Positions 1-64,000 of a stretch of DNA of 64,000 nt are shown in pieces. The stretch is from contig CAMCVI010000004.1 of assembly GCA_945881885.1 (NCBI GenBank), positions 62,001-126,000 of the forward strand, in the 5' to 3' direction. Both the position numbers and the translations under genes were made by a program. Source of the DNA: Chryseobacterium gleum (GTDB lineage: Bacteria; Bacteroidota; Bacteroidia; Flavobacteriales; Flavobacteriaceae). The notes under the pieces are model-generated. The model had not been told where the DNA came from and did no database searches. It worked only from the letters and a program-made list of their open reading frames with translations. Positions within the stretch are counted from its first letter, which is position 1. Each line of letters begins with the position of its first letter.

Positions 1-1686
1 TACAATCACTGCAATAGCAATTTTAGGTCGAATTCTCGGTGCAAATGCCACAAATTCAGAATGATCTTCTAATTGAACTCGCTTCCCATTTATTTTTGCA
101 AAATTTTCAGCAGTTCCAGTTTTTCCACAAATTTCTAAACCTTCAACGCCCAATCCAAATGCAGTTCCGTGGTTATAAACATCAAATAAACCATTTACAA
201 TTGGGTCGAAATGGCGTCTGTTAATCGTTGTAAAATGTTTGGTAGTATATTTTGAATCTATTTTTTTGCCTTTTATATTTTTGATGATGTGAGGCGTGTA
301 GTAGTAACCTCTATTTGCAATTGTAGCCATCATATTTGCCAATTGTATTGGCGTCATAGAAACTTCACCTTGACCAATTGAATTTGAAATAATAGTAGTA
401 GAACGCCATCCGCCATTTGGATAAAAATGCTCGTAAAATTTTGAAGTTGGTATGTGTCCTTTTCTACCTGGAGGCAAATCATAGCCCATAAATTTCCCCA
501 AACCAAAACTTTTAAGGTGATTGGCCCAAGCATCAACACCGTCTTTTGGTCTTTTGTATTTTTCAATTGTACGTTTATATACATTTGCAAAATACGTGTT
601 GCAAGATTTATAGATTCCAAAATTTAATTGTATCACGCCGCCCGGGCAGTGACAACGCATAAAAGCTCCACGACCATAAGAAAATCCGTGGTTGCAAGTA
701 AATGACGTTTGCGTATCAATTACACCTTCTTGCAAGCCTACTAAACCTGTCAGAATTTTAAAAGGAGAGCCAGGAGGAAATTCACCCAATAAACCCCTAT
801 CGAATAAAGGTTTGGCTATGGAATCATTATATAATTTTGTGTAATTTCTTGAGCGTTGTCTGCCAACTAACAAAGCTGGATCATAAGAAGGTGCGGTTAT
901 CAAGGCTAAAATTTCACCGGTACTTGGTTCAATAGCTACAATTCCTCCACGTTTGTTTACCATTAATTCTTCGCCATATTTTTGTAATTCTCCATCAATA
1001 GCTAAAGTTACATCGCTACCTTGTTTGGCAATGGTATCAAATTTTCCTTCTTTGTAAGAACCAATTTCTTTGTTGTGCTTGTCTTTAAGAATGTATTTTA
1101 CTCCTTTTACTCCCCTTAACATTTCTTCATAAGCTTCTTCAACTCCTTGACGGCCAATTAAATCACCACTTTTATAATAAGGATTGTCTTTTATAATAGC
1201 ATCATTTACTTGTGTAATAAAGCCGAAAATATTGGCACCATGTTTTGTTTGATATTCTCTTAAAGATCGTTTTTGAATATAAAAACCGTTGTATTTTCTA
1301 ATTTTTTCTTGAAAACCAGCAAATTCCGTTTTATTTAATTGCGACAGAAAAAGTGAAGGTAATCTTGGGCTATAAATTTTAGCTTTACCAATTTTTTCTA
1401 AAAATTCTTCTTTTGTAATTTGAAGGATTTTACAAAATTCGAGCGTATCAATATCTTTTACTTCTTTTGGAACAACCATGATGTCGTAAGAAGGCTGATT
1501 GGCAACTAAAAGCTTACCATTTCTATCATAAATGTAACCTCTTTCAGGAAAATCGAACTTTATTTTTATGGCATTATTTTCCGATTGTATTTTTAAAGTA
1601 TCATCAATTATTTGCAAATAGAAAAGACGAACCAATAACAATATAGCGGACACAATGATTATGGTAGGTAATAATGTCTTTCTCAT
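1..1686 (-). CDS. mrdA: Penicillin-binding protein 2 (peptidoglycan D,D-transpeptidase MrdA), 3' end truncated by window edge
   Basis: Not in ORF track because it has no stop inside the window. Minus-strand reading from ATG at 1686 gives MRKTLLPTIIIVSAILLLVRLFYLQI...FPERGYIYDRNGKLL...EPSTGEILALI...GEFPPGSPFKILTG...CGKTGTAENFAK; overlaps mreD by 4 nt. Confidence 0.95.
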   Translation of the reverse strand, partial: MRKTLLPTIIIVSAILLLVRLFYLQIIDDTLKIQSENNAIKIKFDFPERGYIYDRNGKLLVANQPSYDIMVVPKEVKDIDTLEFCKILQITKEEFLEKIGKAKIYSPRLPSLFLSQLNKTEFAGFQEKIRKYNGFYIQKRSLREYQTKHGANIFGFITQVNDAIIKDNPYYKSGDLIGRQGVEEAYEEMLRGVKGVKYILKDKHNKEIGSYKEGKFDTIAKQGSDVTLAIDGELQKYGEELMVNKRGGIVAIEPSTGEILALITAPSYDPALLVGRQRSRNYTKLYNDSIAKPLFDRGLLGEFPPGSPFKILTGLVGLQEGVIDTQTSFTCNHGFSYGRGAFMRCHCPGGVIQLNFGIYKSCNTYFANVYKRTIEKYKRPKDGVDAWANHLKSFGLGKFMGYDLPPGRKGHIPTSKFYEHFYPNGGWRSTTIISNSIGQGEVSMTPIQLANMMATIANRGYYYTPHIIKNIKGKKIDSKYTTKHFTTINRRHFDPIVNGLFDVYNHGTAFGLGVEGLEICGKTGTAENFAKINGKRVQLEDHSEFVAFAPRIRPKIAIAVIV

Positions 1687-2189
1687 CGTTTATTAGGTTT
1701 AATCAAGTAAATACTAATAATACAAATTGTAAACGTAAAAATTGTACTTAATAGGGTTCGAGTAATGATTTGAAAAAACAAATCAAATCGGTATAATTCT
1801 AAACTAAAAAGTATCAAATGATGAAACAAAATTGCCGAAATAATAAAAGTAAAACGAACAACAGATAATTTATCAGCTATTCTAATGGTTTGGTATTCGT
1901 AACTTAATCCAAAAGCAAATTTTAAGAAAGAAGGTCTAAAATAAGCCAAAAGTAAAGAAGCTGTTGCATGAACGCCGCCACTGTCACAAAATAAATCCAT
2001 TACCAAGCCCAAACAAAAACTTGCAGCAATAAATCCAGACTTATCTGAGTTAATTGGATATAAAATAATAAAAAGTATATACAAATACGGATTGATCCAA
2101 CCTCCAAATTTCACTTGTTCAAGCACCACAATTTGTATTGTTAGCAAAACAATAAAACGAATTAAATTTAATAGAAAGTTACTATTCAT
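1683..2189 (-). CDS. mreD: Rod shape-determining protein MreD
   Basis: 168-aa multi-TM ORF between mreC and mrdA in the conserved mre operon order. Confidence 0.85.
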   Translation of the reverse strand: MNSNFLLNLIRFIVLLTIQIVVLEQVKFGGWINPYLYILFIILYPINSDKSGFIAASFCLGLVMDLFCDSGGVHATASLLLAYFRPSFLKFAFGLSYEYQTIRIADKLSVVRFTFIISAILFHHLILFSLELYRFDLFFQIITRTLLSTIFTFTICIISIYLIKPNKR

Positions 2190-3025
2190 TATTTTTTTGT
2201 TGGATCTTTTTCTGTTTCTGCTTCCAGTGTTTCTTTCTCTTTTTTCTTTTTATTTTCAATTATATACACATAACCTAGTGAGGTCATGTCATTAAAAAGT
2301 CTCACATTGATTACAAATTTATTACTTGTTTTTTCGGCAAAAATTTGTTCGATTTTACCAATTGGAATATTTTCAGGAAATATGGCAGACTGGGCTCCTG
2401 TCACAATGGTATCGCCTTTTTTTAATGTGGCTAATTTTGGCACATCAATAAGTTGCACATATCCAGCATTTTTTCCATCCCAAGTAATTGAGCCAAAATG
2501 ATCCGAATTTTTAATTTTTCCGTTTAACGGATTTTTCGTGTGCAGAATACTAATAACTGTAGCGTAATTTTTAGATGTTTTTTCTATAATTCCTACTACA
2601 CCTTTATCGCTAATTACAGCCATATCGGTTTTAAGTCCTTCAAACGAACCTTTGCCTAGCGTTAAAAAGTTTTCTTGTTTGTTGTAGGAATTTTTTATCA
2701 CTTTTGCTTGTCTTACTACAAAATCCGATAAAATATTTGGAACTACAATTTTACTTTCTAAAATTGTGTCTTTTTTGTTAAATAAAATTTCTTTTAATCG
2801 GGCATTTTCTCTTGCTAAATCTTCATTTTTTTGTTGTAGTCCAAAGTATTCTTTAACGCTATTTATTTGGCTATACGTATAACCTGAAAAAGCATTAGAA
2901 GAATTAATATACTGACTTCTGTGGAAAGAATGTGATTTAATTGTGAGCGTTAATGATATACCCAAAAGCAGCAAAAACAGCAATTTATAGCTGTTTTTTA
3001 TAAGAAAAATTATAATTTGCTGCAT
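2189..3025 (-). CDS. mreC: Rod shape-determining protein MreC
   Basis: N-terminal TM, coiled coil and MreC-like core (VVGIIEKTSKNYATVISILH...GDTIVTGAQSAIFPENIPIGKI). Confidence 0.93.
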   Translation of the reverse strand: MQQIIIFLIKNSYKLLFLLLLGISLTLTIKSHSFHRSQYINSSNAFSGYTYSQINSVKEYFGLQQKNEDLARENARLKEILFNKKDTILESKIVVPNILSDFVVRQAKVIKNSYNKQENFLTLGKGSFEGLKTDMAVISDKGVVGIIEKTSKNYATVISILHTKNPLNGKIKNSDHFGSITWDGKNAGYVQLIDVPKLATLKKGDTIVTGAQSAIFPENIPIGKIEQIFAEKTSNKFVINVRLFNDMTSLGYVYIIENKKKKEKETLEAETEKDPTKK

Positions 3026-3036
3026 GTATTACCTAC

Positions 3037-4065
3037 TTATTTAATTAAAATATTTTTGTACTTAGCTAAATTTTTAAGCGTCATTCCGGTTCCTCTAACA
3101 ACCGCTCTTAAAGGGTCTTCGGCAATATAAACTGGTAAATCTGTTTTTAATGAAATACGTTTGTCCAAACCTCTAAGCATTGAACCTCCACCTGCTAAAT
3201 AAATACCAGTGTTATAAATATCTGCTGCTAATTCTGGAGGTGTTTGTGATAACGTTTCCATAATCGCGTCTTCAATTCTTTGTATTGATTTATCTAAGGC
3301 TTTGGCAATTTCTCTGTAAGACACATCCACTTGTTTTGGTTTTCCAGTTAATAAATCACGTCCTTGAACTGACATATCATCTGGAGGACTTTCTAAGTCT
3401 TCGATTGCAGCACCAATTTGTATTTTAATTTTTTCTGCAGTTGTTTCACCCACAAATAAATTGTGCTGTGTTCTCATGTAGTAAATGATATCGTTAGTAA
3501 AAACATCACCAGCAATTTTTACAGATTTATCACAAACAATACCTGCTAAAGCAATCACGGCAATTTCTGTAGTTCCACCACCTATATCCACAATCATATT
3601 TCCTTTCGGTTGCATAATATCAATTCCAATACCAATTGCCGCAGCCATCGGTTCGTGAATTAAATATACTTCTTTTCCATTAACACGTTCCGCGGATTCT
3701 TTTACAGCACGCATTTCCACTTCTGTAATTCCAGAAGGGATACAAATTACCAAACGAAGTGCAGGAGTAAAAAGTTTTTTCTTTAATGCAGGAATGCTTT
3801 TAATTAACATTTGAAGCATTTTTTCAGACGCATCAAAATCGGCAATTACGCCATCTTTTAGTGGACGAATTGTTTTTATGTTTTCATGGGTTTTTCCTTG
3901 CATCATGTTGGCTTCTTTTCCAACAGCAATTATTTTCCCAGTTATTCTGTCTCTTGCAACAATTGAAGGACAGTCTATTACAACTTTATCGTTGTGAATT
4001 ATTAATGTATTTGCGGTTCCAAGGTCAATTGCAATGTCCTCAGTCATAAAGTCAAAAAATCCCAT
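3037..4065 (-). CDS. mreB: Rod shape-determining protein MreB
   Basis: IAIDLGTANTLI, HEPMAAAIGIG and GGGTTEIAVIALAGIV actin-fold motifs. Confidence 0.97.
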   Translation of the reverse strand: MGFFDFMTEDIAIDLGTANTLIIHNDKVVIDCPSIVARDRITGKIIAVGKEANMMQGKTHENIKTIRPLKDGVIADFDASEKMLQMLIKSIPALKKKLFTPALRLVICIPSGITEVEMRAVKESAERVNGKEVYLIHEPMAAAIGIGIDIMQPKGNMIVDIGGGTTEIAVIALAGIVCDKSVKIAGDVFTNDIIYYMRTQHNLFVGETTAEKIKIQIGAAIEDLESPPDDMSVQGRDLLTGKPKQVDVSYREIAKALDKSIQRIEDAIMETLSQTPPELAADIYNTGIYLAGGGSMLRGLDKRISLKTDLPVYIAEDPLRAVVRGTGMTLKNLAKYKNILIK

Positions 4066-4146
4066 ATTTATTTGAAGGGTTTAGTATTTTGTGTAAATCT
4101 ATTCAACTAACAAAAGTATAAAATTAAATTGGAATTATTTAAAATA

Positions 4147-4181
4147 AAAACGCATTAAAAAAATATTCTTTAGTGCGTTTT
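4147..4181. terminator. Hairpin terminator between purH and mreB
   Basis: aaaacgcattaaa...tttagtgcgtttt inverted repeat with flanking A/T tracts. Confidence 0.6.
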
Positions 4182-4207
4182 AAAATAGATGTATTTTTAA
4201 GCTGTTT

Positions 4208-5734
4208 TTAATGTTTAAAATGTCGCACACCAGTCATCACCATCGCAACATTATTAGCGTTACAATAGCCAATACTTAATTCGTCTTTTATAGATCCTCC
4301 TGGCTGAATAATAGCTGTAATTCCTGCTTTATTTGCAATTTCTACACAGTCTGGAAATGGGAAAAAAGCATCACTTGCCATAACTGCTCCAGTCAAATCG
4401 AAATCAAAAGTTTTTGCTTTTTCAATGGCTTGATTTAAGGCGTCTACTCTCGACGTTTGTCCAGTTCCAGAAGCGCATAATTGGCGATTTTTAGCAAAAA
4501 CAATGGTATTCGATTTGGTGTGTTTACATATTTTTGAAGCGAATAATAAATCTTCAATCTCTTCTGCTGTTGGTTCAGTTTTTGTGGCCGTTTTCAATAT
4601 TTCAACGGAATCGGTAATGTTATCTTTATCTTGAACTAAAACGCCATTTAAACAAGTTCGAATATTTTTAGCAGGTAAAGCCACATCGTTAATTACTAAT
4701 ATGATTCGATTCTTTTTTTCTTCTAAAATTTCAATAGCTTCTTGGTCGTAAGAAGGTGCAATAACCACTTCGCAAAATAGTTTGTTTATTTCTTCTGCGG
4801 TAGCCAAATCAATGTTTCCATTGGCAATCAGTACGCCACCAAATGCAGAAGTAGGATCGCCAGCTAGAGCATCTAAATAAGCTTCTTTCATTGTAGCTCT
4901 TGTAGCTATTCCGCAAGCGTTATTGTGTTTTAAGATAGCAAAAGTAGGATCGTTATGTTTAAATTCAGTAATTAAATTAACCGAGGCATCAACATCTAAT
5001 AAGTTATTGTATGAGAGTTCTTTTCCGTGCAATTTTGTAAACATTTTATCAAAATCACCAAAGAAAAATCCTTTTTGATGTGGGTTTTCACCGTAACGTA
5101 ATATTTGACCTTTTTCTTCGCTAATTTTCAAATAGGTATCTTCAGTATTGAAATAATTAAAAATTGCAGTATCGTAATTTGATGAGGTATGAAAGGCTTT
5201 TGTCGCTAATAATTTTCTTTGTTCAATAGAAGTAGCGCCTTGATTTTCAGTATAAAAATTTAAAAAAGTAGCATATTCATCCACTGAAGCAACAATTACG
5301 GTATCTTTAAAATTTTTAGCTGCTGCGCGAATTAATGAAATCCCACCAATATCAATTTTTTCAATACTATCTGCTTCACTGGCTCCAGAAGCTACTGTTT
5401 TTTCAAACGGATATAAATCCACAATTACCAAATCAATTTGTGGAATATCAAATTCTGTCATTTGTGCCATATCGCCTTCATGATCCTGACGGTTTAAAAT
5501 TCCGCCGAATATCTTTGGGTGTAATGTTTTTACTCTTCCCCCTAAAATGGAAGGATAAGAAGTTACATCTTCTACAGCCACAACAGGAACTTGTAAACTT
5601 TTAATAAAATCTTCGGTTCCGCCAGTAGAATAAATAGTTACATTATTTTGGTGAAGGGCTTTGATGATAGGTTCTAAACCCGTTTTATCAAATACAGAAA
5701 TTAATGCTGATTTAATTTGTTTTGTGTGAGTCAT
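4208..5734 (-). CDS. purH: Bifunctional AICAR formyltransferase/IMP cyclohydrolase PurH (start at MTHTKQIKSALIS preferred over ORF-track start 5770)
   Basis: SALISVFDKTGLEPI, STGGT, ILGGRVKTLHPKIFGGIL, NPHQKGFF, LKHNNACGIA motifs. Confidence 0.96.
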   Translation of the reverse strand: MTHTKQIKSALISVFDKTGLEPIIKALHQNNVTIYSTGGTEDFIKSLQVPVVAVEDVTSYPSILGGRVKTLHPKIFGGILNRQDHEGDMAQMTEFDIPQIDLVIVDLYPFEKTVASGASEADSIEKIDIGGISLIRAAAKNFKDTVIVASVDEYATFLNFYTENQGATSIEQRKLLATKAFHTSSNYDTAIFNYFNTEDTYLKISEEKGQILRYGENPHQKGFFFGDFDKMFTKLHGKELSYNNLLDVDASVNLITEFKHNDPTFAILKHNNACGIATRATMKEAYLDALAGDPTSAFGGVLIANGNIDLATAEEINKLFCEVVIAPSYDQEAIEILEEKKNRIILVINDVALPAKNIRTCLNGVLVQDKDNITDSVEILKTATKTEPTAEEIEDLLFASKICKHTKSNTIVFAKNRQLCASGTGQTSRVDALNQAIEKAKTFDFDLTGAVMASDAFFPFPDCVEIANKAGITAIIQPGGSIKDELSIGYCNANNVAMVMTGVRHFKH

Positions 5735-5890
5735 TATGTTGTTGTTTGTTTTGAACTGCAAAAGTAACAATTTGAATAAGAAAATCCAATAAATCCATTC
5801 TGTAAATGAGTAACATTTTCAAATAATTTTCCATTAAAAATTGTAACAAATAGTCGCTTTTGGCTACAAATATTTAAGATATTAATTTTT

Positions 5891-7141
5891 ATGATACTAT
5901 ATATTCGTTTACTGAAAGAAAGTTTTGCTTTTGCTTTTAATGCTTTGAGAAGTAATAAATTACGAACATTTCTTTCTCTACTTGGGGTAACTGTTGGGAT
6001 TTTTTCTATTATTGCTGTTTTAGCGGCAGTTGATTCTTTGAAAAAAAATATTGTAGACAGTTTAGATGGGATGGATAAAAACACCATTTATTTATTCAAA
6101 TATTCTTTTGGACCAACGGATGTAGAAGAATGGAAACGAGACCAATTTCCGCATGTAAAATATGATGAATATCAATATTTACAAAAAAGTATGGCCGATA
6201 TTGATAAAATTTCATTTAATTTTTTTACTGGCAACCAAAATATAAAATATGATGAAAACACGGTTAATTCTATTCGAGTTAAACCCTCAACAAATGAATT
6301 TTTTGAAATTGAACCGTTTAAAGTCGATAAAGGAAGGCTATTTAATGAAGCAGAATCGAATTCTGGAACTTCTGTAATTGTAATTGGAAGTGAGGTTGCA
6401 GATGGATTATTTAAAGGCAACGAACCTATTGGAAAACAAATTCGGTTATATGGGCAACGTTTTACAGTCATTGGTGTATTAAAAAAAATGGGACAAAACG
6501 CCTTTGGCGATTCCAATGATGTGGCGGTTTTTTTACCAGTAAATAATATTAGAAAATTATATGGTGACAACAGTGCAAATTTTACACCAGCCATTTTAAT
6601 CAAACCTAAAGCAGGTGTTGATATTGAAGAATTTAAAGCAGAATTAACCAACAAAATGAGAAATTTTAGAGGTTTACGTGCTGGAGAAATTAATAGTTTT
6701 TTTGTAAATATTTTGTCTGGTTTTACTAATTTTATTGATGATATTATCGGTAAGATGAATCTTGCAGGTTGGGGAATTAGTATTTTTTCGCTTTTAGTAG
6801 GTGGATTTGGAATTGCAAATATTATGTTTGTTTCTGTTAAAGAACGTACCAATTTAATTGGAATTCAGAAAGCTTTAGGTGCAAAAAATCGATTTATATT
6901 GTTCCAATTTTTATTTGAAGCGGTAATTTTAGCCATGTTTGGCGGATTAATTGGGATCCTTTTGGTTTGGTTAATTGCCTTAGTTTTAACAAACGTTTTA
7001 GATTTTGAATTTGTATTGAGTTCTTTTAATATTTTATTAGGCTCAAGTTTGTCAGTAATTATCGGATTAATTTCTGGAATTTTGCCAGCCATTTCTGCTT
7101 CTAAATTAGATCCAGTAGAAGCCATTCGAACAGGAATGTAA
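5891..7141 (+). CDS. ABC transporter permease (MacB/FtsX family)
   Basis: N-terminal MacB-like periplasmic domain (RSNKLRTFLSLLGVTVGIFSIIAVLAAVDS) and C-terminal FtsX motif (GGFGIANIMFVSVKERTNLIGIQKALGAKNRFIL). Confidence 0.93.
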   Translation: MILYIRLLKESFAFAFNALRSNKLRTFLSLLGVTVGIFSIIAVLAAVDSLKKNIVDSLDGMDKNTIYLFKYSFGPTDVEEWKRDQFPHVKYDEYQYLQKSMADIDKISFNFFTGNQNIKYDENTVNSIRVKPSTNEFFEIEPFKVDKGRLFNEAESNSGTSVIVIGSEVADGLFKGNEPIGKQIRLYGQRFTVIGVLKKMGQNAFGDSNDVAVFLPVNNIRKLYGDNSANFTPAILIKPKAGVDIEEFKAELTNKMRNFRGLRAGEINSFFVNILSGFTNFIDDIIGKMNLAGWGISIFSLLVGGFGIANIMFVSVKERTNLIGIQKALGAKNRFILFQFLFEAVILAMFGGLIGILLVWLIALVLTNVLDFEFVLSSFNILLGSSLSVIIGLISGILPAISASKLDPVEAIRTGM

Positions 7142-7156
7142 TACTGAAAAATAAAT

Positions 7157-7192
7157 AAAAAAGCCGATTTGAAACTTCAAATCGGCTTTTTT
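7157..7192. terminator. Bidirectional rho-independent terminator
   Basis: aaaaagccgatttgaa act ttcaaatcggcttttt perfect inverted repeat. Confidence 0.85.
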
Positions 7193-7214
7193 ATGGGTTT
7201 TAAATTAATTATAA

Positions 7215-9926
7215 TTACAACACGTATTTCAAGCTAAATACTACAAAACGGGGTTGTACATAATAACTCGTAAAACTTGTAGAACCGCCTAAGGCATTAA
7301 AACTGTTATCGTTTTGTGCTGTTGTGTTTAATAAGTTGGTGGCACTTACTTTGTACTCAAATTTGCTATCTCTTTTTTGATATGATAAGGATGCGGTTAA
7401 AAAATCATATTCGGTATCAAAAGTTCTCGCTTTGTCTCTGTTGTGAAAGAAATTGTATTCAGATGTAAATGAAAAGGCATCTAAAAAGAAATATTCTAAT
7501 GATACTGAAGGACTATCTACGTAATTTATCTGATTTTGAAAATCATTAACTGTATAATCATATGCCAATTCTATATTTGGTAATTTTTTTAAATTGGTTG
7601 AAAATCCAATTTTATAATTTTGTGTAAATGATTTGGTGTTCTGAATAAATTCAGAATTATTTGGATTCACACGAATATTGTTATTTGTGCTCCGGCTAAT
7701 GTTAGTACTTCCATTCGCCTTGAAATAACGTGCAAATGATTTTTCATACCTAAAAAATCCTGAAATCGACTCATTTGGAAAATTAGAATTGATGTTTACA
7801 GAGCTTGAAACTTGATTTATACCTGTTAATAAAGCACGATTGGTAATAATTTCAGTTTGTTTTGAATAGGTAATATTAGCAGAAATATTTTCCATATTAA
7901 ACATACTAAATTTAAAAAAACGTAAAGAGTGTACTTGTGAAATTGAATTTTCTAGAAATCTATTTCCGCTAAATAAACTGTTATAATTTGAAAACACGTA
8001 ACCTTGCGCCAGTTTTACAACATCTGTAAAATTATTTGTTAATGAGAAATTATAAGATAATGTTTGTGATTTTTTCATTTGCCATAATGCAAAGAAATCA
8101 GGTAAAACTCTATTGAAACTCATATTATTTACGCTGTTCAATTGGGTGTCACTAGTATTAAATTGATGTAAAGTAACTCCTGGATTAAAAGTAAATTTTC
8201 CAACCAACATTTTATAATGTAAGCCAACAAAAGCATCGTTAAAAACATAATTTACTTGATTGGTGTTTTTGCTATCGGATAAATTATTTTGTGTGCCATT
8301 ATCTAAAATTTGGAACATATTGGTGTTAAAGTTTTGATATGAATACGTGTTTCCAATTGTAACATTAATGTTGCTTTTTGGTGTTACCATATAATAATAA
8401 TCAAACTTAGAATCTGTTTTATTTGTTTTTACAAATCGGTTTTGGTTGATGTTATTTCTTGATTGAGTACTATTGTATCCTGTTAAAACAAAAGGTTGTA
8501 TTTGTAAATTGGCATTGTAAAACGGATCTTCTTGTTGAAATAAATTTTGCATTTCAAAAGCAAATACATTTTTATCATTAAGCGTATAATAATAGTTTAA
8601 GTTTTGATTTAATGAAATGGGTTGTTGATTTTTTTCTGTTAAAATATTTCCTTGCAAACTAGATACTACATTTTGTCTTTCCAATTGATCAGATGTTTTT
8701 AGTAACGCATCATAATCCAGGTGCATTTTGGTAGAAGGTACGTAGCTACTGCTTAATTTAAACAATCCTAAATTGTTTCTCTGTCTTGAAATGTCTTGAC
8801 GTGTTTCTTTAATATTTACAGTCGTACCATTTGGCAATCTATCTACACGATTGTAAACATTATCGGTTTGTAAATCGGTTTTGTTGTACGAGTAAATACC
8901 AAATCCGCTAATTGTCCACACTTTCGATGGATTATAGGAAAAGTTCGCTGCACCAAATTTCGTATCAATATTTTTAGCTCGATTGTTTCTCAATCCCCCA
9001 ATTCCCAAATCGTTTGAAGAAACATTGAAACTGGAACCTCCTTTTCGCATCATATTTCTAAATCCGCCTGTAAATTTAAAGTAGTCTTGCGTGGTAAGCG
9101 GTAACTCACCAATATTATTTAAATTCCCTATTAAATTAACGCTGTATTTTGGACTATAATAAAATAATTTTGGATTAACAATACTTCTGTTTTTCGAGTC
9201 GATAATTCCTTCTCCAGCAAGCACATCTCCAAACCAAAAGTTTGTTTTTCCTTGTTTTAGTTTTATATTAATAGCAATATTTTCTTCATTGTTTTCTAAT
9301 CCTTTTAAATTAGAAACTTCATTATAATTTCTTAGTACTTGTATCTTATCAATGGCATCTGCAGGAATGTTTTTAACTCCTAATTTCGTATCGCCATCAA
9401 AAAAATCTTTTCCATTTACCATTAATTTTTGTGCTGTTTTTCCTTCTACCGAAATTTCACCGTCTTTATTTACGGACATTCCGGGTAGTTTTTTAAGAAC
9501 ATCTTCTAACTTTTTTTCGGTACCATTTGTAAACGAATCGGAGTTGTAAATAATTGTATCGCCACTTATTCTTACAGGCATTTCTCTTACAATCTCAACA
9601 GTTTCAATAGTGTTAGAATTAGATAAAACAATATTAAAAGTTTGGTTTTCTTTTGTAGTAGTAATTTTTTGTTCAAAAGGCGCATAACCTATATAACCGG
9701 CTTTAATAATATATTCAGTATTGGCTTTTAAGTTTAATGAAAATTCTCCTTTTTCACTGGTAATGTTGTACGCATCCATCGCTTTTGTAACTTGGTTTAT
9801 GGCCATTACATTGGCTGTCTCTATAACCAAATTGTCGCTATCTTTCAGTATTCCTGAAACCTTTACCGATTGAGCGTAACTTATTCCAGTAAGAAATAAG
9901 CTTAGTACTAAAATTATTTTTTTCAT
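7215..9926 (-). CDS. Outer membrane beta-barrel protein with carboxypeptidase-regulatory-like N-terminal domain (TonB-receptor-like)
   Basis: Signal peptide, CarboxypepD_reg-like region, plug-like segment (LEDVLKKLPGMSVNKDGEISVEGKTAQKLMVNGKDFF), long barrel ending SLKYVL. Confidence 0.88.
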   Translation of the reverse strand: MKKIILVLSLFLTGISYAQSVKVSGILKDSDNLVIETANVMAINQVTKAMDAYNITSEKGEFSLNLKANTEYIIKAGYIGYAPFEQKITTTKENQTFNIVLSNSNTIETVEIVREMPVRISGDTIIYNSDSFTNGTEKKLEDVLKKLPGMSVNKDGEISVEGKTAQKLMVNGKDFFDGDTKLGVKNIPADAIDKIQVLRNYNEVSNLKGLENNEENIAINIKLKQGKTNFWFGDVLAGEGIIDSKNRSIVNPKLFYYSPKYSVNLIGNLNNIGELPLTTQDYFKFTGGFRNMMRKGGSSFNVSSNDLGIGGLRNNRAKNIDTKFGAANFSYNPSKVWTISGFGIYSYNKTDLQTDNVYNRVDRLPNGTTVNIKETRQDISRQRNNLGLFKLSSSYVPSTKMHLDYDALLKTSDQLERQNVVSSLQGNILTEKNQQPISLNQNLNYYYTLNDKNVFAFEMQNLFQQEDPFYNANLQIQPFVLTGYNSTQSRNNINQNRFVKTNKTDSKFDYYYMVTPKSNINVTIGNTYSYQNFNTNMFQILDNGTQNNLSDSKNTNQVNYVFNDAFVGLHYKMLVGKFTFNPGVTLHQFNTSDTQLNSVNNMSFNRVLPDFFALWQMKKSQTLSYNFSLTNNFTDVVKLAQGYVFSNYNSLFSGNRFLENSISQVHSLRFFKFSMFNMENISANITYSKQTEIITNRALLTGINQVSSSVNINSNFPNESISGFFRYEKSFARYFKANGSTNISRSTNNNIRVNPNNSEFIQNTKSFTQNYKIGFSTNLKKLPNIELAYDYTVNDFQNQINYVDSPSVSLEYFFLDAFSFTSEYNFFHNRDKARTFDTEYDFLTASLSYQKRDSKFEYKVSATNLLNTTAQNDNSFNALGGSTSFTSYYVQPRFVVFSLKYVL

Positions 9927-9938
9927 TAAGTCTGTTTG

Positions 9939-10805
9939 TTAATTTTTTGTTTCACGGATCATAATAGGACCGTCATTATCTTCCATTTGTTTTTGCATTT
10001 TTTTCTCGTATTTTTCATATTCCTTTTTAGAAATGACTTTACCAGAATTCGGAATTTTTATTTTTACTGTTTCATTGTTTTTTATGCTTACTTTGGTGCA
10101 AAAGTAAATATAATTTTCATTTTCCAGTTGTAATATCAATCCAGGTAATCCCCATACGCCATTTGGTCCAAAACTAACTGGTATTTCACTGGTGTACCAA
10201 GCTGTAATAGTTAGTGGTTCAGGTTTTTTCATTTCAAAAAAAGAAGGTTTTCCGTTCTTTATTTTTTCTTGATAACGTTCGTATGCTTCTAAATCATTTT
10301 TAGAAACCGGTTCAATGTAAGTTGCTTTTACGCAGTTATAATCACCAATTATTTTTGTTTCGTTGGTTATTTGCCAAGCAATTTTTGGTAACGAATCTTT
10401 TATCACAAACTCATCTCCAAAAATATCTTCTTCAGTGTATGAAATTTTATCTTTTGTATTCATATATTTATCTCCATCACCAGACATACTTACAGAAATA
10501 GACACACCGCCTTGTGATGGTTTTGGTTTTTCCAATGCTACCACTTCTTCAAAAAGCGCTTCGTTTTTATTGAATGTTAAAAGGTAATTTTTTTGAAATG
10601 CTTTTGCCATAGCTTCTTTCATTGCTTCTTTATCAAAACCAATTATTGCATCTTCCGCTGCTTCTTTTTCAGATTCTTTTGAAACTGAAATCGCTTCTTT
10701 TTTAGATTTATTTCGAATGGTTTGATATTCTACTTTGCCATAAAAATCTTGCCCAAAAAGGGTAACAGAGAAAAGTAATAAACATAATTTAGGTAAATTT
10801 TTCAT
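9939..10805 (-). CDS. GLPGLI family protein
   Basis: Signal peptide and diagnostic motif ITAWYTSEIPVSFGPNGVWGLPGLILQLENEN. Confidence 0.93.
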   Translation of the reverse strand: MKNLPKLCLLLFSVTLFGQDFYGKVEYQTIRNKSKKEAISVSKESEKEAAEDAIIGFDKEAMKEAMAKAFQKNYLLTFNKNEALFEEVVALEKPKPSQGGVSISVSMSGDGDKYMNTKDKISYTEEDIFGDEFVIKDSLPKIAWQITNETKIIGDYNCVKATYIEPVSKNDLEAYERYQEKIKNGKPSFFEMKKPEPLTITAWYTSEIPVSFGPNGVWGLPGLILQLENENYIYFCTKVSIKNNETVKIKIPNSGKVISKKEYEKYEKKMQKQMEDNDGPIMIRETKN

Positions 10806-10835
10806 AATATTTGGGGTTTAATTAAGGTTACTATT

Positions 10836-11753
10836 TTATTTAGAAAATCTCATTTGCATACCACCTCTTGATCCAGGTCCGCCGCCCATTTCACTCATTT
10901 CTTTCATTTTTTTAATCATTATATCGTCGTATTCTTTTTGTGAGACTTTATCACCTCCAGTTGGTGCTTTTATTTCAATTTTTTCTTTCACATTCATTAC
11001 TAATTTCGAACACATAATTATGGTTTTTCCGTCATTTACTTCCATTATTAAACCTGGTAAACCCCAATATTCATCTGGACCTTGGTTTACAGGAATTTCT
11101 GGACAATACCAAGCGGTAACAGTAACTTCTTTTGGCATATCTATTTCGGCAAAAAAGTTGGTTTTCTTTTCTTCTTTTTTTTCTGTAGTTCCCTTTTCGT
11201 CTGTTTTGACTTCTTCAGTATCTTTTTTAGGTTCTTCTTTTTTTCTTCTATAATTTCTAAAGTCAGTTTTACTAGCTTCTTTGATTGCTGTTGCTTTAAA
11301 ACAAGTATAATCGCCTATTTTTTTAGATTCATCACTTAGTACCCATTTTAAATTTGGTAAGGAATCTTTAATTAAAAATTCTTTTCCAAACACTTCTTTA
11401 TCAACCGTGTATTGTTTTTCTTTAACGTTTTTAAAATACGTTCCGCCACCGCCCATAAAAGAAGCCATCATTCTACCGCCACCGCCTTGTCCGGGTGCAT
11501 CAAGTTTTTCTTCTTCTTTGTATATTGAGGCAGATTTATCGAAATTTAGAACGAATGTTTTTTCAAACATTTTTTTCATTCTTTCCATAATTTGATTTTT
11601 CATTTCAGGAGTCATGTCTTTGTTTCCATCAAAGTTTTTAGCAAATTCTGATGTAGACGTTTTAGATTCATAAACCGCCATTCCTTGGAAATCTTTCTGT
11701 GCAGTGGCCATAAAAGCTGTTAAACCCATTACGGCTAAAAATATTTTTTTCAT
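10836..11753 (-). CDS. GLPGLI family protein (paralog of the adjacent gene)
   Basis: VTAWYCPEIPVNQGPDEYWGLPGLIMEVNDG; low-complexity K/E-rich insert. Confidence 0.93.
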   Translation of the reverse strand: MKKIFLAVMGLTAFMATAQKDFQGMAVYESKTSTSEFAKNFDGNKDMTPEMKNQIMERMKKMFEKTFVLNFDKSASIYKEEEKLDAPGQGGGGRMMASFMGGGGTYFKNVKEKQYTVDKEVFGKEFLIKDSLPNLKWVLSDESKKIGDYTCFKATAIKEASKTDFRNYRRKKEEPKKDTEEVKTDEKGTTEKKEEKKTNFFAEIDMPKEVTVTAWYCPEIPVNQGPDEYWGLPGLIMEVNDGKTIIMCSKLVMNVKEKIEIKAPTGGDKVSQKEYDDIMIKKMKEMSEMGGGPGSRGGMQMRFSK

Positions 11754-11816
11754 ATTTTAGTTAATTTTATTGAGTATTAGACTCTAAAAATAGCTAATAG
11801 TTACATGATAATTTGT

Positions 11817-11824
11817 TATTTTTG
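11817..11824 (+). promoter_or_regulatory. Bacteroidetes -7 promoter motif TATTTTTG
   Basis: Matches TAnnTTTG 17 nt upstream of ATG 11841. Confidence 0.55.
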
Positions 11825-11840
11825 TGTTAATATTAAAACT

Positions 11841-12602
11841 ATGCGATTTTTTCTTTTATTTATTATATCCGTTTATTGTGCTTCCGCTCAAAATATTGAT
11901 GTGGACCGGGTTGGTGTTATACCATTTAAATATAGTACTTTTTGGGGAAATGATTTGTCTGGCAATTCTTATTATTCTACAGGTAATAATTTGTATAAAA
12001 TTAATAAAACAGACACTTTAAATTATACAAATAATACATTTGGAAAAATTTCAAGTGTAGAAACTTTTAATATGTTGCAAACACTCGTTTTTTATAAAGA
12101 AAACAATGCTTTTGTTTTGTTAGACTCCCAATTAAACGAAATAAAATCAATTATATTTTCTGAAATCAATTGCGAATTTTTAAAGCCTGCTTCTCAAAAT
12201 GAATTATGGTTTTATGACAGTTTAAGTCAACAAATTGGCTTGTATAATTTGAACACCAAAAAAATTAAATTTTTGTCAAATCCTATAAAAGCTATTAAGC
12301 AATCTCAATCGGATTATAATTATTTGTATTGGATAGACAATGATAATAATGGTTATTCAATTTCTAAATTCGGAAAAATAGCTAATTTAGGAAAAGTTGC
12401 GCCTTTTGAAAAGGTAGTATTTTTAAGTCAAAACCATTTGTTTTATCTTTTTGAACATAAAATTTATTATTATACCTTTGAGAATAAGTTATCAACAAGA
12501 ATAAATATTAATGAAAATTTGATAGCTAATTTTTTCTATACAGATGGATTTTTTTCTATTTTTACCAACAATCAATTAAGTACCTATCAAATAAAAAAAT
12601 AA
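11841..12602 (+). CDS. Hypothetical exported protein
   Basis: MRFFLLFIISVYCASAQ signal peptide; in-frame ATG downstream of the promoter motif, so start moved from 11805. Confidence 0.7.
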   Translation: MRFFLLFIISVYCASAQNIDVDRVGVIPFKYSTFWGNDLSGNSYYSTGNNLYKINKTDTLNYTNNTFGKISSVETFNMLQTLVFYKENNAFVLLDSQLNEIKSIIFSEINCEFLKPASQNELWFYDSLSQQIGLYNLNTKKIKFLSNPIKAIKQSQSDYNYLYWIDNDNNGYSISKFGKIANLGKVAPFEKVVFLSQNHLFYLFEHKIYYYTFENKLSTRININENLIANFFYTDGFFSIFTNNQLSTYQIKK

Positions 12603-12605
12603 AAT

Positions 12606-13220
12606 ATGCATATAGCTATTGCAGGAAATATTGGGGCAGGAAAAACCTCATTAACCAGATTATTGTCCAAACATTTCAAATGGGAAGCGCATTTTGAAGA
12701 TGTAGATGATAATCCGTATTTAGATGATTTTTACCATTCTATGGAACGTTGGAGTTTTAATTTGCAAATTTATTTTCTGAACAGTCGTTTCCGACAAATA
12801 TTAGAGATTAGAAAATCAGGTAAGAAAACCATTCAGGATAGGACCATATATGAAGATGCCTTTATTTTTGCACCTAATTTGCATGCGATGGGGTTAATGT
12901 CTAATAGAGATTATACCAATTATAAATTACTTTTTGATTTGATGGAAGGCCTTGTAGGACCTCCAGATTTGCTAATATACTTGAGAAGTTCAATTCCTAA
13001 TTTAGTAGGTCAAATTCATAAGCGAGGTAGGGATTACGAAAATTCAATTTCAATTGATTATTTAAGCAGATTAAACGAGCGCTACGAAGCTTGGGTTAGC
13101 ACTTACGATAAAGGAAAGCTATTAATTATTGATGTAGATGATATTGATTTTGTAAATAGCCAGGAAGATTTGGGAAATATTATTAACAGAATTGATGCTG
13201 AAATCAACGGATTATTTTAA
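12606..13220 (+). CDS. Deoxynucleoside kinase family protein
   Basis: P-loop GNIGAGKTSLTRLL, ERW and QDRTIYEDAFIFA motifs. Confidence 0.93.
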   Translation: MHIAIAGNIGAGKTSLTRLLSKHFKWEAHFEDVDDNPYLDDFYHSMERWSFNLQIYFLNSRFRQILEIRKSGKKTIQDRTIYEDAFIFAPNLHAMGLMSNRDYTNYKLLFDLMEGLVGPPDLLIYLRSSIPNLVGQIHKRGRDYENSISIDYLSRLNERYEAWVSTYDKGKLLIIDVDDIDFVNSQEDLGNIINRIDAEINGLF

Positions 13221-13225
13221 AATGT

Positions 13226-13252
13226 AAAACGCCTCCATTGAGGCGTTTTTTT
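13226..13252. terminator. Rho-independent terminator
   Basis: aaaacgcctc catt gaggcgttttttt. Confidence 0.85.
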
Positions 13253-13256
13253 ATGT

Positions 13257-15740
13257 TTATTTATTCAGTGTATCAAATAAAGACAATATTTTAGTTTCTT
13301 GAGTTGGTTTTTCCGTCTTAATGATTTTTGGTATTCCGGGAAGTAAATCAAAATAGTTTTCTTCAAAAAATGTATCATTTGCTTGTAAAAACACATTTTT
13401 TGCTAGCGTATTTGTTTTTAGTTCGATAAGTGTTTCGCCAACGATTTTAAATTCAATAGTCGGTTTTTCTAGTTGAAGTTCTTTAGGTTTTACAAAATAA
13501 TGATACGCAATAGTTTTTTTCTTATTGCTATCAAACTCTATAACTAATATTGTTTTTTCTTTTTCAAATTTTGGCAATTCAGCATTAGAAATCTGCAGGC
13601 AAATTGTGCTTTTTTCAAAGTCCAAAACACAGTCTTTTGATGCAGTCCAAAGTTCCTTTCCAGAAAAATCTATCAATTTAACAAATAACTTTCCATATAT
13701 TTCTTCTAAGTTATCGTTACTACCAATAATAGAAATTTCGCTTTCATTTTCTTTTACCGCCATTAGTATCGGAGCAAAACTTTCTTTGACTTGGTAATGT
13801 GCTGCTTTCCAATTTCCATAATAGTCTAATGAACTCCAAGAAGTTACAGGCCAACAATCGTTTAATTGCCAATATAAAGAACCCATACAATAGGGTTTTG
13901 CTAATCGGTGGGCTTCAATGGCGGTTTTCATGCCACGAGCTTGGACTAATTGTGAGACATAATTGTATTTTCCTAGGGAAGTTGGCACCTGAAAATCTCG
14001 TGTCATGTACTCTGTGATTGTTTCAAAACCTGTAGGATGTTTTTGATGGTTTTTAAACGCTTCGGAAACAAAATTTAAATCTTCTTTTAAGATTACTTTT
14101 TCTAAGGTTTCCATTTTAGGCATTCCCTGAAACCCATATTCGCTCATGAATCGGCCAACTTTCTTTTGGTACATTTCAAACGGTTCTTTGCCCCACCAAA
14201 CGCCCCAATAATGAGAATCACCTTGGGTTAAGCTTTCTTTTTTCCCCCAACCAATGGAAGGTGAAGAAGGCCAATACAGATTTTTCTCTTTAGATAAAAG
14301 ACTATCTAATGTTTGAGGAATGAGTTCTTGAAATACTTTCTTATAATCGTTCCAAATTTTTGTAGAGTCTGCTTTTGAATACTGAAATTGCTTTTGCCAA
14401 CCCCAGTTGTGCCATCCTTCATCATTTTCGTTATTACCACACCAAAGCGCAATACTTGGATGATTTTGAAGTCGATTTACGTTATCAATCACTTCTTGTT
14501 TTACATTTTCTATAAATTTATCATCACCCGGATACATTGCGCAAGCAAACATAAAATCTTGCCAAACTAAAATACCATTGGCGTCACAAGCATTGTAAAA
14601 TTCGTCATCGGCATATACGCCACCACCCCAAACGCGAAGCATATTCATATTTGCTTTTCTGGCGTTTTGAATTGTCTCGTGATAACTTGAATTTGACTTT
14701 TTATGGATAAAACTATCTGGCGGAATATAATTTGCACCTTTCATAAAAACAGGTTTGCCATTTAATTTGAAATAAAAACTTGTTCCAAATTCATCTTTAT
14801 TTTGAATTAACTCGATTTTTCTAATGCCAACTTTTACCGCATAATAATCAATAATTGTATCATTGTATACAATTTCAAATTGAAATAAAAATTGATAAGG
14901 ATCGCCTAATCCGTTGCACCACCAAAGTTTAGGATTTTCAATTGATACTGGAATTTTAAGTTCGTTTTTACCTTTAATTAAATAAAAATTGTAGTATTTT
15001 TCATTGTGAAATATTTTAATTTCTTGATCTTTTTGTGATTTAATTTGCAATATAAAATTCAGTTTTGCGAGTTTTTCAGAAACATAAACCTGTTCGTGTT
15101 TAGCATCCTCAAATGTGGCATTATTCCAAAGTTTCAATTGAACTTTTTTCCAAATTCCAGCAGTTACAAATCTTGGTCCCCAATCCCAACCAAACTGATA
15201 TTGAGCTTTTCTAACAAAAACTCGTTCTTTTTCGGGTAAATAATAAGGTAATTTTGCAGCTTCTTCTTTTCCTTTTTTAACCGCCGAAAGAAATATAATT
15301 TTTAGGTGATTTTTTCCTTTTTTTAGGTGTTTTTTAGCAGCAAGTGTCCATTTTCTAAACATGTTATCCGCCTCTAAAACCATTCTTCCGTTAATATAAA
15401 CAGTTGCATAAGTGTCTAATCCATCAAATTCTAATTCGATATTTTCATTGGAAATTTCTTTTTCAGATAATGAAAATGTGGATTCGTATACCCAATTCTC
15501 ATTTTCAATCCATTGCAATTCTTTTTCATTATTTCCAAAAAATGGATCTGGAATTAATTGATTTTTGAATAAATCGGAATGGACGGTTCCAGGAATGGTT
15601 GCCTTGTGTTTTTTTGTTTCGTTTTGTTTGTTGAATGTCCAATTTTCATCAGACAGATTGCGATAGTAGGTTTGCCCAAAAAAGTAAAAACTATTTAGAC
15701 ACAATAGGTAAACGAAATTTTTTTTAATCATATTAGCCAT
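13257..15740 (-). CDS. Beta-mannosidase, GH2 family
   Basis: GH2 fold with NMLRVWGGGVYADDEFYNACDANGILVWQDFMFACAMYPGD, LWCGNNEND, SEYGFQGMPKMETL, GSLYWQLNDCWPVTSWSSLDYYGNWKAAHY. Confidence 0.95.
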   Translation of the reverse strand: MANMIKKNFVYLLCLNSFYFFGQTYYRNLSDENWTFNKQNETKKHKATIPGTVHSDLFKNQLIPDPFFGNNEKELQWIENENWVYESTFSLSEKEISNENIELEFDGLDTYATVYINGRMVLEADNMFRKWTLAAKKHLKKGKNHLKIIFLSAVKKGKEEAAKLPYYLPEKERVFVRKAQYQFGWDWGPRFVTAGIWKKVQLKLWNNATFEDAKHEQVYVSEKLAKLNFILQIKSQKDQEIKIFHNEKYYNFYLIKGKNELKIPVSIENPKLWWCNGLGDPYQFLFQFEIVYNDTIIDYYAVKVGIRKIELIQNKDEFGTSFYFKLNGKPVFMKGANYIPPDSFIHKKSNSSYHETIQNARKANMNMLRVWGGGVYADDEFYNACDANGILVWQDFMFACAMYPGDDKFIENVKQEVIDNVNRLQNHPSIALWCGNNENDEGWHNWGWQKQFQYSKADSTKIWNDYKKVFQELIPQTLDSLLSKEKNLYWPSSPSIGWGKKESLTQGDSHYWGVWWGKEPFEMYQKKVGRFMSEYGFQGMPKMETLEKVILKEDLNFVSEAFKNHQKHPTGFETITEYMTRDFQVPTSLGKYNYVSQLVQARGMKTAIEAHRLAKPYCMGSLYWQLNDCWPVTSWSSLDYYGNWKAAHYQVKESFAPILMAVKENESEISIIGSNDNLEEIYGKLFVKLIDFSGKELWTASKDCVLDFEKSTICLQISNAELPKFEKEKTILVIEFDSNKKKTIAYHYFVKPKELQLEKPTIEFKIVGETLIELKTNTLAKNVFLQANDTFFEENYFDLLPGIPKIIKTEKPTQETKILSLFDTLNK

Positions 15741-15750
15741 ATAAGTTCAT

Positions 15751-16422
15751 TTATGATTGCAACTTTTTCTTGAGTTGGATGATTTCATTTGGATTTGCGA
15801 TTTCTGTTCCATCGGTAATAGCTGATGAATGGTACCAATTTGCATTGACGATTTGATTCAATTCTGAAATATTGGTCGAACGCAAGCCACCACCTGGCAT
15901 TATTTCGATTCTATTTTGCGCTTGAATGACTAATTTTTTCAACACTTCTTTTCCTTCCATAACATAAGAATACGTTCCGGAAGTTAGTAGCGTTGAAAAG
16001 CTGCAAGTGATAACATCTTCCAAGGCTTGTTCACGATTAGAAACGCTATCAAAAGCACGATGAAATGTGCAAGGTAAAGGTTTTGCCAATTCTACTAATG
16101 CGCTATTTTGTTTAACATTAATGGTATTGTCTTTATTTAAAATACCAAAAACAAATCCATTCACACCAATATTTTTCAAGGTAGAAATATCTACTTTCAT
16201 TTGATTAAATTCGACTTCTGAGTAAACAAAATCTCCACCTCTTGGACGAATCATCACATAGATATCGATTGTCAAATATTCTCGAGCTTGTTGAATCATT
16301 TCAATTAATGGCGTAGTTCCACCAACCGAAATATTAGCACACAATTCGACTCTATCAGCACCCGCTTTTTCAGCAATAACTGCAGATTCACAATTAAAAC
16401 AAGCGATTTCTATTTTTTTCAT
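15751..16422 (-). CDS. cutC: CutC family protein
   Basis: IEIACFNCESAVIAEKAGADRVELCANISVGGTTP, IYVMIRPRGGDFVYS, CTFHRAFD, LTSG, IMPGGGLRSTNI. Confidence 0.95.
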   Translation of the reverse strand: MKKIEIACFNCESAVIAEKAGADRVELCANISVGGTTPLIEMIQQAREYLTIDIYVMIRPRGGDFVYSEVEFNQMKVDISTLKNIGVNGFVFGILNKDNTINVKQNSALVELAKPLPCTFHRAFDSVSNREQALEDVITCSFSTLLTSGTYSYVMEGKEVLKKLVIQAQNRIEIMPGGGLRSTNISELNQIVNANWYHSSAITDGTEIANPNEIIQLKKKLQS

Positions 16423-17420
16423 TATTTCAAAAAGTAATTGGCATCAATTAATCGATTTCCTGATGCATCATGAACGGCATAATTGAAGCCACCTTGTATA
16501 CAATACGATCCATATTCTCCTTTTTTGTTTAGTGCAATAAATCCAACTTGAATATCTTTTAATTCTTTACCTCGATTTTTAGTTAGTTTTACAATTCGCA
16601 TTACCGCTTCTTCACAAGCTTTTTGAGGAGACAAACCTTGTCGCATTAATTCAACTACCAAATGGCATCCTGTAATCCGAATAACTTCTTCGCCGTGACC
16701 TGTAGCTGTGGCCGCTCCAATTTCATTATCAACATACAAACCAGCACCAATAATAGGAGAATCGCCAACTCGACCGTGCAATTTAAATGCCATGCCACTT
16801 GTAGTGCATGCTCCTGATAAATTACCGTTTGCATCTAAAGCAATCATTCCAATAGTGTCGTGGTTTTCTACATTAGCAATGGGTTTGTATTGACTGGTTT
16901 TTAGCCATTCTTTCCATTCTTTTTCAGAAGCTTCAACTAATAAATTTTCTTTTTTGAAACCTTGTGAAAGTGCAAATTGTAACGCTCCTTTTCCTACCAA
17001 CATTACGTGTGGTGTTTTTTCCATCACTGCTCTGGCGACAGAAATAGGATGTTTGATGTGTTCCAAACAAGCAACCGAGCCAATATTCGAAAATTCGTCC
17101 ATAATGCAAGCATCAAGGGTTACTTTTCCATCTCTATCAGGTCTACCACCATAGCCTACGCTGCGTTCATTTGGATCGCCTTCGGGAATTTTTACACCCG
17201 CTTCAACCGCATCCAAAGCACGACCATTTTTGCTTAAAATTTCCCAAGCCGTAGCATTTGCTTCAATTCCAAATCGCCATGTGGATAGCACAATTGGTTT
17301 TTGAACAGTTTTTAAGTCAACTTTATTTTCAAAAGTTTCATCGGTATCTTTGAAACTGGTAAGCGCTAATCCAGCAGTTGCTAAAGCGGTTTTCTTTAAA
17401 AAATTTCGTCTATTCGTCAT
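16422..17420 (-). CDS. N4-(beta-N-acetylglucosaminyl)-L-asparaginase (glycosylasparaginase), Tat-type signal
   Basis: Twin-arginine leader MTNRRNFLKKTALATAGLA; conserved HDTIGMIALDANGNLSGACTTSGMAFKLHGRVGDSPIIGAGLYVDNEIGAATATGHGEE. Confidence 0.96.
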   Translation of the reverse strand: MTNRRNFLKKTALATAGLALTSFKDTDETFENKVDLKTVQKPIVLSTWRFGIEANATAWEILSKNGRALDAVEAGVKIPEGDPNERSVGYGGRPDRDGKVTLDACIMDEFSNIGSVACLEHIKHPISVARAVMEKTPHVMLVGKGALQFALSQGFKKENLLVEASEKEWKEWLKTSQYKPIANVENHDTIGMIALDANGNLSGACTTSGMAFKLHGRVGDSPIIGAGLYVDNEIGAATATGHGEEVIRITGCHLVVELMRQGLSPQKACEEAVMRIVKLTKNRGKELKDIQVGFIALNKKGEYGSYCIQGGFNYAVHDASGNRLIDANYFLK

Positions 17421-17425
17421 CCTAT

Positions 17426-19006
17426 TTATTCTGTAAATGAAGTTTTTCTATAATTGATGTTGTTATTTTTAAGCCAATTTTTTTGTGCTTGCAAACGGGT
17501 TTTAAAATCAATAAAGTTTTCTGGATTTGCCGTTCCCCATAAAATTTCAGCTAGTGCAGACATTCTTGGCATAATCATATATTCAACCTGTTCTGGAGTA
17601 AGAATATATTCTGTCCAAACATTGGCCTGCGCGCCCAAAATATATTTTTGTTCTTCTAAATCAAGTTCTTTTGGCATTGGATTAAAATTATATACTTTCT
17701 CTAAAGAAGTAAATCCGCCAATGGCTAACGGTTCGTTTTCTGGTTTTCCTTGATAATAATCAAAATAACAATGCGAACCAGGCGTCATTACTACATAGTG
17801 TTTTTGCTTGGCAGCTGCAATTCCACCTTCAGTTCCGCGCCAACTCATAACGGCAGCGTTTGGAGCTAATCCGCCTTCCAGAATTTCATCCCAGCCAATA
17901 ATTTTTCGGCCTTTACTATTTAAAATTTTTTCAATGCGTTGGATAAAATAACTTTGTAATTCGTGTTCGTCTTTCAATCCTTTTTCTTTTATAATTTTTT
18001 GGCAATGCGCACAACTTTTCCATCGTGTTTTTGGACATTCATCACCTCCAATATGAATGTATTCAGAAGGAAATAAAGCCATTACTTCAGAAAGCACATT
18101 TTCTAAAAAAGTAAAGGTTTCCTCTTTTGGACAGTACACATCATCGAAAACACCCCATTTTTTCCCCACTTCAAAAGGTCCGCCTGTACAAGATAATTCT
18201 GGATAAGCTGCTAGTGCTGCTAGTGAATGACCAGGCATTTCGATTTCTGGTATAATTGTAATGTGTCTTTGTGAAGCGTAAGCAACTACTTCTTTAATTT
18301 CTTCTTGAGTGTAAAAACCACCATATTTTATAGTGTCAAATTTTTGATCGTCATAACGACCAATCATTGAACCATTTCTCCAAGCTCCAACCTCTGTTAG
18401 TTTCGGATATTTTTTTATTTCGATTCGCCAACCTTGATCTTCGGTTAAATGCCAATGAAAGATATTCATTTTATAATGTGCTAAATAATCAATGTATTTT
18501 TTGATAAATGAAATTGGGAAGTAATGTCTACAAACGTCAAGATGCATGCCTCGCCAAGCATATTTTGGCGCATCTGATATTTTGATCGAAGGGATTGTAA
18601 TTTCATTTTTTTTCTCAAATGGAACTATTTGCAATAACGTTTGGATGCCATAAAAAAGCCCATGTTTGGTAGGAGCGGAAATAATTATTTTCGAATCAGA
18701 AACCACTATTTTATATTGCTCTTTGTTGAAATTTTCAGTTTTAGGTTCATCTATAACCAATTGGATTGCTTGAGAATTGGTTTTAGAAGCAATTTTTAGG
18801 TTTAATCCTGTTTGAATTTGTAATGCTTCTTTTAAGTAATTAGCTTCAAATGAATATTCATTAGTTTGGATTAGTGTTTTTGCGGTAATATAAAAGTTAC
18901 CTTTTCCTACTATAATATTTTGTGGTTTTGGTAAGATTGCCATATTGTTTTGAGCGAAACTAAACGAGAATAGAAAAAATAATAGAAACGTATAGATTGT
19001 TTTCAT
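17426..19006 (-). CDS. Beta-N-acetylhexosaminidase, GH20 family
   Basis: YAWRGMHLDVCRHYFPISFIKKYIDYLAHYKMNIFHWHLTEDQGWRIEIKKYPKLTE and HIGGDECPKTRWK. Confidence 0.96.
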   Translation of the reverse strand: MKTIYTFLLFFLFSFSFAQNNMAILPKPQNIIVGKGNFYITAKTLIQTNEYSFEANYLKEALQIQTGLNLKIASKTNSQAIQLVIDEPKTENFNKEQYKIVVSDSKIIISAPTKHGLFYGIQTLLQIVPFEKKNEITIPSIKISDAPKYAWRGMHLDVCRHYFPISFIKKYIDYLAHYKMNIFHWHLTEDQGWRIEIKKYPKLTEVGAWRNGSMIGRYDDQKFDTIKYGGFYTQEEIKEVVAYASQRHITIIPEIEMPGHSLAALAAYPELSCTGGPFEVGKKWGVFDDVYCPKEETFTFLENVLSEVMALFPSEYIHIGGDECPKTRWKSCAHCQKIIKEKGLKDEHELQSYFIQRIEKILNSKGRKIIGWDEILEGGLAPNAAVMSWRGTEGGIAAAKQKHYVVMTPGSHCYFDYYQGKPENEPLAIGGFTSLEKVYNFNPMPKELDLEEQKYILGAQANVWTEYILTPEQVEYMIMPRMSALAEILWGTANPENFIDFKTRLQAQKNWLKNNNINYRKTSFTE

Positions 19007-19051
19007 ATGTAATTATTTATTGTACAGGATAAATATACAAATTAATTGCAT

Positions 19052-19078
19052 AAAAAAAAGCCTCATTTCTGAGGCTTT
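19052..19078. terminator. Rho-independent terminator between GH20 gene and hppA
   Basis: aaaagcctca tttc tgaggctttc. Confidence 0.75.
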
Positions 19079-19101
19079 CATTATTAATGTTGGAAAAAAA
19101 A

Positions 19102-21636
19102 CTATTTCAATCCTTCTACTTTAGCTTTTACTTCTTCTAGTGAACCTTCAAAAGTTTGCGTTTCAGATTTTCCATCTGTTGTTGAAGTTACAGTAGCTTT
19201 TGCTTTTCCGTTAACGTTTTTATCAGCGTCTTTAGAACAGCATAATTTTTCTCCTACTTTTGCTACAAATTTTCCATTAGCATCATAATGAGCCATGCAC
19301 ATTTCTTTTTCTTCAGCGGTACAACCTAGAGAATCGCACATTTTTGCACATGCTTCTTTGGTCATAGTAGCGCATTTTGTCATGTCGCATTTACCCATTT
19401 CTGAATTACCATCACCGGTCATTTTGATAATGGTGTATTTCATTTCTTTTTTGGTTCCTTCAGAATGTCCTCCCAAAATTGGAGCAATTACCAAACCAAT
19501 CAAACACGTTAATTTGATTAAGATGTTCATTGATGGTCCAGAAGTATCTTTAAATGGATCTCCAACAGTATCTCCAGTTACGGCAGCTTTGTGCGCATCA
19601 GAACCTTTGTATGTCATTTCTCCGTTGATTTCTACACCTGCTTCAAAAGATTTTTTAGCGTTGTCCCAAGCACCACCTGCGTTGTTTTGGAATACTGCCC
19701 AAAGTACACCTGAAACGGTAACTCCGGCCATATATCCACCTAACATTTCTGCAATTAATTGGTTGTTATCCGCATATACTAATTTTCCTAAAAGCACAAT
19801 TGCAATTGGGAAACCGATAGTTAAGATTCCTGGTAACATCATTTCGCGCAAAGCGGCTTTGGTAGAAATTTCTACACATTTACCATATTCTGGTTTGCCT
19901 GTTCCTTCCATAATTCCTGGAATTTCTTTGAACTGACGACGTACTTCGTACACCATATCCATTGCAGCTTTTCCAACAGAATTCATTGCTAATGCAGAGA
20001 AAACTACTGGAATCATTCCACCTATAAATAACATGGCTAATACTGGTGCTTTGAAAATATTAATTCCGTCAATTCCTGTAAACGTTACATAAGCAGCAAA
20101 CAAAGCTAAAGAGGTTAACGCAGCCGAAGCGATTGCGAATCCTTTTCCTGTTGCAGCTGTTGTATTTCCAACTGAATCTAAAATATCGGTACGTGTACGC
20201 ACTTCTTTAGGTAATTCACTCATTTCAGCAATACCACCTGCATTATCAGAAATTGGTCCGAAAGCATCAATGGCTAATTGCATAGCTGTTGTAGCCATCA
20301 TTGCCGAAGCCGCTAAAGCTACACCATAAAAACCTGCAAACGCATACGAAGACCAAATTGCCGCAGCAAATAAAATAACCGTTGGGAAAGTTGAGATCAT
20401 TCCCGTTGCCAAACCTGCAATTACGTTAGTTCCAGCACCTGTAGATGATTTTTGAACAATAGCCAAAACCGGTTTTGTTCCTAATCCTGTATAATATTCA
20501 GTTACTGATGAAATGGCTCCACCAACTATTAATCCAACAATCGTAGCATAGAAAACACGCATAGAAGAAATGTCTTTCAATCCTTCACCGTAAAATTCCA
20601 TTTTCATAGTTGTTGGTAACATATATTCTACTAAAAAGTAACATGCAATTAAAGTCAGTCCAATAGAAACCCAGTTTCCAACGTTTAATGCTTTTTGTAC
20701 TTGTGCTTCCTTAGCATCATCACTTGAAATTTTAACTAACATGGTTCCGATGATAGAAAATAAAATTCCAAAACCAGCAATTGCCATTGGCAATAAAATA
20801 GGTCCGATTCCGCCAAAAGCATCATCAATTTTACCACCCATATCTTTAATTACGTAATTTCCTAAAACCATAGCTGCTAAAACCGTTGCTACATAAGAAC
20901 CAAATAAATCGGCACCCATTCCTGCTACGTCACCTACGTTATCACCCACGTTATCTGCAATTGTCGCAGGATTACGAGGGTCATCTTCTGGAATACCAGC
21001 TTCCACTTTTCCTACTAAATCGGCACCTACATCGGCAGCTTTGGTATAAATACCTCCACCAACACGAGCAAATAAGGCTATCGATTCAGCTCCTAAAGAA
21101 AATCCAGCTAATGTTTCTAAAACAATAGTCATGTCTTCTGTAGAAGTCCAAACCCCATTCATAAAATATCTAAAAAATAAGATAAAAAATCCTGTTAACC
21201 CTAAAACTGCTAAACCAGCAACACCTAATCCCATTACCGTTCCACCACCAAAAGAAACTTTTAGGGCTTGAGGCAAACTTGTACGAGCCGCTTGAGTTGT
21301 ACGAACATTTGTTTTGGTTGCTATTTTCATTCCCATATTTCCTGCTAAAGCAGAGAAAAATGCGCCAAAAATAAAGGCAATTACGATTAGCCAATGTGTG
21401 GTTGGAACGAAAAAAGAAATGGCTCCAAGAACTATACTTGCGCCTATAACAAAAAAGGTTAATAATTTGTATTCTGCTTTTAAAAAAGCTAATGCACCTT
21501 CATAGATGTAATCTGAAATTTCTTTCATTTTACCGTCTCCTGCATCTTGTTTTAATACCCATGTGCGTTTAATTGCCATAAAAAGCAATCCTATAATTGC
21601 CATAACAATTGGCAAGTAAATCATAAAATCATTCAT
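19102..21636 (-). CDS. hppA: Membrane-bound (cation-translocating) inorganic pyrophosphatase with Cys-rich C-terminal extension
   Basis: GGGIYTKAADVGADLVGKVEAGIPEDDPRNPATIADNVGDNVGD and DNAGGAWDNAKKSFE...GDTVGDPFKDTSGPSMNILIKL; last ~100 aa are not part of the usual core. Confidence 0.96.
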   Translation of the reverse strand: MNDFMIYLPIVMAIIGLLFMAIKRTWVLKQDAGDGKMKEISDYIYEGALAFLKAEYKLLTFFVIGASIVLGAISFFVPTTHWLIVIAFIFGAFFSALAGNMGMKIATKTNVRTTQAARTSLPQALKVSFGGGTVMGLGVAGLAVLGLTGFFILFFRYFMNGVWTSTEDMTIVLETLAGFSLGAESIALFARVGGGIYTKAADVGADLVGKVEAGIPEDDPRNPATIADNVGDNVGDVAGMGADLFGSYVATVLAAMVLGNYVIKDMGGKIDDAFGGIGPILLPMAIAGFGILFSIIGTMLVKISSDDAKEAQVQKALNVGNWVSIGLTLIACYFLVEYMLPTTMKMEFYGEGLKDISSMRVFYATIVGLIVGGAISSVTEYYTGLGTKPVLAIVQKSSTGAGTNVIAGLATGMISTFPTVILFAAAIWSSYAFAGFYGVALAASAMMATTAMQLAIDAFGPISDNAGGIAEMSELPKEVRTRTDILDSVGNTTAATGKGFAIASAALTSLALFAAYVTFTGIDGINIFKAPVLAMLFIGGMIPVVFSALAMNSVGKAAMDMVYEVRRQFKEIPGIMEGTGKPEYGKCVEISTKAALREMMLPGILTIGFPIAIVLLGKLVYADNNQLIAEMLGGYMAGVTVSGVLWAVFQNNAGGAWDNAKKSFEAGVEINGEMTYKGSDAHKAAVTGDTVGDPFKDTSGPSMNILIKLTCLIGLVIAPILGGHSEGTKKEMKYTIIKMTGDGNSEMGKCDMTKCATMTKEACAKMCDSLGCTAEEKEMCMAHYDANGKFVAKVGEKLCCSKDADKNVNGKAKATVTSTTDGKSETQTFEGSLEEVKAKVEGLK

Positions 21637-21684
21637 AGTTTCTTGTAAAAAGTTAATTTTAAATTTAATCGAGCAAAATTAAAC

Positions 21685-21721
21685 AAAAAAGGCAATTATT
21701 CTAACGATAATTGCCTTTTTT
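21685..21721. terminator. Bidirectional rho-independent terminator between the ppa remnant and hppA
   Basis: aaaaaaggcaattat tctaacg ataattgcctttttt. Confidence 0.8.
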
Positions 21722-21740
21722 ACTAAAATTAGGAAAATTT

Positions 21741-21899
21741 TTATTTTATGTTAAATAATCCCTCTGTTTTATTTTCTATATTTTCAAAACCTTTTGTATA
21801 TTCTTTAATCATGTTTTGAGCTTCTTTTATGTCTCTCCAGCCTTCTAAATCCAATATTTTGTTTTCTAAATCTTTGTATTCTTGAAAGAAGTATTCATG
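21741..21899 (-). pseudogene. ppa: C-terminal remnant of soluble inorganic pyrophosphatase (Ppa)
   Basis: Minus-strand reading HEYFFQEYKDLENKILDLEGWRDIKEAQNMIKEYTKGFENIENKTEGLFNIK* resembles the C-terminus of Flavobacterium Ppa (HFFxxYKDLENKxxDVEGW...IENKPEGLFxI); in-frame TGA directly upstream and no further Ppa sequence. Confidence 0.85.
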
Positions 21900-22032
21900 T
21901 CAGTTTAAATTTTTTTTTTTGACGGAAAAGTTAGAAAAAAGATAGAAGATTTTGAGGCCTGCATTTGATTTTTTATATTGTTGATTTTGTAGTAATATAA
22001 ATACATCAATGAAGTTCCTTTTGCCTTTTAAT

Positions 22033-24513
22033 TTAAAAATAAAAACCAAAACCTACCCGTATTGTAAATTTTCTGGCATCGGGAATATTAAAATAACTGC
22101 CTCGCCAAGCTGCATCAATTCGCATTACTTTAAATATATTACCTATACCTGCAGAATATTCAAAATAGCCATCTACTGGCGCTTGATAGTTTTGTCCGGA
22201 GGCATTAACCGCTTTGTTTTCATTTGAAACAGAACCATAAACGGCTTTTGTACCAATAATTTCTCTCCAATTTAATTTTCTTAATAGTGGCACTCTTGAA
22301 AATAATTTACCATTAAAATTATGTTCCAAATGAAGTGAAGTATATTGATCGGCTACGAAATCGTAATAATTTAATAAATTGTAGGTGTTGTCGATAATAA
22401 AAAAAGATTGGTTCCCAGGAATAATTCCCATTAAAGACAAAGGTACTGTTCCAAAGGTTTTACCAACTTCTAAAGTAGTAAATAGTCGGCCAAATCCGCC
22501 AATTAATATAGGCTGACGATAAAACATTTGTAACTTGGAATAACTGAAGTCGCTATTTAAAACCCCTTTTAAACCTTGAGAATAGCTAACAAAAATTCTT
22601 GGATAATTTAAATCTACCTCTATTCGGTCCACACCATAACCAATCATTTTTCGATTTGGCGTATAGTTGACTAAAAAATTCACTTCAGATTGGGTAATTT
22701 TATTTGCCGTTCGACTAAATGTGTCATCCGTAAAATAATCTAATTTGAATTCGGAAGAAGCAGAAGATAAAGTTCGATAAGAAAAACTACTTTCGAAAAC
22801 CAAATTTTTAACAGGCTCTATTTCAAAACCTAAATTAGTTAAATTGACATTAGTTAATTTGTTGTTTGTACCACTTGAAAAGAAGGAAGAGGAGGCAAAA
22901 CTTCGTCCTAATACATCATTAGAAGTGGTTAAGCTTACGCCAATTTGTTCTACATCTCTTCGGTTTCCAAATGAGGCAATAAATCGATTTTTTTTATCCA
23001 ACATTAAGCGGGCATTGATACCGTATTTTATTTTTTGGTCTTTAAAACCGTAAGCGGTGTACCCTTGAATACGCCAAGGATCATTGGTGCCAAAGTAAGT
23101 TCTTCCACCTAATCTAATACGTTGTCCTTCTACATCATTATATCCAAAAGTGGAGAAAACGGGGCCAATATCAAATTTTCCAACTTGTATGTAACCACTT
23201 CCTAAAATAGAAACAATATTGTAAAAACGTTTAATTTTTGGAACCGTTTTTAAAGTGTCTAGCATCTCATAAATCCCTTTTTCATTAGAATTTAAACTTT
23301 CAAATCTATTTTCTTCCCAATATTCTTCTGCTTTAGTATATGCTTCTTTATTGAACGTGTTTACTTCTTCACGGTAAAATTTATCGTCTTTTTCGCGGTT
23401 GAATTCATGATTTTTAAACATGGTAGTTCGTTTGCCATACATGCCATTTGATCCTTCTTTTTTTGTAAGGGCAAAATCTGTCATCATGTGATCTCGTTTC
23501 AATAAAAAAACCGAATCGTTAAGTACATCAAATTCTTGTTCAATATAAATATCTCTTACCCAGTTTATGTTGGCACTTTTGCTGGCTTCCATATTGATGC
23601 TTTTGATGGCAAAAGTGGAATCGTTTACCCAAAAATCACCCTTAAAAGTCAATTCGTTTTTCCGTCTGGGGTAATATACAATGTTATAGCACCATTTTTT
23701 ATCAATAAAAGTACTATCGGCTAAAACATAATTATATACTTGAATTCCTGTTCGAGATATCGGACTTACAAAATCTTTATCGAAAAATTTTAAATAATTA
23801 TTATATATGTCATAATCGGCATATAAATCTTTTAAAAAGGCATTTACACCATCATTATTTGCGTTTCCAAAACCTGAATATTTATTGGCTTCTAATACGT
23901 TTTTTGTTCTATTTTTCAGATTGTCTCCGTATACTTTACTTTTGGTTTCGTTGATGAAAATAGGTAAGAAATTTTTACCAGTAATGGAAGAAGTGTCAAC
24001 GTGTTGAAAAATAAATTCTACATTTTTGAAGATTTTATTTTTCATAAATGTACTATCTATTGAATTGATGTCAAATTCAATTTTTTCATATTTATCCAAT
24101 TCATACTGATTGAATTGACGCAAACCATTTTTCTTTTTTCTTTCCCAAATTTTTCTAAGAATATCTATTGCTGGGTTGTTTTTTTTTGAAGTTTTTCCGC
24201 CGTAAACTTTAACTTCGGCAATTTCGTTTGCGTTTTCTAAAATAATTTTTAGATCATAATTAAAGGTTCCTGAAAGTGCTATTTCTCTATCTTTATAGCC
24301 TACAAATGAGATAATTAATGTAGGATATGTTTTTTTTGATTCCAGATAAAATTTACCATTTTCGTTGGCAATTATTCCTTCTGCGGAATTTTTAAAAGCC
24401 ACAGTTGCATAAGAAACAGGTTGTTTGGCATCATCTAAAATGACGCCACTTACTTTAGTTTGGGCAAAAGAAAGCGTTGCAACTAATAAAATTAGGTTTA
24501 GTAGGTTCTTCAT
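22033..24513 (-). CDS. DUF5686 / carboxypeptidase-regulatory-like domain outer membrane protein
   Basis: Signal peptide, TKVSGVILDDAKQPVSYATVAFKNSAEGIIANENGKFYL regulatory-like domain, long barrel ending FTIRVGFGFYF. Confidence 0.88.
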   Translation of the reverse strand: MKNLLNLILLVATLSFAQTKVSGVILDDAKQPVSYATVAFKNSAEGIIANENGKFYLESKKTYPTLIISFVGYKDREIALSGTFNYDLKIILENANEIAEVKVYGGKTSKKNNPAIDILRKIWERKKKNGLRQFNQYELDKYEKIEFDINSIDSTFMKNKIFKNVEFIFQHVDTSSITGKNFLPIFINETKSKVYGDNLKNRTKNVLEANKYSGFGNANNDGVNAFLKDLYADYDIYNNYLKFFDKDFVSPISRTGIQVYNYVLADSTFIDKKWCYNIVYYPRRKNELTFKGDFWVNDSTFAIKSINMEASKSANINWVRDIYIEQEFDVLNDSVFLLKRDHMMTDFALTKKEGSNGMYGKRTTMFKNHEFNREKDDKFYREEVNTFNKEAYTKAEEYWEENRFESLNSNEKGIYEMLDTLKTVPKIKRFYNIVSILGSGYIQVGKFDIGPVFSTFGYNDVEGQRIRLGGRTYFGTNDPWRIQGYTAYGFKDQKIKYGINARLMLDKKNRFIASFGNRRDVEQIGVSLTTSNDVLGRSFASSSFFSSGTNNKLTNVNLTNLGFEIEPVKNLVFESSFSYRTLSSASSEFKLDYFTDDTFSRTANKITQSEVNFLVNYTPNRKMIGYGVDRIEVDLNYPRIFVSYSQGLKGVLNSDFSYSKLQMFYRQPILIGGFGRLFTTLEVGKTFGTVPLSLMGIIPGNQSFFIIDNTYNLLNYYDFVADQYTSLHLEHNFNGKLFSRVPLLRKLNWREIIGTKAVYGSVSNENKAVNASGQNYQAPVDGYFEYSAGIGNIFKVMRIDAAWRGSYFNIPDARKFTIRVGFGFYF

Positions 24514-24529
24514 TTGGGTAATTAATAAA

Positions 24530-24553
24530 AAAAATCCCGATACTATCGGGATT
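24530..24553. terminator. Terminator-like hairpin
   Basis: aaaaatcccgat act atcgggattc. Lies just upstream of the 22033-24513 gene and downstream of pdhB. Confidence 0.6.
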
Positions 24554-24611
24554 CAAATATACTTTATTTTCTATAAGTAGACAAATTGAAAAAAATAGAT
24601 TTTGATTATTT

Positions 24612-24664
24612 TTAAAAAATTTAAAATTTAAAATCTAAATTATCTAACCATCTAATTGTCTAAT
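24612..24664. repeat. Heptad-phased intergenic repeat (downstream of pdhB)
   Basis: Near 7-nt period: AAATTTA AAATTTA AAATCTA AATTATC TAACCAT CTAATTG TCTAATT. Confidence 0.65.
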
Positions 24665-25642
24665 TTATCTATACATTACTTTTTTAACCGCATTTACTAC
24701 ATCATTACTATTTGGCAACCATTCTTTTAATAAAGTTGGTGCGTATGGAGCAGGAGTATCGGCAGTTGTAATTCGTTGAATTGGCGCATCTAAATAATCA
24801 AAAGCACGTTCTTGTACCATATATGTAATTTCTGAAGCTACAGACGCAAACGGCCATGCTTCTTCTAAAACGACTAATCTATTTGTTTTTTTAACTGAAT
24901 TGATAATACAGTCGTAATCCATTGGGCGAACGGTTCTTAAATCGATAATTTCACAAGAAATACCTGCTGCAGCTAATTCTTCAGCTGCTATAAATGCTTC
25001 TTTTATGATTTTACCAAACGACACGATAGTTACGTCTGTTCCTTCGCGTTTTATATCTGCTACACCTAATGGAATAATGTAATCACCTTCAGGAACTTCT
25101 CCTTTATCACCATACATTTGTTCTGATTCCATGAAAATAACAGGGTCGTTATCACGAATGGCAGCTTTTAACAAACCTTTTGCGTCATAAACGGTACTTG
25201 GAACAACTACTTTTAAACCAGGAGTGTTGGCAAACCAGTTTTCAAAAGCTTGTGAGTGTGTTGCACCTAATTGTCCTGCAGAAGCTGTTGGTCCACGAAA
25301 AACCATTGGCATAGGAAATTGTCCAGCCGACATCTGACGCATTTTTGCAGCATTATTTATAATTTGATCAATTCCTACTAAAGAGAAATTGAATGTCATG
25401 TATTCTACAATCGGGCGACATCCGTTCATGGCTGAACCTACTGCAATACCTGCAAAACCTAATTCTGCAATTGGTGTATCAATTACTCTTTTTGGTCCAA
25501 ATTCATCAAGCATACCTTTTGAAGCTTTATAAGCCCCATTATATTCAGCAACTTCTTCACCCATTAAATACACCGTTTCATCACGACGCATTTCTTCGCT
25601 CATGGCTTCACAAATAGCTTCTCTAAACTGTATTGTTCTCAT
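24665..25642 (-). CDS. pdhB: Pyruvate dehydrogenase E1 component subunit beta
   Basis: MRTIQFREAICEAMSEEMRRDETVYLMGEEVAEYNGAYKASKGML...TPIAELGFAGIAVGSAMNG. Confidence 0.95.
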   Translation of the reverse strand: MRTIQFREAICEAMSEEMRRDETVYLMGEEVAEYNGAYKASKGMLDEFGPKRVIDTPIAELGFAGIAVGSAMNGCRPIVEYMTFNFSLVGIDQIINNAAKMRQMSAGQFPMPMVFRGPTASAGQLGATHSQAFENWFANTPGLKVVVPSTVYDAKGLLKAAIRDNDPVIFMESEQMYGDKGEVPEGDYIIPLGVADIKREGTDVTIVSFGKIIKEAFIAAEELAAAGISCEIIDLRTVRPMDYDCIINSVKKTNRLVVLEEAWPFASVASEITYMVQERAFDYLDAPIQRITTADTPAPYAPTLLKEWLPNSNDVVNAVKKVMYR

Positions 25643-25893
25643 AAAATAATTCTAAAACTTAGTGAAGGGCAAAAATAATAAAATTTAATGACTACTATCA
25701 CTATTATTTAATATTTTTACTCAATCGATTTTTTTAATAATATCTTATCAAATTCTTATTTTGACAAGATTAAATTCAACAATTCATAAAATTTATTTAA
25801 TTTTTGTAAAAAAACAATATTTTGTATGCGCGCATAATATTTTTTTAAAACATTTTTTGTAATTTCGTACCATCAATATAAATTAGTATAAAA

Positions 25894-26640
25894 ATGAAAA
25901 TATTAGTTTGCATCAGTAATGTTCCTGATACTACTTCAAAAATTAATTTTGTTAATAACGATACCGAATTTGATACAAATGGCGTACAATATGTTATTAA
26001 CCCAAATGACGAGTTTGGTTTAACCAAAGCAATCGTTTTAAAAGAGCAAAATGGTGCTCATGTAACTGTTGTAAGTGTTGGCGGCGTAGATGCTGAAGCT
26101 ACATTAAGAAAAGCTCTAGCGATTGGTGCAGATGAAGCAATTCGTGTAAATATTCAACCAAAAGATGGCTTGTTTGTTGCCAAACAATTGGCCAATGTGG
26201 TGAAACAAGGAGGCTACGATTTAATTATCGCAGGTACAGAATCCATAGATTATAACGGAGGTATGGTTCCTGGAATGATGGCTGGATTGTTAGGATTTAA
26301 TTTTATAAATGCTTGTATAGGAATTGAAATTTCTGGTACAGAAGCCACAACAATAAGAGAAATTGATGGCGGTAAAGAAACGGCTAAATCAAGTTTGCCG
26401 TTAATAATAGCAGGTAAAAAAGGTTTGGTTGAAGAAAAAGATTTAAGAATTCCAAATATGCGTGGGATAATGACCGCAAGAACAAAGGCGCTTAATATTG
26501 TAGAACCATCATCAGATGCCAATGCCACTTCTTCTATTAAATTTGAAAAACCAGCAGCAAAATCTGCTGTAAAATTAATCAGCTCAGATAATTTAGATGA
26601 ATTAATTAATTTATTACATAACGAAGCAAAAGTAATTTAA
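25894..26640 (+). CDS. etfB: Electron transfer flavoprotein subunit beta
   Basis: MKILVCISNVPDTTSKINF...NPNDEFGLTKAIVLKE; adjacent etfA. Confidence 0.95.
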   Translation: MKILVCISNVPDTTSKINFVNNDTEFDTNGVQYVINPNDEFGLTKAIVLKEQNGAHVTVVSVGGVDAEATLRKALAIGADEAIRVNIQPKDGLFVAKQLANVVKQGGYDLIIAGTESIDYNGGMVPGMMAGLLGFNFINACIGIEISGTEATTIREIDGGKETAKSSLPLIIAGKKGLVEEKDLRIPNMRGIMTARTKALNIVEPSSDANATSSIKFEKPAAKSAVKLISSDNLDELINLLHNEAKVI

Positions 26641-26677
26641 TTGTAAATCGCAAAACGTAAATCGTAAATAAAAAAAT
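26641..26677. repeat. Heptad-phased intergenic repeat between etfB and etfA
   Basis: TGTAAAT CGCAAAA CGTAAAT CGTAAAT AAAAAAA immediately before the ATG at 26678. Confidence 0.75.
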
Positions 26678-27646
26678 ATGTCAGTTTTAATATATACAGA
26701 ATCAAACGAAGGTAAATTCAAAAAAGTAGCTTTTGAAATTGCTTCTTATGCCAAAAAAGTATCCGATATTTTAGGAACAACAGTTACCGCTGTTTCCATT
26801 AATGCTACAGAAAATAATGCTTTATCTGCTTACGGAGTTAGTAAAGTGTTAAAAGTAACTAATGATAAATTAACGTCATTTAATGCAAAAGCTTATGCGG
26901 ATGTCATTAAACAAGCAGCAGAAAAAGAAGGGGCTAAAGTAGTAATCTTAGCTTCAACTACAGATAGTTTGCACATTGCGCCACTAGTAGCTGTAAATTT
27001 AAATGCAGGTTTTGCATCAAATGTAATTGAAGCACCTTTAAGCGTGGCGCCATTTCAAGTAAAAAGAAGTGCTTTTTCAAACAAAGCTTTTAATTTATCT
27101 GAAATTGCAACAGACATAAAAGTTTTAGGAATTTCTAAAAACTCTTTCGGATTGTTTGAAAATGCAACGTCATTAACAGAAGAAGCTTTTTCTCCAGCTT
27201 TATCTGATGCAGATTTTGGCGTGAAAGTTATCAATTCTGAAAAAACAACGGGTAAAGTAACCATTGCTGATGCTGAAACTGTAGTTTCTGCCGGTCGTGG
27301 ATTAAAAGGTCCTGAAAATTGGGGAATGATTGAAGAATTAGCCACTGTACTTGGTGCAGCAACAGCTTGTTCTAAGCCAGTTTCTGATATTGGATGGCGT
27401 CCTCACGGAGAACACGTGGGACAAACAGGAAAACCAGTTGCTGCAAATTTATACATTGCAATAGGAATTTCTGGAGCTATTCAGCATATTGCGGGAATCA
27501 ACTCTTCTAAAGTAAAAGTAGTAATCAATACAGATGCCGAAGCGCCTTTCTTTAAAGTAGCTGATTATGGTATTGTTGGCGATGCATTTGATATAGTTCC
27601 AAAATTGATAGAAAAATTAAAAGCTTTTAAAGCGGCAAACGCGTAA
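26678..27646 (+). CDS. etfA: Electron transfer flavoprotein subunit alpha
   Basis: VVSAGRGLKGPENWGMIEELATVLGAATACSKPVSDIGWRPHGEHVGQTGKPVAANLYIAIGISGAIQHIAGI. Confidence 0.96.
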   Translation: MSVLIYTESNEGKFKKVAFEIASYAKKVSDILGTTVTAVSINATENNALSAYGVSKVLKVTNDKLTSFNAKAYADVIKQAAEKEGAKVVILASTTDSLHIAPLVAVNLNAGFASNVIEAPLSVAPFQVKRSAFSNKAFNLSEIATDIKVLGISKNSFGLFENATSLTEEAFSPALSDADFGVKVINSEKTTGKVTIADAETVVSAGRGLKGPENWGMIEELATVLGAATACSKPVSDIGWRPHGEHVGQTGKPVAANLYIAIGISGAIQHIAGINSSKVKVVINTDAEAPFFKVADYGIVGDAFDIVPKLIEKLKAFKAANA

Positions 27647-27669
27647 TTTTTTTATATATTGTGCCTTCT

Positions 27670-27722
27670 AAAAAGGCTATCTAAATACGATAGAAATATC
27701 CCATTTAGATAGCCCTTTTTTT
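27670..27722 (+). terminator. Rho-independent terminator
   Basis: aaaaggctatctaaat...atttagatagcccttttttt. Confidence 0.85.
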
Positions 27723-27769
27723 TATAGAAAATATTTTTATAGTACATTTGAATAAAGTTTAAATACAAA

Positions 27770-28381
27770 ATGAGTTTAGTTAAATTAACCATTAAAGGAA
27801 TATCGTATAGTCAAACACAAAATGGGGCTTATGCTTTAATTTTGAATGAAGTAGATGGCGACAGACAATTGCCAATTGTTATTGGTGCTTTTGAAGCCCA
27901 ATCTATTGCAATTGCACTAGAAAAAGAAATTACTCCACCTCGTCCTTTAACACACGACTTGTTTAAAACATTTGCTGATAAATATGATATTATAATTAAA
28001 CAAGTCATCATACACAAATTAGTAGATGGCGTTTTTTATTCCAGTATTATTTCCGAAAAAGAGGGATCGGAAGAGGTAATTGATGCCAGAACTTCTGATG
28101 CAATTGCTTTAGCTTTACGATTTAATGCACCTATATTTACCTACAAAAACATATTAGACAAAGCTGGGATTTTCTTAAACAAAAATAAAAAAGAATCCTA
28201 TTCTGATGAGATGGATGATGACGGCATTTTGTCGGATCCAGAGGTTTATGATGCAAAAGAAGTTGAAAATATTTATTCAAAATTTTCCATTCAAGAGTTA
28301 CATGATATGCTAGAAGAAGCCATCCAAAATGAAGATTACGAAAAAGCCGCTCAAATAAAAGAAGAAATAGACAGAAAATAA
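27770..28381 (+). CDS. Bifunctional nuclease family (DUF151) protein with C-terminal UVR-like motif
   Basis: RQLPIVIGAFEAQSIAIALEKEITPPRPLTHDLF; C-terminal LEEAIQNEDYEKAAQIKEEIDRK. Confidence 0.92.
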   Translation: MSLVKLTIKGISYSQTQNGAYALILNEVDGDRQLPIVIGAFEAQSIAIALEKEITPPRPLTHDLFKTFADKYDIIIKQVIIHKLVDGVFYSSIISEKEGSEEVIDARTSDAIALALRFNAPIFTYKNILDKAGIFLNKNKKESYSDEMDDDGILSDPEVYDAKEVENIYSKFSIQELHDMLEEAIQNEDYEKAAQIKEEIDRK

Positions 28382-28403
28382 TCACCAACCAAAATACTAC
28401 AAA

Positions 28404-29720
28404 ATGAGCATAAAATTAAAATTAACTATTGTAAGTTTTTTACAATTATTTGTTTGGGGCGCTTGGCTTACCACTTTGGCGAGTTATGGATTTGGCTTTA
28501 AACAATGGTCTGGTGCAGAGTTTGGAATTGTGTTTTCAACTTTAGGTTTGGGTTCCATAATTATGCCACCTATATCTGGAATTATCGCAGATAAATATTT
28601 AAATTTAGAAAAATTATACGGCATCCATCATATTCTATATGGATTAATTTTACTTTTCTTGCCGGCCATTGATAGCCCTTCTACTTTCTTTTGGGTGTTA
28701 CTTGTAGGTATGATTTTTTATATGCCAACGTTATCTTTATCAAGTTCACTTTCTTTCGCCGTTTTAAAAAAATATAATTTTAATATCATTAAAGACTACC
28801 CGCCAATTCGAGTTTGGGGAACTATTGGTTTTATAGCTGCTATGTGGTGTACCAATTTGTTTAGTAATGTAAATCCGCCTTTTTCTTTCGGGATTGGAGT
28901 AGGAAAAGCCATTGCTGCTGTAACCAATATGCCAGTAGAATGCAACCAGTTTTATATGGCGTCTTTTTTCGCAATTGTATTGGGAATTTTCTCTTTCACT
29001 TTGCCTAAAATTGAACCAATAAAAGATGAAAGTAAAAACAAAACATTCTCTCAAATTTTTGGTTTAGATGCGTTTAAACTATTTAAAGAATCTAAAATGG
29101 CTATGTTTTTTATCTTTAGTATGTTTTTAGGAGCGGCTTTACAATTGACCAATATGTATGGCGAAACCTATATTAAAGATTTTGAAAACATTCCAAAATA
29201 TGCAGAAACTTTTGTAGTAAAATCGGCAAATATTGTGTTGTCTATTTCTCAAATTTCTGAAACTATATTTATTTTAGCCATTCCGTTTTTTTTACGACGA
29301 TATGGAATAAAAAAAGTAATGCTTTTCAGTTTAATTGCTTGGGTATTGCGTTTTGGTTTTTTCGCTTATGGCGATCCAATTGGCAGTTTATGGATGATCA
29401 TTATGTCGAATATCGTGTACGGATTGGCGTTTGACTTCTTCAATATTTCAGGTTCTTTATTTGTAGAAACCACAACCGATTCTAAAATCCGTTCCTCTGC
29501 ACAAGGATTATTTATGATGATGACCAACGGTTTCGGAGCAATCTTAGGAAGTTTGGGAAGTGGATTTTTAATTGACACCTATTTTACTACAACAAACGGA
29601 AAAGACTGGCATAACATTTGGCTAACATTTGCAGTTTATGCTTTAATCATTACTGTTGCATTTGCGGTATTATTTAAACACGAACACAATCCAAAAGACA
29701 TAGCATCATTTAGTCATTAA
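28404..29720 (+). CDS. MFS nucleoside permease (NupG-like)
   Basis: 12-TM ORF; LQLFVWGAWLTTLASYGF and NIVYGLAFDFFNISGSLFVETTTDSKIRSSAQGLFMMMTNGFGA typical of Bacteroidetes nucleoside MFS. Confidence 0.9.
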   Translation: MSIKLKLTIVSFLQLFVWGAWLTTLASYGFGFKQWSGAEFGIVFSTLGLGSIIMPPISGIIADKYLNLEKLYGIHHILYGLILLFLPAIDSPSTFFWVLLVGMIFYMPTLSLSSSLSFAVLKKYNFNIIKDYPPIRVWGTIGFIAAMWCTNLFSNVNPPFSFGIGVGKAIAAVTNMPVECNQFYMASFFAIVLGIFSFTLPKIEPIKDESKNKTFSQIFGLDAFKLFKESKMAMFFIFSMFLGAALQLTNMYGETYIKDFENIPKYAETFVVKSANIVLSISQISETIFILAIPFFLRRYGIKKVMLFSLIAWVLRFGFFAYGDPIGSLWMIIMSNIVYGLAFDFFNISGSLFVETTTDSKIRSSAQGLFMMMTNGFGAILGSLGSGFLIDTYFTTTNGKDWHNIWLTFAVYALIITVAFAVLFKHEHNPKDIASFSH

Positions 29721-29747
29721 TTGGGTAAAAGGTTAAGGGTTTTTGGT
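29721..29747. repeat. Left inverted repeat flanking the four-helix-bundle gene
   Basis: TTGGGTAAAAGGTTAAGGGTTTTTGGT pairs 25/27 with 30141-30167. Confidence 0.8.
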
Positions 29748-29780
29748 AAAAGGTTTTAAAAGATAATTTTTTATTTCAGA

Positions 29781-30155
29781 ATGAGAAATTTTAGAGAATT
29801 AGATATTTGGAAAGAGAGTAGATTGCTTGTGGCTGCAACTTATATGATTATGAGGCAAATGCCAGACGATGAAAAGTTTGGATTGACTTCACAAATAAAA
29901 CGTTCTGTAATTTCTATTCCATCTAATATAGCTGAAGGATGTGCTAAAAGTTCAGATAAAGATTTATGTAGATTTTTAGAAATTAGCTTAGGTTCTTGTT
30001 TTGAATTAGAAACCCAATTAATGTTGTGTTCAGATATAAATTATTTAGATGAAAATATAGTTTCAAAACAAATTGAATCCATTCAAATACTTGAAAAAAG
30101 AATTGCCTCTTTTTTATCTTATTTAAGAAATAAACCGAATACCAAAAACCCTTAA
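29781..30155 (+). CDS. Four helix bundle protein (S23/IVS-family)
   Basis: MRNFRELDIWKESRLLVAATYMIMRQMPDDEKFGLTSQIKRSVISIPSNIAEGCAKSSDKDLCRFLEISLGSCFELETQL is the family signature. Confidence 0.95.
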   Translation: MRNFRELDIWKESRLLVAATYMIMRQMPDDEKFGLTSQIKRSVISIPSNIAEGCAKSSDKDLCRFLEISLGSCFELETQLMLCSDINYLDENIVSKQIESIQILEKRIASFLSYLRNKPNTKNP

Positions 30156-30167
30156 CCCTATACCCAA
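30141..30167. repeat. Right inverted repeat flanking the four-helix-bundle gene, overlapping its last codons
   Basis: ACCAAAAACCCTTAACCCTATACCCAA; reverse complement of 29721-29747 with 2 mismatches. Confidence 0.8.
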
Positions 30168-30185
30168 CACCTTAAACCCATATAA

Positions 30186-31010
30186 ATGAGACAATATCAC
30201 GATTTAGTAAAACACGTATTAGCAAACGGAACTCAAAAAGGCGACCGAACAGGAACTGGAACCATTAGTGTTTTTGGTTACCAAATGCGTTTTGATTTAA
30301 GTGAAGGTTTTCCGATGGTTACCACTAAAAAGTTACATTTAAAATCAATTATTCACGAATTGCTTTGGTTTTTAAAAGGCGATACCAATATTGCCTATTT
30401 ACAAGAAAATGGCGTAAAAATTTGGGATGCTTGGGCAGATGAAAATGGTAATTTAGGACCAGTTTATGGACACCAATGGAGAAATTGGAACAGCGAAGAA
30501 ATTGATCAAATTACAGAATTAATCGAAACTTTAAAAACCAATCCGAATAGCCGTAGAATGTTAATTTCAGCTTGGAATCCTTCTGTTTTACCAGACACTA
30601 CCGTTTCTTTTTCGGAAAATGTGGCTAACGGAAAAGCAGCTTTGCCGCCTTGTCACGCGTTTTTTCAATTTTATGTTTCTGATGGAAAATTATCGTGTCA
30701 ATTGTACCAACGTAGTGCCGATATTTTCTTAGGCGTACCGTTTAACATTGCTTCGTATGCCTTATTTACGATGATGGTAGCACAAGTTTGTGGTTTAGAA
30801 GCGGGTGAGTTTATACACACTTTTGGTGACGCACATATTTACAACAATCATATAGAACAAGTGAATTTACAATTGAGTCGTGAACCAAGAAAATTACCAA
30901 TTATGAAATTGAACCCCAATGTAACCAACATTTTCGATTTCACTTTTGACGATTTCACGTTGGAAGGCTACGACCCGCACGAGCATATTAAAGGTGCGGT
31001 TTCTGTTTAA
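30186..31010 (+). CDS. thyA: Thymidylate synthase
   Basis: [68 protein letters not shown]. Confidence 0.98.
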
Positions 31011-31042
31011 AAAAAATATCAAACACATAATAATTGAGCAAA

Positions 31043-31097
31043 GCTATTTGAAAATAGGAGGATATACTCAACTAAATAGCAAAAAAACTGAGTATAT
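31043..31097 (+). other. Interleaved inverted repeats (possible H-type pseudoknot or alternative hairpins)
   Basis: GCTATTT (31043-31049)/AAATAGC (31074-31080) crossed with ATATACTCA (31062-31070)/TGAGTATAT (31089-31097). Confidence 0.45.
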
Positions 31098-31144
31098 ATA
31101 CATTTTAGTGGCAATTTAGCTGCAGAAAACACCAAATTACAACT

Positions 31145-31771
31145 ATGAAAATTGAAAAAGGAATATATGCTTTAATTTTTATTTTAACCTTAAATTCTTG
31201 TAAAGGTCAAGATGAAAATGATATTAAATATAAAATAGACACTAAAGACGTCATATTTTATAAAAATGCCGGAATTAAAGACAAAAACGCTCATTCATTA
31301 TTTGCTGAAGGGTTAGAAAAAGTTGACAATCAAGATTTTGAAAAAGCTAAAGAAAAATTTATTGAAGCTGATAAAATAGAAAGTAGAAATCCCATTATTC
31401 TTAATGCAATTGCACAAACTGAAGCTAGTTTGGGTAATATCAAAAAATCAAACGAAATCTCATTAAATATTATTTCTATAGATAGCACATATACTATAAC
31501 TTATATTAATTTAGGTCAAAACTATATGAGTAGTTGTGATTACAAAAAAGCGAAAGAAATATTATTGAAAGGTAAAAAATTTACTACTGAAAAAAACTTA
31601 CATACAAAATCAATTTTATTATTGAATTTAGCTATTGCATATAATAATTTAGGAGATTGTAAAAATGGCTTAAAATATTCTAGTGAGGTATTAGAAATCT
31701 CACAAGATGAAAAATTAACTGACTTTGCAACGAAAGTGAAATTGGAAAGTGAAGATTGTATCGAAAAATAA
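31145..31771 (+). CDS. TPR-repeat lipoprotein
   Basis: Lipobox-like MKIEKGIYALIFILTLNSCKG; TPR-like helices (DFEKAKEKFIEADKIESRNPIILNAIAQTEASLG; LGQNYMSSCDYKKAKEILLKG). Confidence 0.75.
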   Translation: MKIEKGIYALIFILTLNSCKGQDENDIKYKIDTKDVIFYKNAGIKDKNAHSLFAEGLEKVDNQDFEKAKEKFIEADKIESRNPIILNAIAQTEASLGNIKKSNEISLNIISIDSTYTITYINLGQNYMSSCDYKKAKEILLKGKKFTTEKNLHTKSILLLNLAIAYNNLGDCKNGLKYSSEVLEISQDEKLTDFATKVKLESEDCIEK

Positions 31772-31776
31772 AAACT

Positions 31777-31912
31777 GCCACTAACAGCGGTTTCGTGCAA
31801 TGACTGGTTTGTTTTTCTCAGACTGAAATGTGCCCTTTAGAAATTTTAATATCTTTACAATAAACAATTAAAAAAGCCGCCACTTCACCATGCTCCAAAC
31901 CGTTAATTGCTA
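31777..31912. repeat. Degenerate palindromic element downstream of the TPR gene
   Basis: cactaacagcggttt (left) against aaaccgttaattg (right), with partially complementary interiors (gcaatgactgg / ccgccacttcaccatgc). Confidence 0.4.
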
Positions 31913-31972
31913 TTAAAGTTCAAATCAATAATTTTCACAAAATCACTACCTTAGCACTTTAAATTTTCAACT

Positions 31973-32470
31973 ATGCTAACACTAATCGCCGCAATATCTA
32001 CAAACAATGCTTTGGGAAAAGACAACCAATTGGTTTGGCATTTACCAGATGATTTTAAACGTTTTAAAGCGCTAACTTCTGAGCATTATATCATTTTGGG
32101 TAGAAAAACCTTTGAAAGTTTTCCAAAACCTTTGCCTAATAGAACGCACGTTATTATAACTCGTCAAAGTGATTATATAGCACCAGCGGGATGCATTGTG
32201 GTTTCAAGTTTAGAAGAAGCCATAGAAGCGTGTCCAAAAAATGAAGAAATTTTTATAATTGGCGGTGGCGAAATTTACAAACAAGCTATCGATATGGCTG
32301 ATAAAGTAGAGCTAACTCGTGTACATACAACTGTTGAAGCGGATACTTTTTTCCCGGAAATAAATCCGGAAAAATGGGAACTTATTTTTGAAGAACACCA
32401 TCCAAAAGATGAAAAACATGCGTTTGATTTTACGTTTCAAACATTTATCAAAGCAAATCGTAATTCGTAA
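31973..32470 (+). CDS. folA: Dihydrofolate reductase
   Basis: LTLIAAISTNNALGKDNQLVWHLPDDFKRFKALT...ILGRKTFESF...IFIIGGGEIYKQA. Confidence 0.97.
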   Translation: MLTLIAAISTNNALGKDNQLVWHLPDDFKRFKALTSEHYIILGRKTFESFPKPLPNRTHVIITRQSDYIAPAGCIVVSSLEEAIEACPKNEEIFIIGGGEIYKQAIDMADKVELTRVHTTVEADTFFPEINPEKWELIFEEHHPKDEKHAFDFTFQTFIKANRNS

Positions 32471-32492
32471 ATTGTAATTCATAATTTTGAAT
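32455..32492. repeat. Heptad-phased repeat overlapping the folA C-terminus
   Basis: TAATTCG TAAATTG TAATTCA TAATTTT GAATT; last folA codons (N-R-N-S-stop) lie in the repeat. Confidence 0.7.
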
Positions 32493-32500
32493 TACTTTTG
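32493..32500 (+). promoter_or_regulatory. Bacteroidetes -7 promoter motif TACTTTTG
   Basis: TAnnTTTG match 19 nt upstream of ATG 32519. Confidence 0.55.
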
Positions 32501-32518
32501 TACTTCAAAAAAACAATC

Positions 32519-33250
32519 ATGTCTAAAAGCATAAAACCCTATCAAGATTCCGAAAAAGGTAAGAAAGAGCAAGTAGCTCAAATGTTTGATACCATTTCCG
32601 AAAATTACGATGGATTAAATAAAATAATTTCTTTAGGAACTGATGCCACTTGGAAAAAGAAGATTTTACAAATGGTAAAACAACTTCATCCAACCTCTAT
32701 TTTAGATATCGCTACCGGAACTGGAGATTTAGCCATATTATTTGCAGAAACTACCGCAACTGAAATTATAGGTCTGGATATTTCGCAAGGCATGCTTGAT
32801 ATGGGCAAGAAAAAAATTTCAGACAAAAACTTAGATTCAAAAATTCAAATGGTTTTAGGTGATGGAGAAAAAATTCCTTACTTGGATAATTATTTTGATG
32901 TGATAACTGTAGCATACGGCGTAAGAAATTTTGAAAACCTAGAAAAAGGACTTTCTGAAATACTTCGTGTATTGAAACCAAATGGTACTTTTATTATTTT
33001 AGAAACGGCTGTGCCAACCAAATTTCCTTTCAAACAAGGTTATTATGTGTACACCAATTTTATTATGCCAACCATCGGAAAATTGTTTTCTAAAGACAAA
33101 GCCGCTTATAAATATTTGTCAACTTCTGCACAAAATTTCCCTTTTGGAGAAGCGTTGAACAATATTTTACGAAAAATTGGGTTTATAGATGTACAAGACG
33201 AACCGCAAACTATGGGTATAGCTTCAATTTATAAAGCATCAAAAAAATAA
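32519..33250 (+). CDS. menG: Demethylmenaquinone methyltransferase (UbiE/MenG family)
   Basis: QMFDTISENYDGLNKIISLGTDATWKK, DIATGTGDLAI, AYGVRNFENLEKGLSEILRVLKPNG; start at MSKSIK (ORF-track start overlaps the promoter). Confidence 0.94.
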   Translation: MSKSIKPYQDSEKGKKEQVAQMFDTISENYDGLNKIISLGTDATWKKKILQMVKQLHPTSILDIATGTGDLAILFAETTATEIIGLDISQGMLDMGKKKISDKNLDSKIQMVLGDGEKIPYLDNYFDVITVAYGVRNFENLEKGLSEILRVLKPNGTFIILETAVPTKFPFKQGYYVYTNFIMPTIGKLFSKDKAAYKYLSTSAQNFPFGEALNNILRKIGFIDVQDEPQTMGIASIYKASKK

Positions 33251-33253
33251 AAC

Positions 33254-33952
33254 ATGCAAGTTAGATATCTTATTTTTATTTTATTATTCGCACTGAAATC
33301 ATTTGCTCAGGGCGGCACCTTTGGTAAAAATCCAATTATAAATGATGAAAATTTTGAGAAACAAAAAATTCATTTTGGCTATTATTTAGGATTTAGCAAT
33401 TATAATTATCATTTTAATTATAAAACCGTTGGAAAAGATATTGAGTTAAAACCTTCAACTGGATTTAATGTAGGTTTAGTGGTAAATTTAAGATTAATAG
33501 AATTTTTTGATTTGCGATTTGAACCTGGTTTTTATGCCACGCAACGCAATTTAATTTACCCAAATATTGAAGATAGAGTGGATAGATTAAGAGAAGTAAA
33601 AGCGGCAAATTTACATTTTCCATTATTATTAAAATATTCCGCATTACGAACTGGAAATGTGCGACCGTTTTTGGTGGGAGGCGTTTCTTCTACTTTAAAT
33701 TTAGGAAGTAATGAAAAAGCTTCAGACGACAATTCAGCAAACAGATTCCGAGTAAAAACCTGGACACAAAATTACGAAGTAGGTTTTGGAATGGATTTAT
33801 ATTTAGAATATTTTAAATTTTCTCCATCCATTCGTGGGGTTTTTGGAACGGGTGATGAGTTAATTCGCGATTTAGATCCAAATTCTCCTTGGACTGGAAA
33901 CATTAAATCGATGCAAACAAGAGCTGTTTTTGTAAACTTTACTTTTCATTAA
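33254..33952 (+). CDS. PorT-like outer membrane beta-barrel protein (possible type IX secretion/gliding component)
   Basis: Signal peptide, PorT-like barrel (HFGYYLGFSNYNYHFNYK...FEPGFYATQRNLIY); directly downstream of menG. Confidence 0.75.
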   Translation: MQVRYLIFILLFALKSFAQGGTFGKNPIINDENFEKQKIHFGYYLGFSNYNYHFNYKTVGKDIELKPSTGFNVGLVVNLRLIEFFDLRFEPGFYATQRNLIYPNIEDRVDRLREVKAANLHFPLLLKYSALRTGNVRPFLVGGVSSTLNLGSNEKASDDNSANRFRVKTWTQNYEVGFGMDLYLEYFKFSPSIRGVFGTGDELIRDLDPNSPWTGNIKSMQTRAVFVNFTFH

Positions 33953-33954
33953 GT

Positions 33955-33987
33955 CGAAAGTCATAAAGTTATAAAGTCTAAAGTCCG
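33955..33987. repeat. Heptad-like intergenic repeat between convergent porT-like and rRNA methyltransferase genes
   Basis: AGTCGAA AGTCATA AAGTTATA AAGTCTA AAGTCCG (7-8 nt period). Confidence 0.55.
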
Positions 33988-33988
33988 A

Positions 33989-34714
33989 TTATTTATTTCT
34001 TTTAAATTCTGATAAAAAAATGGCTGTAGCTGTGGCTACGTTTAAACTTTCAGTTTGTTGTAAATTTCCAAATCTTGGTATAGAAATTTTTTGAGTAACT
34101 AAACTTTCAATTTCTGAAGAAATACCGTTGGCTTCATTGCCCATTACAAGTATACCACTAGCGGGTAATTCTTTTGTATATATGTTTTCACCTTCCATAT
34201 ATGTTCCGAAAATTTCCAAATTAGTCGCTTTTAAATAAGTTTCTAAATTGGTGTAAACCACATTAACTCGAGCTAGACTTCCCATTGTAGCTTGCACCAC
34301 TTTAGGATTATACATATCAACAGTTTCTTCCGAACAAATAATTTTCGAAATGCCAAACCAATCGCATAATCTAATAATCGTTCCCATATTACCTGGATCT
34401 TTTATAGTGTCTAAAGCCAATTCTAAACCAGAACTTGTACTTGTACTATTTTCTTTAATTTTAAAAACAGCCAAACAATCATTCGCAGAAGTTAAAGCAG
34501 ATATTTTTTTAAGTTCGCTATCTAAAATAAGATTTGCAGCGTGTTTTTGGTCAAACAAATTTGTTTTGGTTACAAATAAATGTTCCAAACTAAAATTTGC
34601 ATCAATAAGTTCTTGAATCACTTTTTTACCTTCTGCTATGAAAAGATTGTGTAATTTACGGTACTTTTTTTGCTGTAAACTATTAATTAGTTTAATTTGG
34701 TTTTTGCTAACCAT
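33989..34714 (-). CDS. TrmH/SpoU family RNA methyltransferase
   Basis: LALDTIKDPGNMGTIIRLCDWFGISKIICSEETVDMYNPKVVQATMGSLARVNV; VMGNEANGIS; IPRFGNLQQTESLNVATATAIFLSEF. Confidence 0.95.
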   Translation of the reverse strand: MVSKNQIKLINSLQQKKYRKLHNLFIAEGKKVIQELIDANFSLEHLFVTKTNLFDQKHAANLILDSELKKISALTSANDCLAVFKIKENSTSTSSGLELALDTIKDPGNMGTIIRLCDWFGISKIICSEETVDMYNPKVVQATMGSLARVNVVYTNLETYLKATNLEIFGTYMEGENIYTKELPASGILVMGNEANGISSEIESLVTQKISIPRFGNLQQTESLNVATATAIFLSEFKRNK

Positions 34715-34723
34715 AAAAAATTG

Positions 34724-34731
34724 TATTTTTG
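34724..34731 (+). promoter_or_regulatory. Bacteroidetes -7 promoter motif TATTTTTG
   Basis: TAnnTTTG match overlapping the ORF-track start 34729, implying a downstream start. Confidence 0.5.
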
Positions 34732-34746
34732 ATAAAAATTAAGCGG

Positions 34747-37299
34747 TTGAAGAATCTCACTCCAAAAATAGCACTATTTTTTCTTTTTGGAATACTTTTT
34801 TACTCTTGTTCTGAAGTAAGAAAGCTACAAAAGAAAGAATTGCTTATTCAAGATAACGAAATTATAGTAAATAGTAAGTCTACTAATTCAGAAGATTTGC
34901 AAAATCAATTGTATCAAAAACCCAATAGTAAATTGTTAGGTTTTAAACCGCGTTTGCAATTGTACAATTTGAGTAAAAAAAATGCAGATTCTTCTTATCA
35001 GGCCTGGTTGCTAAAAAAACCAAACCGACTTGATAGAATGATTAAATTATATTCTAAAAAACAAGTAAATCGTTTGGGTAAATCATTTTTTGTTTCTGGA
35101 TATAGCGATTTCTTTAAAGAAATAGGGGAGGCGCCATCTATTTTAGACACAGCAAAAGTAAGAAAATCAGAAATTAGATTGCATTCTTATCAATTTAACA
35201 GAGGTTTTTTTGATGTGAAAGTGGCATCTAAAATTGATTCTTTAAAAGATAAAAAAGTAAAAGTTACTTACCAAATCAACACTGGTAAACCGTATATAAT
35301 TGATAGTATTTTTAGAAATATTGAATCGCCCGTTGTAGATTCTATGTATGTTACTATTTCTGGAAATTCATTAATAAAATCAGGCGAAACCTATACCGCC
35401 GAAAACATTAGCAACGAGAAAAAACGAATTGCAACGGAATTCAGAAATAGAGGTTTGTATCATTTTCAAGAAAATTACATTAAAAAACCAGATGTTGATA
35501 CGATTGGCAAAGCAAATAAACTAAACATAACCTTTAATATTGGCAATAGAGTGGTTAAAAATGCTGATTCTACTTATACAGAGCCGTTTAAATTATATAG
35601 AATTAATAAAGTAAATGTTTTTACAGACAAACAAGTAAAAGAAAAAGCGGTAGGAATTGATAGTTTATCTTATAAAAAATTTAATTTTTACAGTTCGGGA
35701 AAACTAAAATACAAACCAAAAGCACTTATTAATGCTATTTTTATAGAAGAAGGAAAATTATTTAGTGATCAAGACAGAACGCTAACTACTAGAGCGTTAT
35801 CTAATTTAAGAGTATTTCGTTATCCTCAAATTCAATATGTAGAAGATGCTACTGGAGATGGATTAATTGCTAATATAGTTTTAACACCATTAAAAAAATA
35901 CGAATTCAATATTAAAGGAGATTTCACACAATCTAACATTCAGTTATTCGGAATTTCTGGCTTTACGGGAATTACTTTTAGGAATTTATTTAAAGGCGCC
36001 GAAATTTTAGATTTTTCATTGCGAGGCAATTTAGGTTCTTCAAAAGATGCCAGCATAAAAAATAGCACCAACGCATTTTTCAATATTTTAGAATACGGTG
36101 GAGATGTGAAGTTGAGTTTTCCTAGAATTTTCTTTCCTATTAATACTAAAAGATTAATTAGTAAAGAATCTTTACCAAGTACTTCAATAACGTTAGGTTT
36201 ATCTAAACAAACAAATATAGGTTTGGATAAAGAAAATTATTACGGTAGTTTTTATTATGATTGGGGATTAAATAAAGATGAAACTAAAAAATTTAAATTG
36301 GATTTATTTAACTTACAATTTGTTAAAAATTTAAATATTGACAACTATTTTAACGTGTATAATTACTCCTATAACACTTTAAATAATTTAGCACAAACCT
36401 ATAATACTAATCAAGATTTTGAAGATGCTAATGGAAACTTAACTTTTTCTGGCGCATTAGATTTTATAAATGAAGTTAAAACTGGTGGTATTCCAGTTGC
36501 GAATGAAATAGATTTTAAAGCCATCAATACCATTGGGGAAAGAAGAAACAGATTAATTGAAAATAACTTAATTTTATCGTCTAGTTTTTCTTATAATTTA
36601 AGTACTAAAAGAAGTATTAATGACGTTCAGTTTTATAACATTAAAGCAAAAATAGAAAGTTCAGGAAATGTTTTAAATGCAATAGCCAAACAAAAAAAGG
36701 AAGCTTTAAATAGTAACGACAATCAAACTGTTTTTGGAGTAGAATATGCGCAATATATTAAAACAGAGTTTGAATACATCAAGCACTTACAATTATACAA
36801 GAAAAGCTCCTTAGCATTTAGGTTTTTTGGAGGAGTAGCTGTTCCTTATGGAAATTCAAATTCTGTGCCTTTCTCAAGAAGTTATTTTGCAGGTGGAAGT
36901 AATGATAATAGAGGTTGGCAAGCTTATTCATTAGGTCCAGGATCGAGTTTAAGTGTAAATGATTTTAACGAAGCCAATTTAAAACTATCTCTAAATTTAG
37001 AATATAGATTCAATATTTTCAATAGTTTAAACGGTGCCTTGTTTACCGATGCCGGAAATATTTGGAATGTTTCTGATAATGTAGAAGATGAAAAATTCAA
37101 ATTTAAAGGTGAAAAATCTTTCCAAGAGATTGCTTTAGGAACAGGTTTTGGACTTCGATATGATTTCGGATTTTTTGTCATTCGTGGCGATTTAGGTTTC
37201 AAGGCTTACAATCCAGCTAAAGAATACTCGCAAAGATGGCTAAAAGACATGAACCTTTCTAAAACAGTTTTTAATATAGGTATCAATTATCCTTTTTAA
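34747..37299 (+). CDS. BamA/TamA family outer membrane protein (lipoprotein-type N-terminus; TTG start at 34747 proposed)
   Basis: From 34747: MKNLTPKIALFFLFGILFYSCSEVRKLQ (lipobox-like); POTRA-like repeats and Omp85 barrel with FSRSYFAGGSNDNRGWQAYSLGPGS. Confidence 0.88.
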   Translation: MKNLTPKIALFFLFGILFYSCSEVRKLQKKELLIQDNEIIVNSKSTNSEDLQNQLYQKPNSKLLGFKPRLQLYNLSKKNADSSYQAWLLKKPNRLDRMIKLYSKKQVNRLGKSFFVSGYSDFFKEIGEAPSILDTAKVRKSEIRLHSYQFNRGFFDVKVASKIDSLKDKKVKVTYQINTGKPYIIDSIFRNIESPVVDSMYVTISGNSLIKSGETYTAENISNEKKRIATEFRNRGLYHFQENYIKKPDVDTIGKANKLNITFNIGNRVVKNADSTYTEPFKLYRINKVNVFTDKQVKEKAVGIDSLSYKKFNFYSSGKLKYKPKALINAIFIEEGKLFSDQDRTLTTRALSNLRVFRYPQIQYVEDATGDGLIANIVLTPLKKYEFNIKGDFTQSNIQLFGISGFTGITFRNLFKGAEILDFSLRGNLGSSKDASIKNSTNAFFNILEYGGDVKLSFPRIFFPINTKRLISKESLPSTSITLGLSKQTNIGLDKENYYGSFYYDWGLNKDETKKFKLDLFNLQFVKNLNIDNYFNVYNYSYNTLNNLAQTYNTNQDFEDANGNLTFSGALDFINEVKTGGIPVANEIDFKAINTIGERRNRLIENNLILSSSFSYNLSTKRSINDVQFYNIKAKIESSGNVLNAIAKQKKEALNSNDNQTVFGVEYAQYIKTEFEYIKHLQLYKKSSLAFRFFGGVAVPYGNSNSVPFSRSYFAGGSNDNRGWQAYSLGPGSSLSVNDFNEANLKLSLNLEYRFNIFNSLNGALFTDAGNIWNVSDNVEDEKFKFKGEKSFQEIALGTGFGLRYDFGFFVIRGDLGFKAYNPAKEYSQRWLKDMNLSKTVFNIGINYPF

Positions 37300-37314
37300 A
37301 ATTAATAAAATTGT

Positions 37315-37322
37315 TACTTTTG
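37315..37322 (+). promoter_or_regulatory. Bacteroidetes -7 promoter motif TACTTTTG
   Basis: TAnnTTTG match upstream of fba. Confidence 0.5.
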
Positions 37323-37368
37323 TAAAATCAAATAGCAACACAAATCAGCTATAAATAAATAATCAAAT

Positions 37369-38436
37369 ATGAGTCATACTATCAAACCCGGAGTCGCAAC
37401 AGGAAATCAGGTACAAGAAATTTTTAAATATGCAAAGGAAAAAGGTTTTGCATTACCGGCTGTTAATGTTACAGGAAGTAGCACAATCAATGGTGTTATA
37501 GAAACCGCAGCAAAATTAAATGCGCCAGTAATTATTCAGTTTTCTAATGGAGGCGGTCAGTTTAATGCAGGAAAAGGAATGTCAAATGTAGGCGAAAAAG
37601 CAGCCATTTTAGGGTCTATAGCTGGAGCAAAACATGTGCACACTTTGGCAGAAGCTTATGGCGCAACTGTGATTTTGCATACAGACCACTGTGCAAAAAA
37701 ATTATTACCATGGATTGATGGTTTGTTAGACGCATCCGAAAAACATTTTGCAGATACAGGAAAACCATTATATTCTTCTCATATGATAGATTTATCAGAA
37801 GAACCAATTGAAGAAAACATTGAACTTTGCAAGCAATATTTAGCAAGAATGAGTAAAATGGATATGACTTTAGAAATTGAACTTGGAATAACTGGTGGAG
37901 AAGAAGACGGAGTAGACAATTCTGATGTAGATAGCTCTAAATTATACACGCAACCAGAAGAGGTTTCTTATGCTTATGAAGAGTTAATGAAAATTAGTCC
38001 ACGTTTTACAATTGCAGCTTCTTTCGGAAATGTTCATGGGGTTTACAAACCAGGAAATGTTAAGTTAACGCCGAAAATTTTAAAAAATTCTCAAGAATAC
38101 GTTCAAAATAAATTCAAAACAGGAGCCAATCCAGTTGATTTTGTTTTCCACGGAGGTTCAGGTTCAACAATTGAAGAAATTAGAGAAGCTATTTCTTATG
38201 GAGTAATTAAAATGAACATCGATACAGATTTACAATTTGCTTTTACAGAAGGAATTAGAGATTACATGACGTCTAAAATCGACTATTTAAAAACACAAAT
38301 TGGTAGTCCAGAAGGAAGCGACAGTCCAAATAAAAAACATTACGACCCAAGAAAATGGATTCGTGAAGGAGAAGTTACTTTCAATACAAGATTAGAACAG
38401 GCTTTCGCCGATTTAAATAACGTAAATACATTATAG
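37369..38436 (+). CDS. fbaA: Class II fructose-bisphosphate aldolase
   Basis: ATVILHTDHCAKKLLPWIDGLL, SHMIDLSEEPIEENI, FHGGSGSTIEEIREAISYGVIKMNIDTDLQ. Confidence 0.96.
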   Translation: MSHTIKPGVATGNQVQEIFKYAKEKGFALPAVNVTGSSTINGVIETAAKLNAPVIIQFSNGGGQFNAGKGMSNVGEKAAILGSIAGAKHVHTLAEAYGATVILHTDHCAKKLLPWIDGLLDASEKHFADTGKPLYSSHMIDLSEEPIEENIELCKQYLARMSKMDMTLEIELGITGGEEDGVDNSDVDSSKLYTQPEEVSYAYEELMKISPRFTIAASFGNVHGVYKPGNVKLTPKILKNSQEYVQNKFKTGANPVDFVFHGGSGSTIEEIREAISYGVIKMNIDTDLQFAFTEGIRDYMTSKIDYLKTQIGSPEGSDSPNKKHYDPRKWIREGEVTFNTRLEQAFADLNNVNTL

Positions 38437-38439
38437 TTA

Positions 38440-38515
38440 TCAAGTCAAAAGTCGAATGTCTGAATATTTTCAGATTTTTTGGCTTTTGACTTTTGACTTT
38501 TAACTTTTGACTTGA
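38440..38515. repeat. Palindromic heptad-phased intergenic repeat between fbaA and accD
   Basis: Outer arms tcaagtcaaaagt / acttttgacttga; inner hairpin tctgaa tatt ttcaga; right arm is GGCTTTT GACTTTT GACTTTT AACTTTT GACTTGA. Confidence 0.8.
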
Positions 38516-38522
38516 AAAAATT

Positions 38523-39377
38523 ATGGCTTGGTTTAAAAGAAAAGAAAAAGGAATTACAACTGCAACTGAGGACAAAAAAGATGTACCAAAAGGTTTATGG
38601 TACAAATCGCCTACAGGAAAAATTGTTGATTCAGATGAATTAGAAAGAAATTTATGGGTGAGCCCGGAAGACGATTATCATGTAAGAATTGGTAGTGCAG
38701 AATATTTTAGAATTTTATTTGACAATAATGAGTTTAAAGAATTGGATGCCAATTTGACTTCTGTAGATTCATTAAAATTTGTAGATACAAAAAAATATAG
38801 CGATCGTTTAAAAGAAGTTGCCGAAAAAACCAAACTAAAAGACGCCGTTCGAACTGGAGTAGGAAAATCTAAAGGAAATGAAATTGTTATTTGTTGTATG
38901 GATTTTGCTTTTATTGGTGGTTCAATGGGCGCTGTAGTAGGTGAAAAAATCTCTAGAGGAATTAGTTATGCAATGGCACATAAGTTGCCATTTGTGATGA
39001 TTTCAAAATCGGGTGGTGCGCGTATGATGGAAGCGGCGCAATCTTTAATGCAGTTGGCAAAAACTTCTTCAAAGTTAGCACAACTAGCAGAAGCACAATT
39101 GCCTTATATTTCTTTATGTACCGACCCTACAACAGGTGGAACAACTGCTTCTTACGCAATGCTAGGAGATATAAATATTGCAGAACCAGGCGCTTTGATT
39201 GCCTTTGCTGGTCCACGTGTAGTTAGAGACACCACTGGTAAAGATTTACCAGAAGGATTTCAAACTTCTGAATTTTTATTAGAACGCGGTTTCTTAGATT
39301 TTATTTCGCACAGAAAAGAATTAAAAGATAAAATAAATCTATACATCGATTTAATCTTAAACCAAGATATTAGATAA
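38523..39377 (+). CDS. accD: Acetyl-CoA carboxylase carboxyltransferase subunit beta
   Basis: [99 protein letters not shown]. Confidence 0.96.
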
Positions 39378-39381
39378 AAAT

Positions 39382-39419
39382 AAAAAATCCGATTTTCAAT
39401 TGAAAATCGGATTTTTTTA
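39382..39419. terminator. Bidirectional rho-independent terminator
   Basis: aaaaaatccgattttca attg aaaatcggattttttt. Confidence 0.85.
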
Positions 39420-39453
39420 TTACTTAAAAAAGTCATTAATACTTTCGACTTAA

Positions 39454-40725
39454 TTATATTCCAAAAGCAGTTTTAATATCTGCAACACGGTCTAATTTTT
39501 CCCATGTAAATAATTCCACTTCTAACGTTTTTACAGTACCATCAGGCGATTTAAACGTTTTGGTTACGACTTCATTTTTACGCCCCATGTGTCCGTAAGC
39601 AGCAGTTTCGCTATAAATCGGCGTTCTTAATTTTAAATTTTGCTCAATTGCATAAGGTCTTAAATCAAACAATTGCGCTACTTTATCAGAAATTTGAGAA
39701 TCTAATAAACCGTTTTTAGCAGTACCGTATGTGTTTACATAAATGTTACATGGTTTTGCCACTCCAATAGCATAAGAAACTTGAACCAAAACTTCAGTAG
39801 CCACTCCTGCAGCAACTAAGTTTTTAGCAATATGACGCGCTGCATAAGCTGCACTTCTGTCTACTTTACTTGGGTCTTTTCCTGAGAATGCACCACCACC
39901 GTGAGCACCTTTTCCACCATAAGTATCAACAATAATTTTTCTACCTGTTAAACCAGTATCACCATGTGGGCCTCCAATTACGAATTTTCCAGTTGGGTTA
40001 ATGTGGTATTCAATTTTATCATTAAATAAATGAGCATATTGAGGGTATTTAGCTAAAATTCTAGGAATTAAAATTTCAATAATATCTTTTTTGATTTTTG
40101 CTAACATAGAAGTTTCCTCATCAAAATCATCATGTTGTGTGGAAACTACAATTGAGTCAATTCTTACTGGCACATTGTCATCGTTGTATTCTAAAGTAAC
40201 TTGAGATTTTGCATCTGGACGCAAATAAGTTATTGCTGAATTTTCTCTACGTAATTCGGCTAATTCTTGTAATAATTTATGCGCTAAATCTAATGCTAAT
40301 GGCATTAAATCAACTGTTTCGTTTGTTGCATAACCAAACATAATTCCTTGGTCACCAGCGCCTTGTGCGTTAGCTTTCGATTCAAAATCTGTAGCGGCAG
40401 CTCTGTCAACGCCTCTATTAATATCATCAGATTGATCATGAATAGCTGATAAAACACCACAAGAATTGGCTTCAAACATGTATTCGCTTTTTGTATAACC
40501 AATTTTTCTAATTACATCACGTGCAATAGATTGAACATCTAAATAAGTATTTGATTTTACTTCACCAGCTAAAATTACTTGCCCGGTGGTTACTAAAGTT
40601 TCACAAGCTACTTTTGACGATGGGTCAAATGCTAAAAAATTGTCAATTAATGCGTCACTAATTTGATCTGCAATTTTGTCTGGATGTCCTTCACTCACAG
40701 ATTCCGACGTAAATAAATATGCCAT
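39454..40725 (-). CDS. metK: S-adenosylmethionine synthase
   Basis: [71 protein letters not shown]. Confidence 0.98.
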
Positions 40726-40752
40726 AATTATAAATTATAAATAATAATTAAC
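40726..40752. repeat. A/T-only heptad-like repeat upstream of metK
   Basis: ATAATTA TAAATTA TAAATAA TAATTAA (low complexity, weaker member). Confidence 0.4.
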
Positions 40753-40789
40753 GAAAAAATTGCAAGGAAATACTAAAGTAGGATAGATG

Positions 40790-40842
40790 CTGCTTTAGCA
40801 TTTTTTTACGAGGTTGCAATCAGTTCAAATTTTTCCTCTTTA
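40790..40842 (-). ncRNA. SAM-II (SAM_alpha-like) riboswitch candidate in the metK leader
   Basis: Minus-strand AGAGGAAAAATTTGAACTGATTGCAACCTCGTAAAAAAATGCTAAAGCAG follows the SAM-II layout: P1 GAGG/CCTC, loop ATTTGAACTGATTGCAA, downstream ATGCTAAA, pseudoknot CTG/CAG. Confidence 0.8.
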
Positions 40843-41031
40843 ATTCTGGTGCAAAGTTATAAAATCAATTTGATATTTAAATCATAAATTATAATTAAAA
40901 TTTTATTTTCAATAATGAACCATATTTATAGATAAATTTTCTTAATATTATAGTATATAATGAAAAATAATCTAAATTAAACCAATAAAAAATTAAAAAT
41001 TAGAAAATATTTCTTTTTTCATTTTTTTTAC

Positions 41032-41039
41032 TACATTTG
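41032..41039 (+). promoter_or_regulatory. Bacteroidetes -7 promoter motif TACATTTG
   Basis: TAnnTTTG match ~22 nt upstream of the SAM-I aptamer. Confidence 0.6.
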
Positions 41040-41061
41040 CACTGTTCATAAACATACTGAT

Positions 41062-41167
41062 TGTTATCACGAAAGGCGGAGGGATTAGACCCATTGAAAC
41101 CTTAGCAACCCTACACTTGTAGAAGGTGCTACATTCTATTCCGATTTTTAAATCGGAAACAGATAAC
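41062..41167 (+). ncRNA. SAM-I (S-box type) riboswitch upstream of split metH
   Basis: gttatc P1 strand, acgaaaggcggagggattagacccattgaaaccttagcaaccct core, aaggtgctacattct, closing gataac. Confidence 0.93.
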
Positions 41168-41278
41168 TAGAAAATTTTACATTTTTCGCTGATATCAATT
41201 TTTAAGTTTAGATTCTTGCCCTTTCATTTTTTTGAAATTGTCGAGGTTTTATTTAAAAAAATATAATATCATTAAAAA

Positions 41279-42295
41279 ATGTTAACTAATATCACAAATA
41301 CAACAGAATCGGCTAAAAGTAGCATTCACCAAGCCATTAAAGAAAGAATTTTAGTTCTAGATGGCGCAATGGGTACCATGTTGCAACGCAATAAATTTGA
41401 AGAAGAAGATTTTCGAGGCGAACGTTTCAAAAATTTTCCGCATCCTTTAAAAGGAAATAATGACCTACTTTCCATTACTCAACCGGAAGCTGTAAAAGAA
41501 GTCCACCGTTTGTATTTTGAAGCCGGTGCAGATATTGTGGAAACCAATACTTTTTCTGGCACTACAATTGGTATGGCCGATTATCATATGGAAGATTTAG
41601 TGTATGAATTAAATTACCAATCCGCTAAAATTGCTAGAGAAGTTGCAGATGAATTTACAGATAAGCCTCGTTTTGTTGCTGGTTCAATAGGACCAACTAA
41701 TAGAACGGCTTCTATGTCGCCAGATGTCAATGATCCAGGTTTTCGTGCCGTAACTTTTGATGATTTACGAATCGCCTACAAACAACAAGTGGAAGCTTTA
41801 ATAGATGGCGGTTCGGATGTGCTTTTAGTTGAAACTATTTTCGATACCTTAAACGCTAAAGCAGCACTTTTTGCGATAGAAGAAGTAAAAGAAGAAAGAA
41901 ATTTAGACATTCCAATTATGGTTTCAGGAACTATAACAGATGCCTCAGGACGAACTTTGTCTGGACAAACCGTAGAAGCTTTTTTAATTTCTATTCAACA
42001 TATTCCTTTGTTAAGTATCGGGTTTAATTGCGCTTTAGGCGCAGATCAATTAAAACCCTATTTAAAACGTTTGGCACATCACACGCAGCTAAATATATCC
42101 GCACATCCAAATGCTGGTTTGCCAAATGCCTTCGGAGAATATGACCAAACACCAATGGAAATGCAAGCTCTAATTAGGGAATATTTACAAGATAATTTGA
42201 TAAATATTATAGGAGGTTGTTGTGGTACTACTCCCGATCATATAAAATTAATAGCTGAAGTAGCAGCAGAGTTTAAGCCAAGAAAATCAGCATAA
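41279..42295 (+). CDS. metH: Methionine synthase, N-terminal part (homocysteine S-methyltransferase domain)
   Basis: [60 protein letters not shown]; ends before the pterin-binding domain. Confidence 0.95.
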
Positions 42296-42324
42296 AAAAA
42301 TAAAAGAATACATTAGTAAATAAG

Positions 42325-45015
42325 ATGCCAAGAAACAATAAAATAAATTTACAACTTTCAGGTTTAGAACCACTTTTCGTTACCGAAGAATCTATTTTCG
42401 TGAATGTTGGTGAACGAACGAATGTTACAGGTTCCCGAAAATTTCTTCGTTTAATTAAAGAAGAAAAATACGACGAAGCACTTTCGGTTGCTCGTGAGCA
42501 AGTAGAAGGTGGTGCCCAAATTATTGATGTTAACATGGATGAAGGAATGTTAGATGGCGTATTTGCTATGACAAAATTCCTAAATTTAATTGCTGCCGAA
42601 CCTGATATTGCTCGTGTTCCAGTTATGATTGATAGCTCGAAATGGGAAATTATTGAAGCAGGTTTAAAAGTTGTACAAGGTAAAGCGGTGGTAAATTCTA
42701 TTTCTTTAAAAGAAGGTGAAGTAGTTTTTATTCATCACGCCAAACTAATAAAACGATATGGTGCAGCTGTAATTGTTATGGCTTTTGACGAAGTTGGACA
42801 AGCAGATAATTACCAAAGAAGAATTGAAATTTGTAAAAGAAGTTACGATATTTTGGTAAACCAAGTTGGTTTTCCTGCCGAAGATATTATTTTCGATCCT
42901 AATATTTTTCCTGTTGCAACGGGTATGGACGAACATAAATTAAACGCTTTAGATTTTTTTCAAGCAACAAAGTGGATTCGTGAAAACCTGCCTTTTGCTA
43001 ATATTTCTGGTGGTGTAAGCAATGTTTCCTTCTCTTTTCGTGGTAACGATAAAGTCCGTGAAGCCATGCATTCAGCTTTCTTATATCATGCCATTCAAAA
43101 CGGAATGACTATAGGAATTGTTAATCCGGAAATGTTAGAAATTTACGATGAAATTGATCCCATTTTATTAGAACATGTTGAAGATGTGCTTTTAAATAGA
43201 AGAGACGACGCCACAGAACGATTGTTAGATTTAGCCGAAAGTTTTAAGGGCGATTTTAAGATAAATGAAAAAGCTATTGCCGAATGGCGAAATGGTTCTA
43301 TTCAGGAACGATTGACTCATTCATTAGTAAAGGGAATAGACGAATTCATAGAAATTGATGTTGAAGAAGCCAGATTACAAGCCAAAAAAGCTATTGAAGT
43401 TATAGAGATAAGCTTAATGAATGGTATGAACGTAGTTGGCGATTTATTTGGTAGCGGAAAAATGTTTTTACCGCAAGTTGTAAAATCTGCACGTGTAATG
43501 AAAAAAGCTGTTGCATATTTATTACCATATATCGAAGAAGAAAAAGATTCAACTGCTTCGTCTTCGGCTGGAAAAGTTTTGATGGCAACCGTTAAAGGTG
43601 ATGTTCACGACATTGGAAAAAATATTGTATCAGTAGTTTTGGCCTGTAATAATTTTGAAATTATCGATTTGGGAGTTATGGTTCCACCAGAAAAAATTAT
43701 TGAAGCTGCCATAAAAGAAAATGTAGATATTATAGGTTTGAGTGGCTTAATTACGCCTTCATTAGACGAAATGGTGTATTTGGCCAAAGAAATGGATAAG
43801 TTGAACATCAAAATCCCAATAATGATAGGTGGTGCTACCACTTCGCGTGCACACACGGCAGTAAAAATTGCTCCAGAATATAAGGCAACTGTTGTCCATG
43901 TTAATGATGCTTCAAGAGCAGTAACAGTCGCTTCGAATTTATTAAATACGGAATCAAAAACAGATTTTTCAATAGCGTTACGTAAAGAATACGATACGTT
44001 ACGAGATGGCTATTTGAATAGAGCTAGAGAGAAAAATTTCTTAACAATTGATGCAGCTCGTAAAAATAAATTCAAAATAGATTGGGATAATTATAAGCCC
44101 ATACAACCTAATTTTATTGGAACAAAAACAGTTGAGGTTGAATTGTCTGAATTAGTTGATTTTATTGATTGGACACCATTTTTTCAATCGTGGGAATTAT
44201 ATGGAAAATATCCAGCTATTTTAACCGATGAGGTCGTAGGCGAACAAGCAACAGATTTATTTAAAGATGCACAAAATATGTTAGCCAAAATTGTTTCTGA
44301 AAAATGGTTTACGGCAAAAGGAATTTTAGGAATTTTTCCAGCAAATACTATAAATGATGACGATATCGAAGTATATTCTGAACCTTTAACGCAGAATTCA
44401 AAACCTAAAACCTTTTTATCATTAAGACAACAATCTCAAAAAACGGCTGGTGCGACCAATATTGCATTAGCTGATTTTATTGCACCAAAAGAAACTGAAA
44501 TTCAGGATTTTATAGGCTGCTTTTGTGTAACTACTGGATTTGGAGTAGATGAAAAAGCAGCAGAATTTGAAAGACAATTAGACGATTATAATGCTATTTT
44601 AACCAAAGCTTTAGGCGACAGATTAGCAGAAGCTTTCGCGGAATATTTGCATCTAAAAGTTCGAAAAGAAATTTGGGGATATGCTTCAGACGAACAACTT
44701 TCGAATCAAGAATTAATTAAAGAAAATTACAAAGGAATTCGTCCAGCACCTGGTTATCCTGCATGCCCAGATCATTTAGAAAAACCAACTATTTGGGATA
44801 TCTTAAATGTGGAGGAAAATATCGGTGTAAAATTAACTGAAAGTATGGCAATGTGGCCCGCTTCATCTGTTTCAGGATATTATTTTGCCCATCCTGAAAG
44901 CAACTATTTTGGGTTAGGAAAAATAAAATCTGACCAAGTAGCAGATTACGCAAAAAGAAGAAACATTACAATAGAAAAAGCAACCAAATGGTTAGCGCCA
45001 AATATTACAGATTAA
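42325..45015 (+). CDS. metH: Methionine synthase, C-terminal part (pterin-binding, B12-binding and activation domains)
   Basis: [73 protein letters not shown]. Confidence 0.96.
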
Positions 45016-45017
45016 TA

Positions 45018-45090
45018 TAAGGTATTGGGCAAAAGGTATGAGGTAAATGGATTACCTATGACCCAAAACCCAAAATCCAAAACCTAAAAA
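45018..45090. repeat. Palindromic heptad-phased intergenic repeat between metH and metF
   Basis: ttgggcaaaaggtatgaggtaaatggattacctatgacccaaaacccaaaatccaaaacc; hairpin GGTAtgAGGTAA/TTACCTatgACC; right arm ACCCAAA ACCCAAA ATCCAAA ACCTAAA. Confidence 0.75.
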
Positions 45091-45091
45091 A

Positions 45092-46048
45092 ATGAAAGTA
45101 ACAGAACACATAGAAAATGCTAATGGAAAACCTTTGTTTTCTTTTGAAATTTTACCGCCTTTAAAAGGTCAAAATATTCAATCTATTTTTGATAGTATTG
45201 ATCCGTTGATGGAATTCAATCCGCCGTTTATTGATGTCACTTACCATCGAGAGGAATATGAATTCAAAGAATTATCAAATGGTTTATTGCAAAAGAAAAT
45301 TGTAAAAAAGCGTCCTGGTACGGTTGGTATTTGTGCTGGAATTCAAAATAAATACAACGTAGATGCCATTCCGCATATTCTGTGTGGTGGTTTTACAAAG
45401 GAAGATACCGAAAATTTACTAATAGATTTGGATTTTTTAGGAATTGATAATGTAGTGGCACTTCGAGGAGATGCAGTAAAAAGTGAAATTTACTTCAAGC
45501 CAGATAAAGAAGGTCACGCTTATGCTTCAGAATTGGTTTCGCAAATAAACGATTTAAATAACGGTATTTATTTAGATGAAGATTTGCAAAATTCTTCTAA
45601 AACTGATTTTTGTATCGGAGTATCTGGTTATCCCGAAAGACACATGGAAGCACCAAGTTTAGACAGCGACATTCATTTTTTAAAACAAAAGATTAAAAAC
45701 GGTGCCGATTATATTATTACGCAAATGTTTTTTGACAACCAGAAATTTTTTGATTTCGTAAACAAATGCAGAGCTGCTGGAATTACGGTGCCAATTATAC
45801 CTGGGTTAAAACCTATTTCTACAAAAAAACAGCTAAATTTAATTCCACACCGATTTAGTTTAGAATTACCAGATGATTTAATTATGTTAGTTGTAAAAGC
45901 AAAGGATAATGATGCCGTTAAACAAATTGGAATCGAATGGTGCGCCCAACAAAGTAAAGAACTTGTTGCAGCTGGAATACCCGTACTCCATTATTACTCA
46001 ATGGGTAAAGCAGAAAATATTAAAGCTATTGCTAGTCAGATATTTTAA
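45092..46048 (+). CDS. metF: Methylenetetrahydrofolate reductase
   Basis: FSFEILPPLKG, FIDVTYHRE, VVALRGD, ADYIITQMFFDNQKFFDFVNKCRAAGITVPIIPGLKPI. Confidence 0.97.
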   Translation: MKVTEHIENANGKPLFSFEILPPLKGQNIQSIFDSIDPLMEFNPPFIDVTYHREEYEFKELSNGLLQKKIVKKRPGTVGICAGIQNKYNVDAIPHILCGGFTKEDTENLLIDLDFLGIDNVVALRGDAVKSEIYFKPDKEGHAYASELVSQINDLNNGIYLDEDLQNSSKTDFCIGVSGYPERHMEAPSLDSDIHFLKQKIKNGADYIITQMFFDNQKFFDFVNKCRAAGITVPIIPGLKPISTKKQLNLIPHRFSLELPDDLIMLVVKAKDNDAVKQIGIEWCAQQSKELVAAGIPVLHYYSMGKAENIKAIASQIF

Positions 46049-46081
46049 TTTTAATTTTGTTTTTATTTGTGCTTCATAAAC

Positions 46082-46089
46082 TATATTTG
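46082..46089 (+). promoter_or_regulatory. Bacteroidetes -7 promoter motif TATATTTG
   Basis: TAnnTTTG match 15 nt upstream of ATG 46104. Confidence 0.55.
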
Positions 46090-46103
46090 TCCTAAATATT
46101 TTT

Positions 46104-47192
46104 ATGAAGCATTTTTTATTTTTATTTATTTTCGGAATTTCATTTTCACAAAATCATTCAGACGCTTATTACATAGATGTTCAAGGATTCCGTGGAAATA
46201 ATTTCAAGCATACGCAAGAAGTTAGTCATTTATCAACAGGACATCCAGACGGACTTTTGATCAGTATCAATAAAAAATCATTAGGGAAAAAAGAATGGCA
46301 ACAAGTCTATGGTTATCCCGATTACGGAATTTCTTTTCAAACAATAGATTTCAAAAATAAATATCTAGGTAAAAATTATGCTATAGGGTTACATTATAAT
46401 TTTTACTTTTTAAAAAGACATTTACTTTTTAGGGTTTCACAAGGAATTGGTTTTACAACAAATCCTTATGATAAAGAAACCAACAATAAAAATAACGCTT
46501 TTGGTTCGAAAATCTTAGACAACAATTACATTTTATTGCAGTATCAAAAGCAAAACCTTCTTGGACCAATTGGTTTACAAACGGGCTTTATGTTCACCCA
46601 TTTTTCAAATGCACGATTTAAAGCGCCAAATAGTGGTATCAATAGTTATGCATTTACTTTTGGATTGAATTATAATTTTGAAAAAAACGCAACTATTCTA
46701 AAAGACAATTTGCCAAATTCAAAATCTTACGCTGAAAAAATTAAATACAATTTTGCATTTCGTACAGGAATTTCAGAAGCACCTGTAGTCGGAATTGGTC
46801 AGCGTCAGTTTTATCATATTGGTTTATATGCGGACAAACGATTGAATAGAAAAAGCGCTTTACAACTTGGAACAGACGTATTTTTTTCTAGATATTTAAA
46901 AGATTATATACAATTTTCGGCTGTGGCTTTTCCAAATAGAGAACCTGTTGATCCCAATACTGATTATAAGAGAATTGGCGTTTTTGTTGGGCACGAATTG
47001 TTTATCAATAAACTATCCATTGAAACGCAATTTGGTTATTATGTGTACAAACCTTTTAAATATGATATTGATATTTATCAGCGATTGGTTTTAAAATACT
47101 ATATCAATAAAAATATATTTGCTGGTATTGGTCTAAAAACGCATAAAGCAAAAGCCGAAGCCGCAGAATTAACTTTAGGAATTAGATTATGA
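46104..47192 (+). CDS. Acyloxyacyl hydrolase / lipid A deacylase-like outer membrane protein
   Basis: Signal peptide; GLQTGFMFTHFSNARFKAPNSGINSYAFTFGLNYNF motif typical of PagL-like acyloxyacyl hydrolases in Bacteroidetes. Confidence 0.8.
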   Translation: MKHFLFLFIFGISFSQNHSDAYYIDVQGFRGNNFKHTQEVSHLSTGHPDGLLISINKKSLGKKEWQQVYGYPDYGISFQTIDFKNKYLGKNYAIGLHYNFYFLKRHLLFRVSQGIGFTTNPYDKETNNKNNAFGSKILDNNYILLQYQKQNLLGPIGLQTGFMFTHFSNARFKAPNSGINSYAFTFGLNYNFEKNATILKDNLPNSKSYAEKIKYNFAFRTGISEAPVVGIGQRQFYHIGLYADKRLNRKSALQLGTDVFFSRYLKDYIQFSAVAFPNREPVDPNTDYKRIGVFVGHELFINKLSIETQFGYYVYKPFKYDIDIYQRLVLKYYINKNIFAGIGLKTHKAKAEAAELTLGIRL

Positions 47193-47923
47193 TGAAAAAA
47201 TACATACTATTTGTTTTTGTTCTAATCCTTTCAGGTTGTGGTATTTCAGAGGATTGTGTAAAAAATGCAGGAAATCCAATAACTAAAGAATTTGCTATTT
47301 CTAATTTTGAAAAAATTCGCGTACACGCAGGAATTGCTTTAGTGGTAAAAGAAGGTCCAGATTTTAAAGTAATTATTGAATCAAATTCTAATGTAATTGG
47401 AAATATTGAAATAAATAAAGAAGGCGATTTTTTGGTTGCAAAAGACAACTCAACTTGTAATTGGACAAGAGATTTTAAAGCCGCAACTGTTTATGTAACC
47501 GCACCAAATATTACCGAAATTCATAGCAAAACAGAACAAGATATTTATTCAGACGGAACGCTTACTTTTCCAATTCTAAGATTATTTGCTTTAAATGAAG
47601 ACGAAGCGGGTACTGGTGATTTCTATTTTAATATAAATAACGGACAAACCGTAATTGAATCTAATCATGTTTCAAATTTTAATATTTCTGGGAATACTGC
47701 GGAATTATTGTGTAATTTCTATTTTGGTACAGGTAAATTTAATGGAGAAAATTTCATTTGTCAAAACATAAAAATTTTTCAACGAGGTTCTAACGATATG
47801 ATTTTAAAACCCATTCAATCTATCTCAGGAAAAATTTTAAATACTGGGAATGTGATTCTGAAAAATAATCCACCAATTATTGATGTACAACAATTGTTTT
47901 CAGGACATTTGATTTTGAATTAA
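47189..47923 (+). CDS. Head GIN domain (DUF2807) lipoprotein
   Basis: Lipobox LILSGCGISEDC; ISNFEKIRVHAGIALVVKEGPDFKVIIESNSNVIGNI typical of DUF2807. Confidence 0.85.
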   Translation: MMKKYILFVFVLILSGCGISEDCVKNAGNPITKEFAISNFEKIRVHAGIALVVKEGPDFKVIIESNSNVIGNIEINKEGDFLVAKDNSTCNWTRDFKAATVYVTAPNITEIHSKTEQDIYSDGTLTFPILRLFALNEDEAGTGDFYFNINNGQTVIESNHVSNFNISGNTAELLCNFYFGTGKFNGENFICQNIKIFQRGSNDMILKPIQSISGKILNTGNVILKNNPPIIDVQQLFSGHLILN

Positions 47924-48609
47924 GCTTTCGTTTTTTCTCTAAATACTTTTTCCAAATTCTTACCTAAATCTGCAAGTTGCGAATCTTCTACAATTTTTCC
48001 TTTGTGAATTATGATAATTCTATCGCAAATAGCTTCCACTTCTTGCATTATATGTGTAGATAAAAAAACCGTTTTGTCTTTACCAATATTTTTAATTAAT
48101 TCTCTAATTTCCACCAATTGATTTGGATCTAAACCGGTTGTTGGTTCATCTAAAATCAAAACATCTGGATTATGAAGTAAAGCTGTAGCCAATCCTACAC
48201 GCTGACGAAATCCTTTAGAAAGTTCGCCAATTTTTTTATGACATTCCGGTGTTAAACCCGTCAATTCAATCACTTCTTGGATTTGAGTTTTGTCTGTTTT
48301 GTGCACATCAGCACTAAATTCTAAATATTCACGAACATATAAATCTAGATATAACGGATTGTGTTCTGGTAAATATCCAACAGATTGTTGCACACTTTTT
48401 TGAGCTGTAATAACATCGAAACCATTTACGGTTGCTTCACCTTCATCAGCTGTTAAATAGGTTGTCAATATTTTCATTAATGTTGATTTTCCGGCACCAT
48501 TTGGACCTAAAAAACCTACTATTTCCCCTTTTTTTACAGAAAAACTAACGTTGTCCAACGCTTTTTGAGTTCCGTATGTTTTGGTGATGTCTTTTACCTC
48601 TATTGACAT
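47920..48609 (-). CDS. gldA: Gliding motility-associated ABC transporter ATP-binding subunit GldA (start at MSIEVKD preferred)
   Basis: GFLGPNGAGKSTLMKILTTYLTADEGEATVNGFDV...SVGYLPEHNPLYLDLYVREYLEF; LSKGFRQRVGLATALLHNPDVLILDEPTTGLDPNQ. Confidence 0.88.
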   Translation of the reverse strand: MSIEVKDITKTYGTQKALDNVSFSVKKGEIVGFLGPNGAGKSTLMKILTTYLTADEGEATVNGFDVITAQKSVQQSVGYLPEHNPLYLDLYVREYLEFSADVHKTDKTQIQEVIELTGLTPECHKKIGELSKGFRQRVGLATALLHNPDVLILDEPTTGLDPNQLVEIRELIKNIGKDKTVFLSTHIMQEVEAICDRIIIIHKGKIVEDSQLADLGKNLEKVFREKTKA

Positions 48610-48698
48610 AATCTTCTTTTCAACAAAAATAATAAATAAAAGCAATACTTTAATAGATAAATTTAAGTTAATATAGTTTTTGTTGTTTAATTTTTACG

Positions 48699-48706
48699 TA
48701 AATTTG
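48699..48706 (+). promoter_or_regulatory. Bacteroidetes -7 promoter motif TAAATTTG
   Basis: TAnnTTTG match 21 nt upstream of ATG 48727. Confidence 0.55.
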
Positions 48707-48726
48707 TTCAACAAAATAAGATTATT

Positions 48727-49404
48727 ATGGCTGCACCAAAAAAAAAGATAGCAATTACCGAAGATGTAATTATTTCTGCATACACAGATTATAGTTTAAC
48801 GCATGGCAAAAAACCAAATTCAGTTTATGAATTTGCCAAACAAAATGGCATGACAGAATCTGATTTTTATCAATTTTTTACTTCTTTTGAATCGTTAGAA
48901 AAGCAATATTTTGTTGCTATGTTTGACTATACTTTAACTTTGTTAGAAAAAAACGAAGCCTATCAATCGTATGAAAGTGCGGACAAGTTATCCGCCTTTT
49001 ATTTCACTTTTTTTGAAATGGCAACTGCAAATAGAAGTTTTGTTATTTACTTGTTAGAACAAGATAAAAATCCAATGAAAAACTTAGGTAAAATGGGCAA
49101 ACTTCGTGAAGTGTATTTGGATTATGCCTTAACTATTTTAGAAAAACCAATTAAAATTGAACAAGAAACTGTAGTTAAAATCCAAGATAAATTCTTACAA
49201 GAAGCATCTTGGTTACAATTTTTATCTATTTTCAATTTTTGGATGAAAGACGAATCTAAAAATTTTGAAAAAACAGATATCTTCATTGAAAAATCAGTAA
49301 AAGCTAGTTTCGATTTGGCTTATAATATTCCAACACAAAGCATTATTGATTTTGGAAAATTTTTATGGAAAGAACAAATGAATGGTATGTTTTCTAAATC
49401 ATAA
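48727..49404 (+). CDS. TetR family transcriptional regulator
   Basis: N-terminal HTH-like segment (SVYEFAKQNGMTESDFYQFFTSFESLEKQYF) and helical C-terminal domain. Confidence 0.8.
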   Translation: MAAPKKKIAITEDVIISAYTDYSLTHGKKPNSVYEFAKQNGMTESDFYQFFTSFESLEKQYFVAMFDYTLTLLEKNEAYQSYESADKLSAFYFTFFEMATANRSFVIYLLEQDKNPMKNLGKMGKLREVYLDYALTILEKPIKIEQETVVKIQDKFLQEASWLQFLSIFNFWMKDESKNFEKTDIFIEKSVKASFDLAYNIPTQSIIDFGKFLWKEQMNGMFSKS

Positions 49405-49419
49405 ACACAACAAAAAATA

Positions 49420-50727
49420 ATGAATAAAATAGATAGTATTCCAACGGGAAAGATGCAGCGCGTAACAAAATTAGTTACCACAGGGGTGAAAGTTGGAGGA
49501 AATTACCTAAAATATTACGGTGAAAAAGTAGTTAATCCTGCTTTAACTAAAGATAAATTACACGAAAGTAATGCCTCAGATATTTATGATGGATTAAAAG
49601 AATTAAAGGGAAGTGCGTTAAAAGTCGCACAAATGCTAAGCATGGAAAAAAACTTATTGCCGCAATCTTATGTAGATAAGTTTTCGTTGTCGCAATTTTC
49701 TGTTCCGCCTTTGTCAGCGCCTTTGGTTCGAAAAACGTTTAAAACTTATTTTAAAAAATATCCAGAAGAATTATTTGATACTTTTTCTCCAGATTCAATA
49801 AATGCAGCAAGCATTGGTCAAGTTCATAAAGCTACAAAAGACGGCAAAGATTTAGCTGTTAAAATTCAATATCCAGGCATACGAGAAAGTATCGGTTCGG
49901 ATATTGCAATAGTAAAACCAATTGCTGTTAGAATGTTTAATTTACAAGGAACTTCTGATGAATATTTTCAAGAAGTAGAGGAAAAATTAACTGAAGAAAC
50001 AGATTATAAATTAGAAATTTCGCAATCAATGAAGGTTATTGAAGATTGTGAGAAAATTGATAATTTATTATTTCCAAAATATTACCCTGAATATTCTTCG
50101 GACAAAATTATTACAATGGATTGGATGAACGGAATTCATTTATCTGAATTTTGTTCTAGTAACGCGTCTCAAGAACAGCGCAATAAAGTAGGGCAAACCT
50201 TATGGAATTTTTACATGTATCAAATTCATCAATTGAAAAAATTTCATGCTGATCCGCACCCAGGTAATTTTTTAGTAGATGAAAACGACAACCTAGTTGC
50301 GATTGATTTTGGCTGCATGAAAGAAATTCCGATTGATTTTTATGTACCTTATTTTGAAGTGTCTACAAAAGAATCTTTAAAAGACATGGACTATTTTACA
50401 AAAAAATTATACGAATTGGAAATACTTAAAAGCACAGATACACCTAAGGAACTTGATTTTTTTACAAATCTGTTTCATGATTTGCTAAGTGTTTTTACTC
50501 AGCCAATTCAAGCAGTAGTTTTTGATTTTGCACAACCTGAATTTCAAACTCAAATTGCGGTATTAAGTGAAAAATTTGCTAGCGACAAAACATTACGAAA
50601 AATGAATGGCAACAGAGGATCCAAACATTTCATTTACGTAAACCGAACATTTTTTGGTTTATACAGCCTAATGGCTGACATTAAAGCAAAAGTAATAGTC
50701 AACGATTTTGAAAAATATTTAAATTAA
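49420..50727 (+). CDS. ABC1/AarF (UbiB-like) atypical kinase
   Basis: LKGSALKVAQMLSME, NAASIGQVHKATKDGKDLAVKIQYPGI, HADPHPGNFLVDENDNLVAIDFGCMKEI. Confidence 0.95.
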   Translation: MNKIDSIPTGKMQRVTKLVTTGVKVGGNYLKYYGEKVVNPALTKDKLHESNASDIYDGLKELKGSALKVAQMLSMEKNLLPQSYVDKFSLSQFSVPPLSAPLVRKTFKTYFKKYPEELFDTFSPDSINAASIGQVHKATKDGKDLAVKIQYPGIRESIGSDIAIVKPIAVRMFNLQGTSDEYFQEVEEKLTEETDYKLEISQSMKVIEDCEKIDNLLFPKYYPEYSSDKIITMDWMNGIHLSEFCSSNASQEQRNKVGQTLWNFYMYQIHQLKKFHADPHPGNFLVDENDNLVAIDFGCMKEIPIDFYVPYFEVSTKESLKDMDYFTKKLYELEILKSTDTPKELDFFTNLFHDLLSVFTQPIQAVVFDFAQPEFQTQIAVLSEKFASDKTLRKMNGNRGSKHFIYVNRTFFGLYSLMADIKAKVIVNDFEKYLN

Positions 50728-50735
50728 AATTACAT

Positions 50736-51419
50736 ATGAAAAACTACTTAATAATTGGCGGAAGCAAAGGCGTTGGAGAACAAATTGTAAAAGAATTATC
50801 CGATAAAGGTAATTTTTGTCATGTTATTTCTCGTTCAGAACCTACTTATTCTTTCAATGGAAATTGGCACCAATTGGATGCCTTAACGGATGTTTTACCA
50901 ACTATTGAAGCCATTGATGGTTTGGTATATTGTTTAGGAAGTATCAATTTGAAACCATTTAATCGTTTGAGTTTAGAAGATTTTAATTCAGATTTAAATG
51001 TTAACTTTTTTGGTGCTTTAAAAGCGTTTCAACACTATTTGCCAACTTTAAAAAAATCAGAACAAGCAAGTGTGGTAATGTTTAGTACGGTTGCGGTGCA
51101 GTCAGGAATGCCATATCATGCAAGTATTGCTGCAGCAAAAGGAGCTGTTGAAGGTTTAGTAAAAAGTTTGGCGGCCGAATTTGCTCCTAAAATTAGAGTG
51201 AATGCTATAGCGCCTTCTTTAATTGATTCGCCATTGGCTGCAGGAATTTTACGATCAGATCAAATAAGAGAAAATATGATTACGAAACATCCTTTAAAGC
51301 GAATTTTAAATCCTGTTGATGTTTCTCAAACCGCTTGTTTTTTATTAACAGAAGCTTCGAATGGAATTACAGGACAAATTATAGTTCAAGATAATGGACT
51401 AGTAAGTTTAAGTTATTAA
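50736..51419 (+). CDS. SDR family oxidoreductase
   Basis: LIIGGSKGVGEQIVKEL; YHASIAAAKGAVEGLVKSLAAEFAPKIRVNAIAPSLIDSPL. Confidence 0.94.
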   Translation: MKNYLIIGGSKGVGEQIVKELSDKGNFCHVISRSEPTYSFNGNWHQLDALTDVLPTIEAIDGLVYCLGSINLKPFNRLSLEDFNSDLNVNFFGALKAFQHYLPTLKKSEQASVVMFSTVAVQSGMPYHASIAAAKGAVEGLVKSLAAEFAPKIRVNAIAPSLIDSPLAAGILRSDQIRENMITKHPLKRILNPVDVSQTACFLLTEASNGITGQIIVQDNGLVSLSY

Positions 51420-51500
51420 ATATTTTATATATTTGTAATAGCTTAAAAATCGCCGATAATTAGTATAACTTTTCAGTTATATTAAAATTATATAAATTAA

Positions 51501-51530
51501 TAAATCCCGATTTTTTCGGGATTTTTTATA
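51501..51530 (+). terminator. Rho-independent terminator
   Basis: taaatcccga ttttt tcgggatttttt. Confidence 0.8.
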
Positions 51531-51538
51531 CAAATAAA

Positions 51539-52624
51539 ATGGAAATCACAAAAGAACACCAACAATGGTTGGTAGATTTAAAATTAAATCATCCTCTAGT
51601 AATAGCCGGACCATGTAGTGCTGAGACCGAAGAGCAAGTTTTAAAAATTGCACATGAACTAAAAAATTCTGATGTTTCTATTTTTCGTGCTGGAATTTGG
51701 AAACCAAGAACGCGTCCGGGAGGATTTGAAGGTGTGGGTGAAATTGGTCTGAAATGGATGCAGAAAGCTAAAGCTGAAACAGGCCTGTTAATGGCAATCG
51801 AAGTTGCCAATGCCAATCATGTAAAATTGGCCTTACAATATGATATTGATGTGCTTTGGATTGGTGCGCGAACTACTGTAAATCCGTTTACGGTCCAAGA
51901 AATTGCAGATGCTTTACAAAACACCAATAAAATTGTGTTGATCAAAAACCCAGTGAATCCAGATTTGTCATTGTGGATTGGTGGACTAGAACGCTTACAT
52001 CAAGCGGGGATTAAAAATTTAGGTGTAATTCATAGAGGATTTTCAACCTATGAGAAAACGAAATTTAGAAACAATCCAGAATGGCAAATCGCGATTGATA
52101 TGCAAAATAGATTTCCTAATTTACCATTAATTTGTGATCCTTCTCATATTACAGGTAAAAGAGATATGATTCAGGAAGTGTCGCAACAAGCTTTAGATTT
52201 AAATTATGATGGGTTAATGATTGAAACACATTTTGATCCCGATAATGCATGGAGTGATGCTGCACAGCAAGTTACACCTGCCGCTTTGAAACAAATTTTC
52301 GTTGATTTAAAAATGAGAAAAGAAACCGATGAAAATGCAGAATGGAACAAGGCAATGGCTTTACAACGCGCTTATATTGATGAATTGGATACAAAATTGA
52401 TTGAAATTTTAGGAAAAAGAATGAAGCTAGCGGAGAAAATCGGACAACTTAAAAAAGAAAAAAACGTGGCCATTTTACAAAATAAACGTTGGAACGAAAT
52501 TTTAGGTAGAATGATTTTAGATGGAGAAAATAAAGGATTAAATGAGGATTTTATTTTGCGAATTTACAAAGCGATTCATCAAGAAAGTATTGCACATCAG
52601 GAAAAAATAATAAATAAGATTTAA
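51539..52624 (+). CDS. Bifunctional DAHP synthase / chorismate mutase
   Basis: LVIAGPCSAETEEQVL, IFRAGIWKPRTRPGGFEGVGEIGLKWM, LICDPSHITGKRD; C-terminal chorismate-mutase helices (YIDELDTKLIEILGKRMKLAEKIGQLKKEKNVAILQNKRWNEIL). Confidence 0.95.
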   Translation: MEITKEHQQWLVDLKLNHPLVIAGPCSAETEEQVLKIAHELKNSDVSIFRAGIWKPRTRPGGFEGVGEIGLKWMQKAKAETGLLMAIEVANANHVKLALQYDIDVLWIGARTTVNPFTVQEIADALQNTNKIVLIKNPVNPDLSLWIGGLERLHQAGIKNLGVIHRGFSTYEKTKFRNNPEWQIAIDMQNRFPNLPLICDPSHITGKRDMIQEVSQQALDLNYDGLMIETHFDPDNAWSDAAQQVTPAALKQIFVDLKMRKETDENAEWNKAMALQRAYIDELDTKLIEILGKRMKLAEKIGQLKKEKNVAILQNKRWNEILGRMILDGENKGLNEDFILRIYKAIHQESIAHQEKIINKI

Positions 52625-52660
52625 ATAAATTATCAATTATAGATTTTGAATAATAAAGAG

Positions 52661-52668
52661 TAAATTTG
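52661..52668 (+). promoter_or_regulatory. Bacteroidetes -7 promoter motif TAAATTTG
   Basis: TAnnTTTG match 24 nt upstream of ATG 52692. Confidence 0.5.
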
Positions 52669-52691
52669 TCATTCATCGTTTACAAATTAAC

Positions 52692-53669
52692 ATGACAGGA
52701 ACCGTTTATAAATCTACCGGAAGTTGGTATTACGTAAAATCTGAAGATAACCAATTTTACAATTGTCGTATCAAAGGTAAATTCCGTATCAAAGGCATTA
52801 AAAGCACCAATCCAATTGCAGTAGGTGATGTGGTAGATTTTGATTTAGACGAAACCGTTGATGAAGTAAACGGAATTATTACCCATATTCACGACAGAAA
52901 AAATTATATCGTTCGTAAATCGGTAAATTTATCTAAGCAGACACATATTATTGCCTCTAATATTGACATTGGTTTTCTAATTGTCACCATCAACAATCCA
53001 ATTACTACAACTAGTTTTATTGATAGATTTTTAGTTACTGCAAAAGCGTATGGCATTGAAGCAATTATAATTTTCAATAAAATTGACACCTTTGACGAGG
53101 CTACTTTAAACGAACAACTTTATTTACAACATATTTACACCCAAATTGGTTATACTTGTTTACGAGTTTCGGCAACAGATAATAAAGGCGTTGCTGAATT
53201 AATGGATATTATGAAAGGAAAAGTGTCTATGTTTTCTGGACATTCTGGTGTTGGAAAATCTACTTTAGTAAATGCCATTGAGCCTACATTAAAATTAAAA
53301 ACCAAAGAAATTTCTAATTCGCACGCCCAGGGGCAACATACTACCACTTTTGCTGAGATGTTTGATTTGTCAGACAATATACGAATTATTGACACACCAG
53401 GAATTAGAGGTTTTGGAATGGTAGACATGGAAAAACAAGAAGTTTCGGATTACTTTCCTGAACTTTTTGCTTTGAAAGAAGCGTGTAAATTCAACAATTG
53501 CTTACATAAAGAAGAGCCAAATTGTGCCGTAAAGAAAGCTTTAGACGAAGATAAAATTACTTGGAGTAGGTACCAAAGTTATCTGAAAATTTTAGAAGGC
53601 GATGATGAGCAATATCGAAATGACATTTACGGAGAAGACAGAATTGCCAGCGATGAAACGAGAAAATAA
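52692..53669 (+). CDS. rsgA: Ribosome small subunit-dependent GTPase RsgA
   Basis: Circularly permuted GTPase: FNKID, SGHSGVGKSTLVNAIEP, DTPGIRGFG; Cys/His zinc motif CKFNNCLHKEEPNC. Confidence 0.97.
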   Translation: MTGTVYKSTGSWYYVKSEDNQFYNCRIKGKFRIKGIKSTNPIAVGDVVDFDLDETVDEVNGIITHIHDRKNYIVRKSVNLSKQTHIIASNIDIGFLIVTINNPITTTSFIDRFLVTAKAYGIEAIIIFNKIDTFDEATLNEQLYLQHIYTQIGYTCLRVSATDNKGVAELMDIMKGKVSMFSGHSGVGKSTLVNAIEPTLKLKTKEISNSHAQGQHTTTFAEMFDLSDNIRIIDTPGIRGFGMVDMEKQEVSDYFPELFALKEACKFNNCLHKEEPNCAVKKALDEDKITWSRYQSYLKILEGDDEQYRNDIYGEDRIASDETRK

Positions 53670-53688
53670 TTCATAATTTACCATTATT

Positions 53689-54141
53689 TTGAAAGTAGTT
53701 ATACAAAGAGTTTCCGAAGCTTCCGTTACAATTAATCAAAATATTGTAGCTAAAATAAATAATGGTCTTTTGGTTTTAGTAGGTATTGAAGAAACAGATA
53801 CTTTTGAAGATAGTAATTGGTTGGTTTCTAAAATTGTATATCTTCGTATTTTCGAAGATGCAAATAAGGTGATGAACCTTTCAGTTAAAGATTGTGATGG
53901 CGAAATAATTGTTGTAAGTCAATTTACCCTTCATGCATTAACTAAAAAAGGAAACAGACCAAGTTATATAAAAGCCGCGAAACCAGAAATTGCCATTCCG
54001 ATGTATGAAAAATTTGTAGAACATTTGGAATTGGAATTAGGAAAAAAAATCCAAACAGGACAATTTGGAGCCGATATGAAAGTAGCATTAGTAAATGACG
54101 GACCCGTAACTATAATTATTGATAGTAAAAATAAAGAGTAG
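53689..54141 (+). CDS. dtd: D-aminoacyl-tRNA deacylase (TTG start)
   Basis: MKVVIQRVSEASVTI, VSQFTLHALTKKGNRPSYIKAA, TGQFGADMKVALVNDGPVTIIID. Confidence 0.97.
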   Translation: MKVVIQRVSEASVTINQNIVAKINNGLLVLVGIEETDTFEDSNWLVSKIVYLRIFEDANKVMNLSVKDCDGEIIVVSQFTLHALTKKGNRPSYIKAAKPEIAIPMYEKFVEHLELELGKKIQTGQFGADMKVALVNDGPVTIIIDSKNKE

Positions 54142-54142
54142 A

Positions 54143-54355
54143 ATGAAAAACTTCAATCTAAAAAGATTTCTCATCGAGGTACTAATTTACGCTGTAATTT
54201 TTGCTGTAATAATGTATTTTGCAGAATATAAAGATGTTCAAAAAGCTATAACAGCTGGTTTGTTTTATGGTTTTTCTATGTCGATTTTTAATTCATTTAT
54301 CCTACCAAAATTCCAAAAAAAGAAATATTATGAACATACAAAATGCTCAACTTGA
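54143..54355 (+). CDS. Small two-TM hypothetical membrane protein
   Basis: MKNFNLKRFLIEVLIYAVIFAVIMYFAEYKDVQKAITAGLFYGFSMSIFNSFIL; ATG just after the dtd stop and overlaps the mazG-like start. Confidence 0.65.
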   Translation: MKNFNLKRFLIEVLIYAVIFAVIMYFAEYKDVQKAITAGLFYGFSMSIFNSFILPKFQKKKYYEHTKCST

Positions 54356-54656
54356 CGTTGATAATTGGATAAAAAACCATGGCGTTCGTTATTTTAATGA
54401 ATTAACCAATATGGCTCAACTTACAGAAGAAGTTGGCGAAGTAGCACGAATTATAGCTAGAAGATACGGAGAACAATCTGAAAAAGAATCGGATAAAAAT
54501 AAAGATTTAGGGGAAGAATTAGCAGACGTAGTTTTTGTAGTTTTATGTTTAGCGAATCAAACCGGAATTAATTTGCAAGAAGCTTTTGATAAAAAACTCG
54601 ATTTGAAAACCAATAGAGACCACGACCGCCATCAAAATAATGAAAAACTTAAATAA
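54330..54656 (+). CDS. MazG-family nucleotide pyrophosphohydrolase (start MNIQNAQLD preferred)
   Basis: LTEEVGEVARIIARRYGEQSEKESDKNKDLGEELADVVFVVLCLANQTGI: MazG-type ExxE...ExxD motif. Confidence 0.93.
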   Translation: MNIQNAQLDVDNWIKNHGVRYFNELTNMAQLTEEVGEVARIIARRYGEQSEKESDKNKDLGEELADVVFVVLCLANQTGINLQEAFDKKLDLKTNRDHDRHQNNEKLK

Positions 54657-54658
54657 TT

Positions 54659-55897
54659 GTGAATTTCAAAATTCAAAAGTCTAAATTCAAAAGTCTAAAA
54701 TCTAAAATTGAGATTACGGGAAGTAAATCAGAAACCAACAGGTTGTTAGTTTTACAAGCTTTATATCCAAATTTAGTTTTAGAAAATATCTCTAATTCCG
54801 ATGATTCCGAAGTGATGATAAAAGCTCTGAATACCCAATACCCAAAAATAGACGTTCATCATGCTGGAACAGTAATGCGATTTTTAACCGCCTATTTTGC
54901 TATTCACGAAGGAAATGAAGTACAACTTACAGGATCTTCTAGGATGAAAGAAAGACCAATTCAGATTTTAGTTGAAGCTTTAACTCAGTTGGGAGCCGAA
55001 ATCACTTATGAAGAAAAAGATGGATTTCCACCATTAAAAATCAAAGGAAAAAAACTTACAAAAAACAAAGTTTCACTTCCAGCAAACGTCAGTAGTCAGT
55101 ATATTTCTGCATTATTATTAATCGCACCAAAATTAGAAAATGGTTTAGAATTAACTTTGGAAGGAGAAATAACATCGGTTTCTTATATCAAAATGACATT
55201 GGCTTTATTAAATAAAATTGGTGTAAAAACATCATTTATTGAAAATAAAATCACAATAAAACCACAATTCACAATTCACAATTCAGAATTCGCAATTGAA
55301 TCTGATTGGTCTTCAGCATCTTATTGGTATTCAATTATTGCCCTATCTGAAATGAGTTCGCAAATTACCTTATCAAGTTTTAAAGAAAATAGTTTGCAAG
55401 GTGATGCAGTTTTAGTAGAAATTTATAAAAATTTTGGAGTGGAAACCATTTTCAATGATAATAATTCAATAACAATTTCAAAAATCAATACTAAATTTCA
55501 AAAATCATTTAATTTCAATCTTCAATCGTCTCCCGATATTGCCCAAACTATTGCTGTAACTTGCTTTGGATTAGGAATCAGTTGTCATTTAACAGGTTTA
55601 CACACGTTGAAAATTAAAGAAACAGACCGACTTGAAGCTATAAAAATTGAATTAACCAAACTAGGGGCAACAATTTCTGTTACAAATAATTCATTAACAC
55701 TTGAAAAATCAGAAAATATAAAAACCAACGTAAAAATTACTACCTATCAAGACCACAGAATGGCTATGGCTTTTGCACCTTTGGCTTTAAAAGTGCCAAT
55801 AATTATTGAAAATGTTGAGGTGGTTTCAAAATCGTATCCAACTTTTTGGGAAGATTTTAAGCAATTTGGATTTGTATTAGAAGAAAATGAAATTTAA
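54659..55897 (+). CDS. aroA: 3-phosphoshikimate 1-carboxyvinyltransferase (GTG start)
   Basis: GSKSETNRLLVLQALYP, HHAGTVMRFLTAYFA, GSSRMKERPIQILVEAL, SSQYISALLL, LKIKETDRLEAIKIEL, TYQDHRMAMAFAPLAL. Confidence 0.95.
   Translation: MNFKIQKSKFKSLKSKIEITGSKSETNRLLVLQALYPNLVLENISNSDDSEVMIKALNTQYPKIDVHHAGTVMRFLTAYFAIHEGNEVQLTGSSRMKERPIQILVEALTQLGAEITYEEKDGFPPLKIKGKKLTKNKVSLPANVSSQYISALLLIAPKLENGLELTLEGEITSVSYIKMTLALLNKIGVKTSFIENKITIKPQFTIHNSEFAIESDWSSASYWYSIIALSEMSSQITLSSFKENSLQGDAVLVEIYKNFGVETIFNDNNSITISKINTKFQKSFNFNLQSSPDIAQTIAVTCFGLGISCHLTGLHTLKIKETDRLEAIKIELTKLGATISVTNNSLTLEKSENIKTNVKITTYQDHRMAMAFAPLALKVPIIIENVEVVSKSYPTFWEDFKQFGFVLEENEI
54663..54711. repeat. Heptad-phased repeat inside the annotated 5' end of aroA
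   Basis: AAAATTC AAAAGTC TAAATTC AAAAGTC TAAAATC TAAAATT; translates as KIQKSKFKSLKSKIE. Confidence 0.8.
55264..55298. repeat. Heptad-phased repeat inside aroA coding sequence
   Basis: CAATTCA CAATTCA CAATTCA GAATTCG CAATTGA; translates in frame as QFTIHNSEFAIE. Confidence 0.75.
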
Positions 55898-56665
55898 TTA
55901 AACATCATCTTCCAAGTACATTTTTCTTACACGTTTAAATAATTCACTGGAATATACAAAGTCGGTAACAGCAGCATTATCGGTTTTAAAAATTTCTTTA
56001 TTTGTGCCTTCCCATTCTAATATTCCGTTTTTAAGAAACACAATTTTTTCTCCAATTTCCATTACCGAATTCATATCGTGCGTGTTTATCACTGTTGTAA
56101 TATTATATTCTTTAGTAATTTCTTGAATTAAATTATCAATCACAATCGCTGTTTTTGGGTCTAAACCCGAATTTGGTTCGTCACAAAATAAATATTTAGG
56201 ATTGTTTACAATAGCTCTTGCAATGGCTACCCTTTTTTGCATTCCTCCAGATATTTCCGAAGGTTTTTTATGGTTGGCATTAACTAAATTTACTCTATCA
56301 ATTACAAAATTTACACGCTCTTTAATTTCAATTGGCGATTTATTAGTAAACATTTTTAAAGGAAAACCAACATTTTCTTCAACCGTCATGCTGTCAAACA
56401 AAGCCCCTCCCTGAAAAACCATGCCAATTTCTGTACGAAGATCTCGCTTTTCATCTTTATTTAATTCTTTATAGATTCGATTATCGAAAGAGATATCGCC
56501 ACTATCAATTTCATGAACGCCTAATAACGATTTTAAAAAAACCGTTTTTCCAGAACCACTTTGACCAATAATTAAACTGGTTTTTCCAGCTTCAAAGCTT
56601 GTGGAAATCCCTTTTAGAATCATTTGGTCGCCAAAACTTTTTTTAATGTTGTGTACTTTTATCAT
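55898..56665 (-). CDS. MlaF-like ABC transporter ATP-binding protein (start MIKVHNIKKSF preferred)
   Basis: LIIGQSGSGKTVFLKSLLG, GMVFQGGALFDSMTVEENVGFPL, SGGMQKRVAIARAIVNNPKYLFCDEPNSGLDP. Confidence 0.93.
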   Translation of the reverse strand: MIKVHNIKKSFGDQMILKGISTSFEAGKTSLIIGQSGSGKTVFLKSLLGVHEIDSGDISFDNRIYKELNKDEKRDLRTEIGMVFQGGALFDSMTVEENVGFPLKMFTNKSPIEIKERVNFVIDRVNLVNANHKKPSEISGGMQKRVAIARAIVNNPKYLFCDEPNSGLDPKTAIVIDNLIQEITKEYNITTVINTHDMNSVMEIGEKIVFLKNGILEWEGTNKEIFKTDNAAVTDFVYSSELFKRVRKMYLEDDV

Positions 56666-57411
56666 TTGCTTAAAAGTAATTGGGTTAAAATATAGTTCAT
56701 TAAAATAATTACAACAGAGGTCCAAACAAACGATACTGTACTGGCTTTTCCAACTTCTAAAGCACCGCCTTTCATATAAAAGCCGTGAAAGGAAGGAATT
56801 GTAGCTAATATAAATGCGAAAACTAAGGTTTTAATAAAAGCATAAACAATATGAAAAGGAATAAATTCTTGTTGAATACCTGTTATAAATTCTGAACTAG
56901 TGGTAAAATCGCCATACACACCTGCAATATACCCACCAAAAATACCCAAAAACATGGCAATTCCTATGATGAAAGGATACAATAATGCGGCAATCATTTT
57001 AGGGAAAACCAAATAATTTAGGGCATTTACACCCATTACTTCTAGAGCCTCAATTTGCTCAGTAACCCTCATAGAACCAATACTTGACGTAATAAAAGAC
57101 CCCATTTTACCAGCCATAATAATAGAAATAAAAGTAGGCGCAAACTCTAAAATTATCGATTGACGGGTAGCAAAACCAATTAAATATTTTGGAATTAAAG
57201 GATCTGTTAAATTTAATGCGGTTTGAATAGCTACAACACCGCCCACAAAAATCGAAATGAAACATACTATTCCCAAAGAATCAATAATTAAATCGTCAAT
57301 TTCTTTTAATATAAGTTGTTTCATAACAGACCATTTTACGGGACGATTAAACACCTCTTTCAGCATGATGAAATAACGACCAATTTGCGATAAATATCTT
57401 ATGAGCATCAT
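56662..57411 (-). CDS. MlaE-like ABC transporter permease
   Basis: MlaE/DUF140 features: EFAPTFISIIMAGKMGSFITSSIGSMRVTEQIEALEVMGVNALNYLVFPKMIAALL. Confidence 0.95.
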   Translation of the reverse strand: MMLIRYLSQIGRYFIMLKEVFNRPVKWSVMKQLILKEIDDLIIDSLGIVCFISIFVGGVVAIQTALNLTDPLIPKYLIGFATRQSIILEFAPTFISIIMAGKMGSFITSSIGSMRVTEQIEALEVMGVNALNYLVFPKMIAALLYPFIIGIAMFLGIFGGYIAGVYGDFTTSSEFITGIQQEFIPFHIVYAFIKTLVFAFILATIPSFHGFYMKGGALEVGKASTVSFVWTSVVIILMNYILTQLLLSK

Positions 57412-57483
57412 TTGTTGGGGTTCGATTTATAAATTATTTATTCAGTAAAAATACTATTTTTGTTTTGATTTTACTTTAAAAGT

Positions 57484-58332
57484 TTAAAACAACTTTTCTT
57501 TCATTTTTTTCCATCTATAACTTCTTATCCATTTTGCTTGTTCTGGAGAAACAAATAAAGGTTTTCCTGAAGTTTTGGCTTTCCAAAAACCCATTATATA
57601 ATCGATAAATAATTGTGGTTTTCCTTTTCTTGAAGCTAATTTTAATGATGCAATTGCAGTAATAAAAAACCCGTAACCCAAGCTGTAAAACGCTTCGCCT
57701 TGCTTATATCTTGCAGCTTTAGTATAACTGGCTCCGGTTGGTTTTAGGTGCTTTACGTGCAAACTTTCATCGGTAACCACTTTCCAATTGTAAAATTTAC
57801 ATAATAATTCGTCCACGGTATCCCAACCCATCGCAGGTTTTAATCCACCAATTTGCTTGTACGTTTCTTTTCTATATGCTTTTAATGCGCCTCTAATATG
57901 GTCTTTATCGGTTAAGTTTTCTAAAATCCAATCGCCATTTTTTTCAATGTAACAAAAGCCACCAACCATTCCAATTGTTGAATCAGATTGAAAATGTTTT
58001 ATGATAGTTTCAAAATAATTATTTGGAAAAATCAAATCGGCATCTACTTTTACAATAACATCGTATTGGTCATCAATATGTTTTTCACCTTCATGAAACG
58101 CTTGAATTACTTTACTTCCTGGAAGATGAATTGCATCCGATTTTTTATTGACTAAAGTAACAAACGGATATTTTTCCGAAAAATTGGTTACAATTTCAGC
58201 GGTACTATCTGAAGAGCCATCATTCACTACAATAATTTTCGATGGCAAAACTGTTTGCGCTACCAAAGATTGTAACGTTATAGCCATAAAAGCTTCTTCG
58301 TTGTATGCGGGTATGATAATGTAATATTTCAT
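57484..58332 (-). CDS. Glycosyltransferase family 2
   Basis: YIIIPAYNEEAFMAITLQSLVAQTVLPSKIIVVNDGSSDST; VDADLIFP. Confidence 0.94.
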   Translation of the reverse strand: MKYYIIIPAYNEEAFMAITLQSLVAQTVLPSKIIVVNDGSSDSTAEIVTNFSEKYPFVTLVNKKSDAIHLPGSKVIQAFHEGEKHIDDQYDVIVKVDADLIFPNNYFETIIKHFQSDSTIGMVGGFCYIEKNGDWILENLTDKDHIRGALKAYRKETYKQIGGLKPAMGWDTVDELLCKFYNWKVVTDESLHVKHLKPTGASYTKAARYKQGEAFYSLGYGFFITAIASLKLASRKGKPQLFIDYIMGFWKAKTSGKPLFVSPEQAKWIRSYRWKKMKEKLF

Positions 58333-58400
58333 GTGGAAAATTCCAATTTTTTTAAAATTCCAAATTCCAACTTAAAAGGTCGAATAATTTGGGATTTGGG
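58331..58400. repeat. Heptad-phased palindromic intergenic repeat between glycosyltransferase and methyltransferase genes
   Basis: AATTCCA AATTCCA against GGGATTT GGGATTT (complementary with G/T wobbles). Confidence 0.6.
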
Positions 58401-58402
58401 AT

Positions 58403-58933
58403 TTATTTTTCGGGACTTCTTTCTGCATAAACCAGATAATACCTTGGTGTAAACCATCTTAAATACGGTCTAAACCCAATTTTTTTTACGGGATGCGTAA
58501 ATTTGATACTGTCTATAATTTGGAAACCTGTTTTTTCTAATAACCAATCCAATTGCCAATCTTCAAATTCGTGGTAATGTCTGTCCCATTTGTCGGTTTT
58601 GCTCCGGTATGCAGATGAAAACCACAAGCGTAAGGGAATAGAAATTAAGATTTTATCACATTTTACATTTTCTAAAATGGTGAACGGATTTAATAAATGT
58701 TCAAAAATTTCAAATCCTGTAAATACTTCGTATTTTTCTTCGCGTAAAGCGGCTTGATTGGTATCTAAATCTTCTCCTTTTGTATTGATAACGGTATACT
58801 GGTTTTCTACCATAATTTTTGAAAAAGGATTGGGAACACCTAAATCAAAAATAGTTTCAGATGTTGAAATATGTTTTTTTAAAAATGCTAAAGTAATATT
58901 GAAGCGTTTACTAGGATATGTTTTTTCGTACAT
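58403..58933 (-). CDS. Class I SAM-dependent methyltransferase-like protein
   Basis: TIFDLGVPNPFSKIM, YEVFTGFEIFEHLLNPFTILENVKCDKILISIPLRLW. Confidence 0.8.
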   Translation of the reverse strand: MYEKTYPSKRFNITLAFLKKHISTSETIFDLGVPNPFSKIMVENQYTVINTKGEDLDTNQAALREEKYEVFTGFEIFEHLLNPFTILENVKCDKILISIPLRLWFSSAYRSKTDKWDRHYHEFEDWQLDWLLEKTGFQIIDSIKFTHPVKKIGFRPYLRWFTPRYYLVYAERSPEK

Positions 58934-58976
58934 TTCTAATTATAAATTTATTAGTGCAAATATAATTAAATAGTTG

Positions 58977-58984
58977 TATTTTTG
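58977..58984 (+). promoter_or_regulatory. Bacteroidetes -7 promoter motif TATTTTTG
   Basis: TAnnTTTG match upstream of the amidohydrolase gene. Confidence 0.45.
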
Positions 58985-59022
58985 ATTTATATGAAGGTAA
59001 CAATCTCTTTAAACTATACATT

Positions 59023-60294
59023 ATGAAATATTTATTTTTCTCATTATTTGTAAGCTTTTTGTCTTTTTCTCAAAATAAGACAGTAATTAAGTGTGGAAAA
59101 TTAGCTGATGTTAAAACACGAAAAATGTTAGAAAATCAGACGATAATTATTTTAAATAACACCATTGAAAAAATAATTGTAGGCGATTATACGGTTCATG
59201 CTACAGATGTTTTTTATGATTTATCTAAGTATACTGTAATGCCAGGTTTAATTGACATGCATGTACATGTAGAACATCAAACAAGTGCCAAGCAATATTT
59301 AGAAGAATTTACATTAAATGAGGCAGATGTTGCATTTAGAGCTGTTGGTTATGTGAAAACAACCTTAAATTGCGGTTTTACTTCGGTTAGAGATTTAGGT
59401 GGAACAGGCGTAAATATATCTTTAAGAAACGCAATTGATAGCGGTTTAATTGAAGGTCCACGTATTTTTACAGCTGGAAAATCAATTGCTTCAACTGGTG
59501 GACATGCCGATCCAACAAATGGGTATAGACAAGATTTAATGGGAAATCCTGGGCCGAAAGATGGCGTGGCTAACGGAGTAGATGAATGTGTAAAAGCAGT
59601 AAGGCAAAGGTATAAAGATGGTTCTGATTGTATCAAAATTACAGCTTCCGGTGGGGTTTTAAGTGTAGCGAAAAGCGGTGAAAATTCGCAATTTACTATT
59701 GAAGAAATTCAAACTATAGTTGCAACAGCTAAAGATTATGGTTTTAAAGTTGCAGCACATTGTCATGGTGAAGAAGCTATGAAAAGAGCGGTTTTAGGCG
59801 GCGTGCATTCTATTGAACACGGCACTTACATGAGTGAAGAAGTTATGCAGTTGATGAAAGAACGCGGAACCTATTTGGTACCAACAATTACAGCCGGAAA
59901 GGCAGTTGGTGCTTTTGCCAAGAAACCCAATTATTATCCAGATGTTGTGGTGCCAAAAGCATTAGCAATTGGTCCGAAAATACAAGGAACATTTGCTAAA
60001 GCATACAAATTTGGCGTTAAAATTGCTTTTGGAACAGATGCTGGCGTTTTTGAACACGGCGAAAATTGGAAAGAATTTGTTTACATGAATGAAGTAGGTA
60101 TGCCATTTATGGAGATTTTGAAATCAGCAACAATGAACGCCGCAGATTTATTAGGGCAGTCTGATAAATTAGGAAATTTAGAAGCTGGAAAATTTGCTGA
60201 TATTATTGCAGTTGAAGGTAATCCAGAAAAAGACATTACCGTTATGGGTAAAGTAGTTTTTGTTATGAAAGATGGCAAAGTATTTAAGAAATAA
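59023..60294 (+). CDS. Secreted metal-dependent amidohydrolase (imidazolonepropionase/Xaa-Pro dipeptidase-like)
   Basis: Signal peptide; VMPGLIDMHVHVEHQ, VAAHCHGEEAMKRAVLGGVHSIEHGTYMSEE, IAFGTDAGVFEHG, LGNLEAGKFADIIAVEGNP. Confidence 0.93.
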   Translation: MKYLFFSLFVSFLSFSQNKTVIKCGKLADVKTRKMLENQTIIILNNTIEKIIVGDYTVHATDVFYDLSKYTVMPGLIDMHVHVEHQTSAKQYLEEFTLNEADVAFRAVGYVKTTLNCGFTSVRDLGGTGVNISLRNAIDSGLIEGPRIFTAGKSIASTGGHADPTNGYRQDLMGNPGPKDGVANGVDECVKAVRQRYKDGSDCIKITASGGVLSVAKSGENSQFTIEEIQTIVATAKDYGFKVAAHCHGEEAMKRAVLGGVHSIEHGTYMSEEVMQLMKERGTYLVPTITAGKAVGAFAKKPNYYPDVVVPKALAIGPKIQGTFAKAYKFGVKIAFGTDAGVFEHGENWKEFVYMNEVGMPFMEILKSATMNAADLLGQSDKLGNLEAGKFADIIAVEGNPEKDITVMGKVVFVMKDGKVFKK

Positions 60295-61353
60295 TTATAC
60301 TTGATACACAATAGCATTTACATTCATTCCGGCACCAACCGATGCAAATAATATGATATCCCCTTTATGAATTTCTTGGTTTTCAATCTCACCTTTAAGC
60401 ATGGCATCGTATAAAGTAGGAACAGTGGCCACACTAGAATTGCCTAATCGATGAATGGTCATTGGCATAATGCCCTCTGGCGCGGTTTGATTGTAAAGTT
60501 TGTAAAACCTTTGAATAATAGCTTCATCCATTTTTTCATTGGCTTGATGTATCAGTATTTTTTTAATTTGATGTATTTTAATTCCACTTGCATCTAAACA
60601 TTCGGCCATGGCTTTTGGGACATTGCTTAAAGCGAATTCATAAATTTTACGCCCATGCATTTTTATATATCTTACATTTGGGTCGTGAGCTTTGTTAAAG
60701 GAATTTCCAAAAAATAAATAATTGGCTTCGTCATAGGTGAAACTAGCTGATTCATGAGCTAAAATACCGCCTTTTTCTTCGCTAGCTTCTAGTATTGTAG
60801 CGCCAGCACCATCTGAATAAATCATAGAATCTCTATCGTGCGGATCTACCACTCTAGATAACGTTTCAGCGCCTATGACAAGGCATTTTTTTGCCATTCC
60901 GGCTTTTATAAATGCAGTAGCTTGAATCACACCTTCTACCCAGCCAGGACATCCAAAAAGCACATCGTAAGCCACACATTTAGGATTTTTTATACCTAAA
61001 TTATGTTTTGTTTTTGAGGCCAAGCTAGGCAACATATCTCCTTGAATGGTGTCTTTTTTTACATCTCCAAAATTATGAGCAAATATGATATAGTCTATAG
61101 TTTCAGGATCGATATTGGCATTTTCTATGGCTTTTTTTGCTGCTATAGTAGCCATATCGGAAGTCGTTAATTCATCTGAAGCGTATCTTCTTTCCTGAAT
61201 TCCGGTTATTCCATGAAATTTTTCTGTTATTACATCATTCGATAAAGGAAAAGAAGTACCATCTTCATTTAAAAAAACATGTGAAGAAAAATCTTTGTTT
61301 GAAATTACTTCAGTAGGAATATAACTTCCAGTCCCTGTTATTTTTATAGTCAT
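60295..61353 (-). CDS. 3-oxoacyl-ACP synthase III family protein
   Basis: GITGIQERRYASDELTTSDMA, CVAYDVLFGCPGWVEGVIQA, ILIHQANEKMDEAI, LGNSSVATVPTLYDAMLKGEI. Confidence 0.93.
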   Translation of the reverse strand: MTIKITGTGSYIPTEVISNKDFSSHVFLNEDGTSFPLSNDVITEKFHGITGIQERRYASDELTTSDMATIAAKKAIENANIDPETIDYIIFAHNFGDVKKDTIQGDMLPSLASKTKHNLGIKNPKCVAYDVLFGCPGWVEGVIQATAFIKAGMAKKCLVIGAETLSRVVDPHDRDSMIYSDGAGATILEASEEKGGILAHESASFTYDEANYLFFGNSFNKAHDPNVRYIKMHGRKIYEFALSNVPKAMAECLDASGIKIHQIKKILIHQANEKMDEAIIQRFYKLYNQTAPEGIMPMTIHRLGNSSVATVPTLYDAMLKGEIENQEIHKGDIILFASVGAGMNVNAIVYQV

Positions 61354-61523
61354 AATTTTAAAATTTGAAACTAATTTTATACTAAAATACTAAATTGAAA
61401 TTCAAAAATAGCTTTACAAATTGTAATTTAAGTAATTATTACGAATTTGTTAAAAAATTTCCACTTTATTGACAATTTCAAGATTTATTGAAATTTATTT
61501 CCAGATAAAATACTTAACAAAAA

Positions 61524-61562
61524 AATCTCAAATTCACAAAATCGTAATTTGAGATTCTTAAG
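61524..61562. terminator. Terminator-like hairpin downstream of gcvP
   Basis: aaaaatctcaaattcacaaaatcgtaatttgagattctta. Confidence 0.5.
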
Positions 61563-61570
61563 TTATTTAG

Positions 61571-61632
61571 ATTTTAGACTACGAAAATCGTAAATCTAAA
61601 ATCGTAAATCTAAAATCGTAAATCGTAAATAA
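61571..61632. repeat. Heptad-phased palindromic repeat downstream of gcvP
   Basis: gattttaga c tacga aaa tcgta aa tctaaaatc hairpin, then CGTAAAT CTAAAAT CGTAAAT CTAAAAT CGTAAAT CGTAAAT. Confidence 0.85.
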
Positions 61633-61635
61633 ATA

Positions 61636-64000
61636 TTACATATACGCTTCTATTGGCGCACAAGAACAAACTAAGTTTCTGTCGCCATAAGCTTCATCAA
61701 CTCTTCTAACCGTTGGCCAAAATTTATTATCAGCAATATATTCTAGTGGAAATGCTGCCACTTCTCTAGTGTAAGGGAATACCCATTCATCTGAAGTAAC
61801 CATGGCTAAAGTGTGCGGTGCATTTTTCAAAATATTTTGAGTATCTTCTTTTGTTGAAGCATTTATTTCTTTACGAATAGCTATCATGGCGTCACAAAAA
61901 CGATCTAATTCTGCTAAATCTTCAGATTCTGTTGGTTCAATCATCAAAGTTCCTGCAACTGGGAAAGATACAGTAGGCGCGTGGAAACCATAATCCATTA
62001 ATCGTTTGGCAATATCAGTAACTTTTATGCCATTATCTTCAAAAGCACGACAATCTAAAATCATTTCATGAGCCGCTCTTCCCATTTCTCCAGAATATAA
62101 AATTGGATAATGAGCTTCTAAACGTGCTTTCATGTAATTGGCATTTAAAATGGCATATTTTGTTGCATTTGTTAGGCCTTCTGCACCTAACATACAAATG
62201 TATCCATACGAAATTAAGCAAACCAAAGCCGAACCATAAGGTGCCGCTGAAATTGCAGTAATAGCTTGGTCACCACCAACTTTAACAATCGGGTTAGATG
62301 GTAAAAAAGGAACTAATTTATCGTTAACACAAATTGGTCCAACACCAGGTCCGCCACCACCATGAGGAATAGCAAACGTTTTGTGTAGGTTTAAGTGACA
62401 AACATCTGCGCCAATAGTAGCTGGATTAGTCAACCCAACTTGTGCATTCATATTGGCACCATCCATATAAACCAATCCTCCATTTTCATGAATCAGGTTT
62501 GTAATTTCAATAATTGAACTTTCAAAAACACCATGAGTAGAAGGATAGGTTACCATTAAAGCAGCCAAATTAGCTGAATGTAAAATAGCTTTTTCTCTTA
62601 AATCTTCTACATCAATATTTCCTTCTGGAGTAGTTTTTGTAACAATAATATCCATTCCAGCCATAGCTGCTGAAGCAGGATTGGTTCCGTGTGCCGATGA
62701 TGGAATTAAACAAACCGTTCTGTGTTTATCACCTCGAGATAAATGATAGGCTCGAATGGTCATTAAACCTGCATATTCTCCTTGTGCACCAGAATTTGGT
62801 TGTAATGTTGTGCCTGTAAAACCAGTTACTTCATTTAATTGTAGTTCCAATTTTTTAAGCATAAAAAGATAACCTTCCACTTGATCTAGTGGTGCAAATG
62901 GATGAATATTGTTCCAATTTGACATAGATAATGGCAACATTTCGGCAGCAGCATTTAATTTCATCGTACAAGAACCTAATGAAATCATTGAGTGATTTAA
63001 TGCTAAATCTTTGCGCTCTAATTTTTTAATATAACGCATCAATTGGCTTTCAGAATGATTATTATTAAAAACATCATGTTGTAAGAAAGTTGATTTTCTA
63101 ATAAGATTTTCTGGTATAACAGTGGTTTCAACAAATTCCGTTACCGCTTCAAATGTTTTGTCTTTAGCTTCTGCAAAAATCGCAACAATTTGATTTATAT
63201 CTGAAATGGAAGTTGTTTCATTAAATGAAATTGAAATAGTATCCGCATCAATATAATAGAAATTTACTTCATTTTTTTCAGCAATAGCTTTTACTTTTGC
63301 TGCATCTGCTTTTACATTTATAGTATCAAAATAAGCAGTATTCGTTTGGTAAACGCCAATTTTATTTAAAGCTTCTACAGCCGTGTTAGCAGAATTATGT
63401 ACTTTATTGGCAATATAATTTAATCCTTTTGGTCCGTGATAAACTGCATACATTCCAGCCATAACTGCTAATAAAACTTGAGCAGTACAGATATTTGAAG
63501 TTGCTTTTTCACGTTTAATATGTTGTTCACGTGTTCCTAAAGCCATACGTAAGGCACGGTTTCCGTTTACATCAATTGAAACACCAATAATTCTACCCGG
63601 CATTGAGCGTTTGTATTCGTCTTTTGTTGCGAAAAAAGCAGCATGAGGGCCACCATAACCCATTGGAATTCCAAAACGTTGTGAAGTACCTACTACAACC
63701 GCAGCTCCCATTTCACCTGGAGATTTTAATTTCACTAAAGATAAAATATCAGCTGCAACAGCAACTTTAATTTCATTTTCTGATGCTTTTGCTATAAATG
63801 AAGTATAATCGTTTAATTGACCAAATTTTCCAGGATATTGAAGGATTGCTCCAAAAAAGTCTGGTGAAAAATCAAAAGTTTCATGATTTCCAACTACTAA
63901 TTCAATGTCAAGTGGCGTAGAACGAGTTTGTAAAACAGATAATGTTTGTGGTAAAATTTCTTCTGAAACAAAAAATTTAGAAACATTATTTTTCTTTTGA
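61636..64000 (-). CDS. gcvP: Glycine dehydrogenase (decarboxylating), 5' end beyond window
   Basis: ORF stays open to the right edge (FGAILQYPGKFGQLNDYTSF...LSLVKLKSPGEMGAAVVVGTSQRFGIPMGYGGPHAAFFA); PLP region NLHKTFAIPHGGGGPGVGPI. Confidence 0.97.
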   Translation of the reverse strand, partial: QKKNNVSKFFVSEEILPQTLSVLQTRSTPLDIELVVGNHETFDFSPDFFGAILQYPGKFGQLNDYTSFIAKASENEIKVAVAADILSLVKLKSPGEMGAAVVVGTSQRFGIPMGYGGPHAAFFATKDEYKRSMPGRIIGVSIDVNGNRALRMALGTREQHIKREKATSNICTAQVLLAVMAGMYAVYHGPKGLNYIANKVHNSANTAVEALNKIGVYQTNTAYFDTINVKADAAKVKAIAEKNEVNFYYIDADTISISFNETTSISDINQIVAIFAEAKDKTFEAVTEFVETTVIPENLIRKSTFLQHDVFNNNHSESQLMRYIKKLERKDLALNHSMISLGSCTMKLNAAAEMLPLSMSNWNNIHPFAPLDQVEGYLFMLKKLELQLNEVTGFTGTTLQPNSGAQGEYAGLMTIRAYHLSRGDKHRTVCLIPSSAHGTNPASAAMAGMDIIVTKTTPEGNIDVEDLREKAILHSANLAALMVTYPSTHGVFESSIIEITNLIHENGGLVYMDGANMNAQVGLTNPATIGADVCHLNLHKTFAIPHGGGGPGVGPICVNDKLVPFLPSNPIVKVGGDQAITAISAAPYGSALVCLISYGYICMLGAEGLTNATKYAILNANYMKARLEAHYPILYSGEMGRAAHEMILDCRAFEDNGIKVTDIAKRLMDYGFHAPTVSFPVAGTLMIEPTESEDLAELDRFCDAMIAIRKEINASTKEDTQNILKNAPHTLAMVTSDEWVFPYTREVAAFPLEYIADNKFWPTVRRVDEAYGDRNLVCSCAPIEAYM

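Follow-up and report, generated by a model that had tools for sequence, protein, structure and literature searches.

The intergenic region between metK and metH1 of a Flavobacterium genome raises the question of why two unrelated RNA aptamer classes for S-adenosylmethionine (SAM) stand back to back on two steps of one pathway, and whether they would act jointly or each for its own genes. We scanned the window (the whole stretch of 64 kb analysed here) with cmscan against 4227 Rfam families and obtained exactly two matches above the gathering score, both of them in this intergenic region. Infernal assigned the forward-strand RNA to SAM-I (RF00162; 78.2 bits, E 1.1e-16, cut-off 44.4) and the reverse-strand RNA to long-loop SAM-II (RF01726; 66.2 bits, E 1.5e-10, cut-off 44). 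A preliminary description had placed two unrelated SAM aptamer classes divergently on metK (40790-40842) and on metH-metF (41062-41167); the Rfam matches bear out this arrangement, and its coordinates are correct within a few bases of those in Table 1. The Infernal check that it proposed, with RF00162 and SAM_alpha (RF00521), succeeded for the former on the forward strand, whereas RF00521 gave no match in the window even at E<=1 and was rejected as the SAM-II model here; RF01726 fits instead. It is important to note that Rfam clan members were collapsed to their best match, and that RF01726 is listed without a clan. The RF01726 model leaves the pseudoknot pairs unscored. The SAM-I aptamer belongs to the 5' leader of a set of methionine/SAM genes: metH1, which begins 110 nt further on, then metH2 and metF, in a gene order kept in relatives. 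The SAM-II aptamer lies in the 5' leader of metK, in the window as well as in every other locus with enough sequence.

Table 1. Genes, promoter elements, aptamers and mirrors of the metK-metH locus (positions in the window).
Feature	Positions	Strand	Remarks
metK, S-adenosylmethionine synthetase	39454..40725	-	423-aa ORF; follows RF01726 aptamer in relatives
SAM-II mirror	40754..40778	-	CUUUAGUAU (40770-40778) and UUGCAAUUUUUU (40754-40765)
SAM-II (long-loop) riboswitch aptamer of metK	40785..40844	-	RF01726, model 1-60 of 60, not truncated
-7 promoter element of metK	40852..40859	-	TAACTTTG; TAnnTTTG by sequence
-7 promoter element of metH	41032..41039	+	TACATTTG; TAnnTTTG by sequence
SAM-I (S-box) riboswitch aptamer of metH1-metH2-metF	41061..41169	+	RF00162, model 1-108 of 108
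SAM-I mirror	41183..41199	+	UUUUCGCUGAUAUCAAU; complementary to aptamer 5' strand AUUGUUAUCACGAAAGG (41060-41076)
metH1, homocysteine methyltransferase domain of split metH	41279..42295	+	338-aa ORF
metH2, folate-, B12- and activation-domain part of split metH	42325..45015	+	896-aa ORF
metF, methylenetetrahydrofolate reductase	45092..46048	+	318-aa ORF

Directly upstream of each aptamer there is a separate -7 element of the form TAnnTTTG, which is the Bacteroidetes -7 promoter consensus (PMC7366714). Of 117 SAM-II leaders, 93% have this motif in the 50 nt ahead of the aptamer, typically about 6 nt away from it, compared with 4% of shuffles; in its exact form it stands ahead of the aptamer in 41% of the 96 SAM-I leaders and in 6% of their shuffles. 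Judging from the position of its element, transcription of metK would be expected to start near 40846, where the SAM-II aptamer has its 5' edge. Because each aptamer is directly downstream of a -7 element, the two mRNAs, which do not overlap, would each begin with their aptamer or shortly before it, and because these divergent transcripts have separate promoter elements, each gene would have its own switch. A tandem riboswitch, with two aptamers in series on one transcript, was ruled out, since the aptamers are on opposite strands and each has its own promoter element. On the same grounds, the term "dual sensor" in the preliminary description is an overstatement, and nothing that we found shows a joint reading of SAM by the two RNAs.

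Nor is the layout singular; it is common to a whole related family and to several Flavobacterium species. Our study identified RF01726 in 52 and RF00162 in 42 of 60 relatives; in an order-wide sample of 298 Flavobacteriales genomes with a completeness of at least 90%, the numbers are 219 and 203, and 192 genomes carry both classes. This stands against a survey of 2007 in which no species had both SAM-I and SAM-II (PMC2258182), a statement that is the only one on their co-occurrence that we found in open-licence papers. In the family of genome G038 (54 genomes), both classes are present in 26 members, one of them counted with a SAM-I match below the cut-off, and in all 26, judging from the full match lists of both models, they are divergent within one intergenic region, usually 60-130 nt apart and with the metH1 start 46-60 nt past the SAM-I aptamer. 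Two further families (G050, G058) have the same divergent layout. In addition, we collected 80 named loci via metH1, nearly all of them from Flavobacterium, and called pairs by sequence pattern, with an Infernal check on L051, L052, L054, and L058. The pair lies within 350 nt in 11 of them (including F. filum, F. stagni, F. lutivivi, and F. croceum) and 1-5 kb apart in many others. One of these separated pairs encloses genes that, read from their translations, are metY-, osmC-, metX-, and homoserine dehydrogenase-like, and two others enclose a secreted-protein gene.

Some relatives show variations of the locus. Within the G038 family, G087, G126, G354, G358, and G360 (four of them from one genus) have SAM-I and no RF01726 match. 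In many same-genus SAM-II aptamers, P1 is separated from the 3' pseudoknot strand by an additional hairpin (about 45 nt), so that their matches measure about 104 nt instead of 60, with lower scores (G003-G008, G010, G015, G017, G020, G026, and G030-G032; loci L042, L043, L044, and L050). The Flavo-1 RNA (RF01705) is found antisense in the metH leader of L054 (6761-6914), L056 (6773-6916), L058 (6779-6922), and L071 (6845-6919), always on the reverse strand; it lies past the SAM-I aptamer in three species, L071 is without a SAM-I match, and the window is without Flavo-1. The genome labels of L051 (titled Chryseobacterium gleum) and L116 (titled Bifidobacterium breve) look wrong because their met genes are Flavobacterium-like; their MetH1 identities to that of the window are 99% and 87%, respectively.

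Special attention was given to the sequence that follows each aptamer. In both leaders a downstream stretch, here called the mirror, is complementary to the 5' half of the aptamer, far above chance and with covariation. In the window, the partners of the SAM-II mirror within the aptamer are AUGCUAAAG (40793-40801) and AUUGCAA (40814-40820); their duplex reaches -18.0 kcal/mol against -11.5 kcal/mol for shuffles (p=0.02), and the metK leader fold, with a z of -2.0, contains the AUGCUAAAG/CUUUAGUAU hairpin. The SAM-I mirror of the window is weak, as the best duplex has p=0.14 and is located elsewhere in the leader; in the close relatives L051, L052, and L053 the values are p=0.03, 0.01, and 0.01. 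The mirror of Flavobacterium metK leaders runs in the order CUUUAGC, UUGCAAU, UUUUUUCCUC, which complements, reversed, the aptamer segments GCUAAAG, AUUGCAA, and GAGGAAA, and CUUUAGC is present in 90% of these leaders against 4% of shuffles. Other families mirror different parts of the aptamer, as in family f3, where GCCAAAUC is set against GAUUUGGC.

On average, duplex energies are better than those of shuffles in all clades and for both aptamers. The mean aptamer-leader duplex for SAM-II is -20.3 kcal/mol in f1 (-13.5 shuffled) and -20.5 kcal/mol in f3 (-11.7 shuffled); for SAM-I it is -19.3 (-10.8) and -20.1 (-10.0) kcal/mol, with 21 of 21 f3 leaders at p<=0.05. A leader is also fitted better by its own aptamer than by a swapped one (interaction of -3.4 kcal/mol for SAM-II and -4.0 kcal/mol for SAM-I; p=0.0002 in permutation tests that leave shared ancestry in). 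In SAM-I the covariation is two-sided: a pair that is G-C in f1 (56 of 61 segments) is C-G in f3, f10, and f15 (21 of 21). In SAM-II, all 19 f3 sequences retain 8 consecutive pairs of the helix. A caveat for SAM-I is that a mirror directed at the P1 strand is in part a repeat of the 3' P1 strand of the aptamer itself. The mirror downstream of both aptamers, beyond chance and covarying, is what is new in our study; both aptamer classes, the SAM-II long-loop RNAs of Bacteroidetes, and same-strand tandems are already known (PMC2864571, PMC9481103). Open-licence papers yielded no description of a divergent SAM-I/SAM-II pair or of the mirror, and the layout may be noted elsewhere.

Computation has established both aptamers, their genes and positions, a layout that is conserved, and mirror pairings that covary across families. 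Our preferred reading, to which we give a probability of about 0.7, is that the locus contains two independent SAM-off riboswitches on divergent transcripts, with mirrors that compete for the 5' halves of the aptamers. The complementarity predicts that at low SAM, in a SAM-free fold, the mirror would capture the aptamer 5' half, and that a second, SAM-bound fold would release it. At high SAM both aptamers would fold, SAM-II ahead of metK and SAM-I ahead of metH1-metH2-metF, and expression of both transcripts would fall, so that SAM might limit its own synthesis as well as methionine regeneration; SAM-II would regulate the gene that makes SAM, and SAM-I the genes that supply its precursor. We infer both the SAM binding and the OFF sense of control, and the genes and the presumed ligand agree with known SAM-off logic (PMC1273637, PMC2258182).

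That the SAM-II-like RNA might be a degenerate or altered-ligand relative, and not a SAM sensor, could be argued from the window copy, in which a few aptamer positions depart from the consensus and whose binding of SAM is a prediction. The match is, however, full-length, well above the cut-off, always upstream of metK, and conserved across the order, and we consider this extremely unlikely. It could also be proposed that the two RNAs, or their transcripts, affect one another as a composite dual sensor and that selection acts on their proximity itself, given their back-to-back position in every G038-family genome with both classes, in several Flavobacterium, and in two other families. But the two transcripts do not overlap, and since many Flavobacterium have their aptamers 1-5 kb apart with other genes between (methionine genes in one case), proximity is dispensable and the recurrent layout therefore fits the clustering of methionine genes, which leaves the composite sensor very unlikely. 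A further proposal concerns staged control in Flavobacteriales: high-affinity SAM-I would stop methionine regeneration at low SAM, low-affinity SAM-II would stop metK only at high SAM, and the same mirror platform would have evolved on two unrelated aptamers. Published affinities differ in the direction of this staging, at about 4 nM for SAM-I and about 10 uM for SAM-II, but were obtained in other bacteria and with a truncated SAM-II RNA (PMC1273637), and we regard the scheme as rather doubtful.

The output step of the two SAM-off riboswitches would probably depend on the clade. In several relatives, namely for metH in f10 and in some Flavobacterium and for metK in f3, the released mirror could pair with the region of the start codon, and SAM would therefore shut off translation. 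This pairing is above chance in f3 metK (9/21, binomial p 3e-7), f1 metH (6/30, p 0.003), and f10 metH (2/2); it takes the form CUGAUAAC...GUUAUCAG-AUG in the metH leader of L106, with comparable hairpins in L096, L103, L108, L109, and L114, and appears to point to a classical translational shut-off. It has been reported that this phylum is without Shine-Dalgarno sequences and that the structure of the start region tunes initiation (PMC6847099), which makes a translational off switch reasonable. In Flavobacterium metK leaders such pairing is no more frequent than expected by chance (2/66), and sequestration of the start codon was rejected for them. Differences in accessibility over whole leaders are small or mixed. 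Neither metK nor metH1 of the window has an evident anti-mirror, and the translational step is unsupported there because the start codon is predicted to be almost equally accessible in both states (0.35 vs 0.33 for metK, 0.36 vs 0.38 for metH).

Given that Flavobacterium metK leaders are strongly C-rich over G and the genome encodes Rho, Rho-dependent termination is a reasonable rival for metK: SAM would free a pyrimidine-rich leader that loads Rho, and the mirror would hide this leader at low SAM. Past the aptamer, Flavobacterium metK leaders have C 0.244 and G 0.080, against C 0.118 and G 0.136 upstream of 49 other ORFs of the window; neither an intrinsic terminator nor start-codon pairing accounts for the output of these leaders, and Rho-linked riboswitches exist (Hollands 2012, as described in a paper citing it). 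However, the excess of C could simply stem from complementarity to the purine-rich strand of the aptamer, the leader offers little length for Rho to load, and there is no direct Rho signal, so that we entertain this mechanism only tentatively. Ordinary intrinsic terminator/antiterminator platforms would agree with the terminators that usually follow Proteobacterial SAM-II (PMC2258182) and with the U-run that ends the SAM-free mirror helix AUUGCAA/UUGCAAUUUUUU of the window. Yet no intrinsic terminator was found on the correct strand downstream of either aptamer in the window, the U-run is a feature of the fold without SAM, so that SAM would have to activate metK, and the f3 mirror helix has no directly adjoining U-run; such platforms are unlikely. 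The sole terminator-like site (40773-40798) is on the forward strand, antisense to the metK leader; it is the alternative hairpin of metK read on that strand, then a T-run, and no forward-strand gene directly precedes it. For the SAM-off riboswitches of the window, the output may be translational control or Rho-dependent termination.

With two aptamer classes next to each other, one for each of two steps in a single pathway, the locus offers a natural test of why cells keep two sensors for one metabolite. The mirror offers a concrete, mutable hypothesis for how riboswitches may act where, as in this phylum, Shine-Dalgarno sequences are lacking (PMC6847099).

Compared with known systems, the metH RNA has the full aptamer match of SAM-I (S-box, RF00162) and its location upstream of the methionine genes metH and metF; Firmicutes have a terminator/antiterminator, whereas here a mirror of the aptamer 5' strand lies downstream. 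The metK RNA is a full match to the SAM-II long-loop aptamer (RF01726; Weinberg 2010, PMC2864571), reported for Bacteroidetes and marine samples, and differs by its downstream mirror, whereas terminators are frequent in Proteobacteria, and by a longer inserted hairpin in some Flavobacterium. With the SAM-II of RF00521 (SAM_alpha; Corbino 2005, PMC1273637) it shares the overall aptamer class and the predicted ligand, but that model has no match here at E<=1. Tandems of SAM-II/SAM-V and of SAM-II with SAM-I/IV (PMC9481103) also bring two SAM aptamer classes close together; those act in series on one transcript and one gene, whereas here the two aptamers occupy opposite strands and precede different operons.
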